Positions 1 through 64,000 of a stretch of 64,000 bases of DNA are shown piece after piece; position 1 is the stretch's first letter; every line of letters begins with the position of its first letter. The DNA is from an uncultured Clostridia bacterium (GTDB taxonomy: Bacteria > Bacillota > Clostridia > Lachnospirales > UBA5962), in contig CAMLLW010000003.1 in assembly GCA_946481295.1 (NCBI GenBank), positions 1-64,000 of the forward strand. Reading direction: 5' to 3'. A program made the position numbers and the translations under genes. The notes below the pieces were generated by a model. That model did no database searches, had not been told where the DNA came from, and was given only the letters and a program-made list of their open reading frames with translations.

Positions 1-19
1 TTTATTCTTTTTAAATTAA

Positions 20-55
20 AATAAGTACTAAATAATAATTTATCTAGTACTTATT
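20..55. terminator. Terminator-like hairpin after the AI-2E permease gene
   Basis: Arms AATAAGTACTA (20-30) and TAGTACTTATT (45-55) are perfect complements around a 14-nt AT loop. T-rich sequence follows on both strands, so it can end the minus-strand permease transcript and possibly a plus-strand gene from left of the window. Confidence 0.6.
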
Positions 56-57
56 TT

Positions 58-1452
58 TTATTCATTAATAGAATCTATAAACTTTTTAATATTATTACTT
101 TTTTTATCTGTTGGTTCTATTTTTCTCGTCTGATATCTTCTATAAAATCTATTTAAAAATATTTTAATTACTGCACAAATAGGTACAGCAAATAGCATTC
201 CTAAAATTCCAAATAATTTTCCACCAACAGATATTGAAAGTAAAACTAGCGGAGCGCTTAGATGAACTTTACTTCCAACTACTTTAGGTACAATAAATAT
301 GCTATCTAATTGTTGTATAATAAATATAACTATTGCAGCTTTTATAGCAGTAACATAAGAACCTAATAACATTTCTAATCCAACAGCTAAAATAAATGCA
401 ACTATAGCTCCTATAAATGGCATTAAACTTGAAAATCCTGTAATAACACCTATAAAAACAGCAAGTTTTACTCCTATAAAATTTAATCCAACACCAACTA
501 ATGTACCTAATAAAATAGCATCTATAATTTGTCCTTTTATATAACCAGAAAAAACTGCATTTAAATCTGCAAAAACATTGTTTAATCTAGTATTTAATTT
601 TTTAGGTAAAAAAGTTATACAAATTTCTTTTACTGTATACAAGATTTTTTCCTTATCTCTTAAAAAATAAAAAGCTATTACTAAAGATAAAATAAAATTA
701 ACTGCTCCAGAGCTAACAGATGTAGCTATATTAAGGCTTTTACCAGCTAATCCATATAAGAAATCTTGTACTAATTTAATTACATTATTTATTCCATTTG
801 AAAATTGACTACCAAGTCCTAATTGACTTACTTTATAGTCTAAACTTTTAATTAAATCGTCACCTTCATCAGCAATATTATCAATTATATTGGCTAATCT
901 TTGAGAAAAAGACGATTCAGAATTAGTATAGCTAAAATTTCCGCCTATATTATTTATTAAAAAATATATTATACAAGTTATTCCTAATGGTAATATTATA
1001 TATGTTAGTATAGTTCCTTCCATTCTACGTTTAAACTTCCGTGTTTCACCGTTTTCTTTTTCATTACTTAATTTTTCTTCGTTATTTTTTGACTTATAAA
1101 ATCTCTTACCAAGTTTCGTATTGTATAAATTTTCTTTAACTACATTTATTCTATTATTTTTTTTAGCTTTCATTTGTTTTATATTGCTATTTTTAATAAA
1201 TTCCTCATATTTTCTTTGAAAAAAATCTACAACAGAATCTAATAAATAAGCAATTATAAGTGCAACAACAAATACAGAAAACAAACTCAATAATTTTTCT
1301 AATGAATGAATCATAGTTAAGAATATATTTTTTATATCTTTAATTATAAACGCAGCAGAATCTATTATTATTTTTAAAATATATAATACTATTAGAGTAA
1401 AAATAACATGAAACGAAATTTTTAAATATTTTTTATCCCATGGTAATTTCAT
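58..1452 (-). CDS. AI-2E family (TqsA/YtvI-like) transporter
   Basis: A 464-residue polytopic membrane protein. Two hydrophobic segments lie near residues 12-32 and 50-70. A basic, charged cytoplasmic-type stretch follows (about 75-145), then a third segment, an extracytoplasmic-type loop, and a C-terminal block of about five helices with the family-typical GQIIDAILLG and GFSSLMPFIGA segments. The family was named for an E. coli protein that affects autoinducer-2 export, but members also include ion transporters, so the substrate cannot be assigned. An AAGGAG box sits 7 nt before the ATG. The gene is monocistronic with a hairpin just after its stop. LuxS is encoded 44 kb away, which does not by itself argue for AI-2 transport. 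Confidence 0.85.
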   Translation of the reverse strand: MKLPWDKKYLKISFHVIFTLIVLYILKIIIDSAAFIIKDIKNIFLTMIHSLEKLLSLFSVFVVALIIAYLLDSVVDFFQRKYEEFIKNSNIKQMKAKKNNRINVVKENLYNTKLGKRFYKSKNNEEKLSNEKENGETRKFKRRMEGTILTYIILPLGITCIIYFLINNIGGNFSYTNSESSFSQRLANIIDNIADEGDDLIKSLDYKVSQLGLGSQFSNGINNVIKLVQDFLYGLAGKSLNIATSVSSGAVNFILSLVIAFYFLRDKEKILYTVKEICITFLPKKLNTRLNNVFADLNAVFSGYIKGQIIDAILLGTLVGVGLNFIGVKLAVFIGVITGFSSLMPFIGAIVAFILAVGLEMLLGSYVTAIKAAIVIFIIQQLDSIFIVPKVVGSKVHLSAPLVLLSISVGGKLFGILGMLFAVPICAVIKIFLNRFYRRYQTRKIEPTDKKSNNIKKFIDSINE

Positions 1453-1486
1453 TAATTTACTCCTTGTAACATTATATGAATTTAAA

Positions 1487-2938
1487 CTACTTTAAATTTT
1501 CTAATACATTCAATAAAAATTCCCATACTCTTTTTGTAGAAGAAATACTAAGTTTTTCTTCTGGAGTATGTGCTCCACTAATATTAGGTCCAAAAGAAAT
1601 CATATCTAAATATGGCATTTTTTCTATTAATAATCCACACTCTAAACCTGCATGTATAGCATCTACTTTAGGTGTTTTACCATACATATCTTTGTAAGTT
1701 TTTACAAATACATCTCTTACAAAAGACTCTTCTTTATATTCCCATGCTGGGTAATCTCCTGAAACACTATGTTTTGCTTTAACTAAATTTGCTAGTATCT
1801 TCATTTCGCTAATCAACATTTTTTTTCTTGTTAAAACAGAACTTCTAGTAGCACAATTAAATTTTACTACATCATCTTTTATTTTTATAACTCCTAAATT
1901 ATTAGATGTTTCTACTAAACCTTTAATGTCTAAACTCATAGCTTTAACTCCATTAGGTATTAGTAAAATTGTAGCAATAACTTTTTTAGTAGTATCAGTA
2001 TCAAAACATTTTTGAACAATACTTGATTTTTCTACACACAATTCTAAATTAGGCTCATTTACTCTAAATTCATTTTTAAACACATTACTACATTCATTTA
2101 TAATGCTTAAAAACTTATCTTCATCTTTTTCTTCTATGCTAATTTTACAAGTGCATTCTCTTGGTATTGCGTTATCTTTAGCTCCTCCTTCTATAGAAAT
2201 AATATTAACGTCTATTATATCGTCAATTTCAGATAAAACTCTACCCATTAATACATTAGAATTAGCTAACTCTTTATCAATATCTTGTCCTGAATGACCG
2301 CCGCACAAGCCTTTTATCATAATTTCATAAGATATAGAATCTTTTTTTACATCAACATAATTTATAGGTAATTCTATACATTGTCTTATTCCACCTGCAC
2401 AACTTGCTAGGAATATCCCTTCTTCTTCAGAATCTATATTTAATAGAATTTTACCATTTAATAATTGTTCATTTACAGCTAATGCTCCAAACATTCCAGT
2501 TTCTTCTTCACTAGTAAATAACGCTTCTATATTAGGATGTTTATATTCATTTGAGTCTAAAAAAGCAAGTGCCATTGCTACTGCTATACCATTATCTGCC
2601 CCTAAAGTTGTTCCTCTTGCCTTTACAAAATCTCCATCTATATATAATTGTATTGGATCTTTTTTAAAATCATGAATAGTATCGCTATTTTTTTCTGTAA
2701 CCATATCTGTATGGCCTTGTAAAATAACTGTTTTAGAATTTTCATATCCTTTAGTAGCTGGTTTTTTTATAATAACATTATTATTATTATCTTTATTTAC
2801 CCATAGATTTCTTTGAGTAGCAAACTCAACAAGATAATCTGCTATAGCCCTTTCATTACCAGAACCTCGAGGTATCAAACTTATTTCTTCAAAAAATTTA
2901 AATACTTTCTTAGGTTCTAAATTTTCTAAAATATACAT
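1487..2938 (-). CDS. pepD: Aminoacyl-histidine dipeptidase (M20 family, PepD)
   Basis: Cytosolic dinuclear-zinc dipeptidase of the M20/PepD (carnosinase-like) family, 483 residues, the usual length. Metal and catalytic residues are visible: H76 and D78 in GHTDM, D115 in LGADNG, the catalytic/metal pair E145-E146 in SEEETG, a second half with CGGHSGQD (lid domain), and the C-terminal histidine in IHAGLECG. It releases free amino acids from short peptides such as Xaa-His. AGGAGG lies 6 nt before the ATG, which fixes the start. It stands alone between the permease and trmD. The peptide importer at 7390-12635 could supply substrates, but that is inference. Confidence 0.93.
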   Translation of the reverse strand: MYILENLEPKKVFKFFEEISLIPRGSGNERAIADYLVEFATQRNLWVNKDNNNNVIIKKPATKGYENSKTVILQGHTDMVTEKNSDTIHDFKKDPIQLYIDGDFVKARGTTLGADNGIAVAMALAFLDSNEYKHPNIEALFTSEEETGMFGALAVNEQLLNGKILLNIDSEEEGIFLASCAGGIRQCIELPINYVDVKKDSISYEIMIKGLCGGHSGQDIDKELANSNVLMGRVLSEIDDIIDVNIISIEGGAKDNAIPRECTCKISIEEKDEDKFLSIINECSNVFKNEFRVNEPNLELCVEKSSIVQKCFDTDTTKKVIATILLIPNGVKAMSLDIKGLVETSNNLGVIKIKDDVVKFNCATRSSVLTRKKMLISEMKILANLVKAKHSVSGDYPAWEYKEESFVRDVFVKTYKDMYGKTPKVDAIHAGLECGLLIEKMPYLDMISFGPNISGAHTPEEKLSISSTKRVWEFLLNVLENLK

Positions 2939-2986
2939 AAAATGCCTCCTTTTAATTTAACATATTTTAAATAGAATATAAAATAA

Positions 2987-3667
2987 TTAACCATTATATA
3001 GATCTGGTCTTTTATTCTTAGTACGTAAAATAGATTGTTCTTTTCTCCATTTTTCTATATTTTTATGATTACCAGATAATAACACTTCTGGCACTTTTCT
3101 TTTTAAAAATTCTGGTGGTCTTGTATATTGTGGATATTCTAATAAATTATCTGTAAATGTTTCAAATTTATAAGATTCTTCTTTTGATAAAACATCTTTA
3201 ACTAATCTAGATACGGAATCTATTATAACCATAGCCCCTAATTCACCACCAGTTAAAATAAAATCCCCTATAGAAATTTCTTCTGTTACAATTTCTTCTA
3301 ATACTCTTTCATCTATACCTTCATAATGTCCACAAAGTATAATAATATCTTCTTCTTTTGATAATTCTTCAGCCTTTTTTTGGTTAAAAGGCTTACCTTG
3401 TGGTGACATAAAAATAACCTTAGTATTTTTACTAACTTTATCTTTTATTGACATATATGCATTATAAACTGGTTCAGCTTGCATAACCATACCAAAGCCC
3501 CCACCATATGGATAATCATCTACTTTGTGATGTTTATTAGAAGAAAAGTCTCTAATATCTATACAATTAATATTTATTAAATTTCTTTCTAACGCTCTCT
3601 TTATAATACTATGATTAAGCCCTTCATTTATCATTTGTGGAAATAGAGTAAGTACATGAAAATTCAT
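2987..3667 (-). CDS. trmD: tRNA (guanine-N1)-methyltransferase TrmD
   Basis: Makes m1G37 in tRNAs using S-adenosylmethionine, preventing +1 frameshifting. The SPOUT trefoil-knot signatures are present: YPYGGGFGMV, LCGHYEGIDERV and SIGDFILTGGELGA, plus the C-terminal EYPQYTRPPEF segment. At 226 residues it is slightly shorter than E. coli TrmD. Its ATG overlaps the rimM stop codon by one base (TAATG), implying translational coupling. It is the last gene of the rimM-trmD pair; rplS, often next in this operon, does not follow here. Confidence 0.96.
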   Translation of the reverse strand: MNFHVLTLFPQMINEGLNHSIIKRALERNLININCIDIRDFSSNKHHKVDDYPYGGGFGMVMQAEPVYNAYMSIKDKVSKNTKVIFMSPQGKPFNQKKAEELSKEEDIIILCGHYEGIDERVLEEIVTEEISIGDFILTGGELGAMVIIDSVSRLVKDVLSKEESYKFETFTDNLLEYPQYTRPPEFLKRKVPEVLLSGNHKNIEKWRKEQSILRTKNKRPDLYNG

Positions 3668-4173
3668 TAGTCTCTCAATCCATTTAAAAGTTTAACTGTC
3701 ATTGTTTTAGAATTTATATCTATATTTAGAATACATTGTTTTATTGCAGGAATCAATAAATCTTTAGTATTTTCTTTTTTTACAACATAGACATCATTAG
3801 AACCTGTTTCTATTATGTCTTTTATAATTCCTAAATTTTCACCATCTTCTGTAACTACAGTTAAATCATAAATGTCTCTTATATAATATTCATCTGTCCC
3901 TAAAGGAAGTGCCAAATTTTCTGGTATTTTTATTACCCCTCCTCTAAGACTATGGGCTAAATCCATAGTATCTATACCATTTAATTTTAAAATTATAAAT
4001 TGTTTATGATATCTAACATTTTCAATCTTATAATTATAAAAATTATTATTTAAATAAATAACTATTTCTTTTAACTTACTAAATCTTCTAGGCTCATCAG
4101 TATAAGGTATTACTTTTATTTCTCCTCTAACTCCTTGTGTATTTACAACTTGTCCAATATCAAAATATGCCAT
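3667..4173 (-). CDS. rimM: 16S rRNA processing protein RimM
   Basis: Ribosome maturation factor for the 30S head; it binds ribosomal protein S19 and assists 16S rRNA processing. The 168-residue protein has the N-terminal RimM barrel beginning DIGQVVNTQGVRGEIKV and a C-terminal PRC-barrel with the YYIRDIYDLTV segment. AAGGAG sits 6 nt before the ATG. It lies downstream of khpA but is separated from it by a strong intrinsic terminator, so its expression depends on read-through or on a promoter inside the short gap. It is coupled to trmD by a one-base overlap. Confidence 0.95.
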   Translation of the reverse strand: MAYFDIGQVVNTQGVRGEIKVIPYTDEPRRFSKLKEIVIYLNNNFYNYKIENVRYHKQFIILKLNGIDTMDLAHSLRGGVIKIPENLALPLGTDEYYIRDIYDLTVVTEDGENLGIIKDIIETGSNDVYVVKKENTKDLLIPAIKQCILNIDINSKTMTVKLLNGLRD

Positions 4174-4194
4174 AAAATTCTCCTTAAGTATAAT

Positions 4195-4223
4195 AAAAAA
4201 GTGCTCTATAAGAACACTTTTTT
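4195..4223 (-). terminator. Intrinsic terminator between khpA and rimM
   Basis: On the minus strand the arms AAAAAAGTGTTC and GAGCACTTTTTT pair with one G-U around loop TTATA, ending in a T run. It is 3 nt after the khpA stop and about 20 nt before the rimM start, so it would attenuate transcription within an otherwise contiguous operon. Confidence 0.8.
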
Positions 4224-4226
4224 ATA

Positions 4227-4457
4227 TTATTGCAATATTTGCAATTTAACTTTTTCATTATTATGGGTAGCTCCTGCTCTTAAAACATTACGTATAGATT
4301 TAGCTATTCTACCTTGCTTACCTATAACTTTACCCATATCATCTGGGGCAACCTTCAGTTTTAAAATAATTGTATTATTATTTTTAGATTCTGAAATTGA
4401 AACTAAATCAGGTTCATCAACTAAATTTTTCACAATAATCTCTAATAACTGTTTCAA
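4227..4457 (-). CDS. khpA: KH-domain RNA-binding protein KhpA
   Basis: Small KH RNA-binding protein with the VIGKQGRIAKSIR segment containing the GxxG loop (GKQG). In other Firmicutes KhpA partners KhpB/EloR and affects cell elongation and RNA binding. I place the start at a TTG: GGAGGGG lies 6 nt upstream and the product begins MKQLLEIIVKNLVD, matching the family N-terminus at 76 residues. An ATG 15 nt further upstream (4472) would put the Shine-Dalgarno sequence inside the gene and add five residues. It sits directly behind rpsP, the conserved neighbour. Confidence 0.9.
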   Translation of the reverse strand: MKQLLEIIVKNLVDEPDLVSISESKNNNTIILKLKVAPDDMGKVIGKQGRIAKSIRNVLRAGATHNNEKVKLQILQ

Positions 4458-4477
4458 GTTTATCCCCTCCATTTAAA

Positions 4478-4720
4478 TTATTGAATAGCTCCAGCTTTTC
4501 TTAATAAAGCTCTTACTTTATCTGTTGGTTGAGCACCATTACCTAACCATTTTTTAGCAGCTTCAACATTTACTTTTAAATCAATAGGATCTTTAGTTGG
4601 GTTATAATAACCAAGTTGTTCTATAACCTTTCCATCTCTAGGAGATCTAGAATCAGCTACAACTATTCTATAAAAAGGAGCTTTCTTTTGTCCCATTCTT
4701 TTTAATCTGATTTTTACCAT
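4478..4720 (-). CDS. rpsP: 30S ribosomal protein S16
   Basis: An 80-residue S16 with the family N-terminus [24 protein letters not shown] and the conserved GYYNPTKDP segment. It is a primary assembly protein of the 30S subunit. AAGGAGGTGAATTAA precedes the ATG. It lies between ffh and khpA, the standard Firmicutes order. Confidence 0.98.
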
Positions 4721-4766
4721 TTAATTCACCTCCTTAATAATAATTATAAGGCTATTTATTTATAAT

Positions 4767-6107
4767 CTATTTAAAAAAAGGTATATTTAGTTTTCCCTTT
4801 TTGCCTTTTGTAACATCAGTAAATTGTTTCATCATTTTTTTCATTTCTGAAAATTGTTTAAGTAATCTATTTACTTCTTGAATAGGTCTTCCAGAACCTT
4901 CAGCAATACGTTTTTTTCTAGAACCATTTAATATAGATGGATTTAATCTTTCACTTTTTGTCATAGATTGTATTATAGCTTCTACATGAATCATAGCCTT
5001 TTCATCTATATTAGCATCATCTAAATTAATTTGATTACCTATTCCAGGTATCATTCCTATTAAATTTTTTAAAGGACCCATTTTTTTAATTTGTTGCATT
5101 TGTTCTAAAAAATCTTCTAAAGAAAATTCTTGGTTTCTCATTTTCTTTTCTAATTCTTTTGCTTGTTCTTCATCAAATGCCTCTTGAGCCTTTTCTATTA
5201 GTGATAAAACATCACCCATTCCTAAAATTCTAGATGCCATTCTATCTGGATGAAATGGTTCTAAATCTTCTAATTTTTCTCCCATACCTATATATTTTAT
5301 AGGTTTACCTGTAACAGATTTTACAGATAAGGCTGCTCCACCACGAGTATCACCATCTAATTTTGTGATTATAACGCCATCTATTCCTAAAGTTTCATTA
5401 AATGATTCTGCAACTGTTACAGAATCTTGTCCTGTCATTGCATCTATAATAAGTAAAATTTCTTGTGGATGTACTTCTGATTTTATATTTTTTAATTCAT
5501 CCATAAGCTCTATATCTATATGTAGCCTACCTGCTGTATCGATAATTACTATATCGTTACCATTTTTCTTGGCATACTCTATAGATGATTTTGCAATTTC
5601 TACTGGATTATAATTAGTTCCCATTGAAAAAACAGGAATATTATAAGTTTTTCCTACAACTTCTAGTTGTTTTATAGCTGCAGGTCTATAAATATCACAA
5701 GCTACAAGTAAAGGTTTTTTATTTTCTTTCCTTAATAAACCGGCAAGTTTACCAGTTGTTGTTGTTTTACCAGCACCTTGTAAACCAACCATCATATATA
5801 CTGTAGGAGATTTGGATGAAAATGTTAATTTGCTTTGTGTAGAACCCATAAGCTCTATAAGCTCTTCATTAACAATCTTTATAACTTGTTGACCTGGGGT
5901 AAGACTATTAAATACATCTTCACCTATGGCTTTTTCACTTACCTTTTTAATAAAATCTTTTACTATTTTAAAATTAACATCAGCTTCTAATAAAGCTAAT
6001 TTTACTTCTCTTAAAGCTTCTTTTACATCTTTTTCTGTTAATTTTCCTTTATTTTTTAAGTTTTTAAAAACATCTTGTAATTTTGATGAAAGGTTTTCAA
6101 ATGCCAT
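4767..6107 (-). CDS. ffh: Signal recognition particle GTPase Ffh
   Basis: SRP54 homologue, 446 residues. The NG domain carries G1 GLQGAGKTTTTGKL, the DIYRPAA segment, G3 DTAGRLH and G4 TKLDGD. The C-terminal methionine-rich M domain (about residue 300 on) binds signal sequences and 4.5S RNA. With FtsY (not in the window) it targets membrane proteins co-translationally. AGGAGG is 8 nt from the ATG. It follows ylxM by 16 nt, a conserved pair. Confidence 0.98.
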   Translation of the reverse strand: MAFENLSSKLQDVFKNLKNKGKLTEKDVKEALREVKLALLEADVNFKIVKDFIKKVSEKAIGEDVFNSLTPGQQVIKIVNEELIELMGSTQSKLTFSSKSPTVYMMVGLQGAGKTTTTGKLAGLLRKENKKPLLVACDIYRPAAIKQLEVVGKTYNIPVFSMGTNYNPVEIAKSSIEYAKKNGNDIVIIDTAGRLHIDIELMDELKNIKSEVHPQEILLIIDAMTGQDSVTVAESFNETLGIDGVIITKLDGDTRGGAALSVKSVTGKPIKYIGMGEKLEDLEPFHPDRMASRILGMGDVLSLIEKAQEAFDEEQAKELEKKMRNQEFSLEDFLEQMQQIKKMGPLKNLIGMIPGIGNQINLDDANIDEKAMIHVEAIIQSMTKSERLNPSILNGSRKKRIAEGSGRPIQEVNRLLKQFSEMKKMMKQFTDVTKGKKGKLNIPFFK

Positions 6108-6123
6108 TTTTTAAACCTCCTAT

Positions 6124-6468
6124 TTATACATTTAATATATCATTTAGTTGATTTTTTATAGATATAAGTTTTTCTTTATTTTTAACATATATAAACATAT
6201 CATCTATTTCAGAAATAATATTTTGTATTTTATTATTTAATTTAATATATTTATCTAGACATTGTAATTTTACTTCATACTTATAAAGTATATTCTGTGT
6301 TCTTTTTAAGGAATCGCTTACAGCTTGTGGAGAAATATTACATTCTTTTGCTATTTCGGCTAATGTTAAATCATATTGATAATAAAGTTCAAAAATATTT
6401 TTTTGCCTTACAGTTAACAATTCTCCATAAAAATCATATAACAGTGTAACTTGAAGTATATTATCCAC
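6124..6468 (-). CDS. ylxM: YlxM-family helix-turn-helix protein
   Basis: A 114-residue protein with a sigma-70 region-4-like helix-turn-helix (LAEIAKECNISPQAVSDSLKR, about 35-55) and a C-terminal coiled-coil-like half. The YlxM/p13 family is encoded next to ffh and in some streptococci modulates SRP activity. The start is GTG, with AAGGAGG 5 nt upstream. First gene of the minus-strand operon; its promoter must lie in the 160-bp divergent gap before the exonuclease gene. Confidence 0.92.
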   Translation of the reverse strand: MDNILQVTLLYDFYGELLTVRQKNIFELYYQYDLTLAEIAKECNISPQAVSDSLKRTQNILYKYEVKLQCLDKYIKLNNKIQNIISEIDDMFIYVKNKEKLISIKNQLNDILNV

Positions 6469-6562
6469 GACAGCCTCCTTATAGGACTATAAAGCAAATT
6501 TACTTTATAGCATTTGGTCTTTATAATATATTAATTTTAATAATTTTTCAATTATTTTTTAT

Positions 6563-6598
6563 ATTTAACTTTATATATCTAAAGTTAAATGATATACT
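6563..6598 (+). promoter_or_regulatory. Inverted repeat and -10 element before the exonuclease gene
   Basis: Perfect 11-bp arms ATTTAACTTTA (6563-6573) and TAAAGTTAAAT (6580-6590) flank 6 bp. Immediately after comes TATACT (6593-6598), a good -10 located 31 bp before the exonuclease ATG. The repeat would cover the -35/spacer region, which is where a repressor operator would sit. No T run follows, so it is not a terminator. Confidence 0.45.
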
Positions 6599-6628
6599 AT
6601 TTATATATTTATACTCTAGGAGATTTTT

Positions 6629-7387
6629 ATGAATTACATTATTTTAGATTTAGAATTTAATCAACATTATGAATTTAATGAGGGAGAATCATATACTTTA
6701 GAAGAAGATTGTCCTTTTGAAATAATACAAATAGGTGCAGTAAAACTTGATAAAAATTTTAATATGATAGATACTTTTAATCATTTAATTAAACCTAATA
6801 TTTATAAAAGAATGCACCCTTTTGTAGAAAAACTAACAGGTATTACAGAAGAAATACTTGAAAATCAAAAAAGTTTTAAAACTATATATAAATTATTTAC
6901 TAAATTTTTTAATTATAAAGAAGATATTTTATGTGTATGGGGTTCTTATGATATAAAAGCATTATATAAAAATGCACAATTTTATAATTTAGATACTTCT
7001 AAATTGCCTACTAAATTTATTAATATTCAAAGTACAGCAAGTGCATATTTAAATAATAGCTTAGCAATTGGACTTCAAAAAGCTATAGAAGCTTTAAAAA
7101 TAAATATAGATAGTTCATTTCATGATGCTTTAAATGATGCAAAATATACAGCTAAAATATTTATAAAATTAAAAGAACAAAAGTTTAATGTATTTGAAAT
7201 TTATAATTCAAATGAAAAATTAAAAATTAGAGATTTATCTTCTCAAAAAAATATTAAAGAAGAAAAAACAGATTTATCTATGTTATATAAATATGTAGAA
7301 AAAAAATTAGGTAGAAAAATTCTTCAACATGAAAAAAAAATATACAGAGAAGTATATTTTTTAGGACGATCTAAGAAATTTGGATAA
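6629..7387 (+). CDS. DEDDh 3'-5' exonuclease (KapD/ERI-like)
   Basis: RNase T/DnaQ-fold exonuclease, 252 residues. The two-metal site is recognisable: D7 and E9 in ILDLEFN, D108 in SYDIKAL, H165 and D170 in SFHDALNDAKYTA. This resembles KapD, an inhibitor of the sporulation kinase pathway in Bacillus, and the ERI-1 exoribonucleases. The basic C-terminal 60 residues are not recognised. AGGAG precedes the ATG by a short AT spacer. It converges on the ABC importer genes with only 2 bp between stop codons and no visible terminator. The nucleic-acid substrate is unknown. Confidence 0.85.
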   Translation: MNYIILDLEFNQHYEFNEGESYTLEEDCPFEIIQIGAVKLDKNFNMIDTFNHLIKPNIYKRMHPFVEKLTGITEEILENQKSFKTIYKLFTKFFNYKEDILCVWGSYDIKALYKNAQFYNLDTSKLPTKFINIQSTASAYLNNSLAIGLQKAIEALKINIDSSFHDALNDAKYTAKIFIKLKEQKFNVFEIYNSNEKLKIRDLSSQKNIKEEKTDLSMLYKYVEKKLGRKILQHEKKIYREVYFLGRSKKFG

Positions 7388-7389
7388 AA

Positions 7390-8175
7390 TTATATAGTAA
7401 ATTGGGAACTATATAATTTTTTAGTATAATCATGTTTTGGATTTTTACATATTTCTTCAGTAGTTGCTAATTCTACAATTTCACCTTTATACATGACAGC
7501 GACTCTATCACTTAAAAAGTTTACTAAATTTAAATCATGTGAAATAAAAATATAACTTAAATTTAATCTCTCTTTAAGCTCCATAAATATATTTAATATT
7601 TGTGCTGAAATAGAGACATCTAGTGATGAAACTGCCTCATCTGCAATGATTATTTTAGGTTTTAAAATTATTGCAGATGCTATAGAAATTCTTTGTCTTT
7701 CTCCTCCACTTAATTCATATGGATATCTGTTCTTATATGTTTGATTTAAACCAACCATATCAAGAACTTCATCTACTTTTTTATTCTTCTCTTCTTTAGA
7801 AAGTTTTTTCTCTAATATAAGACTTTCTCTTAAAATCCAATCTACTTTTTTTTTAGGATTTAAAGACGCATATGAGTTTTGAAATATAATTTGAATATTT
7901 TTTCTAATATATCTTAAATCTTTCTCAGTGTAATTAGTTATATCCTTACCCTCAAAATATATTTGACCTTCATGATCTTTAATAAGTCTTATTATTATAG
8001 AAGCCAATGTTGATTTTCCACAACCAGATTCTCCCACCAAACCAAAAACTTCACCTTTATTTATATTAAAACTTACATTATTAACAGCTTTTTGGTATTC
8101 TTTATTAGTAAAATATTTAGATTTATTTTTTTTATATATTTTAGTTATATTTTTTACTTCTAAAATTGATTCCAT
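7390..8175 (-). CDS. Peptide ABC transporter ATPase, OppF/DppF type
   Basis: ABC ATPase, 261 residues from the preferred ATG, where GGAG lies 6 nt upstream. A TTG 12 nt earlier (8187) also opens the frame but would swallow that site. Walker A GESGCGKS, Q-loop, signature LSGGERQR, Walker B IIIADEAVSSLDV and the H-loop SHDL are intact. It pairs with the next ATPase to energise the importer. It is the last gene of the run oppA-oppB-oppC-oppD-oppF. Confidence 0.93.
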   Translation of the reverse strand: MESILEVKNITKIYKKNKSKYFTNKEYQKAVNNVSFNINKGEVFGLVGESGCGKSTLASIIIRLIKDHEGQIYFEGKDITNYTEKDLRYIRKNIQIIFQNSYASLNPKKKVDWILRESLILEKKLSKEEKNKKVDEVLDMVGLNQTYKNRYPYELSGGERQRISIASAIILKPKIIIADEAVSSLDVSISAQILNIFMELKERLNLSYIFISHDLNLVNFLSDRVAVMYKGEIVELATTEEICKNPKHDYTKKLYSSQFTI

Positions 8176-8190
8176 AATACGCTCCAAAAA

Positions 8191-9147
8191 TTAATAATTA
8201 AAACATCTTACATAATGTTCATTTTCTATTTCTAATTCATCTGGCATTTGCTTATAACAATAATCTATTTTATTAGGGCAAAAACTTCTAAATGGACATA
8301 AATACTCTTTATAATCTAAATTATTTATTTCTAATCTATTGGAAACAGATAATTTCTTACCTTTATTCTCCATTTTAGGTATACTATTTATTAACTGTTT
8401 TGTATATGGATGTTTACATTTAAACATTATATTTTCTTTTTTACCGTGTTCTACAATTACTCCTTTATAAATAACATATATATAATCACTAATATTATTT
8501 ATAATAGCTAAATCATGGCTTATAAATAATAAAGACATATTGTTTTCTTTACTTAATTTATTCAAAATTTCTATTATTTGCTTTTGTATAGTTACATCTA
8601 ATGCAGTTGTAGGTTCATCTGCTATCAGAAACTTTGGTTTACAAATAATAGCCATAGAAATTAATATTCTCTGACACATTCCTCCAGATATTTGATGTCT
8701 ATAACTGTTATATACATACTCTGGATCTTTTAACCCAATACTTTCAAATGTACTTAAAACTAAATTTTTGGCACTTTTCTTATCTATTTTTAAGTTTTTT
8801 GTAATAATTTCTATAACTTGATTTCCAATTTTCATTAATGGATTAAGACTATTCATAGGATCTTGAAATATTATTGAAATTTCATTTCCTCTTAAATTAT
8901 TAAAATCTTTTTCACTTAATTTTAATATATTACTATCATTAAAAAAAATTTCTCCACCTAATATTTTAGATTTACTTGGTAATAGCCTAGAAATGCTTAA
9001 TCCTAATGTAGTTTTTCCACTTCCAGATTCTCCTACTAATCCAACTTTTTGTCCATTTTTAACTTCTAAATTAACATTTTTAAGAACAGGATTATCATCA
9101 TCAGAAAAAGTTAAGCTTAAATTTCTAACTTCTAATAATTTATTCAT
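8191..9147 (-). CDS. Peptide ABC transporter ATPase, OppD/DppD type
   Basis: ABC ATPase of 318 residues with Walker A GESGSGKT, signature ISGGMCQR and Walker B FLIADEPTTALDV. The oligopeptide-type C-terminal extension has cysteines in the CPFRSFCP...CY...RCF pattern typical of OppD-like proteins. Its ribosome site (GAGGAGA) lies in the end of the upstream permease gene; the two frames are 2 nt apart, so translation is probably coupled. Confidence 0.93.
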   Translation of the reverse strand: MNKLLEVRNLSLTFSDDDNPVLKNVNLEVKNGQKVGLVGESGSGKTTLGLSISRLLPSKSKILGGEIFFNDSNILKLSEKDFNNLRGNEISIIFQDPMNSLNPLMKIGNQVIEIITKNLKIDKKSAKNLVLSTFESIGLKDPEYVYNSYRHQISGGMCQRILISMAIICKPKFLIADEPTTALDVTIQKQIIEILNKLSKENNMSLLFISHDLAIINNISDYIYVIYKGVIVEHGKKENIMFKCKHPYTKQLINSIPKMENKGKKLSVSNRLEINNLDYKEYLCPFRSFCPNKIDYCYKQMPDELEIENEHYVRCFNY

Positions 9148-9149
9148 TA

Positions 9150-9959
9150 TTATTTCTCCTCTAAAATATCATTAATTCCATCACCCAATAAATTAAAACC
9201 TAAAGCTAAAATAAATATAATAAAACCAGTAAAAAAAACATACCAAGGTGCTTGTTGCAAATAATTTTGTGACTCTTTTAACATACGTCCCCAGCTTGGT
9301 TCCGGAGGTTGTATTCCTAAACCTAAATAACTTAAACCTGCTTCTGATAAAACATTTAAAGCAAAACTAAAACTAGCATTTATTATTAGTGGCATTTTAA
9401 AATTAGGTAACATATGAACAAATATTATTCTAAAATTTGATACTCCTTTTATTTTTGCAAGTTTTACATAATCTAAATTTTTACCTTGAATAAAGCTAGA
9501 TCTTGTAAGTCTAGCAAATCTAGGTACTGATAGTATACCTAAAACAATAATAGTATTAGTTATGTTTGATCCTAAAACTGAAATTATGACAAGAGCAAAT
9601 AAAATTGAAGGGAAAGCCATTAAAACATCTATAAATTTACTAAATACTTTATCTATTATTCCACCATAGTACCCCATAAAAGATCCTAAAAAAATTCCTA
9701 TAGTACTACTTATTAATACACTAAAAAAAGATATTAAAAATGTAGTTTTGCTTCCCTGCATTATTCTAGAAAAAATATCTCTTCCAAAATTATCTGTACC
9801 AAAAATATGTTTTATTGATGGAGATTGTAAAATATCTTCATAGTTCATTTCTGTATAATTATACGGTATATAAAATAGACTTATTATGCACATTAAGAAC
9901 AAAGTTATAACTATGATAAGTCCACAAGTAAAATTAAAGTTTTTTAAATATTTTTTCAC
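9150..9959 (-). CDS. Peptide ABC transporter permease, OppC/DppC type
   Basis: Inner-membrane permease with a first transmembrane helix, the GTDNFGRDIFSR segment typical of DppC/OppC and the EAA loop near LAKIKGVSNFRIIFVHMLPN. I prefer the GTG at 9959 (269 residues) because GGGAG lies 7 nt upstream and that length fits the family. The frame stays open to an ATG at 10064 that would add 35 hydrophobic residues but has no ribosome site. Substrate may be peptides or, as in NikC, nickel complexes. Confidence 0.9.
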   Translation of the reverse strand: MKKYLKNFNFTCGLIIVITLFLMCIISLFYIPYNYTEMNYEDILQSPSIKHIFGTDNFGRDIFSRIMQGSKTTFLISFFSVLISSTIGIFLGSFMGYYGGIIDKVFSKFIDVLMAFPSILFALVIISVLGSNITNTIIVLGILSVPRFARLTRSSFIQGKNLDYVKLAKIKGVSNFRIIFVHMLPNFKMPLIINASFSFALNVLSEAGLSYLGLGIQPPEPSWGRMLKESQNYLQQAPWYVFFTGFIIFILALGFNLLGDGINDILEEK

Positions 9960-10086
9960 AGCTAAACTCCCTAGTATAAAAACGATAATCAATTTAATTA
10001 CAATGGATATTATACTTTTTTCGATAAAATTATTCAAGAAAAAGCATTTTAAACTTTTAAGCATATAAAAATATTTTATATTTAAC

Positions 10087-11022
10087 TTATTTTAATTCTA
10101 TTCTTGGATCTATAATTTTATATAATAAATCTATTAAAAAATTGACAAATACAACTATAAAAGATATATATAATAATATACCTTGTAATAAAGGAAAATC
10201 TCTAAAATTAATAGCTGTTATAGTTAAACTACCTATTCCATTTAAAGAAAAAACATTTTCAATTATAATACTTCCACTTAAAGTATCAATAATTATAATT
10301 CCTATTGTTGTAATTACAGGTAAAAAAGTATTTCTTAAAATATGCTTTTTTAATATATAATTTTCAGAAAATCCCTTACTTCTAACTACTTTTACATAGT
10401 CTAAATTAAACTGCTCACGTATAGAATTTTTTAAAAATCTTATTATAATTGCACTATTACCTATAGCTATAGATAAAGATGGTAAAAATAATAATTTAAT
10501 TAAAGATGTATCATCCGAATAAGCATACCCGCCTGTAGGAAAAATTTTAAAAATAACTCCAAATACTAATGCAAGTATGAGTCCTAACCAAAATGTAGGT
10601 ATAGCTAAGCCAAACTGACAAAAAACTTCAATAATCTTACCAATAATATTATTTTTATTTCTGCCTATTATAATTCCAAAAAACATACTGATTATAATTG
10701 TGATAAATATAGACATTAAAGTTAAAACTAAAGTTAGTTTCATTCTAGAATTAATAAGATATGATACAGATTCATTAAATTTAATGGAAGTTCCTAAATT
10801 GCCATTAAATACATTTATAATCCAAATTAAATATCTTTGTAATAAAGGTAAATCTAAATTAAGTTGGTTTCTTAAAATCTCAAGTTGGTTAATATCAGCA
10901 TCAGGTCCTAATATTATTAATGCAGGATCTCCCGGTATTATATTAAAAACAAAAAATGTTACTAAAGAAATTAAAAAAAGTGTTACTAACAAATTAATAA
11001 TATTATAAAATGTGTATTTCAT
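10087..11022 (-). CDS. Peptide ABC transporter permease, OppB/DppB type
   Basis: A 311-residue permease with the DppB-type N-terminus ending FFVFNIIPGDPA, six predicted membrane segments, and the EAA-type loop YVKVVRSKGFSENYILKKHILRN. It forms the channel with the OppC-type subunit. GGTGG precedes the ATG. A large hairpin separates it from the upstream binding-protein gene, which probably lowers permease expression relative to the binding protein. Confidence 0.93.
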   Translation of the reverse strand: MKYTFYNIINLLVTLFLISLVTFFVFNIIPGDPALIILGPDADINQLEILRNQLNLDLPLLQRYLIWIINVFNGNLGTSIKFNESVSYLINSRMKLTLVLTLMSIFITIIISMFFGIIIGRNKNNIIGKIIEVFCQFGLAIPTFWLGLILALVFGVIFKIFPTGGYAYSDDTSLIKLLFLPSLSIAIGNSAIIIRFLKNSIREQFNLDYVKVVRSKGFSENYILKKHILRNTFLPVITTIGIIIIDTLSGSIIIENVFSLNGIGSLTITAINFRDFPLLQGILLYISFIVVFVNFLIDLLYKIIDPRIELK

Positions 11023-11051
11023 ATAATATAACCACCATTTTTTTAAAATAA

Positions 11052-11086
11052 TAGCTTAATTTTTGTTTTTAACAAAAACTAAGCTA
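11052..11086 (-). terminator. Intercistronic hairpin between oppA-type and oppB-type genes
   Basis: Arms TAGCTTAGTTTTTGTT and AACAAAAATTAAGCTA (minus strand) pair over 16 positions with one mismatch around a 3-nt loop, followed by TTATTTT. It lies just after the binding-protein stop and before the permease start, the usual place for partial termination or 3'-end protection in ABC importer operons. Confidence 0.65.
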
Positions 11087-11093
11087 CTAAAAT

Positions 11094-12635
11094 TTATTTA
11101 AAGTATAATTTTGATAAATCCCAAAAACTAATTGGATATTGAATAAATCCTTTAATATCTTTAGTTGTAATTATAGATTTACCTGGATCTTGTAAACATG
11201 CAGTAACAGCATCATTTGTTAATAACATTTGAGCTTTATCATAAATTTCTTTTCTTTTATTAACATCTGTTTCTAATAAAGCACTTTCTATATATGAATC
11301 ATATAAACTATTATTGTAATTAGAAAAATTCTTTGAATATTTAGAATAAAATCTTCTAAATATAGAATGTGGATCTGCTTTTCCAGTAAGTCCTGTTAAT
11401 GTAGTTTGATAATTAGCTTTAGTATATACATTATCTAACCATACTCCCCATTCAACTTGATTAATTTTTACTTTAATTCCTATTTTTGATAACTCATCTG
11501 ATATAATTTGAGCTGTATTTACATGAAAATCATAATTAGATGGTACAGTTAATTCCATTTCAAATCCATTAGGGTATCCTGCTTGTGTTAAAAGTTCTTT
11601 TGCTTTTTTAAGATTATAATCATATACATATTCTGTATTTCCATCATACCAAAAAGGCATAGCCTTAGTAACAATTGAATAAGAAATAAGATTTTTATCA
11701 TTTGCTGTAAGCTTATTAATAGCATTTCTATTAAGAGCATAATTAATAGCTTGTCTTACTTCTTTTATATTAAAAGGTTCCCTATTTAAATTAAACATTA
11801 AAAGTTGTATAGTATTTGAAGGAAAAGTATAATTATCAAAATTAGCATTATCAAGTTGTTTTATCATATCTTGACTTCCATCTATAGCGTCTATAGAACC
11901 TGATTTAAGTCCTAACATTTTTGCATTATCATCAGGTACAAATAAGAATTCAACTGTTTTAATTTTTGGAATCCTTTTTTTATCATAATAATTATCAAAT
12001 TTTTCTAATACAATTTTCTTTCCGATTTCATAATTTGAAAATTTATATGGTCCTGTTCCTATAGGTAATGAATTATTATTATTGTAATCTTTTTGTACTA
12101 TAGCTTTTATAGTTTGAGATAAAAATGAAGAATCAACATTTTTTAAAATTATCTTTACTTCATTATCATTAATAATTTTTACATCTTTTACTATTTGCTC
12201 ATATTCAGAATTAGCAGCTTTTTTATTATCAAGACCAGCTAATCTATAATATGAATATTTAACATCTTCTGCTGTTAACTTTTTACCATTATGGAAATAT
12301 ACATTATCATTTAAAAAGAATGTATATTCTAACCCATCTTCGCTAATAGTCCAATCTTTAGCTATTGCAGGTACTATTTCACCATTTTCATTTACTCTTG
12401 TTAAACCATCAAAAACATTATCCATAATAGCTGATGTATCTGATGCTGATGATAAATATGGATCTAAAAAGTCAATTTCTGTACTTATAGCTATTTTTAA
12501 TGGTTTTGTATTATTTAAATCTTCTGTTTTTATATTAGTATTTTGATCATTAGTCTCTTTATTATTACTAGAACATCCTACTAAAGTAATAAACATAAAA
12601 AAACAAATCATTAAACTGAGATACCTTTTTTTCAT
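11094..12635 (-). CDS. Peptide ABC transporter substrate-binding lipoprotein (SBP family 5)
   Basis: A 513-residue extracytoplasmic lipoprotein. A basic signal peptide ends in lipobox LVGC with lipidated Cys21, followed by a Ser/Asn/Thr linker. The mature domain has the family-5 hallmarks FLDPYLSSASDTS, YTFFLNDNVYFHNGKKLTAEDVKYSY and LPIGTGPYKF. It delivers substrate to the permease pair. GGAGG sits 9 nt before the ATG. It is the first gene of the importer operon and lies 35 bp after trhP, so co-transcription with the tRNA-modification genes is possible. Confidence 0.93.
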   Translation of the reverse strand: MKKRYLSLMICFFMFITLVGCSSNNKETNDQNTNIKTEDLNNTKPLKIAISTEIDFLDPYLSSASDTSAIMDNVFDGLTRVNENGEIVPAIAKDWTISEDGLEYTFFLNDNVYFHNGKKLTAEDVKYSYYRLAGLDNKKAANSEYEQIVKDVKIINDNEVKIILKNVDSSFLSQTIKAIVQKDYNNNNSLPIGTGPYKFSNYEIGKKIVLEKFDNYYDKKRIPKIKTVEFLFVPDDNAKMLGLKSGSIDAIDGSQDMIKQLDNANFDNYTFPSNTIQLLMFNLNREPFNIKEVRQAINYALNRNAINKLTANDKNLISYSIVTKAMPFWYDGNTEYVYDYNLKKAKELLTQAGYPNGFEMELTVPSNYDFHVNTAQIISDELSKIGIKVKINQVEWGVWLDNVYTKANYQTTLTGLTGKADPHSIFRRFYSKYSKNFSNYNNSLYDSYIESALLETDVNKRKEIYDKAQMLLTNDAVTACLQDPGKSIITTKDIKGFIQYPISFWDLSKLYFK

Positions 12636-12670
12636 AAATATTTATCCTCCAACAAAATTTATTTTGTAAT

Positions 12671-13900
12671 CTAAGCTTTTTTTCTTAACATATCAAATTT
12701 ATTTACTTCTGTATCTAATTTTATTTTTATTTTTTGTTTAGGATGAGGTGCCTCAGTAATTAATTTTCCTTTTTCATCATACATTTCTTTAACTACTTGT
12801 GTGACATTTGCACCATTTGATTTAAAAATTTCTATTTCGTCACCAACTACAAATTTGCTACGTTGTTCTATATTTGCAAATCCAGTATTTTTATCATAAC
12901 TTTCAACTAAAGCAATAAAATCATAATTTCTTATATATGAGTTATTAGTATATACACTATCTTCATTAGTTGGTTTATTAAAATAAAATCCTGTAGAAAA
13001 ATTTCTATGACTAGATTTACTTAATTCTTCTATATAATAATCTAGTTTAGAATTATATTTTTCAATATTTTCTAAACAGTCGTCTATAGCTTCTCTATAA
13101 GCTTTTACAACAGCAGCTACGTAATAAGAAGTTTTCATTCTTCCCTCTATTTTAAAACTGTGAATACCTGCATCTATCATCTGAGGAATATATTTTATCA
13201 TACATAAATCCTTAGAATTATAAATATAAGTTCCTCTTTCATCTTCAAAAACAGGCATATACTCTCCTGGTCTTTTTTCTTCCATCAAATGATATTTCCA
13301 ACGACAAGCATGCGCACATTCTCCTCTATTTGCATCTCTACCTGTCATATAATTACTTAAAACACATCTACCTGAATAAGCCATACACATTGCTCCGTGT
13401 ACAAAAGCTTCTATATCGAAATCTTTAGGAATGTGCTTACTTATCTCTGATATTTCTTTTAAAGATAATTCTCTAGCTACAACTATTCTTTTTGCGCCTA
13501 AGTTATACCAAAATAATGCTGATTGATAATTTGTATTATTAGCTTGAGTACTAATATGTATCTCCATATTAGGAATAACTTTTCTTGCAATAGAGAATAT
13601 ACCAGGATCAGATATTATAAGAGCATCTACACCTATTTTTTCTAACTCTAAAAAATAATCTTCAATACCTTCAAAATCTTCATTATGTGCATAAATATTA
13701 GCAGTTACATATATTTTTTTATTTCTTTCATGTGCATAATTAACAGCTTCTACCATTATATCATTATCAAAATTACCAGCTTTTGCTCTAAGCCCTAAGC
13801 TTTTGCCACCTATGTATACGGCATCCGCACCATACTCTATAGCTACCTTTAATTTTTCTAAATCTCCTGCAGGTGATAATAATTCAATTTTTTTATTAAT
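12671..13900 (-). CDS. trhP: U32 family protein, tRNA 5-hydroxyuridine synthesis (TrhP/YrrO-like), ATT start
   Basis: The U32 signature is clear (EAFVHGAMCMAYSGRCVLS, then CAHACRW), as in YegQ/YrrO. The family, once annotated as collagenase, includes TrhP, which is needed for prephenate-dependent ho5U34 formation in tRNA. The first ATG (13756) would delete 48 residues containing the conserved LLSPAGDLEKLKVAIEYGAD segment and has no ribosome site. Upstream there is no in-frame ATG, GTG or TTG, but an ATT at 13900 follows AAGGAG by 10 nt and overlaps the trmR stop. Starting there gives 409 residues beginning MNKKIELLSPAG. The C-terminal domain (about 330-405) is the small U32 C-terminal barrel. 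Close family members are often paired; here only one copy is present. Confidence 0.88.
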   Translation of the reverse strand: MNKKIELLSPAGDLEKLKVAIEYGADAVYIGGKSLGLRAKAGNFDNDIMVEAVNYAHERNKKIYVTANIYAHNEDFEGIEDYFLELEKIGVDALIISDPGIFSIARKVIPNMEIHISTQANNTNYQSALFWYNLGAKRIVVARELSLKEISEISKHIPKDFDIEAFVHGAMCMAYSGRCVLSNYMTGRDANRGECAHACRWKYHLMEEKRPGEYMPVFEDERGTYIYNSKDLCMIKYIPQMIDAGIHSFKIEGRMKTSYYVAAVVKAYREAIDDCLENIEKYNSKLDYYIEELSKSSHRNFSTGFYFNKPTNEDSVYTNNSYIRNYDFIALVESYDKNTGFANIEQRSKFVVGDEIEIFKSNGANVTQVVKEMYDEKGKLITEAPHPKQKIKIKLDTEVNKFDMLRKKA

Positions 13901-14576
13901 TTATAATATTCTCCTTAATAAAAATTTCAATTTTAGTTTTTACACACATTACTATACCATCTCCAACTGGCACTATACTTGTTTCTAAGCCATCTGTATT
14001 AGATATTAAATCTAAAAATTTTTTCATTCTCCTATAGATAGTACGCTGTCTTCTTGGCACTTCATTTTCGCATTTAGCGATATTACCATTTTGAAAAATA
14101 TCATCAGCTATTAATACTCCTCCGACATTTAATAAACGTATACAATCATTAAAATAATTAATGTATTGCCCCTTATTGGCATCTAAAAAGATAAAATCAT
14201 AACTATTATTTAAAGAAGGTAAAATATCTTTAGCATCTCCTTCTAATAGTGTTATTTTTTCTTCTAATCCTAATTTTTTAAAATTTTTTCTAGCCTTTAA
14301 TATCATTAAATCATATCTATCTATGGTTGTAATATGTCCATTTTGAGCTAAATACATACTCATAAAGCTACTAGAAAAGCCTATACAACATCCTATTTCT
14401 AAAATAGTTTTTGGCCTTTTCATTGCTAAAATAGAACCTAAAAATCTAACTGTATCATTTGGTATAATAGGAAAATTATTTTCATAACCATACTCTTGTA
14501 TTTCTCCTAATTCTCCCTTACACATAGGTTGTAATTGTTTTATATAGTTTTCTATTTCAGAATTTATAATGCTCAT
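13896..14576 (-). CDS. trmR: tRNA 5-hydroxyuridine methyltransferase (TrmR/YrrM-like)
   Basis: SAM-dependent O-methyltransferase of the COMT-like class I fold, 226 residues. The SAM site is ILEIGCCIGFSSSFMS, followed by TTIDRYD, LEGDAKD and metal-binding FIFLDANKG and LIADDIF. The arrangement upstream of a U32 gene matches Bacillus yrrM-yrrN-yrrO, where YrrM/TrmR methylates 5-hydroxyuridine to 5-methoxyuridine at the wobble position. The ATG at 14576 is preferred (AGAAAG about 9 nt upstream); a TTG at 14585 adds three residues. Its stop overlaps the trhP start. Confidence 0.88.
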   Translation of the reverse strand: MSIINSEIENYIKQLQPMCKGELGEIQEYGYENNFPIIPNDTVRFLGSILAMKRPKTILEIGCCIGFSSSFMSMYLAQNGHITTIDRYDLMILKARKNFKKLGLEEKITLLEGDAKDILPSLNNSYDFIFLDANKGQYINYFNDCIRLLNVGGVLIADDIFQNGNIAKCENEVPRRQRTIYRRMKKFLDLISNTDGLETSIVPVGDGIVMCVKTKIEIFIKENIIN

Positions 14577-14618
14577 AAATATCAACTTTCTATATTAAAT
14601 TTTTATTGGAAATTAGAT

Positions 14619-14783
14619 TTATATACTATAATAATCTACTCTTATTGCTTGTGATTGTATAATTTTGTGTCCAATATTAAATGTATATTTTGATATTTGA
14701 TATGCTAAAAAAATAATACACATATAAATTAAAAAACTTATCAAACATTTCACCAAAAACCATTTAAAATTCACTTTACTCAT
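14619..14783 (-). CDS. Small membrane protein, 54 aa, unrecognised
   Basis: An ATG preceded by AGGTGATTAAA (a fair ribosome site) opens 54 codons ending 43 bp before trmR. The product has a basic amphipathic start (MSKVNFKWFLVKC), one strongly hydrophobic helix about residues 13-29, and a polar tail ending VDYYSI. It is probably membrane-inserted and co-transcribed with trmR-trhP. In Bacillus the gene upstream of yrrM encodes the murein transglycosylase MltG. A vestigial MltG N-terminal anchor is one possibility, but the similarity is too weak to assert. Confidence 0.5.
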   Translation of the reverse strand: MSKVNFKWFLVKCLISFLIYMCIIFLAYQISKYTFNIGHKIIQSQAIRVDYYSI

Positions 14784-14940
14784 TTTAATCACCTAATAAA
14801 TAAACATATTTTTAGCATTATAATTATAATACCTTAATTAAATTTATTCAACTTAATTTACCATTTTATTTACTTAATACTTAAATTATTTAAAGATTAT
14901 ATTTTTATTTTAATCTTATTATGTTATTATTTTATTTAAT

Positions 14941-14990
14941 ACAAATATTATTGTTTTTTTACATATTAATACATATGTTATTGTTTTTTT
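14941..14990 (+). repeat. Two 20-bp near-identical direct repeats before the HNH gene
   Basis: 14941-14960 and 14971-14990 match at 18 of 20 positions, both ending TTATTGTTTTTTT, with a period of 30 bp (about three helical turns). They end 6 bp before the AAGGAG of the HNH gene. They could be a regulatory or slippage element. Confidence 0.45.
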
Positions 14991-15009
14991 GAAGAAAAGG
15001 AGCATACTT

Positions 15010-15309
15010 ATGTCAAATTATAGAGCTACATATTTTAATAAAAATAAAAGTAATTATGGATGGTATAAATGTCAGCATTGTGGAAAAAGTTTCAGAAAAT
15101 CTGAAGTTGATATAGATCATATTATTCCTAAAAGCAAGGGAGGATCAGATAAAGAATTTAACTTGCAAATTTTATGTATACATTGTAACCGTTCTAAAAA
15201 AGATAGTACATACAATATTCGTAGCGATTTATATAAAAGTACAAAAAGAATTTTAAAAAGAAAAACTCAAAAATATTCATTATTAAGATTTATATTAAAA
15301 AACCATTAA
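15010..15309 (+). CDS. Stand-alone HNH endonuclease
   Basis: A 99-residue protein with the zinc-stabilised HNH fold: a CQHC knuckle, catalytic core DIDHIIPKSKGGS, NLQILCIHCN with the second cysteine pair, and RSKKD. A basic tail follows. Such small HNH proteins occur as homing-type, phage or orphan nicking enzymes; the target is unknown. ATG is favoured because AAGGAG sits just before it; a TTG at 14989 would place that site inside the gene. It is a single plus-strand gene among minus-strand neighbours, so it could be a transferred cargo gene, though no intron or element ends are visible. Confidence 0.85.
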   Translation: MSNYRATYFNKNKSNYGWYKCQHCGKSFRKSEVDIDHIIPKSKGGSDKEFNLQILCIHCNRSKKDSTYNIRSDLYKSTKRILKRKTQKYSLLRFILKNH

Positions 15310-15323
15310 GATTATATATAAAT

Positions 15324-15349
15324 AAAAAGAGGTTAAATAACCTCTTTTT
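15324..15349. terminator. Bidirectional terminator between HNH and FapA genes
   Basis: Perfect 12-bp arms AAAAAGAGGTTA and TAACCTCTTTTT around a 2-nt loop, with T runs on both sides. The convergent FapA-type gene stop codon lies inside the right arm. Confidence 0.9.
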
Positions 15350-16763
15350 AATTTAATGGAATTATTTTTATATTTCCATCTATATTTTTAATTTTACAAC
15401 TATATGCTTCATCTTCTATATTTTTTATAATATTACCCATCTTTATATTAACTCCCTGATATATAACTTTCTCTATAATTATATCTCCTCTGTATAAGTT
15501 ACTCTCTATAAGTGGTTTTAATTCTAAAACATCTTCTTGTAAAATTTCTATACTATTTTTTAAATCTTTTACAGTATTTATAGTATTTAAAAAACTTGCT
15601 TTTTTATTTTTATTACATGACATGCCTTGTGCTTTTGCTTTTAACATTGAGTTTAAAGATTGGACATAATTATTATATTTAACTTTCATACTTTTTAATT
15701 CTTTTACTTTTTTAGTGTATTCCTCTAATTTAGAAGCATCTAATCCAACATATATTTCTGTTAAAGTTCCCATAGGAGAACCTATTATTTTAGCATTTAT
15801 GCCATTTCTTACAATTGCTTTTCCGCCCACAAGTAATCCTTTTTTCCCTTTTACTTCTATAAAACCATCACATTTTATTTCACTATGCATTATACCATCA
15901 GCATAAACATTTCCTCCAGCAATAATATTAGCATCTTGTATAATTTTAGCAGTAACGTTTCCCTCTGCTCTAATATTAGATTTTGACATACCAGTTATGC
16001 CTTTGCCAACTAAAATATTGCCTCCAGAATATATTTCAGCACCTTCTAACATACCGTAAATTTCTACATTTCCCAAAGCTTTTATAGAAAATTCTGTTAG
16101 AACATTCCCCCGCACAATTACCGATCCATTAAAATTTATATTCCCTGTTCCTACACCTACATCGCCCTGTATTTCTAAGACTTCTACAACATTGACTTTA
16201 TTGTCCATATAAATAATTTGCCCTGCAACTTCTGAAATAAGTTTCAATCCATCTTCAGAAATTTTTGTATTTTTACCTTTAGGTAAATGTACAGAATCTT
16301 TACCAATTAGTCCTGGTATTCTTTCTCCCAATACATTAATACCTTCATCTCCCTCTGTTGGTGGATTTAATTCAACTAAAACATCACCAACATTAGCCAT
16401 CTTAACCCAATCTAAATTTCTATAGTCTACAGTACCATCTTTTAGTACTTTAGGTTTTAAATTTCTTGAAGAATTATCAAATTTAAAACTAAGACTTGAA
16501 GGTTTGCCAACAGTAGGTGCTTCACCCTTTGCTATAAGATATTTATTATTATATAATCTATTTTTAGTAAGCTCATATAATAAAATTTCATTTATTCCGT
16601 ATACTATACCACTTTCATACATTTGTTCTTTTATTTCTTCTACTGTTAACATAATATCATTAATACTACTATCATTTGATTTAAAAATAATATATGCTTC
16701 CATTTTACTGCTAGAAATTGAAAATTCAATTTCTATGTTCTTCTCTTTATTTAGTAAAGTCAT
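15348..16763 (-). CDS. FapA/DUF342 family polymerisation protein
   Basis: A 471-residue protein with the FapA (DUF342) architecture. A mixed N-terminal domain is followed by a right-handed beta-helix-like region (about 190-345) rich in repeated G-N-V / I-x-A-x-G-N-V steps, such as GNVEIYG and GNILVGK. A coiled-coil (about 350-430) and a small beta tail close it. Family members occur in flagellar assembly (Vibrio FapA) and as unassigned proteins in many Clostridia. No flagellar gene is present here. It starts 18 nt after addB, so they probably share a transcript. Confidence 0.85.
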   Translation of the reverse strand: MTLLNKEKNIEIEFSISSSKMEAYIIFKSNDSSINDIMLTVEEIKEQMYESGIVYGINEILLYELTKNRLYNNKYLIAKGEAPTVGKPSSLSFKFDNSSRNLKPKVLKDGTVDYRNLDWVKMANVGDVLVELNPPTEGDEGINVLGERIPGLIGKDSVHLPKGKNTKISEDGLKLISEVAGQIIYMDNKVNVVEVLEIQGDVGVGTGNINFNGSVIVRGNVLTEFSIKALGNVEIYGMLEGAEIYSGGNILVGKGITGMSKSNIRAEGNVTAKIIQDANIIAGGNVYADGIMHSEIKCDGFIEVKGKKGLLVGGKAIVRNGINAKIIGSPMGTLTEIYVGLDASKLEEYTKKVKELKSMKVKYNNYVQSLNSMLKAKAQGMSCNKNKKASFLNTINTVKDLKNSIEILQEDVLELKPLIESNLYRGDIIIEKVIYQGVNIKMGNIIKNIEDEAYSCKIKNIDGNIKIIPLN

Positions 16764-16781
16764 TTCAACACCACCATAATT

Positions 16782-19700
16782 TTATTTACCTATTTCCCCA
16801 AATAAATCTATTTTATTAAAATTGTTGTATTTAAAAACTTTTTTGTTGTTTTCGTCAAAACTGCATATAGATTTATAATTGCAGTTTAAACATGCATTTT
16901 TATTTTCTTTTTTGTAGGGTATTGGACTAACATTTCCTGATATAATATTTGAGCCTATATTTTTTACTTTTTTTATAGTATAATCCATTATGTTTTTAAA
17001 TATTTTTTCTTCAACTATACTACTAGTTTTACTATATGTTCCATCTGAATTAACAGACACTGGTATTACATCAGATTTTTTATTTAAATTACAATCAAGT
17101 GCTTTAATAACATCATTATTTTCTAGTAAAATCCCTGACATTCTAAATTTTTGTAAGATTAATTTTTCAATTTCTTCTTTAGAAAGTTCTTCATTTAAAT
17201 CTATAATAGGATCTTGCACTTTAAAATAAAGAATTCCTCCAGGTAATAATTTTGTATGATCTTCATTAACTTTAAAATAATCATTATTTTTTAGGATATT
17301 ATTAAGATATATTAACATTTGCATCTGCATACCATAGTATATATCGGACAGTTCAAATTTTCTGTTACCTGTTTTATAGTCTATGATTTTTACAAATTTA
17401 TTACCATTACTATCTAAAATATCAATTCTATCTACTCTTCCATTAAAAATAAATTTATAATTTTCGTTTATTTCTATAACTATACCATTTAAAGCGCTAT
17501 TAGCTCCAAAATTTACTTCTGTTCCAAAAATTTTAAATTCTCCACATTTTATATGATTACTTAATGCCCAAATAGAATTTTCTGATATTCTAGTTATTCT
17601 TTCTAATATATATTTAGTTCTTATATCAGTTGAAAATATATCACTATTAAAATTATCTATTATATTATTTATACATATTTTAGTATATAATGAAATTTTA
17701 GATTTATCTAATAGTTCCCACTTTTCTCCATTTTCTTCTAATAATTTTGTAAATCCATCTAATATATTATGAAATATTTCTCCTATATCTACATTTAAAA
17801 TTTCATATAATTTTCTTTCTTTAATATTTAAATTATATTTCATAAAGAAAGCAAATGGACATTCTACATATTTTTCTAATTTAGAAATACTTATATTGAT
17901 TTCTTTTCCATACATTTTTGATATTAGATCAGAATTTAATTTTACAATATTTTTTTTATTTAAAATTACATTTTCTAAATTTGTAATAATATTTTTATAT
18001 TTATTATCTTTTTTAAATAAATTATATATTTTTAAATTTTTAAAATCTAAATTTTTATTATTATAATTTTGCAAAATGGATGTAAAGTTATCTAATAATA
18101 CTTCTTTTGAAATGCATATGTCTTTACTATAAATAGATTTAATAGTAAATATTTTTTTTATTCTGTCTATAATAAAAGAAGGAAATAAAGATTTACCATC
18201 AAGACTACCTGTACTATAACTTAAAAATAGTTTTTCTTCAGGTTTTAATAATAAATTATATATTGTAAAATTACTTTGAAAAGATTGTTCTAAACTATTT
18301 TTATTTAATTTAAATCCTATTTGTTCCATATATAATTTTTCATTAGTATTAAATAAACCTGTTTCTTCTTGTATTTTAGGAAATATTCCCTCATTTACTC
18401 CTAAAATAAATATTACTTTCATACTGGGCATTCTACTTCTTGTACTGTCTGCTACCATAACCATATCTTGTGATGGTGGTATAGTACTTATTGTACTATG
18501 TAAAAACCCTGATTCTAAAATATAACTGTACTCAACAATATCAACTTTATTTTCACCTATGATATCTACCATTTTTTCGAAAACATGACATACTTTATTC
18601 CATATCTGATTATTCTTTAAAAATTGTACATTAGTAATATTTTGATTTTCATTTACCTTGTTTAAAGCTTCTAATATATTAATACTTAAAATAGAATTAA
18701 ATATTATATTACTTATATATTTTACTGTATATGTTTCTCCTAATTTAATATTTTTTGAAAATGGTTTTATAAGTTTTAATACTTTAATTTTTATATTATT
18801 AATTTGTTCTTTATTATATTTATTATTAAAACCATATTTCCAATCTGTAAACCATTTAAATCCTTTTATACCATATTCTAAAACATAATTTTCTAAAATG
18901 TCTATCTCATCTAATGGTATAGATGTTAAGCCACTCTTTAAAAATCTAAATATACTTTCATAAGAATAATTATAAATAATAATATCAACTAAAGCTCTTA
19001 TAGTTTCTACGAGAGAATATGATAAAATATCATCTTTTTCATCTATAAATGCTGGAATATTGTATTTATAAAAAATACTGTTTATTGCATTTTTATATAA
19101 ATTTATATCACTAACTACTACTCCTATTTGGTTGTATTTATAATTTTTATTTTTTACAATACAATTTATTTTATTTGCGACAAACTCTAATTCTTTATAA
19201 AAATTAGCACCTTCAAAAATATTTATATTTTGAGCTATATATTGATAATTATTATTTTCAAAATTAAAAATATTATTTTTTAAATAGGTAAACTCTTGAT
19301 TATTTTTATGTCTCAAATCTTCTTTTAAAAATTCTACATTATTTATAGAAATTTTTTCTTCATTAGCAATATTAGTTAATTTTGATATTGTATTTTTAGT
19401 TTCAAAAAAAGTATCTGTGATATCTATATTATCATAAAAAATTGAAGCTTTATCAATAGTTAAAGATACACTAATACTTAAACACTTTCTTAGTAACTTT
19501 CTTATAACTTTATACTCTTGTTTGGTAAAACCGCTAAATTCATCTATAAAAATTATAGCATTATTTAAAAAACTAGCATTATCAAGATTTTCTGCCAATA
19601 CATCTAAAATATCGTCTGTCGATATATATGTATCTTTTAAATAATTACAGTATGTAATATAAATTAAATAAATATCTTGCATTTTTAGTGCAATATCTTG

Positions 19701-20141
19701 TCTATCTATATTTTTTGAAAAATTTAAAATATCTTCCGGATATATTTGACTAGAATAAAATTCTGTTATAGAATCTGAAATTTTTTCTATAAATCCTTTA
19801 GTTATATTATTTTTCTTATAAAAATTAAATTTATCTCTTACTTCATAAATGACTTTACGGATTAATATATATTTGCCTACATCTTCTAATAAATTATAAT
19901 TTTGCCATCCTATTTCTGAAAAAACATGAAAAGCTAATCTATTAAAACTTACAATTTTAGTTTTTATACTTGTATTATTAGGTAATACACTTAAAAATTC
20001 TTTTTCAGAAATCATGGTAAATTGATCTGGCACAATATAAATAATATTTGAATCTTTTTTACTCTGTAAATCTAAAATTTTATTATAAATAAATCTAGTT
20101 TTACCACTTCCTGTAGCGCCTAGAATATAATTTAATTGCAT
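16782..20141 (-). CDS. addB: Helicase-exonuclease AddAB subunit AddB
   Basis: AddB, 1119 residues, near the usual 1160. It has a Walker A GATGSGKT at the N-terminus, an inactive-helicase-like body, and a C-terminal RecB-family nuclease with KIIDYKTGNRKF and QMQMLIYL. Iron-sulphur cluster cysteines appear as VECPFAFF (one) and CLNCNYKSIC (three), so the cluster and nuclease look intact. With AddA it resects double-strand breaks. I favour the ATG at 20141, which follows AAGTGG; a GTG at 20150 is possible. addA, normally directly downstream, is missing: the next genes are FapA-like and HNH. Confidence 0.95.
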   Translation of the reverse strand: MQLNYILGATGSGKTRFIYNKILDLQSKKDSNIIYIVPDQFTMISEKEFLSVLPNNTSIKTKIVSFNRLAFHVFSEIGWQNYNLLEDVGKYILIRKVIYEVRDKFNFYKKNNITKGFIEKISDSITEFYSSQIYPEDILNFSKNIDRQDIALKMQDIYLIYITYCNYLKDTYISTDDILDVLAENLDNASFLNNAIIFIDEFSGFTKQEYKVIRKLLRKCLSISVSLTIDKASIFYDNIDITDTFFETKNTISKLTNIANEEKISINNVEFLKEDLRHKNNQEFTYLKNNIFNFENNNYQYIAQNINIFEGANFYKELEFVANKINCIVKNKNYKYNQIGVVVSDINLYKNAINSIFYKYNIPAFIDEKDDILSYSLVETIRALVDIIIYNYSYESIFRFLKSGLTSIPLDEIDILENYVLEYGIKGFKWFTDWKYGFNNKYNKEQINNIKIKVLKLIKPFSKNIKLGETYTVKYISNIIFNSILSINILEALNKVNENQNITNVQFLKNNQIWNKVCHVFEKMVDIIGENKVDIVEYSYILESGFLHSTISTIPPSQDMVMVADSTRSRMPSMKVIFILGVNEGIFPKIQEETGLFNTNEKLYMEQIGFKLNKNSLEQSFQSNFTIYNLLLKPEEKLFLSYSTGSLDGKSLFPSFIIDRIKKIFTIKSIYSKDICISKEVLLDNFTSILQNYNNKNLDFKNLKIYNLFKKDNKYKNIITNLENVILNKKNIVKLNSDLISKMYGKEINISISKLEKYVECPFAFFMKYNLNIKERKLYEILNVDIGEIFHNILDGFTKLLEENGEKWELLDKSKISLYTKICINNIIDNFNSDIFSTDIRTKYILERITRISENSIWALSNHIKCGEFKIFGTEVNFGANSALNGIVIEINENYKFIFNGRVDRIDILDSNGNKFVKIIDYKTGNRKFELSDIYYGMQMQMLIYLNNILKNNDYFKVNEDHTKLLPGGILYFKVQDPIIDLNEELSKEEIEKLILQKFRMSGILLENNDVIKALDCNLNKKSDVIPVSVNSDGTYSKTSSIVEEKIFKNIMDYTIKKVKNIGSNIISGNVSPIPYKKENKNACLNCNYKSICSFDENNKKVFKYNNFNKIDLFGEIGK

Positions 20142-20342
20142 AATAACCACTTTTCTAATAAATTTTTTATTTAATTTTATATTCTATTAGTATTAAAAAA
20201 CTTATAAAATATAAAATTAGTATATCAAAATAAAATTATAGAATCAATTTATAGACTTTATAATATTTTTATAAAAATATTAAAGAATAATTTAATTAAA
20301 TTAATAATAAAATTTAATAAAAATGAAATTGGAGGAATATGA

Positions 20343-20780
20343 GTGCAATCGTCTAATATGAATTCTATGAATTCTAAAGAAATAAAAAAGATACTTTTAT
20401 TTGGATTTATTTGTGTTATTATAATAATCTGCCTAACATATCTGTTTATTCCTAAAAATAAAAATGATAATGATAATATAGATAATAATTCAAATTATTC
20501 TTTTATACCTGGTGTATATACTTCTAGCATAAATTTAAATAATATACAGCCTATAATATTACAAGTAAAAGTTGATAAAAATAGCATAGAACAAATAATG
20601 TTAACTAATATCCCAGAAAATTTAAGTTATTTTTATCCCTCATTTAAATCTGCTATAGACGAAATTGCAAATCATATTATAACTAATCAAAATTTTAATA
20701 TATCAAATACTGAAAATCCTATAACATACGAAATTATACTAAATTGTATAGATTCAGCTATAAAACAAGCTAGACAATAA
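20343..20780 (+). CDS. Membrane-anchored protein with FMN-binding-domain-like region
   Basis: A 145-residue protein: polar start, one transmembrane helix (about 17-37), an Asn/Asp-rich linker, then an extracytoplasmic domain. The pattern GVYTSSI, ILQVKVDKNSIEQI, FYPSFKSAIDEIANHI, NPITYEIIL and AIKQAR resembles the FMN-binding (pfam04205-like) fold of electron-transfer subunits. The usual SGAT-TS flavinylation motif is degenerate here (only a Thr in NPITYE remains), so flavin attachment is doubtful. GTG start with GGAGG 7 nt upstream. It is probably co-transcribed with the next gene; no terminator lies between. Confidence 0.6.
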   Translation: MQSSNMNSMNSKEIKKILLFGFICVIIIICLTYLFIPKNKNDNDNIDNNSNYSFIPGVYTSSINLNNIQPIILQVKVDKNSIEQIMLTNIPENLSYFYPSFKSAIDEIANHIITNQNFNISNTENPITYEIILNCIDSAIKQARQ

Positions 20781-20835
20781 ATATATCTACACTCCCAAGA
20801 ATGTTATTTACATTAGAGTATTTAGGGGGAAATAT

Positions 20836-21390
20836 ATGAGTCAAAATAATAATGAAAATAATGGAGAAAGAATTAGAACTTTAGGACGTAATTCATATCA
20901 AGATTTGCAAAATAATAATTGTACAAATATTCAAAATATAAATTATAATAATACAAATAACCAAAGAAGAGTTTTAAGTTATTTAAACACAATTAATACT
21001 AATCAACAAATAATAGAACATAGAGGTAATATAATTTTTGCTGATAATATATTTGATAGCGGTACAAAAATAATTCATAATACATATACACCTAATATAA
21101 TTTTAAAAGGCGTAGGAATATTTAATGTAAGTTTAAAAGTTAATGTATCTATACCAACTACAGGTTATTTATCACCTATATTATTAGAACTTTTACTTGA
21201 TAGTACATTTGTACCAGCTACAGAACTAATTATAACACCCAATGCTTTAGGTGAATTTTGTAGTTTAAGTCTAAATACTCTTTTATATACAAATAATAAA
21301 AATCAATTATCTGTTTTATCTGTACTAAATATTAGTGAACAAGAAATAATATGTAGAAATGCAATTTTAGTTATAGAAGAATTATATTAA
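20836..21390 (+). CDS. Putative surface/spore protein with TNF-like jelly-roll domain
   Basis: A 184-residue protein. The first 65 residues are Asn/Gln-rich and disordered-looking. From about residue 66 alternating hydrophobic strands appear: GNIIFADNIFDSG, NTYTPNIILKGVGIFNVSLKVNVS, SPILLELLLDSTFVPATEL, and NAILVIEEL. This resembles the C1q/TNF-like trimeric domain at the C-terminus of BclA-type exosporium proteins and other clostridial spore-surface proteins. There are no Gly-X-Y collagen repeats and no signal peptide, which would fit mother-cell deposition. AGGGGG precedes the ATG. Assignment is by pattern only. Confidence 0.5.
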   Translation: MSQNNNENNGERIRTLGRNSYQDLQNNNCTNIQNINYNNTNNQRRVLSYLNTINTNQQIIEHRGNIIFADNIFDSGTKIIHNTYTPNIILKGVGIFNVSLKVNVSIPTTGYLSPILLELLLDSTFVPATELIITPNALGEFCSLSLNTLLYTNNKNQLSVLSVLNISEQEIICRNAILVIEELY

Positions 21391-21423
21391 AAAACTTTAT
21401 AGTTTAAAACTATAAAGTTTTTT
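21389..21423. terminator. Bidirectional terminator between convergent genes
   Basis: Arms centred on ACTTTATAGTTT and AAACTATAAAGT are perfect and flanked by A and T runs on each side. It serves the plus-strand surface unit and the minus-strand VanW gene. Confidence 0.9.
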
Positions 21424-21442
21424 AATATAATTTAATAATTTT

Positions 21443-22960
21443 TTAGATATTACTATGTTCTGTAGATTTGTTACTATGTTTATTTTGTGAAATATTATTA
21501 TCTAAATGAACATCTTTGTTATTAGAAGAAATTGTTTTAGCTGGTATAGCAGGCCCTATAAGAGTTATTCTACCTTTTGGCTTATAATAACTTGTATTAA
21601 CAATTTCTTTAGAAACTTGTTTACCGTCTTCTGTTACAATTTTATATAATACATATTTATAACCTGGTGTTTCTTTTGATTTTTCTTTAGAAGTCCCAGG
21701 AGCTAATGTATTATCTAATTTAGTAATAGGTGCAGGTGGATTAATTTTTTGTATTAATTCATTTTGGAAACTTAATTTTATATTAGAATTTCTTCTTTCA
21801 TTTCCATATATATTTACAATAACTTTATTATTTATAACTGAGCTTTCTATATAAACTGGAAATTTAGTATTATTCTTAATTTTTAAATCAATAGCTCCAT
21901 CTACTAATGTTGCATCATATGCATAATCAGCATAACCTACTTTAAGAGAATGATTTTGGCGCTCGACAATTTGCAATTCTGAATATAATGCTGCCATATA
22001 TAAACTGCTAGAAACTTGACATATACCCCCACCTACATCATCTACCATTTCACCTTTAACTATAATAGGAGCTTTTTTATATCCATTTGATGATATACGT
22101 TTTCCAAAAGCGTTGTTAGTAGAAAACACTTCTTCAGGATAAATAATATAGCCATTTATAGATTCAGCTGCTCTAGCAATATTAGCCCTTCTCTCAGTAG
22201 AACTAGCACTACTTATATTTGTATGAAAACTTCCTAATAAACTTTGACTTTTAGCAAACATATCTTCTTTATATTTATAATCTAAATCTTTTAGAACAAC
22301 TTCTACTGTTCCTTCCTTATTATTTGACAATAAATTATAAATTTTATTACTTAAATCATCTACATTTAATTCTTTTCCCATCTTACCTGGAATTATTTCA
22401 AAATTTCCACCAGTTTTTATCATTTTAGCATTTATTGCTTTTTGATTATAATTATTTATAGATGATACTACTTTTTTAATATTATCAATATTTGCATCAT
22501 ATGACATATGTAATTTTAAAGGGTTATTATTTAAGTTTATAACTTGATTATACCTACTTTTTATACTTCCCTCTTTTGCATAAGAAATAGCTCTATCTAC
22601 CGCACCATTTACATCTTCAGTTATTTCAAATTTACTAAAAGGAATTTCTTGAGATATATTACCATCAGTTACTATTATTTTTTTACTACTATTCCCAGAT
22701 AAAATTAAATTATTAATTTTATCAATTGCTTCTTGTTCACTTAAACCACCTACATCTATATCATTAATGAATATATTATTATAAATTTTACCAGTATTTA
22801 TAACTTTTAACATAGATTTGTATTTACTATAATAAATAAAACTTATAATTAAAGATATAGCAATAATAATTGATAATAAAAATATTAGTATATTTAATAA
22901 AAAATTTAATCTTTGTTTATTTGAAAATTTGCCAGTTTTTATATTGTCCACTCTGGACAT
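21443..22960 (-). CDS. VanW family protein with peptidoglycan-binding-4 and G5-like domains
   Basis: A 505-residue protein with an N-terminal signal anchor (about 20-46). One or two PG_binding_4-type repeats follow (YNNIFINDIDVGGLSEQEAIDKI; second copy about 150-235). The VanW core contains GKRISSNGYKKAPII, DDVGGGICQVSSSLY and ERQNHSLKVGYAD. A C-terminal G5-like strand region (YKIVTEDGKQVSKE) and a short polar tail close it. VanW proteins occur in some vancomycin-resistance clusters but are common in Clostridia without such a role; no van regulators or ligases are nearby. AAGGGGGTGTAAT precedes the ATG. Likely a cell-envelope protein. Confidence 0.88.
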   Translation of the reverse strand: MSRVDNIKTGKFSNKQRLNFLLNILIFLLSIIIAISLIISFIYYSKYKSMLKVINTGKIYNNIFINDIDVGGLSEQEAIDKINNLILSGNSSKKIIVTDGNISQEIPFSKFEITEDVNGAVDRAISYAKEGSIKSRYNQVINLNNNPLKLHMSYDANIDNIKKVVSSINNYNQKAINAKMIKTGGNFEIIPGKMGKELNVDDLSNKIYNLLSNNKEGTVEVVLKDLDYKYKEDMFAKSQSLLGSFHTNISSASSTERRANIARAAESINGYIIYPEEVFSTNNAFGKRISSNGYKKAPIIVKGEMVDDVGGGICQVSSSLYMAALYSELQIVERQNHSLKVGYADYAYDATLVDGAIDLKIKNNTKFPVYIESSVINNKVIVNIYGNERRNSNIKLSFQNELIQKINPPAPITKLDNTLAPGTSKEKSKETPGYKYVLYKIVTEDGKQVSKEIVNTSYYKPKGRITLIGPAIPAKTISSNNKDVHLDNNISQNKHSNKSTEHSNI

Positions 22961-23423
22961 ATTACACCCCCTTAATAGACAAAATTATTATATATTAAAG
23001 GTATAATAAAATCAATCTATAAAACAGTTTTTACATAAAAATAACATATTAATAATAATTTAACAGTTGTTTTATTTTAAAATTTTATTGTAATTTTAAT
23101 AATATAATTTAAAAAATTTTATATATTTATACTACTAAATTTTCAAATATTTTACTATATTATTTTACATTCTATATTATGTACAAAATTATTATTTTTT
23201 TATATTATATTTTACTTAAATTGACATTTTATATTATAAATAAAAAAATTAATATATATTAATAAAATACTAAATATAAAAATAAATTTTAACTTAAAAT
23301 ACATTTAAATATATTTATTTAATAAAATCTTGAGCTCAATAATTAAAATATCGGCTCAAGATTTATATTAATTTTATTAATTATAATATTTTAAATAAAA
23401 TATATTAAATAAATTAATATTAT
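22961..23423. other. Long AT-rich intergenic region (463 bp)
   Basis: Lies upstream of the VanW gene and downstream of the P-type ATPase gene. Apart from the hairpin at 23325-23364 I see only near-pure A/T sequence. The few short open frames lack ribosome sites and are hydrophobic by composition. The VanW promoter must lie in the left part. Confidence 0.6.
23325..23364 (-). terminator. Terminator downstream of the P-type ATPase gene
   Basis: Perfect 11-bp arms AAATCTTGAGC and GCTCAAGATTT, the most GC-containing stretch of the gap, followed on the minus strand by a TTTTATT tail. It is about 60 nt after the ATPase stop. Confidence 0.75.
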
Positions 23424-25916
23424 TTAAATATCTTCTTCTAATGTGTTCAACTTATTTAAACCTATTTTAACAAAATCTAATAAGAACAAGTATAAAATAC
23501 TTACTAATAAACAAAAAATAAAGTTATTAAATGTTATAGGAACAAAGCCCATAATATTTGCTGTAAAAGGTATATATATTAAAGCAGTAGAAATAATCAT
23601 AAATATAATAATTGTTCTTAATAATAATTGTGATGGTTTAACTCCTTGCCAAAAAAATTGTTTTTCATTTCTAATAGAAACTATAACTAAAAGTTGAGTA
23701 AAATTATAAAATATAAATAATGTTGTCTGTGTAAGGGGTGTTGACTTAGTTCCTACAAATAAGAAAAACATTAAATAATATATAGCTGTAAAAACACCTA
23801 AACTAATTGAAGTTTTCATTATAGATTTAATTTTACTAGCTTTTTGAGGTTTATTAATTTCATAATTATCTACACTATCTGAAAAAACTGTCATAAGAGG
23901 CATATCTTGTATAATATTACCTATTAATAATTGTATAGCTAACATAGGTATTTCAGCTGCAAAAAGAATATAAAATATTGCCATAGAAAATAAGTTTCCT
24001 AAATTTCCTACTAATGCATGCTTTATATATTTATTTATATTTACAAAAATACTGCGTCCATATTCTATAGCATTAATAATTACACTTAGATCATCTTCTA
24101 AAAGAACAATATCTGCGCTTTCTTTTGCAACTTCTGTTGCACCAGAAACAGCAATTGATACATCGGCTAATTTAAGAGAAGGTGCATCATTAATACCATC
24201 TCCTTGAAATCCTACTACATTATTTTTTTTAAGTTCTTTTATAATATTATATTTTTGTTCTGGAGTAACTCTTGCAAATACAGAATGAGAATTAAGAATC
24301 CTACTAAAATCTTCATTATTCATTTTTTCTAATTCATTTCCTGTGTATATTTTATCATTTTTATTAATTAAACCAATTTCTTCTCCAACATACTTAGCAA
24401 CTTCAACACTATCACCAGATAATATTTTAACGTCTATATCCATTTTTCTTGCTTCAGCTATAGTCGACTTAGCTGTAACACGTATTGGATCATGTAAATT
24501 TGCAAATCCTACAAAATTTAAATCTTTTTCTTCATCGTCTATATTATAATCTTTAAATTCTTCTAACTCTTTATATGCTATTGCAAGTTGACGCATACCT
24601 TTTTTTGCACTTTCTTCTAAGTTTTCTTTATAATAGTTTGTTACATTATTAGAAATTTCTATTAATTCTTCTGGTGCTCCAACAACAATTAAATATAATT
24701 TATTATCTTTTATATTTTTAGAAATAACTCTTCTTCTTCTTAAAGATGGATTAAAAGGTGAATTTAAAATATGAACCCAATTTTCTATATTTTGTCCTCC
24801 GTATGAAATTATATAATTATAAAATGCAGAATCAAAAGAATTTATATACTGTTTATCAATATCATGTTTTTCTAGTGATCCAGTAATAAGATGAGCAAAT
24901 AATGGCTCATTTTGAGATACAATACTAGATATAATAAGATTGTCTTGAGTTAAAGTTCCTGTCTTATCTGTACATAGTAAATTAATTCTACCTAAATCTT
25001 CTATAGAAGATAACCTTTTTGTAACTACTTTTTGTTTTGATAGTTTTATTGCTCCATGGGATAAATTAGTTGTTATAATCATTGGCAAAGCTTCTGGTAT
25101 AACTGCCATAGCTAAAGCAATAGAAAATACAATTGCTTCTACAAATTCATTAAAATTAATAACAGTAAATGCTTTTATAATCATCATGCTAAATACAATA
25201 ACACCTGCTATTAACATAAGTTGTTTACTAAATTGATTTAATGACTTTTCATAAGGAGTATCTTCATCTGTTTCTTGAGATAAAAGTGCTATTTTACCTA
25301 ATTTTGTATTATAACCTGTTGCACAAACAATACATTTACAAGAACCTTTTTCAACAACGCTTCCTGCATAAACTTTATTACTATCTCCTTGTAAAAATGT
25401 ACCTTTGCTTACAGGAATAGATTCACCTGTTAATTGCGATTCATTAACGAATAAATCATAAGAATCTATAATTTTTGCATCTGCTGGCACTACATCTCCA
25501 TGCTTTAATATTAATAAATCATCTATTACTATTTCAAATGTTTCTATTATTTTATGTTTATTATCTCTAATAACTATACATCTGTGCTCTATTAAGTTAC
25601 CTAATTTATCAATTGCTTTTTCTGACTTATATTCTTGAATAAAACTTAATATTGAATTAAGCATAACAATACCAATAATTATACCTGCATCATCGTATTC
25701 CCCAAAGATAAAAGAAAGAACTGCAGCGAGTCCAAGTATAAAAGTAAATGGATTAATAAATTGTCTAAAAAATATTTTATATCCACTTACCTTTTTTGTC
25801 TTTAATATATTTTCTCCAAATTGATTTAATTTTTCACTTGCTTCCTTAGATGTTAAACCATTATAAGGCTCTTTATTATAAACTATATCAACAAAAGATA
25901 ATTCATTTTGAGACAT
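23424..25916 (-). CDS. P-type cation-translocating ATPase, MgtA-like
   Basis: An 830-residue P-type ATPase. Visible are the actuator LTGESIPV, the phosphorylation site DKTGTLT, hinge GDGINDAP and a cytoplasmic N-domain. The helix-4 segment VIPEALPMIITTNLSHGAIKLSKQKVV resembles P3B MgtA/MgtB magnesium importers more than SERCA, and the late-helix SDSVDNYEINKPQK is MgtA-like; ion specificity is inferred. The start is placed at MSQNELS, where AAAGGAG lies 11 nt upstream; an in-frame ATG at 25982 has no good site. It has its own terminator. The 5' region contains no M-box that I can recognise. Confidence 0.85.
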   Translation of the reverse strand: MSQNELSFVDIVYNKEPYNGLTSKEASEKLNQFGENILKTKKVSGYKIFFRQFINPFTFILGLAAVLSFIFGEYDDAGIIIGIVMLNSILSFIQEYKSEKAIDKLGNLIEHRCIVIRDNKHKIIETFEIVIDDLLILKHGDVVPADAKIIDSYDLFVNESQLTGESIPVSKGTFLQGDSNKVYAGSVVEKGSCKCIVCATGYNTKLGKIALLSQETDEDTPYEKSLNQFSKQLMLIAGVIVFSMMIIKAFTVINFNEFVEAIVFSIALAMAVIPEALPMIITTNLSHGAIKLSKQKVVTKRLSSIEDLGRINLLCTDKTGTLTQDNLIISSIVSQNEPLFAHLITGSLEKHDIDKQYINSFDSAFYNYIISYGGQNIENWVHILNSPFNPSLRRRRVISKNIKDNKLYLIVVGAPEELIEISNNVTNYYKENLEESAKKGMRQLAIAYKELEEFKDYNIDDEEKDLNFVGFANLHDPIRVTAKSTIAEARKMDIDVKILSGDSVEVAKYVGEEIGLINKNDKIYTGNELEKMNNEDFSRILNSHSVFARVTPEQKYNIIKELKKNNVVGFQGDGINDAPSLKLADVSIAVSGATEVAKESADIVLLEDDLSVIINAIEYGRSIFVNINKYIKHALVGNLGNLFSMAIFYILFAAEIPMLAIQLLIGNIIQDMPLMTVFSDSVDNYEINKPQKASKIKSIMKTSISLGVFTAIYYLMFFLFVGTKSTPLTQTTLFIFYNFTQLLVIVSIRNEKQFFWQGVKPSQLLLRTIIIFMIISTALIYIPFTANIMGFVPITFNNFIFCLLVSILYLFLLDFVKIGLNKLNTLEEDI

Positions 25917-26285
25917 TATATATTGTGCTCCTTTCTTAATTGGTAATATTAATGTATTCATTTTTTGTATCAATAGTTCCATATTAAATAAGCCTTTTTT
26001 GTAGTTTTTTTATACTTTTGATAAAATAATAAATAATTTAATAATATTATTTGTTTATATTTGTAATTTGTAAATTAACATACTAAAAAGTTTAATATAT
26101 TAACGAAAAATATAAATAAAAAAGATGGTAGTAAAAACTACCATCTTTTTTATTTATATTTTTATATATGTAAATTAAAAGTAATATTTAATAATTTTAG
26201 TATTTCTATTTTTTCTAGTAATCATAATTTTTTTATACTGTCCATATAATTACATTATATTATAAATTTTAATTGAGGTGTTATT
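25917..26285. other. Divergent intergenic region between P-type ATPase and mntP (369 bp)
   Basis: Contains promoters for two divergent metal-transport genes and one strong terminator hairpin at 26118-26151 that neither gene explains. I looked for M-box and yybP-ykoY (Mn) riboswitch cores and saw none. A 16-codon minus-strand open frame (26175-26225) lacks a ribosome site. Confidence 0.5.
26118..26151. terminator. Orphan intrinsic terminator in a divergent promoter region
   Basis: Arms AAAAAAGATGGTAGT and ACTACCATCTTTTTT are near-perfect and flanked by A/T runs, so it works on both strands. It sits about 135 bp before the mntP start and about 200 bp before the ATPase start. No annotated gene ends here, so it implies a short RNA or a premature-termination leader. 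Confidence 0.8.
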
Positions 26286-26843
26286 TTGAGTATTATAACA
26301 ATATTTCTAACAGCTATAAGTTTAGCATCAGACGCATTTGTAGTATCAATATCTAATGTTATGAGTATAAAAAATTTAAAATTTAGAGATGCTTTAACTT
26401 TTGGTTTTTCTTTTGGTATTTTTCAATTTTCTATGCCTATTATAGGATTTTTCCTTGCTAATATTTTTTCAAAAAGTATTTCAAAATATGATAATTATAT
26501 TTCTTTTATTATTTTAACAATTATAGGTGTTAAAATGATTGTAGATTCATTTACAGATAGTGATGAAAAAAATACTTTAAAATGTGATAATATACTTAAA
26601 TTAAAAAATATTATAATACTTTCTATTGCTACAAGTATAGATGCTTTAGCTGTAGGAGTAAGTGTATCATTTATTGATGTAAATATATTTTTATTGTCAT
26701 CTGTAATAGGAATAATTACATTTTTAATATCAACTATAGGAGCTTTATTAGGAAAAAAAATAAATTCAATATTTAAAAACTTTGCTCCTTGTTTAGGAGG
26801 AATAATTTTAATTGTTATTGCTATTTATTTTCTTATTGAATAA
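26286..26843 (+). CDS. mntP: Manganese efflux pump MntP
   Basis: A 185-residue six-helix membrane protein of the MntP (YebN) family. Both conserved acidic repeats are present: SLASDAFVVS in helix 1 and SIDALAVGVS in helix 4. The family exports Mn2+ and protects against manganese toxicity. TTG start with GAGGTG 7 nt upstream. No yybP-ykoY Mn riboswitch is recognisable upstream, although a terminator hairpin lies 135 bp before the start. It converges on the response-regulator gene. Confidence 0.92.
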   Translation: MSIITIFLTAISLASDAFVVSISNVMSIKNLKFRDALTFGFSFGIFQFSMPIIGFFLANIFSKSISKYDNYISFIILTIIGVKMIVDSFTDSDEKNTLKCDNILKLKNIIILSIATSIDALAVGVSVSFIDVNIFLLSSVIGIITFLISTIGALLGKKINSIFKNFAPCLGGIILIVIAIYFLIE

Positions 26844-26949
26844 TATATTTTATTACATAGTATATTATAATATTTCTTTATTTTACATATTGCTATTTAA
26901 AGCTTAAATTTAGTATAGACATATTTTATTAATTTTAAACTTATATTAA

Positions 26950-28545
26950 TTATTTTAAATTTCTATATTCATCTATTGTTATATTTTCATATTGTTTAAA
27001 TATACTTCTAAAATATTTAACATCACCATATCCTATATTTACTGCTATTAGTTCATCTGTTAAATCAGTTTCTAATAATAATTTTTTTGCTATTTTTAGT
27101 CTAATACCTACTACAAAATCATAATAACTATACTTTTCATATTCTAAAAATAGCCTATTTAAATATTCTGGTGTTGTCTTAGCAACAATTGCAGCATTTT
27201 TTAATGATATAGGTTCATAATATTTTTCATTTACTCGTTTTTTTACACTTTCAACTATTTTTAAATCATATTTTTTACGTTCATTTATAATATAAGTACA
27301 AAATTTTTCTACTATATTATAAAGATATAAATATCCTTCATCAGTTGTTTCTATCTTTACTGCATCATTTATAGAAAAAAATAAATTTGTATTTATATCT
27401 TGTAAATTATTTTGTTCTTTAAAATATCTTATAATAGACATTAAAATATTTATTATTATTTGGGGTAATAGTTTTTCTGGAAGAGGTGCTACAAATCTAA
27501 GTGAGTCAAATATATTATTTAATATATATTTACATTTTTCAAAATCACCTATCGATATTAGATGTATAAGTTTTTGTTCTTTTTCTATTGGATATCTAAA
27601 TGTAATATTATTATAAGGTTCAACATAATCTATAGGAATAATAGAATTTTCAGACATATAATATTTATATTTTAATGAACTTCTTGCTTCTCTAAAAGAA
27701 ACAAATATATCTTTTAATTGATTATAACTTCTTCCTATTCCTATATTTATCATTATATTATATTTTTTATTAATTTCTTCTTTTATTTCCTCTGCTATTT
27801 TTATTATTTCAGATAAATCAGAAATTTCACCTAATATAATTAAAATATTATTAAAAGAATTTATTTTACAAAATGAATTTTTCCCTATTAAAATTTTTTC
27901 TGTACTAGATATTACCTTACATATTTGTAAATTCTTTTCTTCATCATCCATATCAATAATTTTTTGTTTAAAATCTGATATTTCTAATGATAAAATTGTA
28001 TAAGGACTACGTATATCTACTTTGAAATAATTAAGACTATTTTTAATTTCTTCTTCATTTTCTAAAATTCCATGTATCAAATTATCAAAAAAATAATGTT
28101 TAAATAAATCTTTATTTTTATTGTATTGTATGTAAATATTTTTTTCTTCTAATTCATCATTTTTAATCTTTTCAAATTTTTCTTTTGCTAATTCTAAACT
28201 TCTAGATAAATCAGAAGGTTTTATTGGTTTTGTCATGTAATCTAATGTTCCTAATTCTACAGCCTGTTCTAAATAATCTACATCATTAATACTACCATAT
28301 AAAATAAATTTTATATTAGGAAATTCTTCATGTAAATCTTTAATACTTTTATATGATATAGTTCCAAAAAATCTTATATCTCCAATAAGTAAATCTGGTT
28401 TTAAATTATCTATTACTTCATGTATATTATAATTATCTGTAATAATTTTTATAATTTTAAAATCTGACTTAAATTTTGTATTTATATATGATTTAAAATT
28501 TCTTCCAATCTCCATATAGGAATCTGCTATTATAACCTTGTACAT
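26950..28545 (-). CDS. Orphan YesN-type response regulator with AraC DNA-binding domain
   Basis: A 531-residue two-component regulator. The N-terminal receiver has phospho-acceptor D56 (LLIGDIRF) and K106 (MTKPIKP). A long central region (about 130-420) with GIGRSYNQLKDIFVSFREARSSLKYKYY resembles the degenerate GGDEF-like domain of YesN/AraC regulators. Two C-terminal AraC helix-turn-helices follow (LKNAAIVAKTTPEYLNRLF and AVNIGYGDVKYFRSIFKQY). No sensor kinase is adjacent. ATG at 28545 is preferred; a TTG at 28566 adds seven residues; neither has a strong ribosome site. A cre-like box lies about 75 bp upstream. Targets are unknown; such regulators often control sugar uptake. Confidence 0.88.
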   Translation of the reverse strand: MYKVIIADSYMEIGRNFKSYINTKFKSDFKIIKIITDNYNIHEVIDNLKPDLLIGDIRFFGTISYKSIKDLHEEFPNIKFILYGSINDVDYLEQAVELGTLDYMTKPIKPSDLSRSLELAKEKFEKIKNDELEEKNIYIQYNKNKDLFKHYFFDNLIHGILENEEEIKNSLNYFKVDIRSPYTILSLEISDFKQKIIDMDDEEKNLQICKVISSTEKILIGKNSFCKINSFNNILIILGEISDLSEIIKIAEEIKEEINKKYNIMINIGIGRSYNQLKDIFVSFREARSSLKYKYYMSENSIIPIDYVEPYNNITFRYPIEKEQKLIHLISIGDFEKCKYILNNIFDSLRFVAPLPEKLLPQIIINILMSIIRYFKEQNNLQDINTNLFFSINDAVKIETTDEGYLYLYNIVEKFCTYIINERKKYDLKIVESVKKRVNEKYYEPISLKNAAIVAKTTPEYLNRLFLEYEKYSYYDFVVGIRLKIAKKLLLETDLTDELIAVNIGYGDVKYFRSIFKQYENITIDEYRNLK

Positions 28546-28617
28546 ATAAATTAATTCCGTTAACAAAATATTATAATTCTTATATATTTAAAGTATAAGA
28601 TTATAAATTTTATAATT

Positions 28618-28632
28618 TTGAAAACGTTCTCC
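28618..28632. promoter_or_regulatory. cre-like (CcpA) site
   Basis: TTGAAAACGTTCTCC matches the catabolite-responsive consensus WTGNAARCGNWWWCA at 13 of 15 positions, including the central AACG. It is about 75 bp before the response-regulator ATG, a plausible place for carbon control. No experimental support; chance matches occur. Confidence 0.3.
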
Positions 28633-28811
28633 TTTCTATATTTTAATTTATTTTACTAATATGATAAATCGTTTTTTTCTTAATAAATGTATCTCGGCTT
28701 TAAATCAGTATATTTTAAATTAATATTACACATTTTATTTATTACAATAATTATATTATAGCATATTTAAATAAATTTTTATTTATTAATAAATAAAGAT
28801 TAAATATTTTA

Positions 28812-28844
28812 TGTTATAATAACTTACATAAAATATAAGGAGAT
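28812..28844 (+). promoter_or_regulatory. Extended -10 promoter and ribosome site of the His/Cys-tail gene
   Basis: TGTTATAAT (28812-28820) is an extended -10 with consensus hexamer TATAAT. AAGGAG follows at 28839-28844, with the ATG at 28851. The -35 region is only AT-rich. Confidence 0.45.
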
Positions 28845-28850
28845 AAAAAT

Positions 28851-30371
28851 ATGAATAATCAAATTATTAAAGAAACTATTTTTCAAGATATAAAATTAAA
28901 ACTTCAAGCATCTTTTTTTATGTTATTAGATAATTCTATTATATTAAAAGATAATCTTTCTTGGCAACTTCCTTATGAAAAGCCTAGTAATTTTAAAAAT
29001 ATAGAAGATACTGTAATTAAAATTACTAATGATTTAAAAGATATTTTAGAAAAACCTATTGATAGTAGAGATTCATATATATCTCATCTTTCTAAAATTA
29101 AAACTGAAATTATAAATATAGCTGAAAGTTTATATTGTTATTACGCTTATAATAATCAATTAAAGAAAATTATAGATAATTATGAACATATTATATATAT
29201 ACAAGAAGAAAAAATTGCTAATATAGATATTAATGCTTTCTTTAGAGATTGTATGGATTTTGTATCTAAAGATAATAATCCTTTTGATGAAAGTACAAAT
29301 ATTTCTACTTTAATGTCATGTTTTCCTATAAAAATGACAAAAGAAAAGTATCAAGAGTATGTAAAAAAATCTTTAGATTCTCTATTTATAGATGCTTCTC
29401 AAAATTTTATCGATGAAATTTTACGTTCATTTAAACTAAAAATCTCACCAACTAATATGCCAGAATACGGTAAATATTTCTTAGAAATAAAAGATAAACT
29501 AGAAACTATAGCAAAATTAGATTTAGAAAATCTTAAATTAGATGAACTAGAAGAATTATATAATACTTTAGATGATAATTTTGAAATTATAGCAGAAATA
29601 GAAGATTATTTATCTATTTTATTAGAATGTGTTAATTATCAAATTTGTATTATAACATTTACTGATGATATAGATTATATAATAGATAATAATTTAATAT
29701 ACAAAGATATTTTTTATACAAGTAAAAATATTTTATCAGAAGAATTAGAAAATGATTTAAAAGAAAGATTAAAAGATTTATTAAATAACACATGTGAAGA
29801 AATTATAGATGAAATTATACCAATAGAAAAAAATAAAAATTCATTATTAAAAAATATTAATGTAGAAGATCTAGATTTTAAAGAAATTTTAGAAGTAGAT
29901 AATATTATAAATAATTTATATTATAAGACTATTACAGACTTAGTATTTCCTATAGATTTAGTAAATGAAAAAGAAAATACTAAACTAGAAAAAAATTTAA
30001 TAGATAATAAAATTGATGAATTTTTATCTTTTTTACAAACTAGTATAAGCCAATTACCTATTAGTAGACAAAAATTAATAAAACAATTCTTTTTAGAAAA
30101 TATACCTAGTGGTTTTTCTAAAGATGAATTTTATAAATATATAGTTTATATTTTTGATACTACTAAAGACTTTTATAAAAGAGCTATTATATTAGAAAAT
30201 GTAGGCAATATATTCTTAAATTTAGGATTTATTGAACCACCTATAGATGATCATGATAACTGCTGTGAAAAACACCATCATAGTCATGATCATGACGATT
30301 GTTGTTGTGATGAAGTTCATCATAATCATGAACATAATGATTGTTGCTGTGAAAAACACCATCATCACTAA
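28851..30371 (+). CDS. Unrecognised helical protein with His/Cys-rich C-terminal repeats
   Basis: A 506-residue protein whose first 465 residues are acidic, predicted all-helical and coiled-coil-like, with no signal peptide or membrane segment; I do not recognise the family. The last 38 residues form repeats of a 14-residue unit (D-x-C-C-[EC]...H-H-x-H-x-H): D469-D482, D483-N496 and a partial copy to H506. Counting residues 466-506 there are 14 His and 8 Cys. Such tails bind Ni, Zn or Cu in SlyD, HypB, UreE and CooJ. Strong AAGGAG and an extended -10 precede it. aroA follows after 17 bp, so they are probably co-transcribed, with no evident functional reason. A metal chaperone or store is inference only. 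Confidence 0.75.
   Translation: MNNQIIKETIFQDIKLKLQASFFMLLDNSIILKDNLSWQLPYEKPSNFKNIEDTVIKITNDLKDILEKPIDSRDSYISHLSKIKTEIINIAESLYCYYAYNNQLKKIIDNYEHIIYIQEEKIANIDINAFFRDCMDFVSKDNNPFDESTNISTLMSCFPIKMTKEKYQEYVKKSLDSLFIDASQNFIDEILRSFKLKISPTNMPEYGKYFLEIKDKLETIAKLDLENLKLDELEELYNTLDDNFEIIAEIEDYLSILLECVNYQICIITFTDDIDYIIDNNLIYKDIFYTSKNILSEELENDLKERLKDLLNNTCEEIIDEIIPIEKNKNSLLKNINVEDLDFKEILEVDNIINNLYYKTITDLVFPIDLVNEKENTKLEKNLIDNKIDEFLSFLQTSISQLPISRQKLIKQFFLENIPSGFSKDEFYKYIVYIFDTTKDFYKRAIILENVGNIFLNLGFIEPPIDDHDNCCEKHHHSHDHDDCCCDEVHHNHEHNDCCCEKHHHH
30255..30368 (+). repeat. 42-bp coding tandem repeat (2.7 copies)
   Basis: Three tandem units, the last truncated to 30 bp, each beginning GAT followed by TGC/TGT codons and ending in CAT-rich sequence. 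They encode the His/Cys tail. First and third copies share GAAAAACACCATCAT, suggesting growth by unequal exchange or slippage. Confidence 0.85.
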
Positions 30372-30388
30372 AAAGAAAGGAAAATATT

Positions 30389-31669
30389 TTGAATAAAACT
30401 ATAACTCCAAAAAATAGTATAAATGGCATTGTAAATGTAGAAGGGGATAAAAGTATATCTCATAGGGCAATAATAATTGGTTCTTTAGCAAATGGTATAA
30501 CTAAAATAAATAACTTTTTACTTAGTAAAGACTGCTTAGCTACTATTAAATGCTTTAAAGATTTAGGCGTTGATATAAAAATCTATAAAAATCAAGTTAT
30601 CATTAATGGTAAAGGATTATATAGTTTAAAACAACCAACATCTCAATTAGATGTTAAAAATAGTGGGACAACTATTAGGTTAATAAGTGGTATATTATCT
30701 GGTCAAAATTTTGATTCTATAATAACTGGTGATGAATCTATAAAAAAACGTCCGATGGATAGGATTATAGAACCTTTAAAAATATTAGGGGCTAATATAT
30801 CTGGTAAAGATAATAAATTTGCTCCTCTATATATAAAAAAAGGCAATTTAAATTTTATAAATTATAAATTGCCTGTAGCTAGTGCTCAAGTTAAAAGTTG
30901 TATATTACTTGCAAGCTTATATGGTAAACAAGATTCTATTATAAATGAACCTATTAAATGTCGAGACCATACAGAAAGAATGTTAGAATTTTTTGGAGCA
31001 AAAATAAAAAAATTAAATGATGATATTATAATATCACCTAATCCAAAATTAATAGGAAAAAATGTTTATATCCCAGGAGATATATCATCAGCATCATTTT
31101 TTATAGTTGCTGCATTAATTTTAGAAAATTCTAATATTACTATTAAAAATATAGGTATTAATGATACACGTACAGGTATAATTACAGTACTAAAAAAAAT
31201 GGGTGCAAATATACAACTAAATAATAAAAAAATTATTAATAATGAACCTATTGCAGATATAACTGTAAAAACATCTAAACTAAACGGTATTATAATAGAA
31301 AAAGATTTAATTCCACTACTTATAGATGAAATACCAATAATAGCTGTATGTGCTCTATTTGCTAGTGGTAAAACAATAATAAAAGATGCATCTGAACTTA
31401 AAGTAAAAGAAACAAATAGAATAAAAGTAATTGTATCTCAATTTAAAAAAATGGGTGCAAATATAGAAGAAACAGATGATGGAATGATAATATATGGAGA
31501 TAATATAATTAAAGGTACTAAAGTAAATAGTTATAAAGACCATAGAATAGCTATGAGTTTAAGCATACTAGCTCTTAAAGCTAATGGAAAAACAGAAATA
31601 GAAAATTCAGATTGTGTAGATATATCATTCCCTAATTTTTATAATATTTTAGATCAAATTTCTTCTTAA
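30389..31669 (+). CDS. aroA: 3-phosphoshikimate 1-carboxyvinyltransferase (EPSP synthase), class II
   Basis: Sixth step of the shikimate pathway: shikimate-3-phosphate plus PEP to EPSP. The 426-residue protein has N-terminal GDKSISHR, the phosphate/PEP loop NSGTTIRLISG (class II form, where class I has NAGTAMR), LPVASAQVKS, the catalytic Asp in LIDEIPI and KVKETNRI. Class II enzymes are often less glyphosate-sensitive; that is not tested here. TTG start with AAAGG upstream. The other aro genes are not in the window, so the pathway is dispersed. It converges on the subtilase gene with 7 bp between stops. Confidence 0.96.
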   Translation: MNKTITPKNSINGIVNVEGDKSISHRAIIIGSLANGITKINNFLLSKDCLATIKCFKDLGVDIKIYKNQVIINGKGLYSLKQPTSQLDVKNSGTTIRLISGILSGQNFDSIITGDESIKKRPMDRIIEPLKILGANISGKDNKFAPLYIKKGNLNFINYKLPVASAQVKSCILLASLYGKQDSIINEPIKCRDHTERMLEFFGAKIKKLNDDIIISPNPKLIGKNVYIPGDISSASFFIVAALILENSNITIKNIGINDTRTGIITVLKKMGANIQLNNKKIINNEPIADITVKTSKLNGIIIEKDLIPLLIDEIPIIAVCALFASGKTIIKDASELKVKETNRIKVIVSQFKKMGANIEETDDGMIIYGDNIIKGTKVNSYKDHRIAMSLSILALKANGKTEIENSDCVDISFPNFYNILDQISS

Positions 31670-31676
31670 ATTTATA

Positions 31677-34600
31677 TTAAGTATAGACTATTTCAAATGC
31701 ATGATATAAATCTAATGTTCCATAACCCCATTGATAATTAGGATATTCTAATGTTTCTTTCCTATCACATCCATCTATTAAAAATGATATTGCGGCCGTT
31801 GTATTAAACAATGGCTCATTATTATTTAAAAAAGCCCACTCTAACATTAATGCAGTTGCTCCTGATGTTATTGCTGCTGCAACACTTGTTCCTGACATAG
31901 TTCCTTTGCCTGTTGGTAAAATACCTTCAACATTAACTCCTGGTGCTGTAAGTATTGGTTTTTGTGCGCCATCTATTGCAGGACCACGACTATTTGAAAC
32001 ATATAAACTATTATCTAAATTATTGTATGCTGCAACAGCTAATACATTACTTGCAGTTGATGGAATAGTAACTGTATAATTAGATTCAGATTCTATAAAA
32101 AATGTATCTTCTTCTATAAATTGTTTTATAGGTAGCCAAAAATGCATAGTTCCATTTAAAATTCTATCTCCATATACTACAATTTTCCATATTCCAGGTG
32201 TTGGGTCTTTAAATTTTATAAATATTTGTTCCATAGAATATCTAGTTCTTGTAAATGAATACCCTACAGTAACAGTTGTTTTTTCTAAAACAAATTTATA
32301 TACTGACTTGTAGTTATTGTGTACTGGAACTCTTGGTATACTATCATTTATAGGAGAAATTACAGATATAGATAAAACATCACCTTCATCCGAATATATT
32401 CCAAGCGTAAAACCTGACTCATTATCCCCTATTTTTAATTCTGCTTCATAAATACCTTCAGTTTCTTTAATAAATCCTTTTAAATGAGATCTATTTTTCC
32501 CTTCATTACCACATGCTACACTAACTACAACTCCATTTTCTAATGCGGCTTGTGCAATATAATCTTCAAATAAAGAATTACCATCATGAGCACCTGCATT
32601 TGTACCTACTCCTAAACATATAGCTACTGGCATATGTAGTTTATTACATTTATCTATTACATAATCTATAGCTGCAATAACATCTGTGGATTCAAAAACT
32701 TCATCTAAATTTTCTGGTATAAGTTCTTCCTGTAATATATGCTTTTTTGCCTTTTTTAATTTTACCACAATAATACCTGCGTCTGGTGCTGCTCCTATAT
32801 AATTTCTATCAGTTTCCTCTTTACCAGCAGCTATAGATGCTAAAAAAGTACCATGTCCCGAATTATCTTCATGAGGTACAATTTCGAGTGGATTTTTTGA
32901 ATTAAGTGCATTATTTATATCAGTTTTAGAAAATTCTCTACCATAATTATATTTTGCTGGAGGATTAGGATCTTCCAAACTTTGATCCCATATAAATTCA
33001 ATTCTAGATGTATTATCATCATTTATAAAAGAATTATTTCTATAATCTATACCTGTATCTATAATAGCTACTATAACTCCATTACCTCTTAAATCTAAAT
33101 AAGGTTGTCTTTGCGTAGAAATAATACCTGCTGCCTCTAGATTTTCTCTTCCCATTAACCCCAATAATTTAACATCTTCTTGAATAATATATCTACCTTC
33201 ATTACTCTCAAAATCATATAATGCTTCATTAGAAATACTTATAACATGTGTTTCATTATAATATTTAGCATTATATATAGTATCAGCACCAACTCTATCT
33301 AAATATTTTTTAAAAAATTCATTATTTTTTACGATAATATCTCTATATGCATTTGATAATATTTTTTTATTTTGTTCATTTAAATTTTTTCCTTCAAAAT
33401 AACTTTCATCATTATCAATATCAGGATTATTTTCTTCATATATAGGTAAATACTGCATTAATTGTCCTGTAGCATTTATATTTGCACTATATATACCAAT
33501 ATTTGATTTTGTAAAAGAATTATAAGCTTTTAAATCATCTATTACATTTGATAAACATAACTTTCCATAACCCCATTCTGAATTTGGATATCCAATTTCT
33601 ATATTATTACTTCTATTAGCTCCAAGTTGGAGATACGCTTTTAATTTTTGTCCATATAAAAATGGATCATTTCTTTTAACTATTCCCCACTCCATAATTA
33701 AAGCAACTGAACCTGTAACATGTGGAGCTGCAATACTTGTTCCTGTAAAGTTTGAATAAGAACCAACATTATTTGTAGATAATATGGAAACTGCTGGTGC
33801 TACTAAATCTGGTTTTACAACATTATATTTTCTATTGTATCCTCTTCCTGAAAAACTTGCTATACTATTTAATTGAGAATCATACCCTCCTACAGTTATA
33901 GCATTTAACGCAGTTGAAGGTATAGTTAATGTTGTATTTGGATTTGGATTTAAAAAATATGTGCTTCTTGTACTTACTTCACTAGTCGGTAACCACATAT
34001 CAAATTCTCCACTAACAATATTTAATGTATTTACAACTATTGTCCAAACACCACTAGTTATTTGTGACTCTGAAACAAATTGAAAATATATTTCTTGATC
34101 ACCATTATACTCTGTTGGTTGCCCAAACATTACATAACATATAGTGTTATTAAAAACAAATCTTCTTACATCTCCAGAATAATTTATTACACCACTAGAT
34201 ATTCCATTTGGCGAAATAATCTCATAGTTAAAAAAATCAGTAAAAGATTTCCATAAGCTAACCCATAATACTTTTAAATTTGAACTAACTGTAAAATCAA
34301 CATTTGTACTAGAATTTGCATTAAGTTTTTCTCTATAATGATTACCAGAGCTACCTTCATTACCAGATGCAATAACTATATTTGTTTTCCATTCTTCAGA
34401 TATTTCATCTATAAATGTTTCAAATATAGATCTCCCATCGTGAGAACCATCATTAGTTCCAAAACTAATATTTATAACAATAGGCATATTTAACATTATT
34501 GCTTTATTTATAACATATCTTATTCCTCTCATTAGTTCTGTACTATGTGCAAAACCTTTATCTATATTTCTACCTATTTTAACTACTATTAAAGATGCTT

Positions 34601-35276
34601 CAGGTGCTGCTCCTTCATAACTATTACTAGCAGCTTTTCTACCATTACCACAGGCAACACCTGCGACAGCTGTACCATGTCCTATAATATCTCTACTATT
34701 TACAATATTAAAAGCTTCTTCTTCTGATCCTGCTTTTAAAGCATTATTTATATCATCTTTTGTAAATTCATGTCCATATAAAAATCCATCTGGTGGAGTT
34801 CCACTTACAGTCTGATCCCATAAATATAAAATTCGAGTAGTTCCATCATCATTTATAAAATCTGGATGCATATAATTTATTCCAGAATCTAATATAGCTA
34901 CAATAACACCTTTTCCTGATAAATTTAAATTTTTATCCATACGAACTGATCTAACACAACTTTTAGATAAACTATTGATTATAGATAATTGTAGTTTTTT
35001 AGGGCGCTCTATATATTCAACTTCTCTATAGTTACTTAATAATGGTATATTTTTTTCAGGTAAAGTAACAATAGCATATGCATTACTTAAAATTTCTACT
35101 TTAGCATCTAATGGTTTTGATATTTTATTAATATCACCATTATACTCAACAATAACTTCCCATGTTCTATTTCTATTATCATAACCTGGATTTATATCTT
35201 CATCTACTTCTTTATTTACTTCTATTTCCGGATATTCACTATAAAATAAGTCTCCTTTATTATTAGCAAGAGTCAA
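31677..35276 (-). CDS. Tandem subtilisin-like serine protease (CspBA-like)
   Basis: One 1199-residue chain with two S8 subtilase domains. Domain 1 has an N-terminal prodomain-like region (about 38-95), D130 in ILDSGINY, H200 in IIGHGTAV, N306 and S514 in TGTSIAAPHV, with a jelly-roll-like insert around 325-445. Domain 2 has a prodomain-like stretch (640-700), D740 in IIDTGIDY, H808 in NSGHGTF, N924 and S1131 in SGTSVAAA. Both triads are intact. The layout matches C. difficile CspBA (a fused germination protease), where the CspA half is catalytically dead. There is no signal peptide, as for Csp proteins. TTG start after AAGGGGTGA. Neither cspC nor sleC is adjacent. Confidence 0.85.
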   Translation of the reverse strand: MTLANNKGDLFYSEYPEIEVNKEVDEDINPGYDNRNRTWEVIVEYNGDINKISKPLDAKVEILSNAYAIVTLPEKNIPLLSNYREVEYIERPKKLQLSIINSLSKSCVRSVRMDKNLNLSGKGVIVAILDSGINYMHPDFINDDGTTRILYLWDQTVSGTPPDGFLYGHEFTKDDINNALKAGSEEEAFNIVNSRDIIGHGTAVAGVACGNGRKAASNSYEGAAPEASLIVVKIGRNIDKGFAHSTELMRGIRYVINKAIMLNMPIVINISFGTNDGSHDGRSIFETFIDEISEEWKTNIVIASGNEGSSGNHYREKLNANSSTNVDFTVSSNLKVLWVSLWKSFTDFFNYEIISPNGISSGVINYSGDVRRFVFNNTICYVMFGQPTEYNGDQEIYFQFVSESQITSGVWTIVVNTLNIVSGEFDMWLPTSEVSTRSTYFLNPNPNTTLTIPSTALNAITVGGYDSQLNSIASFSGRGYNRKYNVVKPDLVAPAVSILSTNNVGSYSNFTGTSIAAPHVTGSVALIMEWGIVKRNDPFLYGQKLKAYLQLGANRSNNIEIGYPNSEWGYGKLCLSNVIDDLKAYNSFTKSNIGIYSANINATGQLMQYLPIYEENNPDIDNDESYFEGKNLNEQNKKILSNAYRDIIVKNNEFFKKYLDRVGADTIYNAKYYNETHVISISNEALYDFESNEGRYIIQEDVKLLGLMGRENLEAAGIISTQRQPYLDLRGNGVIVAIIDTGIDYRNNSFINDDNTSRIEFIWDQSLEDPNPPAKYNYGREFSKTDINNALNSKNPLEIVPHEDNSGHGTFLASIAAGKEETDRNYIGAAPDAGIIVVKLKKAKKHILQEELIPENLDEVFESTDVIAAIDYVIDKCNKLHMPVAICLGVGTNAGAHDGNSLFEDYIAQAALENGVVVSVACGNEGKNRSHLKGFIKETEGIYEAELKIGDNESGFTLGIYSDEGDVLSISVISPINDSIPRVPVHNNYKSVYKFVLEKTTVTVGYSFTRTRYSMEQIFIKFKDPTPGIWKIVVYGDRILNGTMHFWLPIKQFIEEDTFFIESESNYTVTIPSTASNVLAVAAYNNLDNSLYVSNSRGPAIDGAQKPILTAPGVNVEGILPTGKGTMSGTSVAAAITSGATALMLEWAFLNNNEPLFNTTAAISFLIDGCDRKETLEYPNYQWGYGTLDLYHAFEIVYT

Positions 35277-35360
35277 TTAAAATCACCCCTTAAATAAAAA
35301 TATTATTATTTTTATAATATTTATATTACAAGTACAATGTTAATAGTGAAGAAATAAATA

Positions 35361-35387
35361 AAAAGCATCAATAATTGATGCTTTTTA
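35361..35387 (-). terminator. Terminator after ftsH
   Basis: Perfect arms AAAAAGCATCAAT and ATTGATGCTTTTT, directly after the ftsH stop, with a T-rich tail on the minus strand. It isolates ftsH from the subtilase gene. Confidence 0.9.
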
Positions 35388-35388
35388 T

Positions 35389-37395
35389 TTATTCTATTAT
35401 AGGATTTACATTTTTAGTTTCTTCTAATATTGCTAAAAATTGTTCTCCAGTTATTGTTTCTTCTTTTATAAGGAATTCAGATATTCTAGTTAATGCAAGT
35501 CTATTATCGGATAATATTTTTTTTGCTTTTGAATAACATTCTTCCATTATTTTTTTAACTTCTCTATCTATGTCTTTTCCAGTAGCATCTGAACAAGTTA
35601 GTACTGGTCTACCATCTAAATATCTATTTTCTACACTTTCAAGACCCATCATACCAAATTCTTTACTCATACCATATTGAGTTACCATAGATCTTGCCAT
35701 TTTTGTAGATCTTTCTATATCATTAGATGCACCTGTAGTTGCTATATTAAATTCTATTTCTTCAGCTGCTCTTCCGGACAACATAACTACTATTTGTTCC
35801 ATAATTTCTTCTCTATCCATCAAAAATTTTTCTTCTTCAGGCATTTGCATAGTATAACCTAAAGCTCCCATTGTTCTTGGAACAATAGTTATCTTTTGAA
35901 CAGGTTGAGTATTTTTTTGCAATGCTGCTGATAATGCATGACCTACCTCATGAAAAGCAACCCATCTCTTTTCTTTTGTAGATAATACTCTATCTTTCTT
36001 TTCTTTACCAGCAATAACTACTTCAACAGCTTCCATTAGGTCTTCTTGTAAAACTTCTTTACGTCCCATTCTTACCGCTCTTAAGGCTGCTTCATTTACC
36101 ATATTAGCTAAATCCGCACCTGCTGCTCCACTTGTTGCAAGAGCAATCTTATTGAAGTTTACATCTGGACCTAATTTAACTTTTTTACTATGAACTTTTA
36201 AAATAGACTCTCTTCCTCTTAAATCTGGTTTTTCTACTATTATTGTTCTATCAAATCTTCCTGGTCTTAATAAAGCTTTATCTAAAATTTCAGGTCTATT
36301 AGTTGCAGCTAAAACTATTATACCTTTAGAATTATCAAAACCATCCATTTCAGCTAATAATTGATTTAAAGTTTGTTCTCTTTCATCATTACCGCCACCT
36401 AATTTACTATCTCTACTTTTACCTATAGCATCTATTTCATCAATAAATACAATACAAGGTGCATGAGTATTAGCTTGTTTAAATAAATCTCTAACTCTTG
36501 ATGCTCCAACTCCAACATAGAGCTCAACAAATTCTGAGCCTGATAAGGAGAAAAATGGAACATTTGCTTCGCCAGCAACAGCTTTAGCAAGAAGAGTTTT
36601 TCCTGTACCAGGAGGTCCTACTAATAGTGCTCCTTTTGGTTGTTTTGCACCAATTTCTGCATATTTTTTAGGATTATGAAGTAAATCTACAATTTCTGTT
36701 AATGATTCTTTTGCTTCATCTTGCCCTGCAACATCTTCAAATTTTACACCAGTTTGTTTTTCCATGTCGTATTTCTTTGGATTAGATTTACCAATATTCA
36801 TAAATCCTCCACCACTCATTCTTTTAGACATGCTACCCATTAATAAACTAATTATAATATAGAAGAATAATAAAGGAAATATCCAGCTTATAGCAAAATC
36901 TAAAATTGGGTTTTTATTTATTACATCAGAACTATAATCTAATCCCTTTGCATTTTCTAATCTATCTATTAATTTAGGATCTTGTATATATCCTGTATAA
37001 TATGTTTTCATAGGTATTTGTTCTTTTATCACATTATCTACTTCAGGATTTTTAGCGGTTAATTTTTCTAATAATTCATTTTTTACATCTTCTTCTTTAG
37101 AAACTATTTCTAAAATTTTATTAGCATCTGAATCTTTTTTCAAATGAATTAATATTCTATCATTTTTTAATACTACAGATTCAACAATATTATTATCAAG
37201 TAGTTCTAAAAATTGATTATATTTTATTTGAACCATAGCTCTACTAGATATAGAAGTAATTATCATGTTTATAATAATTGTTAGTATAAGCCCTATAAGT
37301 AGAAAATTAAATATACTAAACTTATTATTTTTATTATTTTTTTTCCCACTATTATTATCTGAAGATCTTTTATTTTTGTTATTATCTACGCTCAT
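35389..37395 (-). CDS. ftsH: ATP-dependent zinc metalloprotease FtsH
   Basis: Membrane-anchored AAA+ protease, 668 residues. Two transmembrane segments (about 28-48 and 165-187) flank an extracytoplasmic domain. The AAA module has Walker A GPPGTGKT, Walker B FIDEIDA, the pore motif ([10 protein letters not shown]) and SRH RPGRFDR. The zinc site HEVGH and downstream acidic ligand region are present. It degrades misfolded membrane and regulatory proteins. AGGAGG precedes the ATG. It has its own terminator and a 382-bp upstream gap, so it is probably a single-gene unit. The Bacillus neighbours tilS and hpt are absent. Confidence 0.97.
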
Positions 37396-37777
37396 TCTGT
37401 CCCTCCTACATCTGAATTATAAGTTAAATATTTTTCCATGTCAATCGCTAAGATAGAACAATTATTAGTAAATAGAAATAAGCAGAAAATCTAAAAGATA
37501 TTCTGCTTATTTCTATATTTTCCAACAAATTCTACTTATTTAAATTTAAAAATTTCATACTTATAATGAAATTTGACATTGCATATTTTTATTTATTTCT
37601 AATAAATTGAATTATTTTAAAAAGTAAAATAATACTTATAATTTATATCTATTTTTTCAAAATATTATAATAATAGTAAATAACTAATATATAAATTTTT
37701 ATAAAAAATAAAATTACAAGATTTAAAGCTTTTATTAAATTAATATGTTAAATTAATTTAATAGTTATAATTTTTTA
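37396..37777. other. Intergenic region between dxs and ftsH (382 bp)
   Basis: Very AT-rich. It contains the ftsH promoter region and a 16-bp perfect hairpin (37472-37516). A plus-strand TTGACA at 37575-37580 has no matching gene downstream on that strand. No open frame with a ribosome site was found. Confidence 0.5.
37472..37516 (-). terminator. Large hairpin between dxs and ftsH
   Basis: Arms ATAGAAATAAGCAGAA and TTCTGCTTATTTCTAT are a perfect 16-bp match around 13 nt. It sits 262 nt after the dxs stop and about 77 nt before the ftsH start (minus direction). It may terminate dxs or be an ftsH leader structure. The T run is interrupted (TTTCTATTTACT), so termination is not certain. Confidence 0.5.
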
Positions 37778-39538
37778 TTACATTATGTTCTTTATATCGT
37801 TTACTATTAATTCTTTTGTAAGATGATATCTTTTATAAAGATCTTCAAGAGGTTCTCTATCTGTAAATTCTTTTTTTGCTCCATAATTTAATACCTTCAT
37901 ATTTTTATTTGAGTAAAATCTTGAAATTTTTTCTCCAAATCCACCATCTAAAACACCGTCTTCTAAAGTTACAACAACTTTATGGTTATTAGTTAAATTA
38001 TTAAGTAATTCTTCATCTATACCTGTAATAAACCTTGGATTAATTACTGTAGCATTAATATTTAAAGTATTTTTTAATTCTTCTGCTACAGATTTAGCTA
38101 AATTATAAAAAGCTCCTAATCCTAAAATAGCTACATCCTCACCTTTATTTGTAACTTTAAATTTATTTATTTCACTATAATTTTTTTCTGTAAATTCATT
38201 ACTATAAATAACTTCTTTTCCTGGTATTCTTATAGCTACAGGATAATCTTGTTGATCTATCGCCCAATCTAACATTAATAAATATTCTTCTTTGCAAGTT
38301 GGAGCTAAATATACTATATTAGGAATATTAGATATTAGTGGTATATCAAATATACCTAAATGAGTAACATCAGAATTAGAAATTCCTCCTGCGTTTACAA
38401 TAATAACTGCAGAATTATTATTTATAGCTAAATCTTGAGATAATTGATCATAACTTCTTTGAATAAAAGAACTTCCTAAAGATACTACAGGTTTACCTCC
38501 GTTAGAAGCAATACCAGATGCTAATGCTATTGCATGTTCTTCTGCTATACCAACATCTACAAACTGATCTTTATGAGTCTTTCTATAAGAAGAAAATCCT
38601 GCAAATACAGGTGTTCCAGCTGATATACCAATAACTTTACTATCTTTACTTGCTTTTTCTGATAAAAATTTATCTGTAATATCAGTATAAGTTTCTTGCG
38701 TTACTTCATTTTTTGGTTTTTTTGTTTCTAAATCAAATGGTGCAACAAAATGAAAGCTTTCTTTATTTTTTTCTGCATCTTCATATCCTTTACCTTTTAT
38801 TGTCTTCATATGAACAACAATAGGTTTATTTATATCTTTTACTTTAGAAAAAGTATTTATTAATAATTCAATATCATGTCCATCTTTAATATAAATATAT
38901 TCAAGTCCTAAAGATTTAAAGAAATTATTTTCTGCTTTTCCATCTGTATCTCTTAGTAATTTTAAATTTGTATAAAGACCTCCTTGATTTTCAGATATAG
39001 ACATTTCGTTGTCATTTACAACAATTATAAAATTACTACCTAATACAGCTGCATTATTTAGTCCTTCATATGCTTCTCCTCCACTTAAAGAACCATCTCC
39101 AATAACAGCTATGATATTTTCTTTATCTTTTTTTAAATCTCTTGCCTTTGCAAGTCCACAAGCTAAACTTATAGATGTAGACGTGTGTCCTACTTTAAAA
39201 AAGTCATGCTCACTTTCATCTTGTGTTGTATATCCTGAGTATTTTGTATAGGATTCTGGATTAATAAATCCACTTTTTCTTCCTGTTAAAATTTTATGTG
39301 TATAGCACTGATGAGAAACATCAAAAACTATTTTATCTACTGGTGAATTAAATACATAGTGTAAAGCTATTGTAGCTTCTACCATTCCTAAATTAGGTGC
39401 AAAATGTCCTCCTGTTGTACTAACTTTTTTAATTAGAACATTTCTAATTTCTTTAGCTAATTCATTTAATTCTGAAATATTAAATTGTTTTATATCTTGT
39501 GGAAAATTTACTTTTTCCAATATATTATTTTCTACCAT
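37778..39538 (-). CDS. dxs: 1-deoxy-D-xylulose-5-phosphate synthase
   Basis: TPP-dependent first enzyme of the non-mevalonate isoprenoid pathway (pyruvate plus glyceraldehyde-3-phosphate to DXP); DXP also feeds thiamine and pyridoxal synthesis. The 586-residue protein shows HTSTSIS, the TPP motif GDGSLSGGEAYEGLNN...NDNEMSIS, the transketolase-like pyrimidine domain with VGIAEEHA, and the C-terminal domain. It is slightly short against the usual 620. GGAGG precedes the ATG. It stands alone; other isoprenoid genes are not in the window. A hairpin lies well downstream. Confidence 0.94.
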   Translation of the reverse strand: MVENNILEKVNFPQDIKQFNISELNELAKEIRNVLIKKVSTTGGHFAPNLGMVEATIALHYVFNSPVDKIVFDVSHQCYTHKILTGRKSGFINPESYTKYSGYTTQDESEHDFFKVGHTSTSISLACGLAKARDLKKDKENIIAVIGDGSLSGGEAYEGLNNAAVLGSNFIIVVNDNEMSISENQGGLYTNLKLLRDTDGKAENNFFKSLGLEYIYIKDGHDIELLINTFSKVKDINKPIVVHMKTIKGKGYEDAEKNKESFHFVAPFDLETKKPKNEVTQETYTDITDKFLSEKASKDSKVIGISAGTPVFAGFSSYRKTHKDQFVDVGIAEEHAIALASGIASNGGKPVVSLGSSFIQRSYDQLSQDLAINNNSAVIIVNAGGISNSDVTHLGIFDIPLISNIPNIVYLAPTCKEEYLLMLDWAIDQQDYPVAIRIPGKEVIYSNEFTEKNYSEINKFKVTNKGEDVAILGLGAFYNLAKSVAEELKNTLNINATVINPRFITGIDEELLNNLTNNHKVVVTLEDGVLDGGFGEKISRFYSNKNMKVLNYGAKKEFTDREPLEDLYKRYHLTKELIVNDIKNIM

Positions 39539-39643
39539 TTAAATGTTACCTCCAAAATAATATTATTAACTTTTAGTATACCACTTATAATACTACTAAG
39601 TACAGAAAATTATTTTTGTAAACAAATTAAAGGTATTAATTAA

Positions 39644-40270
39644 TCATATTATAAATATGTTTAATATAAATTTAGATATTGTATTAAACATATTACCTAT
39701 AGGAAAAATAAAAATTAATAAAACTAATAATATTAAATAAAACTTCTCTTTTCCTATTAAATTCATAGATGCATTTGGTGATATAAATAATCTAATAATA
39801 TTAGCACCTTCTAAAGGCGCAATTGGTATAAGACTAAAAATTGCAAATTGAACATTCATAATAGCAATTTGTCCAATAGTATAAAATAAAAATTTATATG
39901 TCTTAGAAAATAAAATTTCATAATTAAATAAATTTAATAAATTACCAAATATTATACCTGCAATAATATTTGAAATTAATGGTGCTATATAAGTTATTAA
40001 AGAATCTTTTCTACGATCTTCATAATAAAGTGGTGTTGTTTCTACAGGCTTACTCCATCCACATCCATAAATAACCATCAAAATAAATCCCACAATTTCT
40101 ATATGTTTAAATGGATTTAAAGTTACTCTTCCATCTCTTTTTGGCATTGGGTCTCCCAATTTGCTACTAATTAATGCCTTTGTATATTCTTTTATAGTTA
40201 TAGCTACCATACACGCTATTATTGAAGGAATCTTTATTATATATAATATAGAAAATATACCTTGTTCCAT
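39644..40270 (-). CDS. Site-2 protease (M50) homologue lacking zinc ligands
   Basis: A 208-residue polytopic protein with the fold markers of the short M50B (YwhC-like) family: KLGDPMPKRDGRVTLNPFKHIEIVGF, GWSKPV, and the C-terminal SLIPIAPLEG helix. The catalytic HExxH is K27-E-Y-T-K31, so both zinc histidines are lost, and the usual LDG aspartate is E154. It is probably a pseudoprotease. The start at MEQG is chosen because GGAAGG lies just upstream; an upstream in-frame ATG exists at 40348 without a ribosome site. It lies next to dacF, a neighbourhood where active M50 genes are common in Clostridia; scpA/scpB are absent. Confidence 0.8.
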   Translation of the reverse strand: MEQGIFSILYIIKIPSIIACMVAITIKEYTKALISSKLGDPMPKRDGRVTLNPFKHIEIVGFILMVIYGCGWSKPVETTPLYYEDRRKDSLITYIAPLISNIIAGIIFGNLLNLFNYEILFSKTYKFLFYTIGQIAIMNVQFAIFSLIPIAPLEGANIIRLFISPNASMNLIGKEKFYLILLVLLIFIFPIGNMFNTISKFILNIFII

Positions 40271-40337
40271 TATTTTCCTTCCTTTCATTAATTTATGTAT
40301 ATAATAACAAAATTTATAATAATAGTCTATTACTAAT

Positions 40338-40366
40338 AAAAAAAGCATTAGATAAATCTAATGCTT
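40338..40366 (-). terminator. Terminator after dacF
   Basis: Perfect 11-bp arms AAGCATTAGAT and ATCTAATGCTT followed on the minus strand by seven T. The stop codon of dacF is inside the first arm. The M50-like gene downstream therefore needs its own promoter. Confidence 0.9.
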
Positions 40367-41759
40367 AACTAAACCATTTTAATAATAATTTTCTCATCAT
40401 ATTAATTAAACTACTTTTTTCTATATCTTCCTTAGTTATTAAATCACTTCTACCTACTTCTTTTCCATTACTTAAATATATAATTTCTCCAACTTTAGTG
40501 CCTTTTTTAACTGGAGCATTTACACCAGTTAATTTTTCTATTTTAGTTTCTAAATGTATATTTTTTCCCTTTGGAGCAACCATATTTATCTGTTCTTTTA
40601 CAACAAGATCAACTGTATCTTTATTTCCTTTATATATAGGTATTATATCTTTTTTAGTTCCTACAGGATCTCCTTTAGTTACAGTATAATTTGCAAAACC
40701 ATAATCTAATAATTTACGTGCTTCTTCAAATCTTGTTGCAGAATCTGGAGATCCTAATATAACAGCTATTAAACTTAAACCATCTCTTTCTGCTGTTGCA
40801 GAAATACAAAATAGAGCTTGACTTGTAGAACCTGTTTTTAAACCAGTTGCTCCATTATAAGTACGTAATAATTTATTTGTATTTGATAAACCAAATTCTG
40901 TCTCTCCTCTAGATGTTTTATGTACTATTGTATCCATCCAAATTTGAGTTAAATCTAATACTTCAGGATGTTTTGTAATTAATTCTCTGCTCATTAGAGC
41001 TATGTCGTTTGCACTTGTAACATGACCATCTGTGTCTAACCCACATGCATTAATAAAATTTGTATCTTTCATGCCTAATTTTTTTGCTTTTTCATTCATC
41101 ATAGATACAAAACTTTCTTCACTACCTGCTATGTACTCTGCCATTGCTACTGCTGCATCATTAGCAGATGCTACTACTATACTTTTTACAAGATCAGAAA
41201 CCTTTTGTTGTTCAGAAGGTTCTAAAAAAACCTGAGAACCACCCATATTTGCAGCATGATCACTAATTGCTACAATATCATCCCATTTAATTTTTCCGTC
41301 AGATATACTATCATAAATTAATAATAATGTCATTACTTTTGTTACACTTGCTGGAGGAAGTTGATTGTGAGAATTTTGTTCAAATAAAATTTGTCCTGTT
41401 GTTGGTTCCATTAATATTCCAGCTCTTGCATTTACACTTAATCCACTTGTTATATTTTTTTTACTATCTACATTTTTATTATTTGTACTATTTGTAATAT
41501 TTTCTTTACTTGAATTATCTTTTTGAGTTTGATCATATTTTTTTTGTTCATTTTGTATCTTCTGATTAATTTGTTGTTTAGTTTCTATATCTAAATTTTT
41601 ATCTGTATTTTCATTATCTTCGTACTCAACTTTGCTATCTTCAGTATTATTTTCATTTACAAGATTATTTTTAGAAGCATATTCTGCTAATACATTATAT
41701 TTTGAGTTATTAATCATTAATAGTACTAACATAATACTTACTAACTTTTTTCGCAACAT
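40365..41759 (-). CDS. dacF: D-alanyl-D-alanine carboxypeptidase (DacF-like PBP5 family)
   Basis: Secreted low-molecular-weight penicillin-binding protein, 464 residues. A signal peptide ends near residue 25 (VLAEYA). A low-complexity Lys/Asn/Glu/Gln linker covers about 28-105. The transpeptidase-like domain has S138-V-T-K141, S198-A-N200 and K308-T-G310. A C-terminal beta domain and a hydrophobic/amphipathic end (about 450-464) may bind the membrane. It trims peptidoglycan stem pentapeptides; DacF in Bacillus acts in spore cortex formation. The family lacks the long linker, so this is a lineage expansion. Divergent from marR. Confidence 0.94.
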   Translation of the reverse strand: MLRKKLVSIMLVLLMINNSKYNVLAEYASKNNLVNENNTEDSKVEYEDNENTDKNLDIETKQQINQKIQNEQKKYDQTQKDNSSKENITNSTNNKNVDSKKNITSGLSVNARAGILMEPTTGQILFEQNSHNQLPPASVTKVMTLLLIYDSISDGKIKWDDIVAISDHAANMGGSQVFLEPSEQQKVSDLVKSIVVASANDAAVAMAEYIAGSEESFVSMMNEKAKKLGMKDTNFINACGLDTDGHVTSANDIALMSRELITKHPEVLDLTQIWMDTIVHKTSRGETEFGLSNTNKLLRTYNGATGLKTGSTSQALFCISATAERDGLSLIAVILGSPDSATRFEEARKLLDYGFANYTVTKGDPVGTKKDIIPIYKGNKDTVDLVVKEQINMVAPKGKNIHLETKIEKLTGVNAPVKKGTKVGEIIYLSNGKEVGRSDLITKEDIEKSSLINMMRKLLLKWFS

Positions 41760-41909
41760 AAATACCTCCTGAAAAATTAAAATCTTATTAATATATATGT
41801 TTTAAAAAAAGTATATATAACAAAAACTTGGCAACCTAATAGTTTTATATATGGTGTTTTTATAATTTTTAAAAATAAAACATTGATTCCTAATTTTAGT
41901 AAAATATTA

Positions 41910-41939
41910 TTGACATTTCCATTAGGTACCTGTTATACT
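41910..41939 (+). promoter_or_regulatory. Sigma-A promoter of marR
   Basis: TTGACA (41910-41915) and TATACT (41934-41939) are 18 bp apart, with a TG one base before the -10. It is about 50 bp before the marR ATG, with AAGGAG in between. The first operator-like repeat overlaps the spacer and -10. Confidence 0.75.
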
Positions 41940-41962
41940 ATTTATGTAAGGTACCTGTTATA
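41924..41962 (+). repeat. Duplicated 14-bp operator-like repeat before marR
   Basis: AGGTACCTGTTATA occurs twice, at 41924-41937 and 41949-41962, 25 bp apart. Each copy contains the palindrome AGGTACCT. The first covers the promoter -10 and the second lies just after the expected transcription start. Both are well placed for autorepression by the MarR protein encoded downstream. Confidence 0.8.
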
Positions 41963-41988
41963 TTTTTATAAGGAGATGTATAAGTATT

Positions 41989-42549
41989 ATGAGTAATGAA
42001 GAATTATATAAAAAATTTATAAAAACTCAGTGGTTATTAAAAAAATGTCACTATCATAATTATTCTAGCTTAGGGCCAATGTCTGATACTTCAAGAGGGC
42101 AAGGTAGAATACTTGAAACTCTAAAAACAAATGATAATATCAGTACAAAAGATTTAGCATGTCTATTAAATATTAGTACATCATCTCTAAATGAACTACT
42201 TATTAAACTAGAAAAAAGTGAATATATTACAAGAGAAATATCTGATTTAGATAAAAGAGTTACTATCATTAAATTAACACAAAAAGGTAGAGAAGAAAAA
42301 AAACCTGAAAAAAATGTTTATGATGTATTAGATTGCTTATGTGAAGATGAAAAAATAGAGTTAGATGAATATTTAGATAGAATAATTGATAATTTACAAA
42401 TTAAATTATCAAATTTAGATACTAATGATTTAAATCATACTCAATTATGTGATCATAAAAGACACGGTCATGGTCACTTTCATCATAATCATCATAGAAA
42501 AAATAAAGAACACAATAATTTTAAAAAACATAATAATCTAGATTTATAA
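41989..42549 (+). CDS. MarR-family regulator with histidine-rich C-terminal tail
   Basis: A 186-residue winged-helix repressor-type protein. RGQGRILETL leads into the helix-turn-helix (ISTKDLACLLNISTSSLNELLIKLEKSEYI, about 51-80) and wing (DLDKRVTIIKLTQKG). The last 37 residues hold 11 histidines (H150-H181, including HGHGHFHHNHH) and a Cys, suggesting metal binding or sensing; other clostridial MarR proteins carry Gly/His-rich tails. The promoter carries two copies of a 14-bp palindrome-containing site, implying autoregulation. AAGGAG precedes the ATG. No target transporter is adjacent: the next gene on this strand is far away, so it controls itself and distant genes. Confidence 0.88.
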   Translation: MSNEELYKKFIKTQWLLKKCHYHNYSSLGPMSDTSRGQGRILETLKTNDNISTKDLACLLNISTSSLNELLIKLEKSEYITREISDLDKRVTIIKLTQKGREEKKPEKNVYDVLDCLCEDEKIELDEYLDRIIDNLQIKLSNLDTNDLNHTQLCDHKRHGHGHFHHNHHRKNKEHNNFKKHNNLDL

Positions 42550-42568
42550 ATTTAATAAAATACTTAAT

Positions 42569-42605
42569 AAAAGCTAGCAGAATATTATAATCCCGCTAGC
42601 TTTTT
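42569..42605. terminator. Bidirectional terminator between marR and spoIVA
   Basis: Arms AAAAGCTAGC and GCTAGCTTTT pair perfectly around 16 nt, with a T run on the right and T-rich sequence on the left. It serves both convergent genes. Confidence 0.85.
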
Positions 42606-42624
42606 ATATAGAATATATTATTTT

Positions 42625-44103
42625 TTATAAAATTATACATATTAATCCTCCGCTACCTTCATTAATTATACGTTGTAAAGTTTCTTGAAATTTCATTTGA
42701 GCATCTTCTGGCATATGATATAACTTTGTTTTTAAACCATCTTTAACAAGGTCATCCATACTTCTTCCAAACATATTCATTTCCCAAACTTTTTCCGGAT
42801 CTTCTTGCATTTGTTCTTTTATATATGATATTAAATCTTGGCTTTGCTGCTCACTACCAACAATAGGAGAAACTTCAGTCTCTATATCTGCTTTTATAAG
42901 ATGTATACTAGGTGCAGTTGCTTTTATTTTAACTCCATATTTTGCACCATGTTTTACTAATATAGGTTCTTCTAAACACATCTCATCTATAACAGGAGTT
43001 ACTATACCATATCCTTTTTGTTTAACTTCTTCTAGAGCATATTTTACTTTATCGTATTCTTTCTTAGCTTCAGATAAAACTTTTATTGTAGATATTAATT
43101 CATAATCACTACTAATATTCATATCTGTAGTTTCACTAATTACTTTATAAAATAAATTATCATTTACTGATACTTCTATTTTTGCAGAACCTTCACCTAA
43201 AAATATGTTGTCTATGTAAGCTTTTTTAATATACTCATTATTTTCTAAAGTTGCAATACTATCTTTTATTTGCCTTAATTTACTTATGTCACCTAAAATA
43301 CCTTTTACACCAAATACTATACTTTGTTTTAACCAATGATCTAAATTTAATGTTTCAATCCATTTTGGCAAATGTATTCTTAACTCTTTTAAAGGAAATT
43401 CATATAATATTTTTTCCATAATTCCATTTATATCTTCAGTTTTAAGTTGAGAACAATTAACAGGTACTACAGGTACTCCATGTTCTTCTTTTAGATAATC
43501 TTTTAATGTTTCTGTCTCTGCTGCATATGGTTTTGTTGTATTTAGAACAATTATAAATGGTTTATTTATTGCTTTTAACTCTTCTATAACTCTTGTTTCG
43601 GCTTCTATGTAATTTTCTCTTGGAATATCTGTAATAGTTCCATCAGTCGTTATAACTATTCCTATAGTTGAATGATCTGTTATAACTTTTTTTGTACCTA
43701 TCTCTGCAGCTTCTGTAAATGGCATCTTTTCTTCTGACCAAGGTGTATTTATCATTCTTGGTTTATCTCCATCTAAATGACCAGTTGCACCAGGTACTAA
43801 ATATCCCACACAATCAATCATTCTTACTTTAAATTTAACTGCTTCATCTAATGATATTTCTACAGCTTCATTAGGTATAAATTTTGGTTCTGTAGTCATT
43901 ATTGTAGATCCTGTAGCACTTTGTGGCAACTCATCTTTTGTTCTTTCTTTATTATAACTATTTTCTATATTAGGAATAACTAATTTGTCCATGAATCTCT
44001 TAATAAATGTAGATTTACCTGTTCTAACTGGTCCAACTACCCCTATGTAAATATCTCCTTGAGTTCTTTCTGCTATGTCTTTGTAAATATCATAGTTTTC
44101 CAT
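42625..44103 (-). CDS. spoIVA: Stage IV sporulation protein A (SpoIVA)
   Basis: Spore-coat morphogenetic ATPase that polymerises on the outer forespore membrane and anchors coat (and in Clostridia, coat/exosporium) assembly; made in the mother cell. Starting at MENYDIYKDIAERTQGDIYIG gives 492 residues, the same length as Bacillus SpoIVA, and AAGGGGGATCAGA sits before that ATG; the frame is open 16 codons further. Walker A is GPVRTGKST and Walker B-like MIDCVGYLVPG follows. The C-terminus ends EGSGGLICIIL. An SpoVM partner is not in the window. A sigma-E-like -10 lies upstream. Confidence 0.96.
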   Translation of the reverse strand: MENYDIYKDIAERTQGDIYIGVVGPVRTGKSTFIKRFMDKLVIPNIENSYNKERTKDELPQSATGSTIMTTEPKFIPNEAVEISLDEAVKFKVRMIDCVGYLVPGATGHLDGDKPRMINTPWSEEKMPFTEAAEIGTKKVITDHSTIGIVITTDGTITDIPRENYIEAETRVIEELKAINKPFIIVLNTTKPYAAETETLKDYLKEEHGVPVVPVNCSQLKTEDINGIMEKILYEFPLKELRIHLPKWIETLNLDHWLKQSIVFGVKGILGDISKLRQIKDSIATLENNEYIKKAYIDNIFLGEGSAKIEVSVNDNLFYKVISETTDMNISSDYELISTIKVLSEAKKEYDKVKYALEEVKQKGYGIVTPVIDEMCLEEPILVKHGAKYGVKIKATAPSIHLIKADIETEVSPIVGSEQQSQDLISYIKEQMQEDPEKVWEMNMFGRSMDDLVKDGLKTKLYHMPEDAQMKFQETLQRIINEGSGGLICIIL

Positions 44104-44160
44104 TCTGATCCCCCTTAACATATACTGTAGATATATATATAAACGTATCAATACAATTAC

Positions 44161-44168
44161 AATATATG
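44161..44168 (-). promoter_or_regulatory. Possible sigma-E -10 element for spoIVA
   Basis: On the minus strand CATATATT agrees with the sigma-E -10 pattern CATACAnT at all but one defined position and lies about 58 bp before the start. The -35 region (TAATAA about 13 nt upstream) is a poor match, so this is tentative. Confidence 0.3.
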
Positions 44169-44211
44169 TAATAAAGGTTTTTATTAGAACATTAACACTT
44201 TAATTAATTTA

Positions 44212-45270
44212 TCAGTAATAGTTTGTATTTAAATAATTATTTATTAAATTTTTATCTTGTAAAAAAGTGTTTAAAACTTCATCACTTATCATATTTTTAT
44301 TATATAAAGATAATAAACTATAATCCATTAAATGCATTCCCTTACTTCTATTAGTTTGTATTTCATTATTTATTTGATGTATTTCATTATTTCTTATTAA
44401 ATTTCTTATACTGTCATTTACAATCATAATTTCTGTAGCTAAAACTCTACTATTACCATCTTTACAAGGTAATAATAATAATGAAACTACTCCTTCTAAC
44501 ACATTAGAAAGTTGATTTCTTATTTGATTAGCATTAATAGTATTAAAAGATGAAACTATTCTATCTATTGTTTTATTAGCACCTAAAGTATGCAATGTAG
44601 AAAATACAAGATGCCCTGTTTCTGCTGCTTCTATAGCTATTTCTATTGTTTCTAAATCTCTCATCTCTCCTAAAACTATAATATCAGGATCTTGCCTTAG
44701 ACTAGATTTTAGTGCATTTTTAAAATTTAACTCATCTTTGCCAATCTCTTTTTGTGTTATAAAAGAATTTATATTATTATGTATATATTCTATAGGTTCC
44801 TCTATAGTAATTATATGTTTATTATAATTTCTATTTATATAATCTACCATACTTGCTATAACGCTAGATTTTCCACTTCCAGTTGGTCCAGTTACTAAAA
44901 ATAGCCCATTTTTTAATTTGGCAAAGTCAGATATAATTGGAGGTAAATTTAAATCTTTAAAACTAGGTATTTTAAATGGTAAAACTCTAATAGCTATACT
45001 AATATTACCTTTTTCTAAGTAACAATTTATTCGAAAATTACCTAAATTTTTAATACTTTTAGAAGTATCAATAAATTTATTTATATTTATATATTCTAGA
45101 TCTATATTTAAATCTATTAGTATATTTTCTATATTTTCTTTACTTATATAATAATCTTCTATTTTTTTTAATTGGTTATTTATTCTTAAATACAAAAATT
45201 CATCTTCTCTTATATGTATATCAGAGGCGCTTTTTTGTACAGAATATTTAAATATTTCTTTTATTTCCAT
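44212..45270 (-). CDS. pilT: Type IV pilus retraction ATPase PilT
   Basis: Hexameric secretion-type ATPase, 352 residues. N-terminal SASDIHIREDE, Walker A GPTGSGKSS, Asp box IITIEEPIEY, Walker B DPDIIVLGEMRD and His box ETGHLVFSTLHT are in order. It disassembles pilin for pilus retraction and twitching. AGGTGA lies 5 nt before the ATG; the GTG at 45279 overlaps that site and is not used. No other pilus gene is in the window, so the assembly ATPase, platform and pilins must be elsewhere if functional. It lies between luxS and spoIVA. Confidence 0.93.
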   Translation of the reverse strand: MEIKEIFKYSVQKSASDIHIREDEFLYLRINNQLKKIEDYYISKENIENILIDLNIDLEYININKFIDTSKSIKNLGNFRINCYLEKGNISIAIRVLPFKIPSFKDLNLPPIISDFAKLKNGLFLVTGPTGSGKSSVIASMVDYINRNYNKHIITIEEPIEYIHNNINSFITQKEIGKDELNFKNALKSSLRQDPDIIVLGEMRDLETIEIAIEAAETGHLVFSTLHTLGANKTIDRIVSSFNTINANQIRNQLSNVLEGVVSLLLLPCKDGNSRVLATEIMIVNDSIRNLIRNNEIHQINNEIQTNRSKGMHLMDYSLLSLYNKNMISDEVLNTFLQDKNLINNYLNTNYY

Positions 45271-45296
45271 ATATTTCACCTGCTTAGCAAAAATAT

Positions 45297-45319
45297 AAAC
45301 TACTAAAATTTAGTAGTTT
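45297..45319 (-). terminator. Terminator after luxS
   Basis: Arms AAACTACTAAA and TTTAGTAGTTT pair perfectly around one base, 15 nt after the luxS stop, with a T-rich minus-strand tail. Confidence 0.7.
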
Positions 45320-45333
45320 TATTATTAAAATAT

Positions 45334-45783
45334 TTATACATTTAGTACTTCTTCATAAAATTTTTTAGCTTCATATTTTGCAAAAGTTAAATTATGATCT
45401 AAGTAATTTCCACATTCTTTAGATGTATTTGCAGGTATTTCTTTATCAAAATTAATTATATATAGTAATGCATTTTTTAATAAATCTAAAATATCTTCAA
45501 CATTTAATTTACCTTTTAAAATTAAATACATTCCTGTTCTACATCCCATAGGTCCAATATAAATAACTTCATTACTCCATTTACTTTCATCACTTCTTAA
45601 ATAAGTAGCTAATAAATGTTCTAAAGTATGCATTTCTGGATTTCCTAAAACAGGTTCCTTATTAGGTACTTTTATTCTTATATCAAATGTTGTTAAATAA
45701 CTATTACCTACTGTGTCTATCCTTGATACATACACTCCTCTTTTAAGAGTATCATGATTTACTTTAAAACTTGGTACATTCAC
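45334..45783 (-). CDS. luxS: S-ribosylhomocysteine lyase LuxS
   Basis: Cleaves S-ribosylhomocysteine to homocysteine and DPD, the precursor of autoinducer-2, within the activated methyl cycle. At 149 residues it is full length. The metal site is H52 and H56 (HTLEH) and C124 (ECGNYLDH), and catalytic C81 is in GPMGCRTG. GTG start with AAGGGGG upstream. It has terminators on both sides, so it is a single-gene unit. The partner nucleosidase (mtn) is not in the window. Confidence 0.96.
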   Translation of the reverse strand: MNVPSFKVNHDTLKRGVYVSRIDTVGNSYLTTFDIRIKVPNKEPVLGNPEMHTLEHLLATYLRSDESKWSNEVIYIGPMGCRTGMYLILKGKLNVEDILDLLKNALLYIINFDKEIPANTSKECGNYLDHNLTFAKYEAKKFYEEVLNV

Positions 45784-45805
45784 TTAAAAAACCCCCTTAT
45801 AATAT

Positions 45806-45853
45806 AAAAAAAAATAGAGACCTCATTTAATTATTATTAATCAGTCTCTATTT
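45806..45853 (-). terminator. Strong terminator after pyk
   Basis: Arms AAATAGAGAC and GTCTCTATTT pair perfectly; the 22-nt interior can form a further AT stem. Nine T follow on the minus strand. It lies about 45 nt after the pyk stop and just before luxS. Confidence 0.88.
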
Positions 45854-45896
45854 CAATCAGTCTATATAATTTATTTATATAATTAAATTCAAATAA

Positions 45897-47327
45897 TTAT
45901 AATTCTTCTCCTATTACTTCTACTTTTATAGTATTTGTTGTACCTGTTTTTCCTAATGGAACACCAGCTACAGCAACAATTGTATCTCCTTTTTTAACAA
46001 GATTAGTATCTTCTACACCTTTAACTGCATTTGGAAATACATATCTATCGTCTGTAATACTTTCAGATAAAATAGGAATACATCCCCAAGTTAAATTTAA
46101 TTGTCTTCTTACAATTTCATCACAAGTAACTGCAACTATAGGGACACTTGGTTTAAATTTAGATACATTTCTTGATGTGAAACCAGAATTAGTAACTGTA
46201 ACAATAGCTGCAGCTCCAACTTCAGAAGCAACGTCACAAGCTGCATGACTTATTGCATCTGTAACATTAACAACATCTTCTGAACAATATTTATAACGTT
46301 TTTCATCATAATTTATTGTACTTTCTACTTTTTCTGCTACTCTTGACATGATTTCAACTGCTTGACAAGGATATGCACCACTTGCAGTCTCACCTGATAA
46401 CATAATAGCATCAGAACCATCTATTACTGCATTAGCAACATCACTAACTTCTGCTCTTGTTGGTCTTGGATTAACAATCATAGATTCTAACATTTGTGTA
46501 GCTGTTACAACTAATTTGCCAGCCTTATTACATTTTTTGATAAGATTTTTTTGTACAATTGGTACTTCTTCAGGTTCTATTTCTACACCTAAATCTCCTC
46601 TAGCTACCATTATACCATCTGTAACTGATAAAATTTCATCTACATTATTTACGCCTTCGCGGCTTTCAATTTTTGCTATAATTTTAATATATTCTCCATT
46701 GTATTTTTTGAGAACTTCTCTTATTTTAAGAATATCTGATGCTGAACGAATAAATGAAGCTGCTATATAATCAAAACCTTTTTCTATACCAAATTTAATA
46801 TCTGCCTCATCTTTTTCTGTTAAAGCTGGTAAACTTATAGATGCGTCAGGAACATTAACACCTTTATTATTTTTAATAATTCCACCATTAACAACACTAC
46901 AGATAATATCATTACCTTTTATTTCATTAACTATTAATTCTATTAAACCATCATCTAATAAAATTCTTCCTCCAACTTTTACATCAGAATTTAAATTTTT
47001 ATAACTAACAGAAACTTTTTTATTTGTACCTATTACATCATCTGTAGTTAATATAAATTCATTTCCTGCTTCTAATGTAACTTCTCCAGTACCTTCAAAA
47101 GTTTTTAATCTAATTTCTGGTCCTTTTGTATCTAAAATTAAAGGAATTGGAACATTCAATTCTTCTCTTGCTTTTTTTACATTTTCAATTGTAACACTAT
47201 GGGATTCATATGAACCATGAGAAAAATTAATTCTAGCAGCACAAAGACCAGCTTTTATAAGTTTTTTAATAGTTTCTACATCATTAGATACAGGTCCCAA
47301 TGTACAAATAATTTTAGTTTTACGCAA
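45897..47327 (-). CDS. pyk: Pyruvate kinase
   Basis: Last glycolytic step, PEP plus ADP to pyruvate plus ATP. The 476-residue protein has RKTKIICTLGP at the start, NFSHG, catalytic-loop IAKIESREGV, MVARGDLGVEI and ATQMLESM. It lacks the extra C-terminal PEP-utiliser domain found in Bacillus Pyk. I place the start at a TTG, where AAGGGTG lies 6 nt upstream and the protein begins MRKTKII as usual; a GTG three codons earlier touches the ribosome site. It follows pfkA by 35 bp, the conserved clostridial pair, so PfkA and Pyk output are probably coordinated. Confidence 0.97.
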   Translation of the reverse strand: MRKTKIICTLGPVSNDVETIKKLIKAGLCAARINFSHGSYESHSVTIENVKKAREELNVPIPLILDTKGPEIRLKTFEGTGEVTLEAGNEFILTTDDVIGTNKKVSVSYKNLNSDVKVGGRILLDDGLIELIVNEIKGNDIICSVVNGGIIKNNKGVNVPDASISLPALTEKDEADIKFGIEKGFDYIAASFIRSASDILKIREVLKKYNGEYIKIIAKIESREGVNNVDEILSVTDGIMVARGDLGVEIEPEEVPIVQKNLIKKCNKAGKLVVTATQMLESMIVNPRPTRAEVSDVANAVIDGSDAIMLSGETASGAYPCQAVEIMSRVAEKVESTINYDEKRYKYCSEDVVNVTDAISHAACDVASEVGAAAIVTVTNSGFTSRNVSKFKPSVPIVAVTCDEIVRRQLNLTWGCIPILSESITDDRYVFPNAVKGVEDTNLVKKGDTIVAVAGVPLGKTGTTNTIKVEVIGEEL

Positions 47328-47362
47328 TTTTAACACCCTTTCATTCTTGCTTGTTTATTTAT

Positions 47363-48343
47363 TTATATAGATAATGTATTTATTACATCATATAAATCTT
47401 TATCAAATTTCTTTTTAGTTTTTTGGAGTTTTAATCCTTCTTCAAGATCTATAGAAGAACATTTTCCATTTTGAACAGTAATAATTTTATTTGTTTCTCC
47501 ATTTATAAGTAATTGTACGGCTTTATTCCCCATTATAGCAGCATAAACTCTGTCTAATACGGTAGGATGTCCGCCTCTTTGTATATGTCCTAAAACAGTA
47601 GCCCTAGATTCTATACCTGTATTTTCTTCTATGTCCTTAGCTAATTTAACACTTCCGCCTACGCCTTCTGCTACTACTATTAAACTAAACTTTTTGCCTT
47701 TTTCTCTTGTATGTTTAACTTTTTTAATAACATCTTCTGTAGTTATATCATTTACTTCTGGCACTAATGCAATATCGGCACCACTTGCTATGGCACTCCA
47801 TATTGCTATAGATCCACAATTTCTTCCCATAACTTCTACTACACTACATCTTTCATGAGAATTAGAAGTATCTATTAAACAACTAATAGCATCAGATGCT
47901 GTTTTTAATGCTGTATCGAAACCTATAGTGTATTCTGAACAAGCTAAATCTAAATCTATAGTACCCGGTATTCCCATAATAGAAATACCTCTTTCTGCTA
48001 AAGTTTGTGCTCCTGTTAAAGATCCATCTCCGCCTATTACAACTAAAGCATCTATTCCATATTCTTTACAAATATTAGCAGCCTTATCTCGGCCTTCATC
48101 AGTCATCATTTCTTTACATCTACTACTTCTTAAGATTGTACCGCCTGTTCCTTCTATATTTGATACAGCAAGAGCATTTAAATTAATAAATTCTTTAGAA
48201 AATAAACCTGCATATCCATTTACAATACCTGTAACTTCTATATTGTTCATTAGTGCCGTTCTCGTAACAGCACGAATAACTGCATTCATACCTGGTGCAT
48301 CACCACCACTTGTTAACAAACCTATCTTTTTTATACTTGTCAT
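47363..48343 (-). CDS. pfkA: ATP-dependent 6-phosphofructokinase
   Basis: Fructose-6-phosphate to fructose-1,6-bisphosphate, the committed glycolytic step. The 326-residue protein has GLLTSGGDAPGMNAVIRA, ATP-loop GGDGSLTGA, catalytic GTIDLD and VEVMGRNCGSIA. The Gly after GGDGS is consistent with an ATP-type rather than pyrophosphate-type enzyme. The start is at MTSIKK, because GGGGGGA sits 6 nt before it; the ATG five codons upstream (48358) is within the leader. pyk follows directly. Confidence 0.96.
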   Translation of the reverse strand: MTSIKKIGLLTSGGDAPGMNAVIRAVTRTALMNNIEVTGIVNGYAGLFSKEFINLNALAVSNIEGTGGTILRSSRCKEMMTDEGRDKAANICKEYGIDALVVIGGDGSLTGAQTLAERGISIMGIPGTIDLDLACSEYTIGFDTALKTASDAISCLIDTSNSHERCSVVEVMGRNCGSIAIWSAIASGADIALVPEVNDITTEDVIKKVKHTREKGKKFSLIVVAEGVGGSVKLAKDIEENTGIESRATVLGHIQRGGHPTVLDRVYAAIMGNKAVQLLINGETNKIITVQNGKCSSIDLEEGLKLQKTKKKFDKDLYDVINTLSI

Positions 48344-48483
48344 ATAACTTCCCCCCATTTATTAAATACTTTAGATTTTATAATAATATGATCTTATAAA
48401 ATGTAAAAATTCTAGTATTTGAAAATTATATTTTTATAAAATTATACCATAGAAAATAATTAATTAACAATAATTTCTGAATT

Positions 48484-51400
48484 TTATTTTATTAATATAG
48501 AATTTTCTCCTAATATTCTCATTAATTCATCTACTAATTGAACACTTTCAGAAACTAGAAAATTATTATTTAATTTTATTTTTCTATTGTTCTTCTCATC
48601 ATACACTATAACAGGAATATCCCCCTTATAATTTTTTAAAATATCTGTTATATTAGAATCTAAAATTTTTATATCTTTAGGGATTTTTATCCACATAGTT
48701 TTTGGGGCTCTAGCATCAATATTTGCAATATTTTTTATTTCAGAAGCTATAATTTTTATATCTTCTTCTTCTCTAACACTTGCAGTTCCATTTATTAGTA
48801 TAATATTATTTTCATATAAATTATTTCTATTTTTTTCATACATATTAGAAAATAGAATAACTTCTACAATACCATATAAATCTTCTATTTTAATAAAAGC
48901 CATTTGCTTACCTGTTTTTGTTTGTTTTATTGATAAATCTACTATAACGCCTACTATAGATAACTTTTTACCATCATAAATATTATTTTCAATATAATCT
49001 TTATTTTCTTCTGAATAAATAAGATTAGAACTAGAAACATTGGAATATGCATTTATAAAATCTTTGTATTCTTCTAAAGGGTGACCTGTTAAATATATTC
49101 CTAATACTTCTTTTTCCATAGACAATAAAGTTTTTTTAGGAAATTCATCAATATTTTCTAAAATATCTTTTTCTGTATTTGTATTTTCTCCTTCAAAAAA
49201 TTCAAACAAACTTAATTGTCCTTCTATACTCTTCTTTTTAGTTTCATCTAAATCATGTAACACTTTACTATAAAGATCCATATATTGAGATCTTTTACCA
49301 CCAAAAACATCAAAAGCACCTGCTTTTATTAAACTCTCTATACATCTTTTATTAATATCTTTTCCATATAATCTATTTAAAAAATCTGTAATAGAAACAA
49401 ATTTACCATTTTGAGTTCTTTCTGATATTATATTTTTTATAAAGTTTCTACCTACATTTTTTATTGCTGTAAGTCCAAATCGTATGCTATTATTTTCAAC
49501 ACTAAATCTTTCAAAACTTTCATTGATATTAGGAGATAAAACATCTATATTCATTTTTTTGCAATTTTCTATATATTCAGATATTTTTGTAGAGTTTTCC
49601 ATAACTGAACTCATTAACGCAGACATAAATTCAACAGGATAATATAATTTTAACCATGCTGTTTGAAATCCAATTACTGCATAGGCAGCAGCATGTGACT
49701 TATTAAATGCATATTTTGCAAAATCAGTCATTTCATCAAAAATTTGCTCTGCAACTTCTTTGGAAATACCATTATTTATACATCCTGGCACTTCTCCTTC
49801 TATACCATAAACAAAATTTTTACGTTCTTTCTCCATTACAGAAATTTTTTTCTTACTCATTGCTCTACGTACCATATCACTTCTGCCTAGACTATATCCA
49901 GCTAAATCTCTTACTATCTGCATTACTTGTTCCTGATATACTATACAACCATAAGTAGATTTTAATATTGGTCTTAATGCTTCATGAGTATATTTTATAT
50001 CATTTTTATTGCGCTTTCCTTTTATATATTTAGGTATAAAATCCATAGGTCCTGGCCTATATAGTGAAATACCAGCTATAATATCATCTAAACAACTAGG
50101 TTTAAGCTCTTTCATAAAATTCTTTATTCCAGAACTTTCTAACTGAAAAATACCTTCTGTTTTTCCGGTTGAGATAAAATCAAAAACTTTACTGTCATTT
50201 AAATCTAAATTATCTATGTCTATATCTATATTTTTATTACGTTTTATTTCTGATACAGTATCTTGAATAACAGTAAGAGTCCTTAATCCTAAAAAGTCCA
50301 TTTTTAATAGTCCTAGTTCTTCTAAAGTAGTCATTGTAAATTGTGTTACAACTACACCATCATTTTGACTTAAAGGTACATATTCTGAAACAGGATTATC
50401 ACATACAACTATTCCTGCAGCATGTGTAGAAGAATGTCTTACTATACCTTCTAATTTTTTAGACATATCTACTAATTCTCTAACTTGTGAATCTTTATTA
50501 TAAATTTCTTCTAAATCTTTATTTATATCTAGAGCTTTATCAATTGTCATACCTATTGCTTGAGGTATCATTTTAGCAATATTATCTACTGTTGCATATG
50601 GAATAGCTAGTGCTCTTCCAACATCTCTTATTGCATTTCTAGCTGCCATTGTTCCAAATGTTACTATTTGAGCAACATGATCTTCACCATATTTTTCTAT
50701 AACATAGTCTATTACTTCTTGTCTTCTTTCATAACAAAAATCTATATCTATATCTGGCATAGATACTCTTTCTGGATTTAAAAATCTTTCAAAAAGTAAA
50801 TTATTTTCTATTGGATCTATAGTTGTTATATTAAGTGTATATGCAACTATACTTCCCGATGCGGATCCTCTACCTGGTCCTACCATAATATTATTATCTT
50901 TGGCAAATTTTATAAAATCCCATGTTATTAAAAAGTAGTCAATAAATCCCATAGATTTTATTACACTTAATTCATACTCTAATCTATCTTCTAAATCTTT
51001 AGTTATATTTTTATACTTTTTTTGAAGTCCTTCGTAACATAATTTTTTTAAATATTCAAATGGATCTTTTTCTGATTCTGGCAATTTATATTTAGGTAAC
51101 TTATATTTATGAAATTCAAAATCTAAATTACATCTACTTGCAATTTTACATGTGTTTTCTAAAGCTTCTTTTGCATACGGAAAAATTCCATGCATTTCTT
51201 CTGGACTTTTTAAATAAAATTGTCCTCCTTTATATGTCATTCTATCTTCATCATAAATAGTTTTTCCTGTTTGTACACAAAGTAAAATATCATGCGCTTT
51301 TACATCTTCTTTATATGTATAATGAACATCATTTGTTGCAACTAATGGTATTCCAGTTTCCTTACTTATTTGCATTATTTTTAAATTTACATTTTTTTGT

Positions 51401-51954
51401 TCTTCTATTCCATGGTCTTGTAATTCTAAAAAGAAATTACCATCTCCAAAAATTTCATTATACATAAGAGCCATATTTTTAGCATTTTCATAAGTTCCTC
51501 TTAATAATGTTTTTGATATAGGCCCTGCCAAACAAGCACTTAATGCTATAATGCCTTCATGATATTGTTCTAATAATTCTATATCTACTCTAGGTTTATA
51601 ATAAAACCCTTCTGTAAAACCAAGTGAAACTAACTTAGTTAAATTTTTATAACCTGTTTCATTTTCTGCAAGTAAAACTAAATGATAATAAAAATTTTCT
51701 TTTGAATATTCTTTATACTTTCTTCCTTTACTTGCAACATATACTTCACAACCTATTATAGGTTTTATTCCATTTTCTTTTGCTATTTTATAAAAATCTA
51801 TAACACCATACATAACACCATGGTCTGTAATTGCTATAGAATCCATTCCTAATTCTTTTGCACGTTCAATTAATTCTTTAATTCTTGAAAAACCATCTAA
51901 AAGACTATATTCTGTATGAACATGCAGATGTGTAAATTTTACATCTTTATTCAT
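48484..51954 (-). CDS. dnaE: DNA polymerase III subunit alpha (DnaE)
   Basis: Replicative polymerase of the DnaE type, 1156 residues. The order is PHP domain (THLHVHTEYSLLDGFSRI...), palm with GPGRGSASGS and catalytic PDIDIDF, fingers/little finger with YNKS-type FNKSHAAAYAV, helix-hairpin-helix region, and OB-fold near LSIVGVIVDLSIKQTKTGK. In Clostridia DnaE works beside the Gram-positive PolC. AGGAG precedes the ATG. It stands upstream of pfkA-pyk, an arrangement conserved in Clostridia. Confidence 0.97.
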   Translation of the reverse strand: MNKDVKFTHLHVHTEYSLLDGFSRIKELIERAKELGMDSIAITDHGVMYGVIDFYKIAKENGIKPIIGCEVYVASKGRKYKEYSKENFYYHLVLLAENETGYKNLTKLVSLGFTEGFYYKPRVDIELLEQYHEGIIALSACLAGPISKTLLRGTYENAKNMALMYNEIFGDGNFFLELQDHGIEEQKNVNLKIMQISKETGIPLVATNDVHYTYKEDVKAHDILLCVQTGKTIYDEDRMTYKGGQFYLKSPEEMHGIFPYAKEALENTCKIASRCNLDFEFHKYKLPKYKLPESEKDPFEYLKKLCYEGLQKKYKNITKDLEDRLEYELSVIKSMGFIDYFLITWDFIKFAKDNNIMVGPGRGSASGSIVAYTLNITTIDPIENNLLFERFLNPERVSMPDIDIDFCYERRQEVIDYVIEKYGEDHVAQIVTFGTMAARNAIRDVGRALAIPYATVDNIAKMIPQAIGMTIDKALDINKDLEEIYNKDSQVRELVDMSKKLEGIVRHSSTHAAGIVVCDNPVSEYVPLSQNDGVVVTQFTMTTLEELGLLKMDFLGLRTLTVIQDTVSEIKRNKNIDIDIDNLDLNDSKVFDFISTGKTEGIFQLESSGIKNFMKELKPSCLDDIIAGISLYRPGPMDFIPKYIKGKRNKNDIKYTHEALRPILKSTYGCIVYQEQVMQIVRDLAGYSLGRSDMVRRAMSKKKISVMEKERKNFVYGIEGEVPGCINNGISKEVAEQIFDEMTDFAKYAFNKSHAAAYAVIGFQTAWLKLYYPVEFMSALMSSVMENSTKISEYIENCKKMNIDVLSPNINESFERFSVENNSIRFGLTAIKNVGRNFIKNIISERTQNGKFVSITDFLNRLYGKDINKRCIESLIKAGAFDVFGGKRSQYMDLYSKVLHDLDETKKKSIEGQLSLFEFFEGENTNTEKDILENIDEFPKKTLLSMEKEVLGIYLTGHPLEEYKDFINAYSNVSSSNLIYSEENKDYIENNIYDGKKLSIVGVIVDLSIKQTKTGKQMAFIKIEDLYGIVEVILFSNMYEKNRNNLYENNIILINGTASVREEEDIKIIASEIKNIANIDARAPKTMWIKIPKDIKILDSNITDILKNYKGDIPVIVYDEKNNRKIKLNNNFLVSESVQLVDELMRILGENSILIK

Positions 51955-52080
51955 AAAATAACTCCTATCTAATAGAATTTATTTTATTATAAATTATTTT
52001 ATAATAATAAAAAATACTTAACATAAATTTTACTAAAATTATTAAATTTAATAAAATAAAATCTAACTATAATAAAAAAT

Positions 52081-52123
52081 AAAAATCTAATTTTGCATTT
52101 ATATATTACAAAATCAGATTTTT
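52081..52123 (-). terminator. Terminator after the division PBP gene
   Basis: Arms AAAAATCTGATTTTG and CAAAATTAGATTTTT (minus strand) pair at 14 of 15 positions around 13 nt, followed by a TATTTTTTATT tail, just after the stop of the PBP gene. It separates the division genes from dnaE. Confidence 0.85.
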
Positions 52124-52127
52124 ATTT

Positions 52128-54446
52128 TTACTCTAAAATAATTTTAATTTCGCTACCTGTAGGTACACTAATACTACCTGATGATGGCATTTGCTTAGTA
52201 ACTATTTTTTCAACTTGTTTTTTTGAATCTTTATTATCATCATCAGTTATTTGTTCTTTTACTAAAACTTTAAAAGAATTTGCTTCTAAAACTTGAATAG
52301 CTTCTGATTTTGTAAGTCCTTTAACATCTGGAATTTGAACTAATTTAGTATTTTTAGAACTTTTATTTATATATATAAATACCTTTCCATTTCTAGAAAT
52401 TTTAGAATCTGAAGATGGTATCTGATTTTTTACAGTATCCCCACTTCCAATAACTTCATAATCAATATCTTCTTTATTTAATCTTGATAAAATATCAACA
52501 ATAGATTTTCCTACATAATTTTCTAATTTAATATCTTCTTCAGAAGAACCTATATTTGTATTTTTAATATTATCGCCTTTATCTGGTGGTATAGATTTAT
52601 ATTTTATTATGTTTTCAAATAAATCATGTATCATTGAAGCTGATACACCACCCTCTAAATCAGATTTATGTAAAATACCAATTGCAATATATTCAGGATT
52701 ATCAACAGGAAAATATCCTATAAATGATTGACTATAAATTTTATTTTTGGGATCTCTATTTTGTTGTGCTGTACCTGTTTTGCCTCCTATAGAATAACCT
52801 TCTATCTTAGCTTTTTTACCAGTACCATTTTCAACAACATAAGTTAATAATTCTCTTAAATAATCTGATGTTTTTTGTGAAATAACTTTTCTTTGTACAG
52901 TAGGTTTATTTTCTTTTATTATATTATTATCTTTATCTAAAACTTGAGAAACAATATATGGTTTTAATATATTACCACCATTTATAACTGCGTCAAAACC
53001 TACTAACATTTGTATAGGAGTAACATTAAATCCTTGTCCTATAGCAGCTGTAGCCATTTCTACAGGATTTAAATTTTTATAAGAAATAATTAAATTTGAT
53101 GCATCTGTTTCTGCAGGTAAATCTATATCTGTTTTTTGTCCAACACCAAATTCTTGTAAGTAATTATATAAATTATCTTTTCCTAAGTTTTCAACTATAT
53201 CCATCATAGCAACATTACATGAATTTCCTATAGCTTGTTGCAAAGTTTGCATTCCATGTCCATCTCTTTTTGAACAAGGTATTCTTACACCTGATACAAC
53301 TTTATAGCCTGGGCAATAAAATGTTTGACTTGGCAATAATGTGCCTTCTTCTAATGCTGCAGCTAAAATAATTGGTTTAAATATTGACCCAGGTTCATAA
53401 GTATCACTAACAGAAAAATTACGCCATAAATTTAATAATTTATCTGATACTTCTTTTTCTGATGCATTTTTAAGATTTTCCTTTATAGAATCTTTTGTTA
53501 TACTATCTATACTATATGGTTTATTTAAATCAAATGAAGGATATTCTGTCATAGCTAATATTTCACCTGTTTTAGGTGACATTACTATTATATCTGTTAC
53601 TTCTGCATTAATTAAATCTCCATATTTTTTTGCAGCCTCATTTGCAAATGCTTGTATATTAGAATCTATTGTTGTAACTAAAGTATTTCCACTTTCTGAA
53701 TCTATTTTTTGAGTTATAGGCTCATTAGAATCATCATATAATTTTACAATCCTTCCAGGAGTTCCTACTAAATCACTATTGTAATATTTTTCTAAACCTA
53801 TATTATTTTTATCACCTGTTAAAAATCCTATTACTTGAGCTGTATTAGTACTACTTCCTTCTATATATGTTCTTTGTGTATCATCTTCAAACCATATATT
53901 TTTAGTTTTAATTTCTTCTTTTATTTTTTTGATTGTTTCTCTCGGTACTTTTTTAGCTACTATATAATAATGTTTATTTATAACAGGTATAGGTTTATTA
54001 TTTTCATCGTAATTTTTTATTGCTAAATAATTATGTAAAGTTTCTAAAGGAATATTTAAATATTTACTTACTATTTTTAGGCTGTCTTCGACATCTTTTT
54101 CATTCTTTTTACCTTTATTATCAAATTGTTCTCTAACAAGTAATCTCACATCAAAAATTACATTATATACAACATTACTAACTGCAAGAGGTTTACCATT
54201 TCTATCTAAAATACTACCACGATTAGCAATTAGAATTTGGTTTACACCACCTTTAGTTACTCTTTGTACTATTGATTTTTTTTCATAATCTTGATGAACA
54301 ATTTTTATGTACGCTACTATAATAAAAAAGCTAATAAAGCAAATTATAAAAAAGGTTAATAATAATCTTATTTTTTTATTGCGCCTTTTTTTTTGCCTTA
54401 TAGCTGCTCTTGCCTTTTTTGTTTTACTATTACCGTTACTCACCAT
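52128..54446 (-). CDS. Class B penicillin-binding protein with two PASTA domains (FtsI/PBP2B or SpoVD)
   Basis: Septal peptidoglycan transpeptidase, 772 residues. Basic cytoplasmic tail, one transmembrane helix (27-48), the PBP dimerisation domain with NRGSILDRNG, then S354-I-F-K357, S409-C-N411 and K556-T-G558. Two PASTA domains close the protein (about 636-700 and 702-772). Two PASTA domains favour the vegetative PBP2B over SpoVD, which usually has one, but clostridial dcw clusters sometimes have only one such gene serving both roles; I leave it open. It follows the FtsL-like gene by 9 bp. GAGGAAATTTT precedes the ATG. Confidence 0.92.
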   Translation of the reverse strand: MVSNGNSKTKKARAAIRQKKRRNKKIRLLLTFFIICFISFFIIVAYIKIVHQDYEKKSIVQRVTKGGVNQILIANRGSILDRNGKPLAVSNVVYNVIFDVRLLVREQFDNKGKKNEKDVEDSLKIVSKYLNIPLETLHNYLAIKNYDENNKPIPVINKHYYIVAKKVPRETIKKIKEEIKTKNIWFEDDTQRTYIEGSSTNTAQVIGFLTGDKNNIGLEKYYNSDLVGTPGRIVKLYDDSNEPITQKIDSESGNTLVTTIDSNIQAFANEAAKKYGDLINAEVTDIIVMSPKTGEILAMTEYPSFDLNKPYSIDSITKDSIKENLKNASEKEVSDKLLNLWRNFSVSDTYEPGSIFKPIILAAALEEGTLLPSQTFYCPGYKVVSGVRIPCSKRDGHGMQTLQQAIGNSCNVAMMDIVENLGKDNLYNYLQEFGVGQKTDIDLPAETDASNLIISYKNLNPVEMATAAIGQGFNVTPIQMLVGFDAVINGGNILKPYIVSQVLDKDNNIIKENKPTVQRKVISQKTSDYLRELLTYVVENGTGKKAKIEGYSIGGKTGTAQQNRDPKNKIYSQSFIGYFPVDNPEYIAIGILHKSDLEGGVSASMIHDLFENIIKYKSIPPDKGDNIKNTNIGSSEEDIKLENYVGKSIVDILSRLNKEDIDYEVIGSGDTVKNQIPSSDSKISRNGKVFIYINKSSKNTKLVQIPDVKGLTKSEAIQVLEANSFKVLVKEQITDDDNKDSKKQVEKIVTKQMPSSGSISVPTGSEIKIILE

Positions 54447-54455
54447 AAAATTTCC

Positions 54456-55010
54456 TCAATCTTTAAATAATTTATTTAGTAAAAAATTTTTTAATTTATC
54501 TAAATGATTTGTCTTTTTTGTAGATTCAGTTAATACTTCTGTATAATTGCTTTTTGGAACTTTGATATGTACTATTTGATTAGGTTCCGGCTCAGACATA
54601 TGTAGTTTTTCTCTGGCAATTCTTCCAATTTCTTCTAAATTATTTTTCTGATCTAAATCAATTTTTAATGACTCTACTATACTATAATTTTCGTTAAGTT
54701 CTTTTCTTAAATTTTCATTTACCGCACGTTGTATATTAACCATAGAGTATGAAAAAACCCAAAATACAGCACATATAAAAAAAACAAAAATTGTACCATA
54801 AGTTGACATGGATATTTTACCATTATTCTTATTTGAATATACATACTTTATTTTTAATTTTGGTGTTCCTCTTTTTTTCTTCTTTTTAATTTTAGGCTTT
54901 TTATCCTCTTTAGGTTTAGGCACCGCATAAGAATAATCATATGCTTCTGAAGTTTTATGATAAGAATTATAGTTTTTTTTATTTTTTTTGACAGTTGATC
55001 TTTTAGTCAT
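54456..55010 (-). CDS. ftsL: FtsL-like cell-division protein
   Basis: A 184-residue bitopic protein: a 60-residue very basic cytoplasmic tail (KKKKKRG region), one transmembrane helix (about 72-90), then a heptad-type coiled coil (about 93-125) and EEIGRIAREKLHMSEPEPNQIVHIKV, the FtsL/DivIC family signature. It stabilises the FtsQ-FtsL-DivIC complex at the septum. The position between rsmH and the PBP gene is the canonical one for ftsL. AGGAGAG lies upstream of the ATG. Confidence 0.85.
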   Translation of the reverse strand: MTKRSTVKKNKKNYNSYHKTSEAYDYSYAVPKPKEDKKPKIKKKKKRGTPKLKIKYVYSNKNNGKISMSTYGTIFVFFICAVFWVFSYSMVNIQRAVNENLRKELNENYSIVESLKIDLDQKNNLEEIGRIAREKLHMSEPEPNQIVHIKVPKSNYTEVLTESTKKTNHLDKLKNFLLNKLFKD

Positions 55011-55029
55011 TTGTCATACTCTCCTATAT

Positions 55030-55959
55030 TTATATTTTTTCTATAATACGTAATTTTGCACTTCTACTTCTATGATTTTCTAATATTTCATTTTCTGATG
55101 GTAAAATAGGCTTTTTAGTTATAATTTTTACTCTTGGTGTCTTTCCGCAGATACATATTGGAAATTCTTTTAGACATGTACATGGATTTTCGTTTTCTTT
55201 AAAAACATTTTTAATAATTCTATCTTCTAAAGAATGGAATGTAATTATACATAACTTACCACCAATATTTAACTTATCTATAATATCATTAACCGTTTTT
55301 TCTAATATTTTTAATTCATTATTTACTTCTATTCTTATGGCTTGAAATGTTCTTTTAGCAGGATGAGGTCCAGATTCTCTAGCACCTTTAGGAATAGCTT
55401 TTTTTATAACATCTACAAGTTCAAATGTAGTTTCTATATTTTTTGATTTTCTTTCTTGTACTATAAATTGTGCTATTCGTTTTGCCCAACGTTCTTCGCC
55501 ATACTCTTTAATAATTTTATATAATTTATCTTCTTTATAAGAATTTACAATATCATATGCAGAAATTTCATTTCTATTATCCATACGCATGTCCAATTTA
55601 GCATCATGCATATAAGAAAATCCTCTATCAACTGTATCTAATTGATAAGAAGAAACACCCAAATCTAATAACATTCCATCTATACAATTTACTTCTAAAT
55701 TATTTAAAATATTTGCAATATTTGAAAAGTTATCATGAATAAATATTATATTATTATTTTGCGGTAATTGTGTTTTAGCATAATCTATAGCATCTATATC
55801 TTGATCTATACATATAAGCTTACCACTATTATCTAACTTTTTGTAAATTTCTTTAGAGTGCCCTGCTCCCCCTAAAGTCCCATCAACATAAACGCCATTT
55901 GCTTTAATATCTAATCCATCTATACATTCATTAAGTAAAACAGATATATGTTCAAACAT
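55030..55959 (-). CDS. rsmH: 16S rRNA (cytosine-N4)-methyltransferase RsmH
   Basis: Methylates C1402 of 16S rRNA (m4C), formerly MraW. The 309-residue protein has [18 protein letters not shown]-site [39 protein letters not shown] and [12 protein letters not shown]. It leads the rsmH-ftsL-PBP unit. mraZ, usually directly upstream, is missing; a 550-bp gap separates it from ftsZ. AAAGGTGTG precedes the ATG. Confidence 0.96.
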
Positions 55960-56509
55960 CTTAAATTACACACCTTTAACAAATTAATATTTATCATCAT
56001 TTTAATATATATATTATTAAATAGCAACATTATAATGTTTAGTAAATTATAAAATATATATTATAAATTGATAAAATACTAGTCTTAATTATATATAACA
56101 ATTTATAATTCTTTATTATAAATTTACATAAGTTAAAAATATAAACTTATTAATATAACCTATATTTACTAATATTTTTACGTTTTATTTATATATTTTT
56201 TAATAAGAAAATTTACTTAATTTCTAGACTATATTTACTTTAATTAATCTTTAATAAAAAAATATCTAAAAAAATTTGCTAATAATAATTTTATTAAGTT
56301 AACTTTAATTCTATATACTTGAATTTATCGTATTAAAAAGTTTATAAGTTAATTATTAATATTTTAAATAAGTAATAAAAAAACTAGATTACTAAACCTA
56401 GCTTTTTTATTATTTAATACAAAATAAAAACAATTAATAAAATTTATTTAATATTGTATAATATATAGTTAACTAAAATTTATTAGCAAATAAAAAATTA
56501 TTTTTTTAA
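55960..56509. other. Intergenic region between ftsZ and rsmH (550 bp)
   Basis: Nearly pure A/T apart from the ftsZ terminator at 56377-56408. It holds the rsmH promoter region, with TATAAT-like boxes but no convincing -35. A short palindrome AACATTATAATGTT lies near 56027-56040. No open frame with a ribosome site, and in particular no mraZ remnant, was found. Confidence 0.55.
56377..56408 (-). terminator. Terminator after ftsZ
   Basis: Minus-strand arms AAAAAAGCTAG and CTAGTTTTTTT pair with one G-T wobble around GTTTAGTAAT, ending in a T run. It is about 100 nt after the ftsZ stop. Confidence 0.8.
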
Positions 56510-57706
56510 TTAATTCCTTTTTCTTTGTAAAAATACTGGTATGTCAAAAGGAGGTTCTTCATTCATATCTCTAATAGGAGTTAATTCTTTTTCATGATTT
56601 TTAACTTCATTAACTTCTACTTGTTGATTATTTTGTTTATTTTCGTTATTTATAGGTTGAATATTAGAATTTGTATTATTTTTATCATTGTTAGTTCCTA
56701 CATTGCCTATAGTATGTATTGTTGCTTCTTTTGGTTGAAATTCTGGTACTTCTTCTGTATCTAATCCTGTAGCAATAACAGTTATTATTACTTCATCTTC
56801 TAATTCGTCATTTATTGAAGTTCCTAAAATAATTTCTGCTTCTGGATCTGCATCTTCACTTATAATTCCTGCTGCTGTAGCTGTTTCTCCTAAACCTAAA
56901 CTAGAACCTCCAGATATACTTATAAGAATATTTTTAGCACCTTTCATACTAGTTTCTAATAAAGGACTATTTATTGCAAATCTAGCAGCTTGTTCAGTTT
57001 TATTTTTACCGCTAGCTCGTCCAACTCCCATATGTGCTACACCTTTATTATTCATAATTGTACGAACATCTGCAAAATCTAGATTTATTACTCCAGGTTT
57101 AGAAATTAAGCTTGCAATACCTTCAACACCTTGTCTTAAAACCTCGTCTGCTTTTTTAAATGAATCTTTTAAAGAAGTATCAGGATCTATAATTGATAAT
57201 AATTTTTGATTAGGTATTACTATTAAAGTATCTACATTTTTTTTAAGTTCATCAATACCTTTTAATGCATTATTCATACGTTTTTTACCTTCAAATTCAA
57301 AAGGTTTTGTAACAACGCCAACTGTTAAAATACCTTTTTCCTTTGCTATACCAGCTATTACTGGAGCAGCTCCTGTTCCTGTTCCGCCGCCCATACCAGC
57401 AGTAACAAAAACCATATCTGCACCACTTATAGATTGACTTACTTCTTCACTAGATTCTTCAGCAGCTTTTTTACCTACTTCAGGATTACCACCTGCACCT
57501 AATCCTCTTGTTAATTTTTCTCCTAATTGAATTTTATTTTCAGCATTATTTATTTCTAAAATTTGATAATCTGTATTTACAGATATAAACTCTATAAATT
57601 CTACTCTATCTTCTATCATTCTATCAACGGCATTATTTCCTCCACCGCCTACACCTATAACCTTTATTTTTGCATTACTAATTTGGCTTTTAGCTATATC
57701 TATCAA
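56510..57706 (-). CDS. ftsZ: Cell-division GTPase FtsZ
   Basis: Tubulin homologue that forms the Z-ring, 398 residues. GTP-binding [28 protein letters not shown]7 loop [11 protein letters not shown] and the polymerising domain are intact. A variable Asn/Gln-rich linker (about 325-380) leads to the C-terminal binding peptide [12 protein letters not shown]. The start is TTG with AGGAGG 7 nt upstream. FtsA, its usual membrane anchor gene, is not between ftsQ and ftsZ. Flanked by its own terminator and a 165-bp upstream gap. Confidence 0.98.
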
Positions 57707-57871
57707 AACTATTCCTCCTAATTTCAGCTTTTAGTTAAATAACTATAAGAAGTATAATTTTAAATGTAAACAAAACTTTAACCATAAAATTACAACTACT
57801 TATAATTATACAATATTTTTTTTTAAGTTTCCAGAATAAAAATGAGTTAATGAATAGTTACTTTATTAAAA

Positions 57872-58597
57872 TTAGGTTAAAATTTTAAATGGCCAATATC
57901 CATCTACATTTTTAATATCTAAATATCCACCTATATCTTTATTTTTTTCTAACTGAGGTAAAATCGTCTTAATAATTCTAACTTTTTTATCTATATCTGT
58001 TATACTTCCTATTTGTATATCTATTTTACCATAATAAAAGTGAATATTTTGTTCATCTGAAACATCTATTCTAATAATCTCACTATTGATATCGTATTTT
58101 GTAAAAATTCTTGAAAGTGCAACAACTATATTAAATGTAGTTTCATTTTTTACATTTAAAATTTCTCCTACATTAAATTTAGAAAAATTAAGACCTACAA
58201 TAATTGGTTTTTTTTCTGTAAAACTAGATTTTACATCTAATACTCTTCCATCTTTATCTATGTATAAATATTGATTTTCTGTAAAACTAACATACCCTTT
58301 AATTTCTCTCTCTTTTATATTTATAATTAATGTTTTAGCAAAATATTTTTTTTCTACAGATATATCTTCTATATAAGCATTATTTGATAAAGCTTTTTTA
58401 AATTTTGAAATTGAAAATGAAAAAAGATTATTTCCTTTTTTTATATTTCCTTCTTGTAATATAGTCTCTATAGATACATTTTTATTACCTTTTATACTAA
58501 TGTTTTCTATAGAAAATAGTGGTGAAGATAATATAGCAATTATTATAAAACATAAAAAAGCTGTAACAAATAATATTTTTTTTGTTTTATTATTCAA
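57872..58597 (-). CDS. ftsQ: FtsQ/DivIB cell-division protein
   Basis: Bitopic septal protein with a short cytoplasmic start, one transmembrane helix (about 9-27), a POTRA domain (FSIENISIKGNKNVSIETILQEGNI...) and the FtsQ-type beta domain. It links FtsL and DivIC to the division machinery. The TTG at 58597 (241 residues) is preferred because TAGGTG lies 6 nt upstream; a GTG three codons earlier overlaps that site. Its first codons overlap the end of the FAD-protein gene (TTGAATAA), so translation is probably coupled. Confidence 0.88.
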   Translation of the reverse strand: MNNKTKKILFVTAFLCFIIIAILSSPLFSIENISIKGNKNVSIETILQEGNIKKGNNLFSFSISKFKKALSNNAYIEDISVEKKYFAKTLIINIKEREIKGYVSFTENQYLYIDKDGRVLDVKSSFTEKKPIIVGLNFSKFNVGEILNVKNETTFNIVVALSRIFTKYDINSEIIRIDVSDEQNIHFYYGKIDIQIGSITDIDKKVRIIKTILPQLEKNKDIGGYLDIKNVDGYWPFKILT

Positions 58598-60179
58598 CTG
58601 ATACACCTACTGAATTTATAATTTTTTCTGCACATTTTATTCCATCTACAGCAGCTGACATTATACCTCCTGCATATCCAGCTCCTTCCCCACATGGTAA
58701 AATACCTAATATATTACTATTAAAATTAAAATCTCTTATAATTCTAATAGGCGAAGAACTTCTACTTTCTACTCCAGTTAATACACTATCGTAATTTGCA
58801 AAACCAGGTATAATTTTATCCAATTTTAATATAGCCTCTTTTAAAGATTCATATATAAAATTAGGCAGACAATATTTTAAATTTGCTCCTGTAACACCAG
58901 GTTTGTAAGTTGGTATTACACTACCAAAATTAGTTGTAACTTTATCATTTAAAAAATCACCAACTAACTGTGCAGGCGCTTTAAAACTTTCTCCTCCTAA
59001 AATAAAAGCATCTTCTTCTAATTTACGTTGTAACTTTACTCCGCCTAATGGAGTTGAATCTATAAAATCATTTATTCCTACAGAAACTAATAAAGCACTA
59101 TTAGCATTTTCTGAATCTCTTTTATAATAACTCATTCCATTTGTGACTAATCTTCCTTGTTCAGAAGCAGATGCAACAACTAATCCACCAGGACACATGC
59201 AAAAAGTATATACTCCCCTTCCATTTGAAGTTTTAGTATTTAATTTATATTCTGCAGCACCTAAATTTTTATTATTATAAAAATCACCATATTGTTGTTT
59301 ATTAATAAATTCTTGTTTGTGTTCTATTCTAACTCCCATAGAAAAAGCTTTTGCTTCCATATTTATATTATTTTTATATAGCATTTCAAAAGTATCTCTA
59401 GCACTATGTCCAATTGATAAAACTAAATATTCTGTATACAGTACATACTCTTTATTTTTATTTTGTAAGTTAATACTATATAGTTTATTATTTTTAGCAT
59501 TAAAATTAATAAATCTAGTTTCAAATCTAAATTCTCCTCCTAGACTTATTATTTTTTCTCTTAAATTTTTTATTACAATTTTTAAATTATCTGTTCCTAT
59601 ATGAGGTTTTGCTAAAATTAAAATTTCTGAAGGTGCGCCTGATTCTACAAGTTCTAATAAAACTTTTCTTATTCTATTATCTGTTATACCAGTAGTTAAT
59701 TTACCATCTGAAAAGGCTCCTGCACCACCTTCTCCAAACTGAATATTAGAATTATTTAATAGTTTACCTGTTGTCCAAAATTCATCTATATCTTTTTTTC
59801 TTTCTTCTACTGATTTTCCCCTTTCTATTATTATAGGATTAAGACCAGCTTGTGCGAGTATTAAACCTGCAAATAAACCTGCAGGTCCTGCTCCTATAAC
59901 AACTGGTCTATTTTTTAAATTATTAATTGGTCTTATTATATTATAAGAATATTTTTTTACACTAGTAATATTTTTCCACTTTAAGTACTTCTCTTCATTA
60001 TCTATATCAATATCTACAGAAAAAACAAATCTTACATTAGATTTGTTTCTTGCATCTATAGACTTTTTAAATATAGAAATAGAATTTATTTTATTAGTCT
60101 TTAATATTTTAAAAATCTTATTTTTAAGATCTTCTTCTGTAGAATTTAAATTCATAAATATATTACTAATCCTTAACAC
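58590..60179 (-). CDS. FAD-dependent dehydrogenase-like protein (COG2509 type)
   Basis: A 529-residue flavoprotein. An N-terminal extra domain of about 85 residues precedes the dinucleotide site VIGAGPAGLFAG (about 94-105). IERGKSVEERKKDI, GEGGAGAFSDGKLTTG and the C-terminal GILPCGEGAGYAGGIMSAAVDG FAD-binding end are typical of COG2509 proteins, whose reaction is unknown. It is translationally linked to ftsQ, which may be chance or reflect co-regulation. GTG start with AAAAGGAG upstream. Cysteine pair CMCPGG lies mid-protein. Confidence 0.85.
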   Translation of the reverse strand: MLRISNIFMNLNSTEEDLKNKIFKILKTNKINSISIFKKSIDARNKSNVRFVFSVDIDIDNEEKYLKWKNITSVKKYSYNIIRPINNLKNRPVVIGAGPAGLFAGLILAQAGLNPIIIERGKSVEERKKDIDEFWTTGKLLNNSNIQFGEGGAGAFSDGKLTTGITDNRIRKVLLELVESGAPSEILILAKPHIGTDNLKIVIKNLREKIISLGGEFRFETRFINFNAKNNKLYSINLQNKNKEYVLYTEYLVLSIGHSARDTFEMLYKNNINMEAKAFSMGVRIEHKQEFINKQQYGDFYNNKNLGAAEYKLNTKTSNGRGVYTFCMCPGGLVVASASEQGRLVTNGMSYYKRDSENANSALLVSVGINDFIDSTPLGGVKLQRKLEEDAFILGGESFKAPAQLVGDFLNDKVTTNFGSVIPTYKPGVTGANLKYCLPNFIYESLKEAILKLDKIIPGFANYDSVLTGVESRSSSPIRIIRDFNFNSNILGILPCGEGAGYAGGIMSAAVDGIKCAEKIINSVGVSVE

Positions 60180-60668
60180 TCTAATCTCCTTTTAAAATAA
60201 TATTTTCTAAATTTATGTATAAAAAATTTATAATGATATTAATTATAATTGTTAATTACTTATTAATTAAATAGCAATTTTTTCATTTTTATATATATTT
60301 TTATAAACAAATATTAAAAATATATATGTATATTTTATCATATATAATAAATAAAATATAGTATGTCATTATATTTGAAAATTTATTAAGTATTTTATTA
60401 CTAATAAATTTTATAAAATAACAATCATACAATATTTATTTTTATTTTATATATATAAATAAATACTTGTTAAAATGTAAACAAATGAAAATTTAAATAA
60501 TATAATATCATTATAATATTTACTAGTGAGTAGTATAGCATAACAACTATTTATAATCAATTAATTGATAATAACCACTTATTTCATATAGTTTAATAGT
60601 AATATTTTATATAAAGATTAGTAAAATTTAATTTTAATTTTTATTTTCTAAATTAGAGTGTAGCAATT
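60180..60668. other. Long AT-rich intergenic region (489 bp)
   Basis: Lies upstream of the FAD-protein gene and downstream of the aldo/keto reductase gene. Besides a perfect 14-bp palindrome ATCAATTAATTGAT (60556-60569), about 100 nt after the reductase stop, I see no genes, hairpins with T tails, or recognisable RNA. Neither flanking gene has a clear terminator in it. Confidence 0.5.
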
Positions 60669-61490
60669 TTAATAAAATATTTCATCTGGATTTGATCCTA
60701 TTCTTTCATTTCTATCTAGACTATTTATTTTATATAAATCTTGCTCAGTTATTTCAAAATCAAAAATATTAGCATTGTCTCTTACTCTATTTTTATGTGC
60801 TGATTTAGGTATTACTACAATATTTCTTTGTAAATTCCATCTTAATACTATTTGAGCTTCAGTTTTATTATATTTTTTACTTAATTCTTTAATAAGCGGT
60901 ATTTCAAATACTTTTCCTTTCATAATTGGAGCCCAAGCTTCTACTTGAATTTTATTTTTAATACAATAATCTAGTAATTCTTGCTGTATTAGATAAGGAT
61001 GATGTTCTATTTGATTAACCATAGGTTTTATTTCTGCATATTTTAATAAATCTTCTAAATGATGTATTAAAAAATTTGATACTCCTATAGCTCGTACTTT
61101 CCCTTGTTTATATAAAAATTCAAGAGCTCTCCATGTTTCTTTATTTAGTGATCTTGGCCAATGAATTAAATATAAATCTAAATAATCTAATTGTAACTTT
61201 TCTAAACTTGTATTAAATGCTTTTAATGTTGTTTCATATCCCTGATCATCATTAGCTACTTTACTTGTTATAAAAATTTTTTCTCTTTTTATTCCACTAT
61301 CTTTAATTGCTTTTCCTATACCTTCTTCATTATTATAAACAGTAGCAGTATCAATGTGTATATAACCTATATTTAATGCTTCTTTAACTATTTCCTCTAT
61401 TTGTAAGCTATCTTCAATTCTAAATGTTCCAAGTCCTAATAAAGGCATTTTGACACCATTACTTAATACTATGTAATCAGAAATTTTCAT
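60669..61490 (-). CDS. Aldo/keto reductase
   Basis: NADPH-dependent carbonyl reductase of the AKR superfamily (YvgN/DkgA-like), 273 residues, cytosolic TIM barrel. The tetrad is D47, Y52 (DTATVYNNE), K77 (ITSKV) and H110 (LIHWP). Substrate-pocket GVSNF, NQIEHHPYL and nucleotide-binding IPKSAHKNRVRDN are present. Substrate is unknown; methylglyoxal or other aldehydes are typical. It is divergent from asnB and transcribed alone. Confidence 0.92.
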   Translation of the reverse strand: MKISDYIVLSNGVKMPLLGLGTFRIEDSLQIEEIVKEALNIGYIHIDTATVYNNEEGIGKAIKDSGIKREKIFITSKVANDDQGYETTLKAFNTSLEKLQLDYLDLYLIHWPRSLNKETWRALEFLYKQGKVRAIGVSNFLIHHLEDLLKYAEIKPMVNQIEHHPYLIQQELLDYCIKNKIQVEAWAPIMKGKVFEIPLIKELSKKYNKTEAQIVLRWNLQRNIVVIPKSAHKNRVRDNANIFDFEITEQDLYKINSLDRNERIGSNPDEIFY

Positions 61491-61649
61491 TACAAATCAC
61501 TCCCCCATTGTTAAAAATTAACTAAATAATACTATATAAAATTATAATATGTCAATGTATAGACATTACAACTAAATATAAAATGAATACTATTATTATA
61601 TTACTAATAAAATAATTATTAATAATTTAAGTAAAAGGGGTTATTATTT

Positions 61650-63503
61650 ATGTGTGGAATAGCAGGATTTTCAAATTTTGAATTAGATTTCTTAGATGAT
61701 AGAGAAAAATGGAATAAAATAGCTAAAGATATGTGTTCTAAACTACAACTTAGGGGTCCTGATTCTAATGGTGTATATCTTAATAATAAAGTTGTATTTT
61801 CCCATACGCGTCTTTCAATTATAGATTTAGAAAGTGGTCAACAACCTATAGTAAGAAAATTTAATAATAATAAATATTCTATTATCTATAATGGGGAAAT
61901 ATATAATACTTATGAATTAAGAGAAGATTTAATTAAAAAAGGCTATAACTTTTTTACAACAACTGATACAGAAGTTATATTAGTAGGATATGTACATTAT
62001 GGTGTAGAATTTGTAAAAAAATTAAATGGTATATTTGCATTTGCTATATGGGATGATAATTTAAAAAAACTTTTTCTTTTTAGAGATCGCTTAGGTATAA
62101 AACCACTATTTTATACAATTAAAAATAATAATTTAGTATTTGGATCTGAAATAAAAGTACTAACATGTTTTCCAGGTATAGAACTTACTTTAGATATGGA
62201 TGGATTACGTGAAATATTTGGTATTGGTCCAGCAAGAACAGCTGGCAATGGAGTTTTTAAAGATATAAAGGAAATTTTACCTGGTCATTATGCAGTTTAT
62301 AGTAATAACATATTTAATACTTATTGTTACTGGCAATTAGAAAGTAAAGAACATACAGATAACTTTGATGAAACTATTGAAAAAGTACGCTTTTTAGTAA
62401 CAGATTCAATTAAACGTCAATTAGTTTCAGATGTGCCAACATGTACATTACTTTCTGGTGGTTTAGATTCAAGTATAATAACTTCAATTGCATCAAAAGA
62501 ATTAAATAAAATTGGTTTAAAATTAAATACATTTTCTTTTGACTTTAAAGATAATAATGAATTTTTTAAAGCTAGTTCTTTTCAACCAGATCAAGATAAA
62601 CCTTGGGTGGATAAATTAGTTCAAACTTTAAATATAAATCATACTTATTTAGAATGTACAAATGAAAAACTTTTTGAATATTTATTTAAATCAGTAAAAG
62701 CTAAAGATTTACCTGGTATGGCAGATGTAGATTCTTCTTTATTATACTTCTGTGAAGAAATAAGCAAACATAATAAAGTAGCAATTTCAGGAGAATGTGC
62801 AGATGAAATTTTTGGTGGTTATCCATGGTTTCATAATCCAAAAATGCTAAATAGAGATAATTTTCCTTGGTCATATGATATGGAAATGAGAGAACTCTTT
62901 TTAAATCCAGATTTAAAAAATAAATTAAATCTAAAAGATTATTGTATAAATAAATATAATGATTCATTAAAAAAAGTACCTAAATTAGATGGTGAAAGTA
63001 ATGAAAATGCTAGACGTAGAGAAATAGCATTTTTAAATATAAATTGGTTTATGAGCACATTATTAGATAGAATGGATAGAGCTAGTATGTCATCTAGTCT
63101 TGAAGTAAGAGTTCCTTATGCAGATCATCGTATACTAGAATATGTATTCAATGTGCCTTGGGAAATAAAATATAAAGATAATACTGTAAAATATTTATTA
63201 CGTAAAGCATGTGAAGGAATTTTACCAAATGAACTTTTATATAGAAAGAAAAGCCCATATCCTAAAACATATAATCCTATTTATGAAACATTATTAATAA
63301 ATCATATTAAAGAAATTATAAATGATGTAAATTCACCATTATATCCTTTAATAGATTCTAACTCTATAAAGGAATTTATTAAAAATCCTGCAGATTATGG
63401 TAAACCATGGTTTGGTCAATTAATGGCAGGTCCTCAACTTATGGCATATTTTATACAAATAAATTACTGGTTAAAAGAATATAAAATTAACATAAAACAA
63501 TAA
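61650..63503 (+). CDS. asnB: Asparagine synthetase (glutamine-hydrolysing)
   Basis: ATP-dependent aspartate to asparagine using glutamine nitrogen. The 617-residue protein has the N-terminal nucleophile C2 (MCGIAGF), glutaminase residues in RGPDSNG and YNGEIYN, and the C-terminal synthetase with the pyrophosphate loop LLSGGLDSS and GECADEIFGGYPW. AAGGGG precedes the ATG. Upstream 160 bp lacks a recognisable T-box. A terminator follows. It is a typical stand-alone gene next to nifJ. Confidence 0.95.
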   Translation: MCGIAGFSNFELDFLDDREKWNKIAKDMCSKLQLRGPDSNGVYLNNKVVFSHTRLSIIDLESGQQPIVRKFNNNKYSIIYNGEIYNTYELREDLIKKGYNFFTTTDTEVILVGYVHYGVEFVKKLNGIFAFAIWDDNLKKLFLFRDRLGIKPLFYTIKNNNLVFGSEIKVLTCFPGIELTLDMDGLREIFGIGPARTAGNGVFKDIKEILPGHYAVYSNNIFNTYCYWQLESKEHTDNFDETIEKVRFLVTDSIKRQLVSDVPTCTLLSGGLDSSIITSIASKELNKIGLKLNTFSFDFKDNNEFFKASSFQPDQDKPWVDKLVQTLNINHTYLECTNEKLFEYLFKSVKAKDLPGMADVDSSLLYFCEEISKHNKVAISGECADEIFGGYPWFHNPKMLNRDNFPWSYDMEMRELFLNPDLKNKLNLKDYCINKYNDSLKKVPKLDGESNENARRREIAFLNINWFMSTLLDRMDRASMSSSLEVRVPYADHRILEYVFNVPWEIKYKDNTVKYLLRKACEGILPNELLYRKKSPYPKTYNPIYETLLINHIKEIINDVNSPLYPLIDSNSIKEFIKNPADYGKPWFGQLMAGPQLMAYFIQINYWLKEYKINIKQ

Positions 63504-63533
63504 AAAAAATGTAGCCAAAGCTACATTTTTTTT
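63502..63533. terminator. Bidirectional terminator between asnB and nifJ
   Basis: Arms AAAAAAAATGTAGC and GCTACATTTTTTTT are perfect around CAAA, with long A/T runs on both sides, placed between two convergent stop codons. Confidence 0.95.
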
Positions 63534-64000
63534 ATTGTTCTGCTAATTTTTTTAATTTAAGATATCTTTCTTTAGCATGTTTTTCTGTTTCTTCATAAAA
63601 TACTTTGCTTTGTTCTGGATTAGATAATTTTAAAGCTGCGTATCTTACTTCAGTATCTAAAAATGCTCTTATATCACCTTTTGGTTCTTTAGAATCTAAA
63701 ATAAATGGATTCTTTCCTTGTTCTTTTAAAAGTGGATTGTATCTATATAAATGCCAATATCCACAGTCTACAGCAGACTTAATTTGTTCTTGGCTAGATC
63801 CCATTCCTTTTTTAATACCATGACTTATACATGGTGCATAAGCAATAACAATTGATGGTCCTGGATAATTTTCAGCTTCTATTAATGCTTTTATAAGTTG
63901 TGCTTGATTAGCTCCCATACCAACTTGAGCTACATAAACGTTACCATAGCTCATAGCCATAGCTCCTAAATCTTTTTTATTTACTTTTTTACCTGATGCT
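63532..64000 (-). CDS. nifJ: Pyruvate:ferredoxin (flavodoxin) oxidoreductase, C-terminal end
   Basis: Partial gene running off the right edge; the frame stays open to base 64000. The visible 156 residues are the extreme C-terminus: KDLGAMAMSYGNVYVAQVGMGANQAQLIKAL, APCISHGIKKGM, DCGYWHLYRYNP and the family's short terminal helix. Full-length enzymes (about 1170 residues) oxidise pyruvate to acetyl-CoA with TPP and iron-sulphur clusters. An internal ATG (63960) is not the start. It fits an anaerobic fermenter and receives pyruvate from pyk. Confidence 0.95.
   Translation of the reverse strand, partial: ASGKKVNKKDLGAMAMSYGNVYVAQVGMGANQAQLIKALIEAENYPGPSIVIAYAPCISHGIKKGMGSSQEQIKSAVDCGYWHLYRYNPLLKEQGKNPFILDSKEPKGDIRAFLDTEVRYAALKLSNPEQSKVFYEETEKHAKERYLKLKKLAEQ

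Follow-up and report, generated by a model that had tools for sequence, protein, structure and literature searches.

An AUU codon overlapping the trmR stop as the most likely start of a trhP-type peptidase U32 gene in an uncultured Clostridia bacterium

The window, a 64,000-nucleotide stretch of DNA from an uncultured, anaerobic Clostridia bacterium, carries on its minus strand a methyltransferase gene of the trmR type followed by a peptidase U32 gene of the trhP type. Comparisons were made within a family of seven genomes, designated G000 (the genome of the window) and G001 to G006. The relatives belong to the same order as Sporanaerobium hydrogeniformans, whose record is identical to the locus from a further genome, G007; this order is probably the Lachnospirales. 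The features that define the junction of the two genes are as follows:

13896-14576, minus strand: trmR (yrrM-type tRNA 5-hydroxyuridine methyltransferase), ATG at 14576, TAA at 13896-13898; PF01596, 112 bits
13893-13895, minus strand: second in-frame TAA of trmR, where the gene ends in G001 and G003
13911-13916, minus strand: Shine-Dalgarno sequence AAGGAG, within the end of trmR and 10 nt ahead of the ATT; same place in G001
13901-13903, minus strand: TAA in the trhP frame, abutting the ATT on its upstream side
13898-13900, minus strand: proposed trhP start ATT (AUU), aligned with the ATG of G001, G003 and others
13754-13756, minus strand: internal ATG, first canonical start codon of the trhP frame, 48 codons past the ATT
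12671-13900, minus strand: trhP-type peptidase U32 gene, 409 codons from the ATT, stop TAG at 12671-12673; PF01136, 337 bits; PF16325, 103 bits

At the junction the minus strand reads ..TATTAAGGAGAATATTATAA ATT AAT AAA AAA ATT GAA TTA TTA TCA CCT GCA GGA GAT.., the spacer between AAGGAG and ATT is AATATTATAA (13910-13901) and the T at 13898 is shared by the trmR stop TAA and the ATT. Downstream of its TAA at 13903, the trhP frame contains no ATG, GTG or TTG before the ATG at 13756, leaving no upstream canonical start for the gene, and any start located farther upstream is excluded by the TAA at 13901-13903. The original prediction had placed the start at the ATT at 13900, 10 nt after AAGGAG and overlapping the trmR stop, with no canonical start upstream of 13756 back to the in-frame TAA; all of its coordinates hold, and the frame scan agrees with the latter statement.

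Upstream of trmR, an ORF of 54-57 residues with a single helix (14618-14791, minus strand) occupies the place where G001 to G003 have a full MltG-like transglycosylase, and similar short proteins occur at the same place in G004 and G006. This short ORF may represent what is left of mltG, namely its membrane anchor. A small HNH-endonuclease-like ORF (14989-15309, plus strand, 106 aa) is divergent to the trmR-trhP operon. No sibling contigs were found among viral contigs.

The 48 codons that separate the ATT from the internal ATG had been described as conserved-looking, and this is borne out by three lines of evidence. The identity to the TrhP of G001 is 40/48 in residues 1-48 vs 249/361 in the remainder of the protein; conservation in 109 relatives reaches 90% or more at 18 of these 48 positions; and among the intact genes in 464 kb of G000 scanned for codon usage, none has nearly as strong a coding signal ahead of its first canonical start as trhP. 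The 59 near-invariant columns of TrhP are all kept in the G000 protein. In the predicted structural model (mean pLDDT 83), residues 6-10, 14-22 and 27-32 form, mostly with high confidence, strand beta1, helix alpha1 and strand beta2 of the barrel, and the ATG at 13756 falls within the helix after beta2; according to this model, a start at 13756 would entail the loss of beta1, alpha1, beta2 and part of alpha2 and thus a broken barrel.

With regard to the identity of the protein, the scores for the peptidase U32 (PF01136) and U32 C-terminal (PF16325) domains are far over the cut-off, and C172, C179, C195 and C199 are invariant among 32 sequences, with C233 nearly so. The best NCBIfam match is TrhP (NF011996), with 397 bits vs a cut-off of 534 for this E. 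coli-type equivalog, a score below the cut-off being expected because the protein is clostridial (YrrO-like) and not of the E. coli type. The name "TrhP-like" seems appropriate given the U32 domains, the core residues, the trmR partner and the prephenate source, and the protein is not classed as a TrhP of the E. coli type. As with E. coli TrhP (YegQ) and B. subtilis TrhP1/TrhP2 (YrrO/YrrN), it is a U32 protein encoded beside trmR and, by analogy, would be expected to make ho5U34 for TrmR; unlike the YrrO/YrrN pair of B. subtilis, a single trhP gene is present here.

TrmR, which depends on the product of TrhP or TrhO, was found in all seven family genomes. TrhP occurs without TrhO in five of them (G000, G001, G002, G003 and G006) and TrhO without TrhP in the other two (G004 and G005; loci L151 and L152). 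TrhO is oxygen-dependent and reportedly lacking in Clostridium and other obligate anaerobes, and TrhP requires prephenate (PMC6599085). TrhO was not found in G000, where trhP is the only tRNA-U34 hydroxylase gene found, and a dead trhP would deprive TrmR of its substrate; this pattern of gene absence is support rather than proof, because genes may be missing from draft assemblies. Chorismate synthase and an AroH-type chorismate mutase are present in G000, so that prephenate can be made, and trhP is thus accompanied by both an adjoining trmR and a source of prephenate. In G002 and G006, which have TrhP, chorismate synthase and chorismate mutase were not detected, reflecting either incomplete assemblies or another prephenate source. 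Judged from its sequence and genomic setting, trhP of G000 is intact and apparently needed.

The origin of the ATT was addressed by comparison with a set of 110 distinct TrhP reading frames including this one, a few of them being slightly differing duplicate records of one genome. A canonical start (ATG, GTG or TTG) lies within about 10 codons of the homologous position in each of the 109 other sequences, and the frame of G000 is the sole one without it. The alignment with TrhP relatives, which had been suggested as a check, places the ATT at the homologous ATG position. The closest relative is the TrhP of G001 (71% identical), the start region of which, AAGGAGCTGGATTATGATGAATAAAAAAATTGAG, has the same length as AAGGAGAATATTATAAATTAATAAAAAAATTGAA in G000, with ATG opposite ATT; the codons AAT AAA AAA ATT GAx after the start are common to G000 and its relatives. 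An insertion or deletion in the A-rich sequence following the start was rejected, since the spacing and the following codons equal those of G001. The sister genomes G001 and G003 carry ATGATGAATAA at the junction and their trmR is one codon longer (..DE*), ending at a TAA inside trhP. One G to T substitution at 13898 accounts for both the change of ATG to ATT and the earlier trmR stop in G000, and the ATT is best read, from these alignments, as the derived state of one lineage. The overlap had also been likened to the usual ATGA coupling: the overlap itself is present, but the likeness is loose, the ancestral overlap being ATGAATAA and ATTAA a by-product of the same substitution.

The initiation context of the ATT is ordinary for this genome. 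Its AAGGAG is of median strength among 272 genes measured in G000 and the spacing of 10, shared with 25 of 235 genes, lies within what is normal here (modes 7-9), and a Shine-Dalgarno sequence was found neither at the internal ATG 13756 nor at either of the two candidate trmR starts. A special RNA structure at the trhP start was rejected as an explanation, as local folding is ordinary (z = -0.08). Termination of trmR right at the start codon of trhP would favour re-initiation, a process that is strengthened by a Shine-Dalgarno sequence (PMC2268962). Counting against the use of AUU, a switch from AUG to AUU has very seldom been seen in other genomes (a single case in 61,358 ancestral AUG starts reconstructed from triplets of close genomes, a count that is lowered by annotation habits; PMC5622118), trhP is devoid of an extended Shine-Dalgarno sequence, and TrhP is missing from two family members and can thus be lost.

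On balance, translation of TrhP most likely begins at the ATT at 13900, served by the Shine-Dalgarno sequence in the end of trmR and overlapping the trmR stop. The ATT is very probably real, and its use as a start codon is judged probable. In the proposed scenario, the ancestral ATG would have changed to ATT by a single G to T substitution, the genome being reduced and AT-rich (about 24.5% G+C) and the gene staying intact and working. The 30S subunit would be placed by AAGGAG, alongside ribosomes finishing trmR, and the initiator tRNA (anticodon CAU) would start on AUU with a third-base mismatch, giving a protein that begins fMet-Asn-Lys-Lys-Ile and whose N-terminal peptide is expected to begin NKKIELLSPAGDLEK. 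The initiation rate would be under the AUG level (about 10% of AUG for AUU and AUA in S. aureus; PMC13009471) and may be tolerated because the Shine-Dalgarno sequence and the upstream ribosomes, presumably aided by re-initiation, would suffice.

Near-cognate starts were surveyed over 863 kb of G000 (57% of the genome, 690 genes), a genome of 1.52 Mb in 59 contigs that is 93.5% complete, the G+C value given above referring to its sampled part. Several of the survey rows lacking a usable canonical start are antisense shadows of real genes. Two cases unambiguously lack a usable canonical start: gdpP (L142 -2681) has ATA after AAGGAGG (a 7-nt Shine-Dalgarno sequence) and its next canonical start at +34, near the second membrane helix, and rny (L178 +15715) has CTG (or GTT) after AAAGGAGGTG (10 nt) and its next canonical start at +12, inside the membrane helix; the rny protein is 76% identical to its G001 ortholog, whose start is ATG. 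The rho gene (L177 -15179) shows ATT after AAGGAGG, with the next canonical start at +110 and upstream only a GTG that precedes the Shine-Dalgarno sequence, and a gene for an HTH regulator (L141 +7167) shows ATT after AAAGGAGGT; both are probably without a usable canonical start. The ATT of aroC (L181 +18360) and the ATA of cdd (L179 -3709), cca (L169 +15540) and a NUDIX gene (L178 +19102) are only possible near-cognate starts, since each of these genes has an in-frame GTG within or next to the Shine-Dalgarno sequence, the GTG of cdd being usable with AAGGA. Finally, infC (L126 / L137 near 13479) starts with ATT behind AGGAGGTG, an ATT start being shared by most infC genes of the family.

The same scans applied to 400 kb each of G001 and G003 found infC alone, and when 219 genes of G001 and 127 of G003 were aligned with their orthologs, no near-cognate start was convincing. 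A Fisher value of p = 0.009, obtained with the comparison for split genes given below, rests on five ortholog cases, three of them only possible, and would not be significant with the unambiguous trhP and rny alone. A lineage with relaxed start selection, in which about 1% of genes (among them trhP, gdpP, rny, rho and perhaps aroC, cdd, cca and NUDIX) start at AUU, AUA or CUG, possibly in link with a change in IF3, is a tentative reading that we hold to be somewhat doubtful. To our knowledge, such a proportion would exceed that of any known bacterium by far. In the IF3 of G000, Asn replaces the Asp of the IMDY motif, which is kept in six family relatives, E. coli, Thermus and Geobacillus-type IF3; as a link to relaxed discrimination this replacement is a lead only. 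An altered initiator tRNA was rejected, since the CAU tRNA of G000 (L131) carries the C1xA72 mismatch and three G-C pairs, as normal initiators do. The repeated use of near-cognate starts within a single genome is the more interesting lead and would be new if the cases hold; it would then provide a natural test of the limits of start-codon relaxation in an AT-rich, reduced bacterium and of the changes in IF3 and Shine-Dalgarno sequences that accompany it.

The survey bears on the possibility that the T at 13898 is an assembly base error or a minority variant and that the gene really starts at ATG (or GTG/TTG), like its relatives. One substitution would restore the ancestral ATGAATAA with trmR ending ..NE*, similar to the ..DE* of G001 and G003, and the sequence is known from a single assembly of the species, fragmented and probably a metagenome bin, in a genus represented by one genome. 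However, other G000 genes also lack canonical starts and the codons in their place (ATT, ATA and CTG) are known weak starts. The base-error rate needed for these starts, about 0.2-0.6% depending on the cases counted, would disrupt tens of the compared genes, but no nonsense or frameshift split was found among about 226 genes compared with relatives, and none of 229 was split except by the group II introns of obg and as antisense shadows; errors are thus rare in G000, and we regard this explanation as unlikely.

According to the original prediction, the AUU could throttle TrhP relative to TrmR. As a regulatory device of this kind, either the level of IF3 or coupling to trmR would set TrhP below TrmR, which is in line with the response of the E. 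coli infC AUU to IF3 and with the AUU start of infC in G000 itself. Raised IF3 was found to inhibit non-canonical starts as well as re-initiation devoid of a Shine-Dalgarno sequence (PMC2268962). The conservation in relatives that would be expected of a regulatory AUU was, however, not encountered: the ATT is restricted to one species among the 110 sequences, which leaves no conservation for control. The extended Shine-Dalgarno sequence of the regulatory S. aureus cases (PMC13009471) is missing as well, the local RNA structure is ordinary, and trmR has no Shine-Dalgarno sequence, so that TrhP need not be the weaker product; with a median-strength sequence in front of trhP, any imbalance between the two proteins might go either way. 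The throttle idea is thus not sustained by these data and appears improbable, mutation bias in an AT-rich, reduced genome being the simpler account.

A start at the internal ATG 13756, with the first 48 codons as untranslated remains of a decaying or shortened gene, is very improbable. It would agree with the position of this ATG as the first canonical codon, which callers limited to ATG, GTG and TTG would pick, and with the lack of TrhP in two family genomes, but it is opposed by the missing Shine-Dalgarno sequence at 13756, by the conservation of residues 1-48 and their predicted beta1-alpha1-beta2 fold, and by the lack of a replacement TrhO in G000. Near-cognate starts are missed by such callers, and 48 residues would be cut from TrhP. 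Synthesis of a joint TrmR-TrhP protein through a frameshift at the trmR stop, for which the abutting and overlapping frames might speak, was rejected as having practically no likelihood: given the TAA at 13903 in the trhP frame, the ribosome would have to slip by +1 (or -2) at AAT, the last sense codon, AAU to AUU re-pairing of Asn-tRNA is poor and the relatives have a separate trhP ATG.

Initiation at the ATT, the preferred reading, has precedents. The AUU starts of E. coli infC (encoding IF3) and pcnB were established by experiment, and that of infC is conserved and autoregulatory. With these genes trhP shares an AUU at the conserved, homologous start position behind a Shine-Dalgarno sequence and the lack of any ATG, GTG or TTG able to give the full-length conserved protein; unlike infC, its ATT occurs in one species and was read from sequence. 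In S. aureus, non-canonical starts were mapped by Ribo-Ret in cvfC1 (AUU) and in ccpN, citZ and infC (AUA); like the AUA of citZ, found in one strain lineage, the ATT of trhP would be a seemingly lineage-confined Firmicute start, and unlike the S. aureus starts, most of which have extended Shine-Dalgarno sequences close to the start, it has a plain six-base AAGGAG (PMC13009471). Isolated AUU starts such as those of infC, pcnB and cvfC1 form a known, rare class, to which trhP probably adds another.

Two housekeeping genes of G000 are interrupted by ORF-less group II introns (RF02004, RF00029), obg twice (L149, contig G000:C10, 6915-7661 and 7999-8759, minus strand) and rlmB once (L135, G000:C2:20001-40000, 15096-15876, minus strand). 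The maturase domain PF08388 was not found in G000, so splicing of these introns would need another helper or a gene that was missed. A further copy of a group II intron tail is located ahead of a gene in L184, probably near 13641 on the minus strand.
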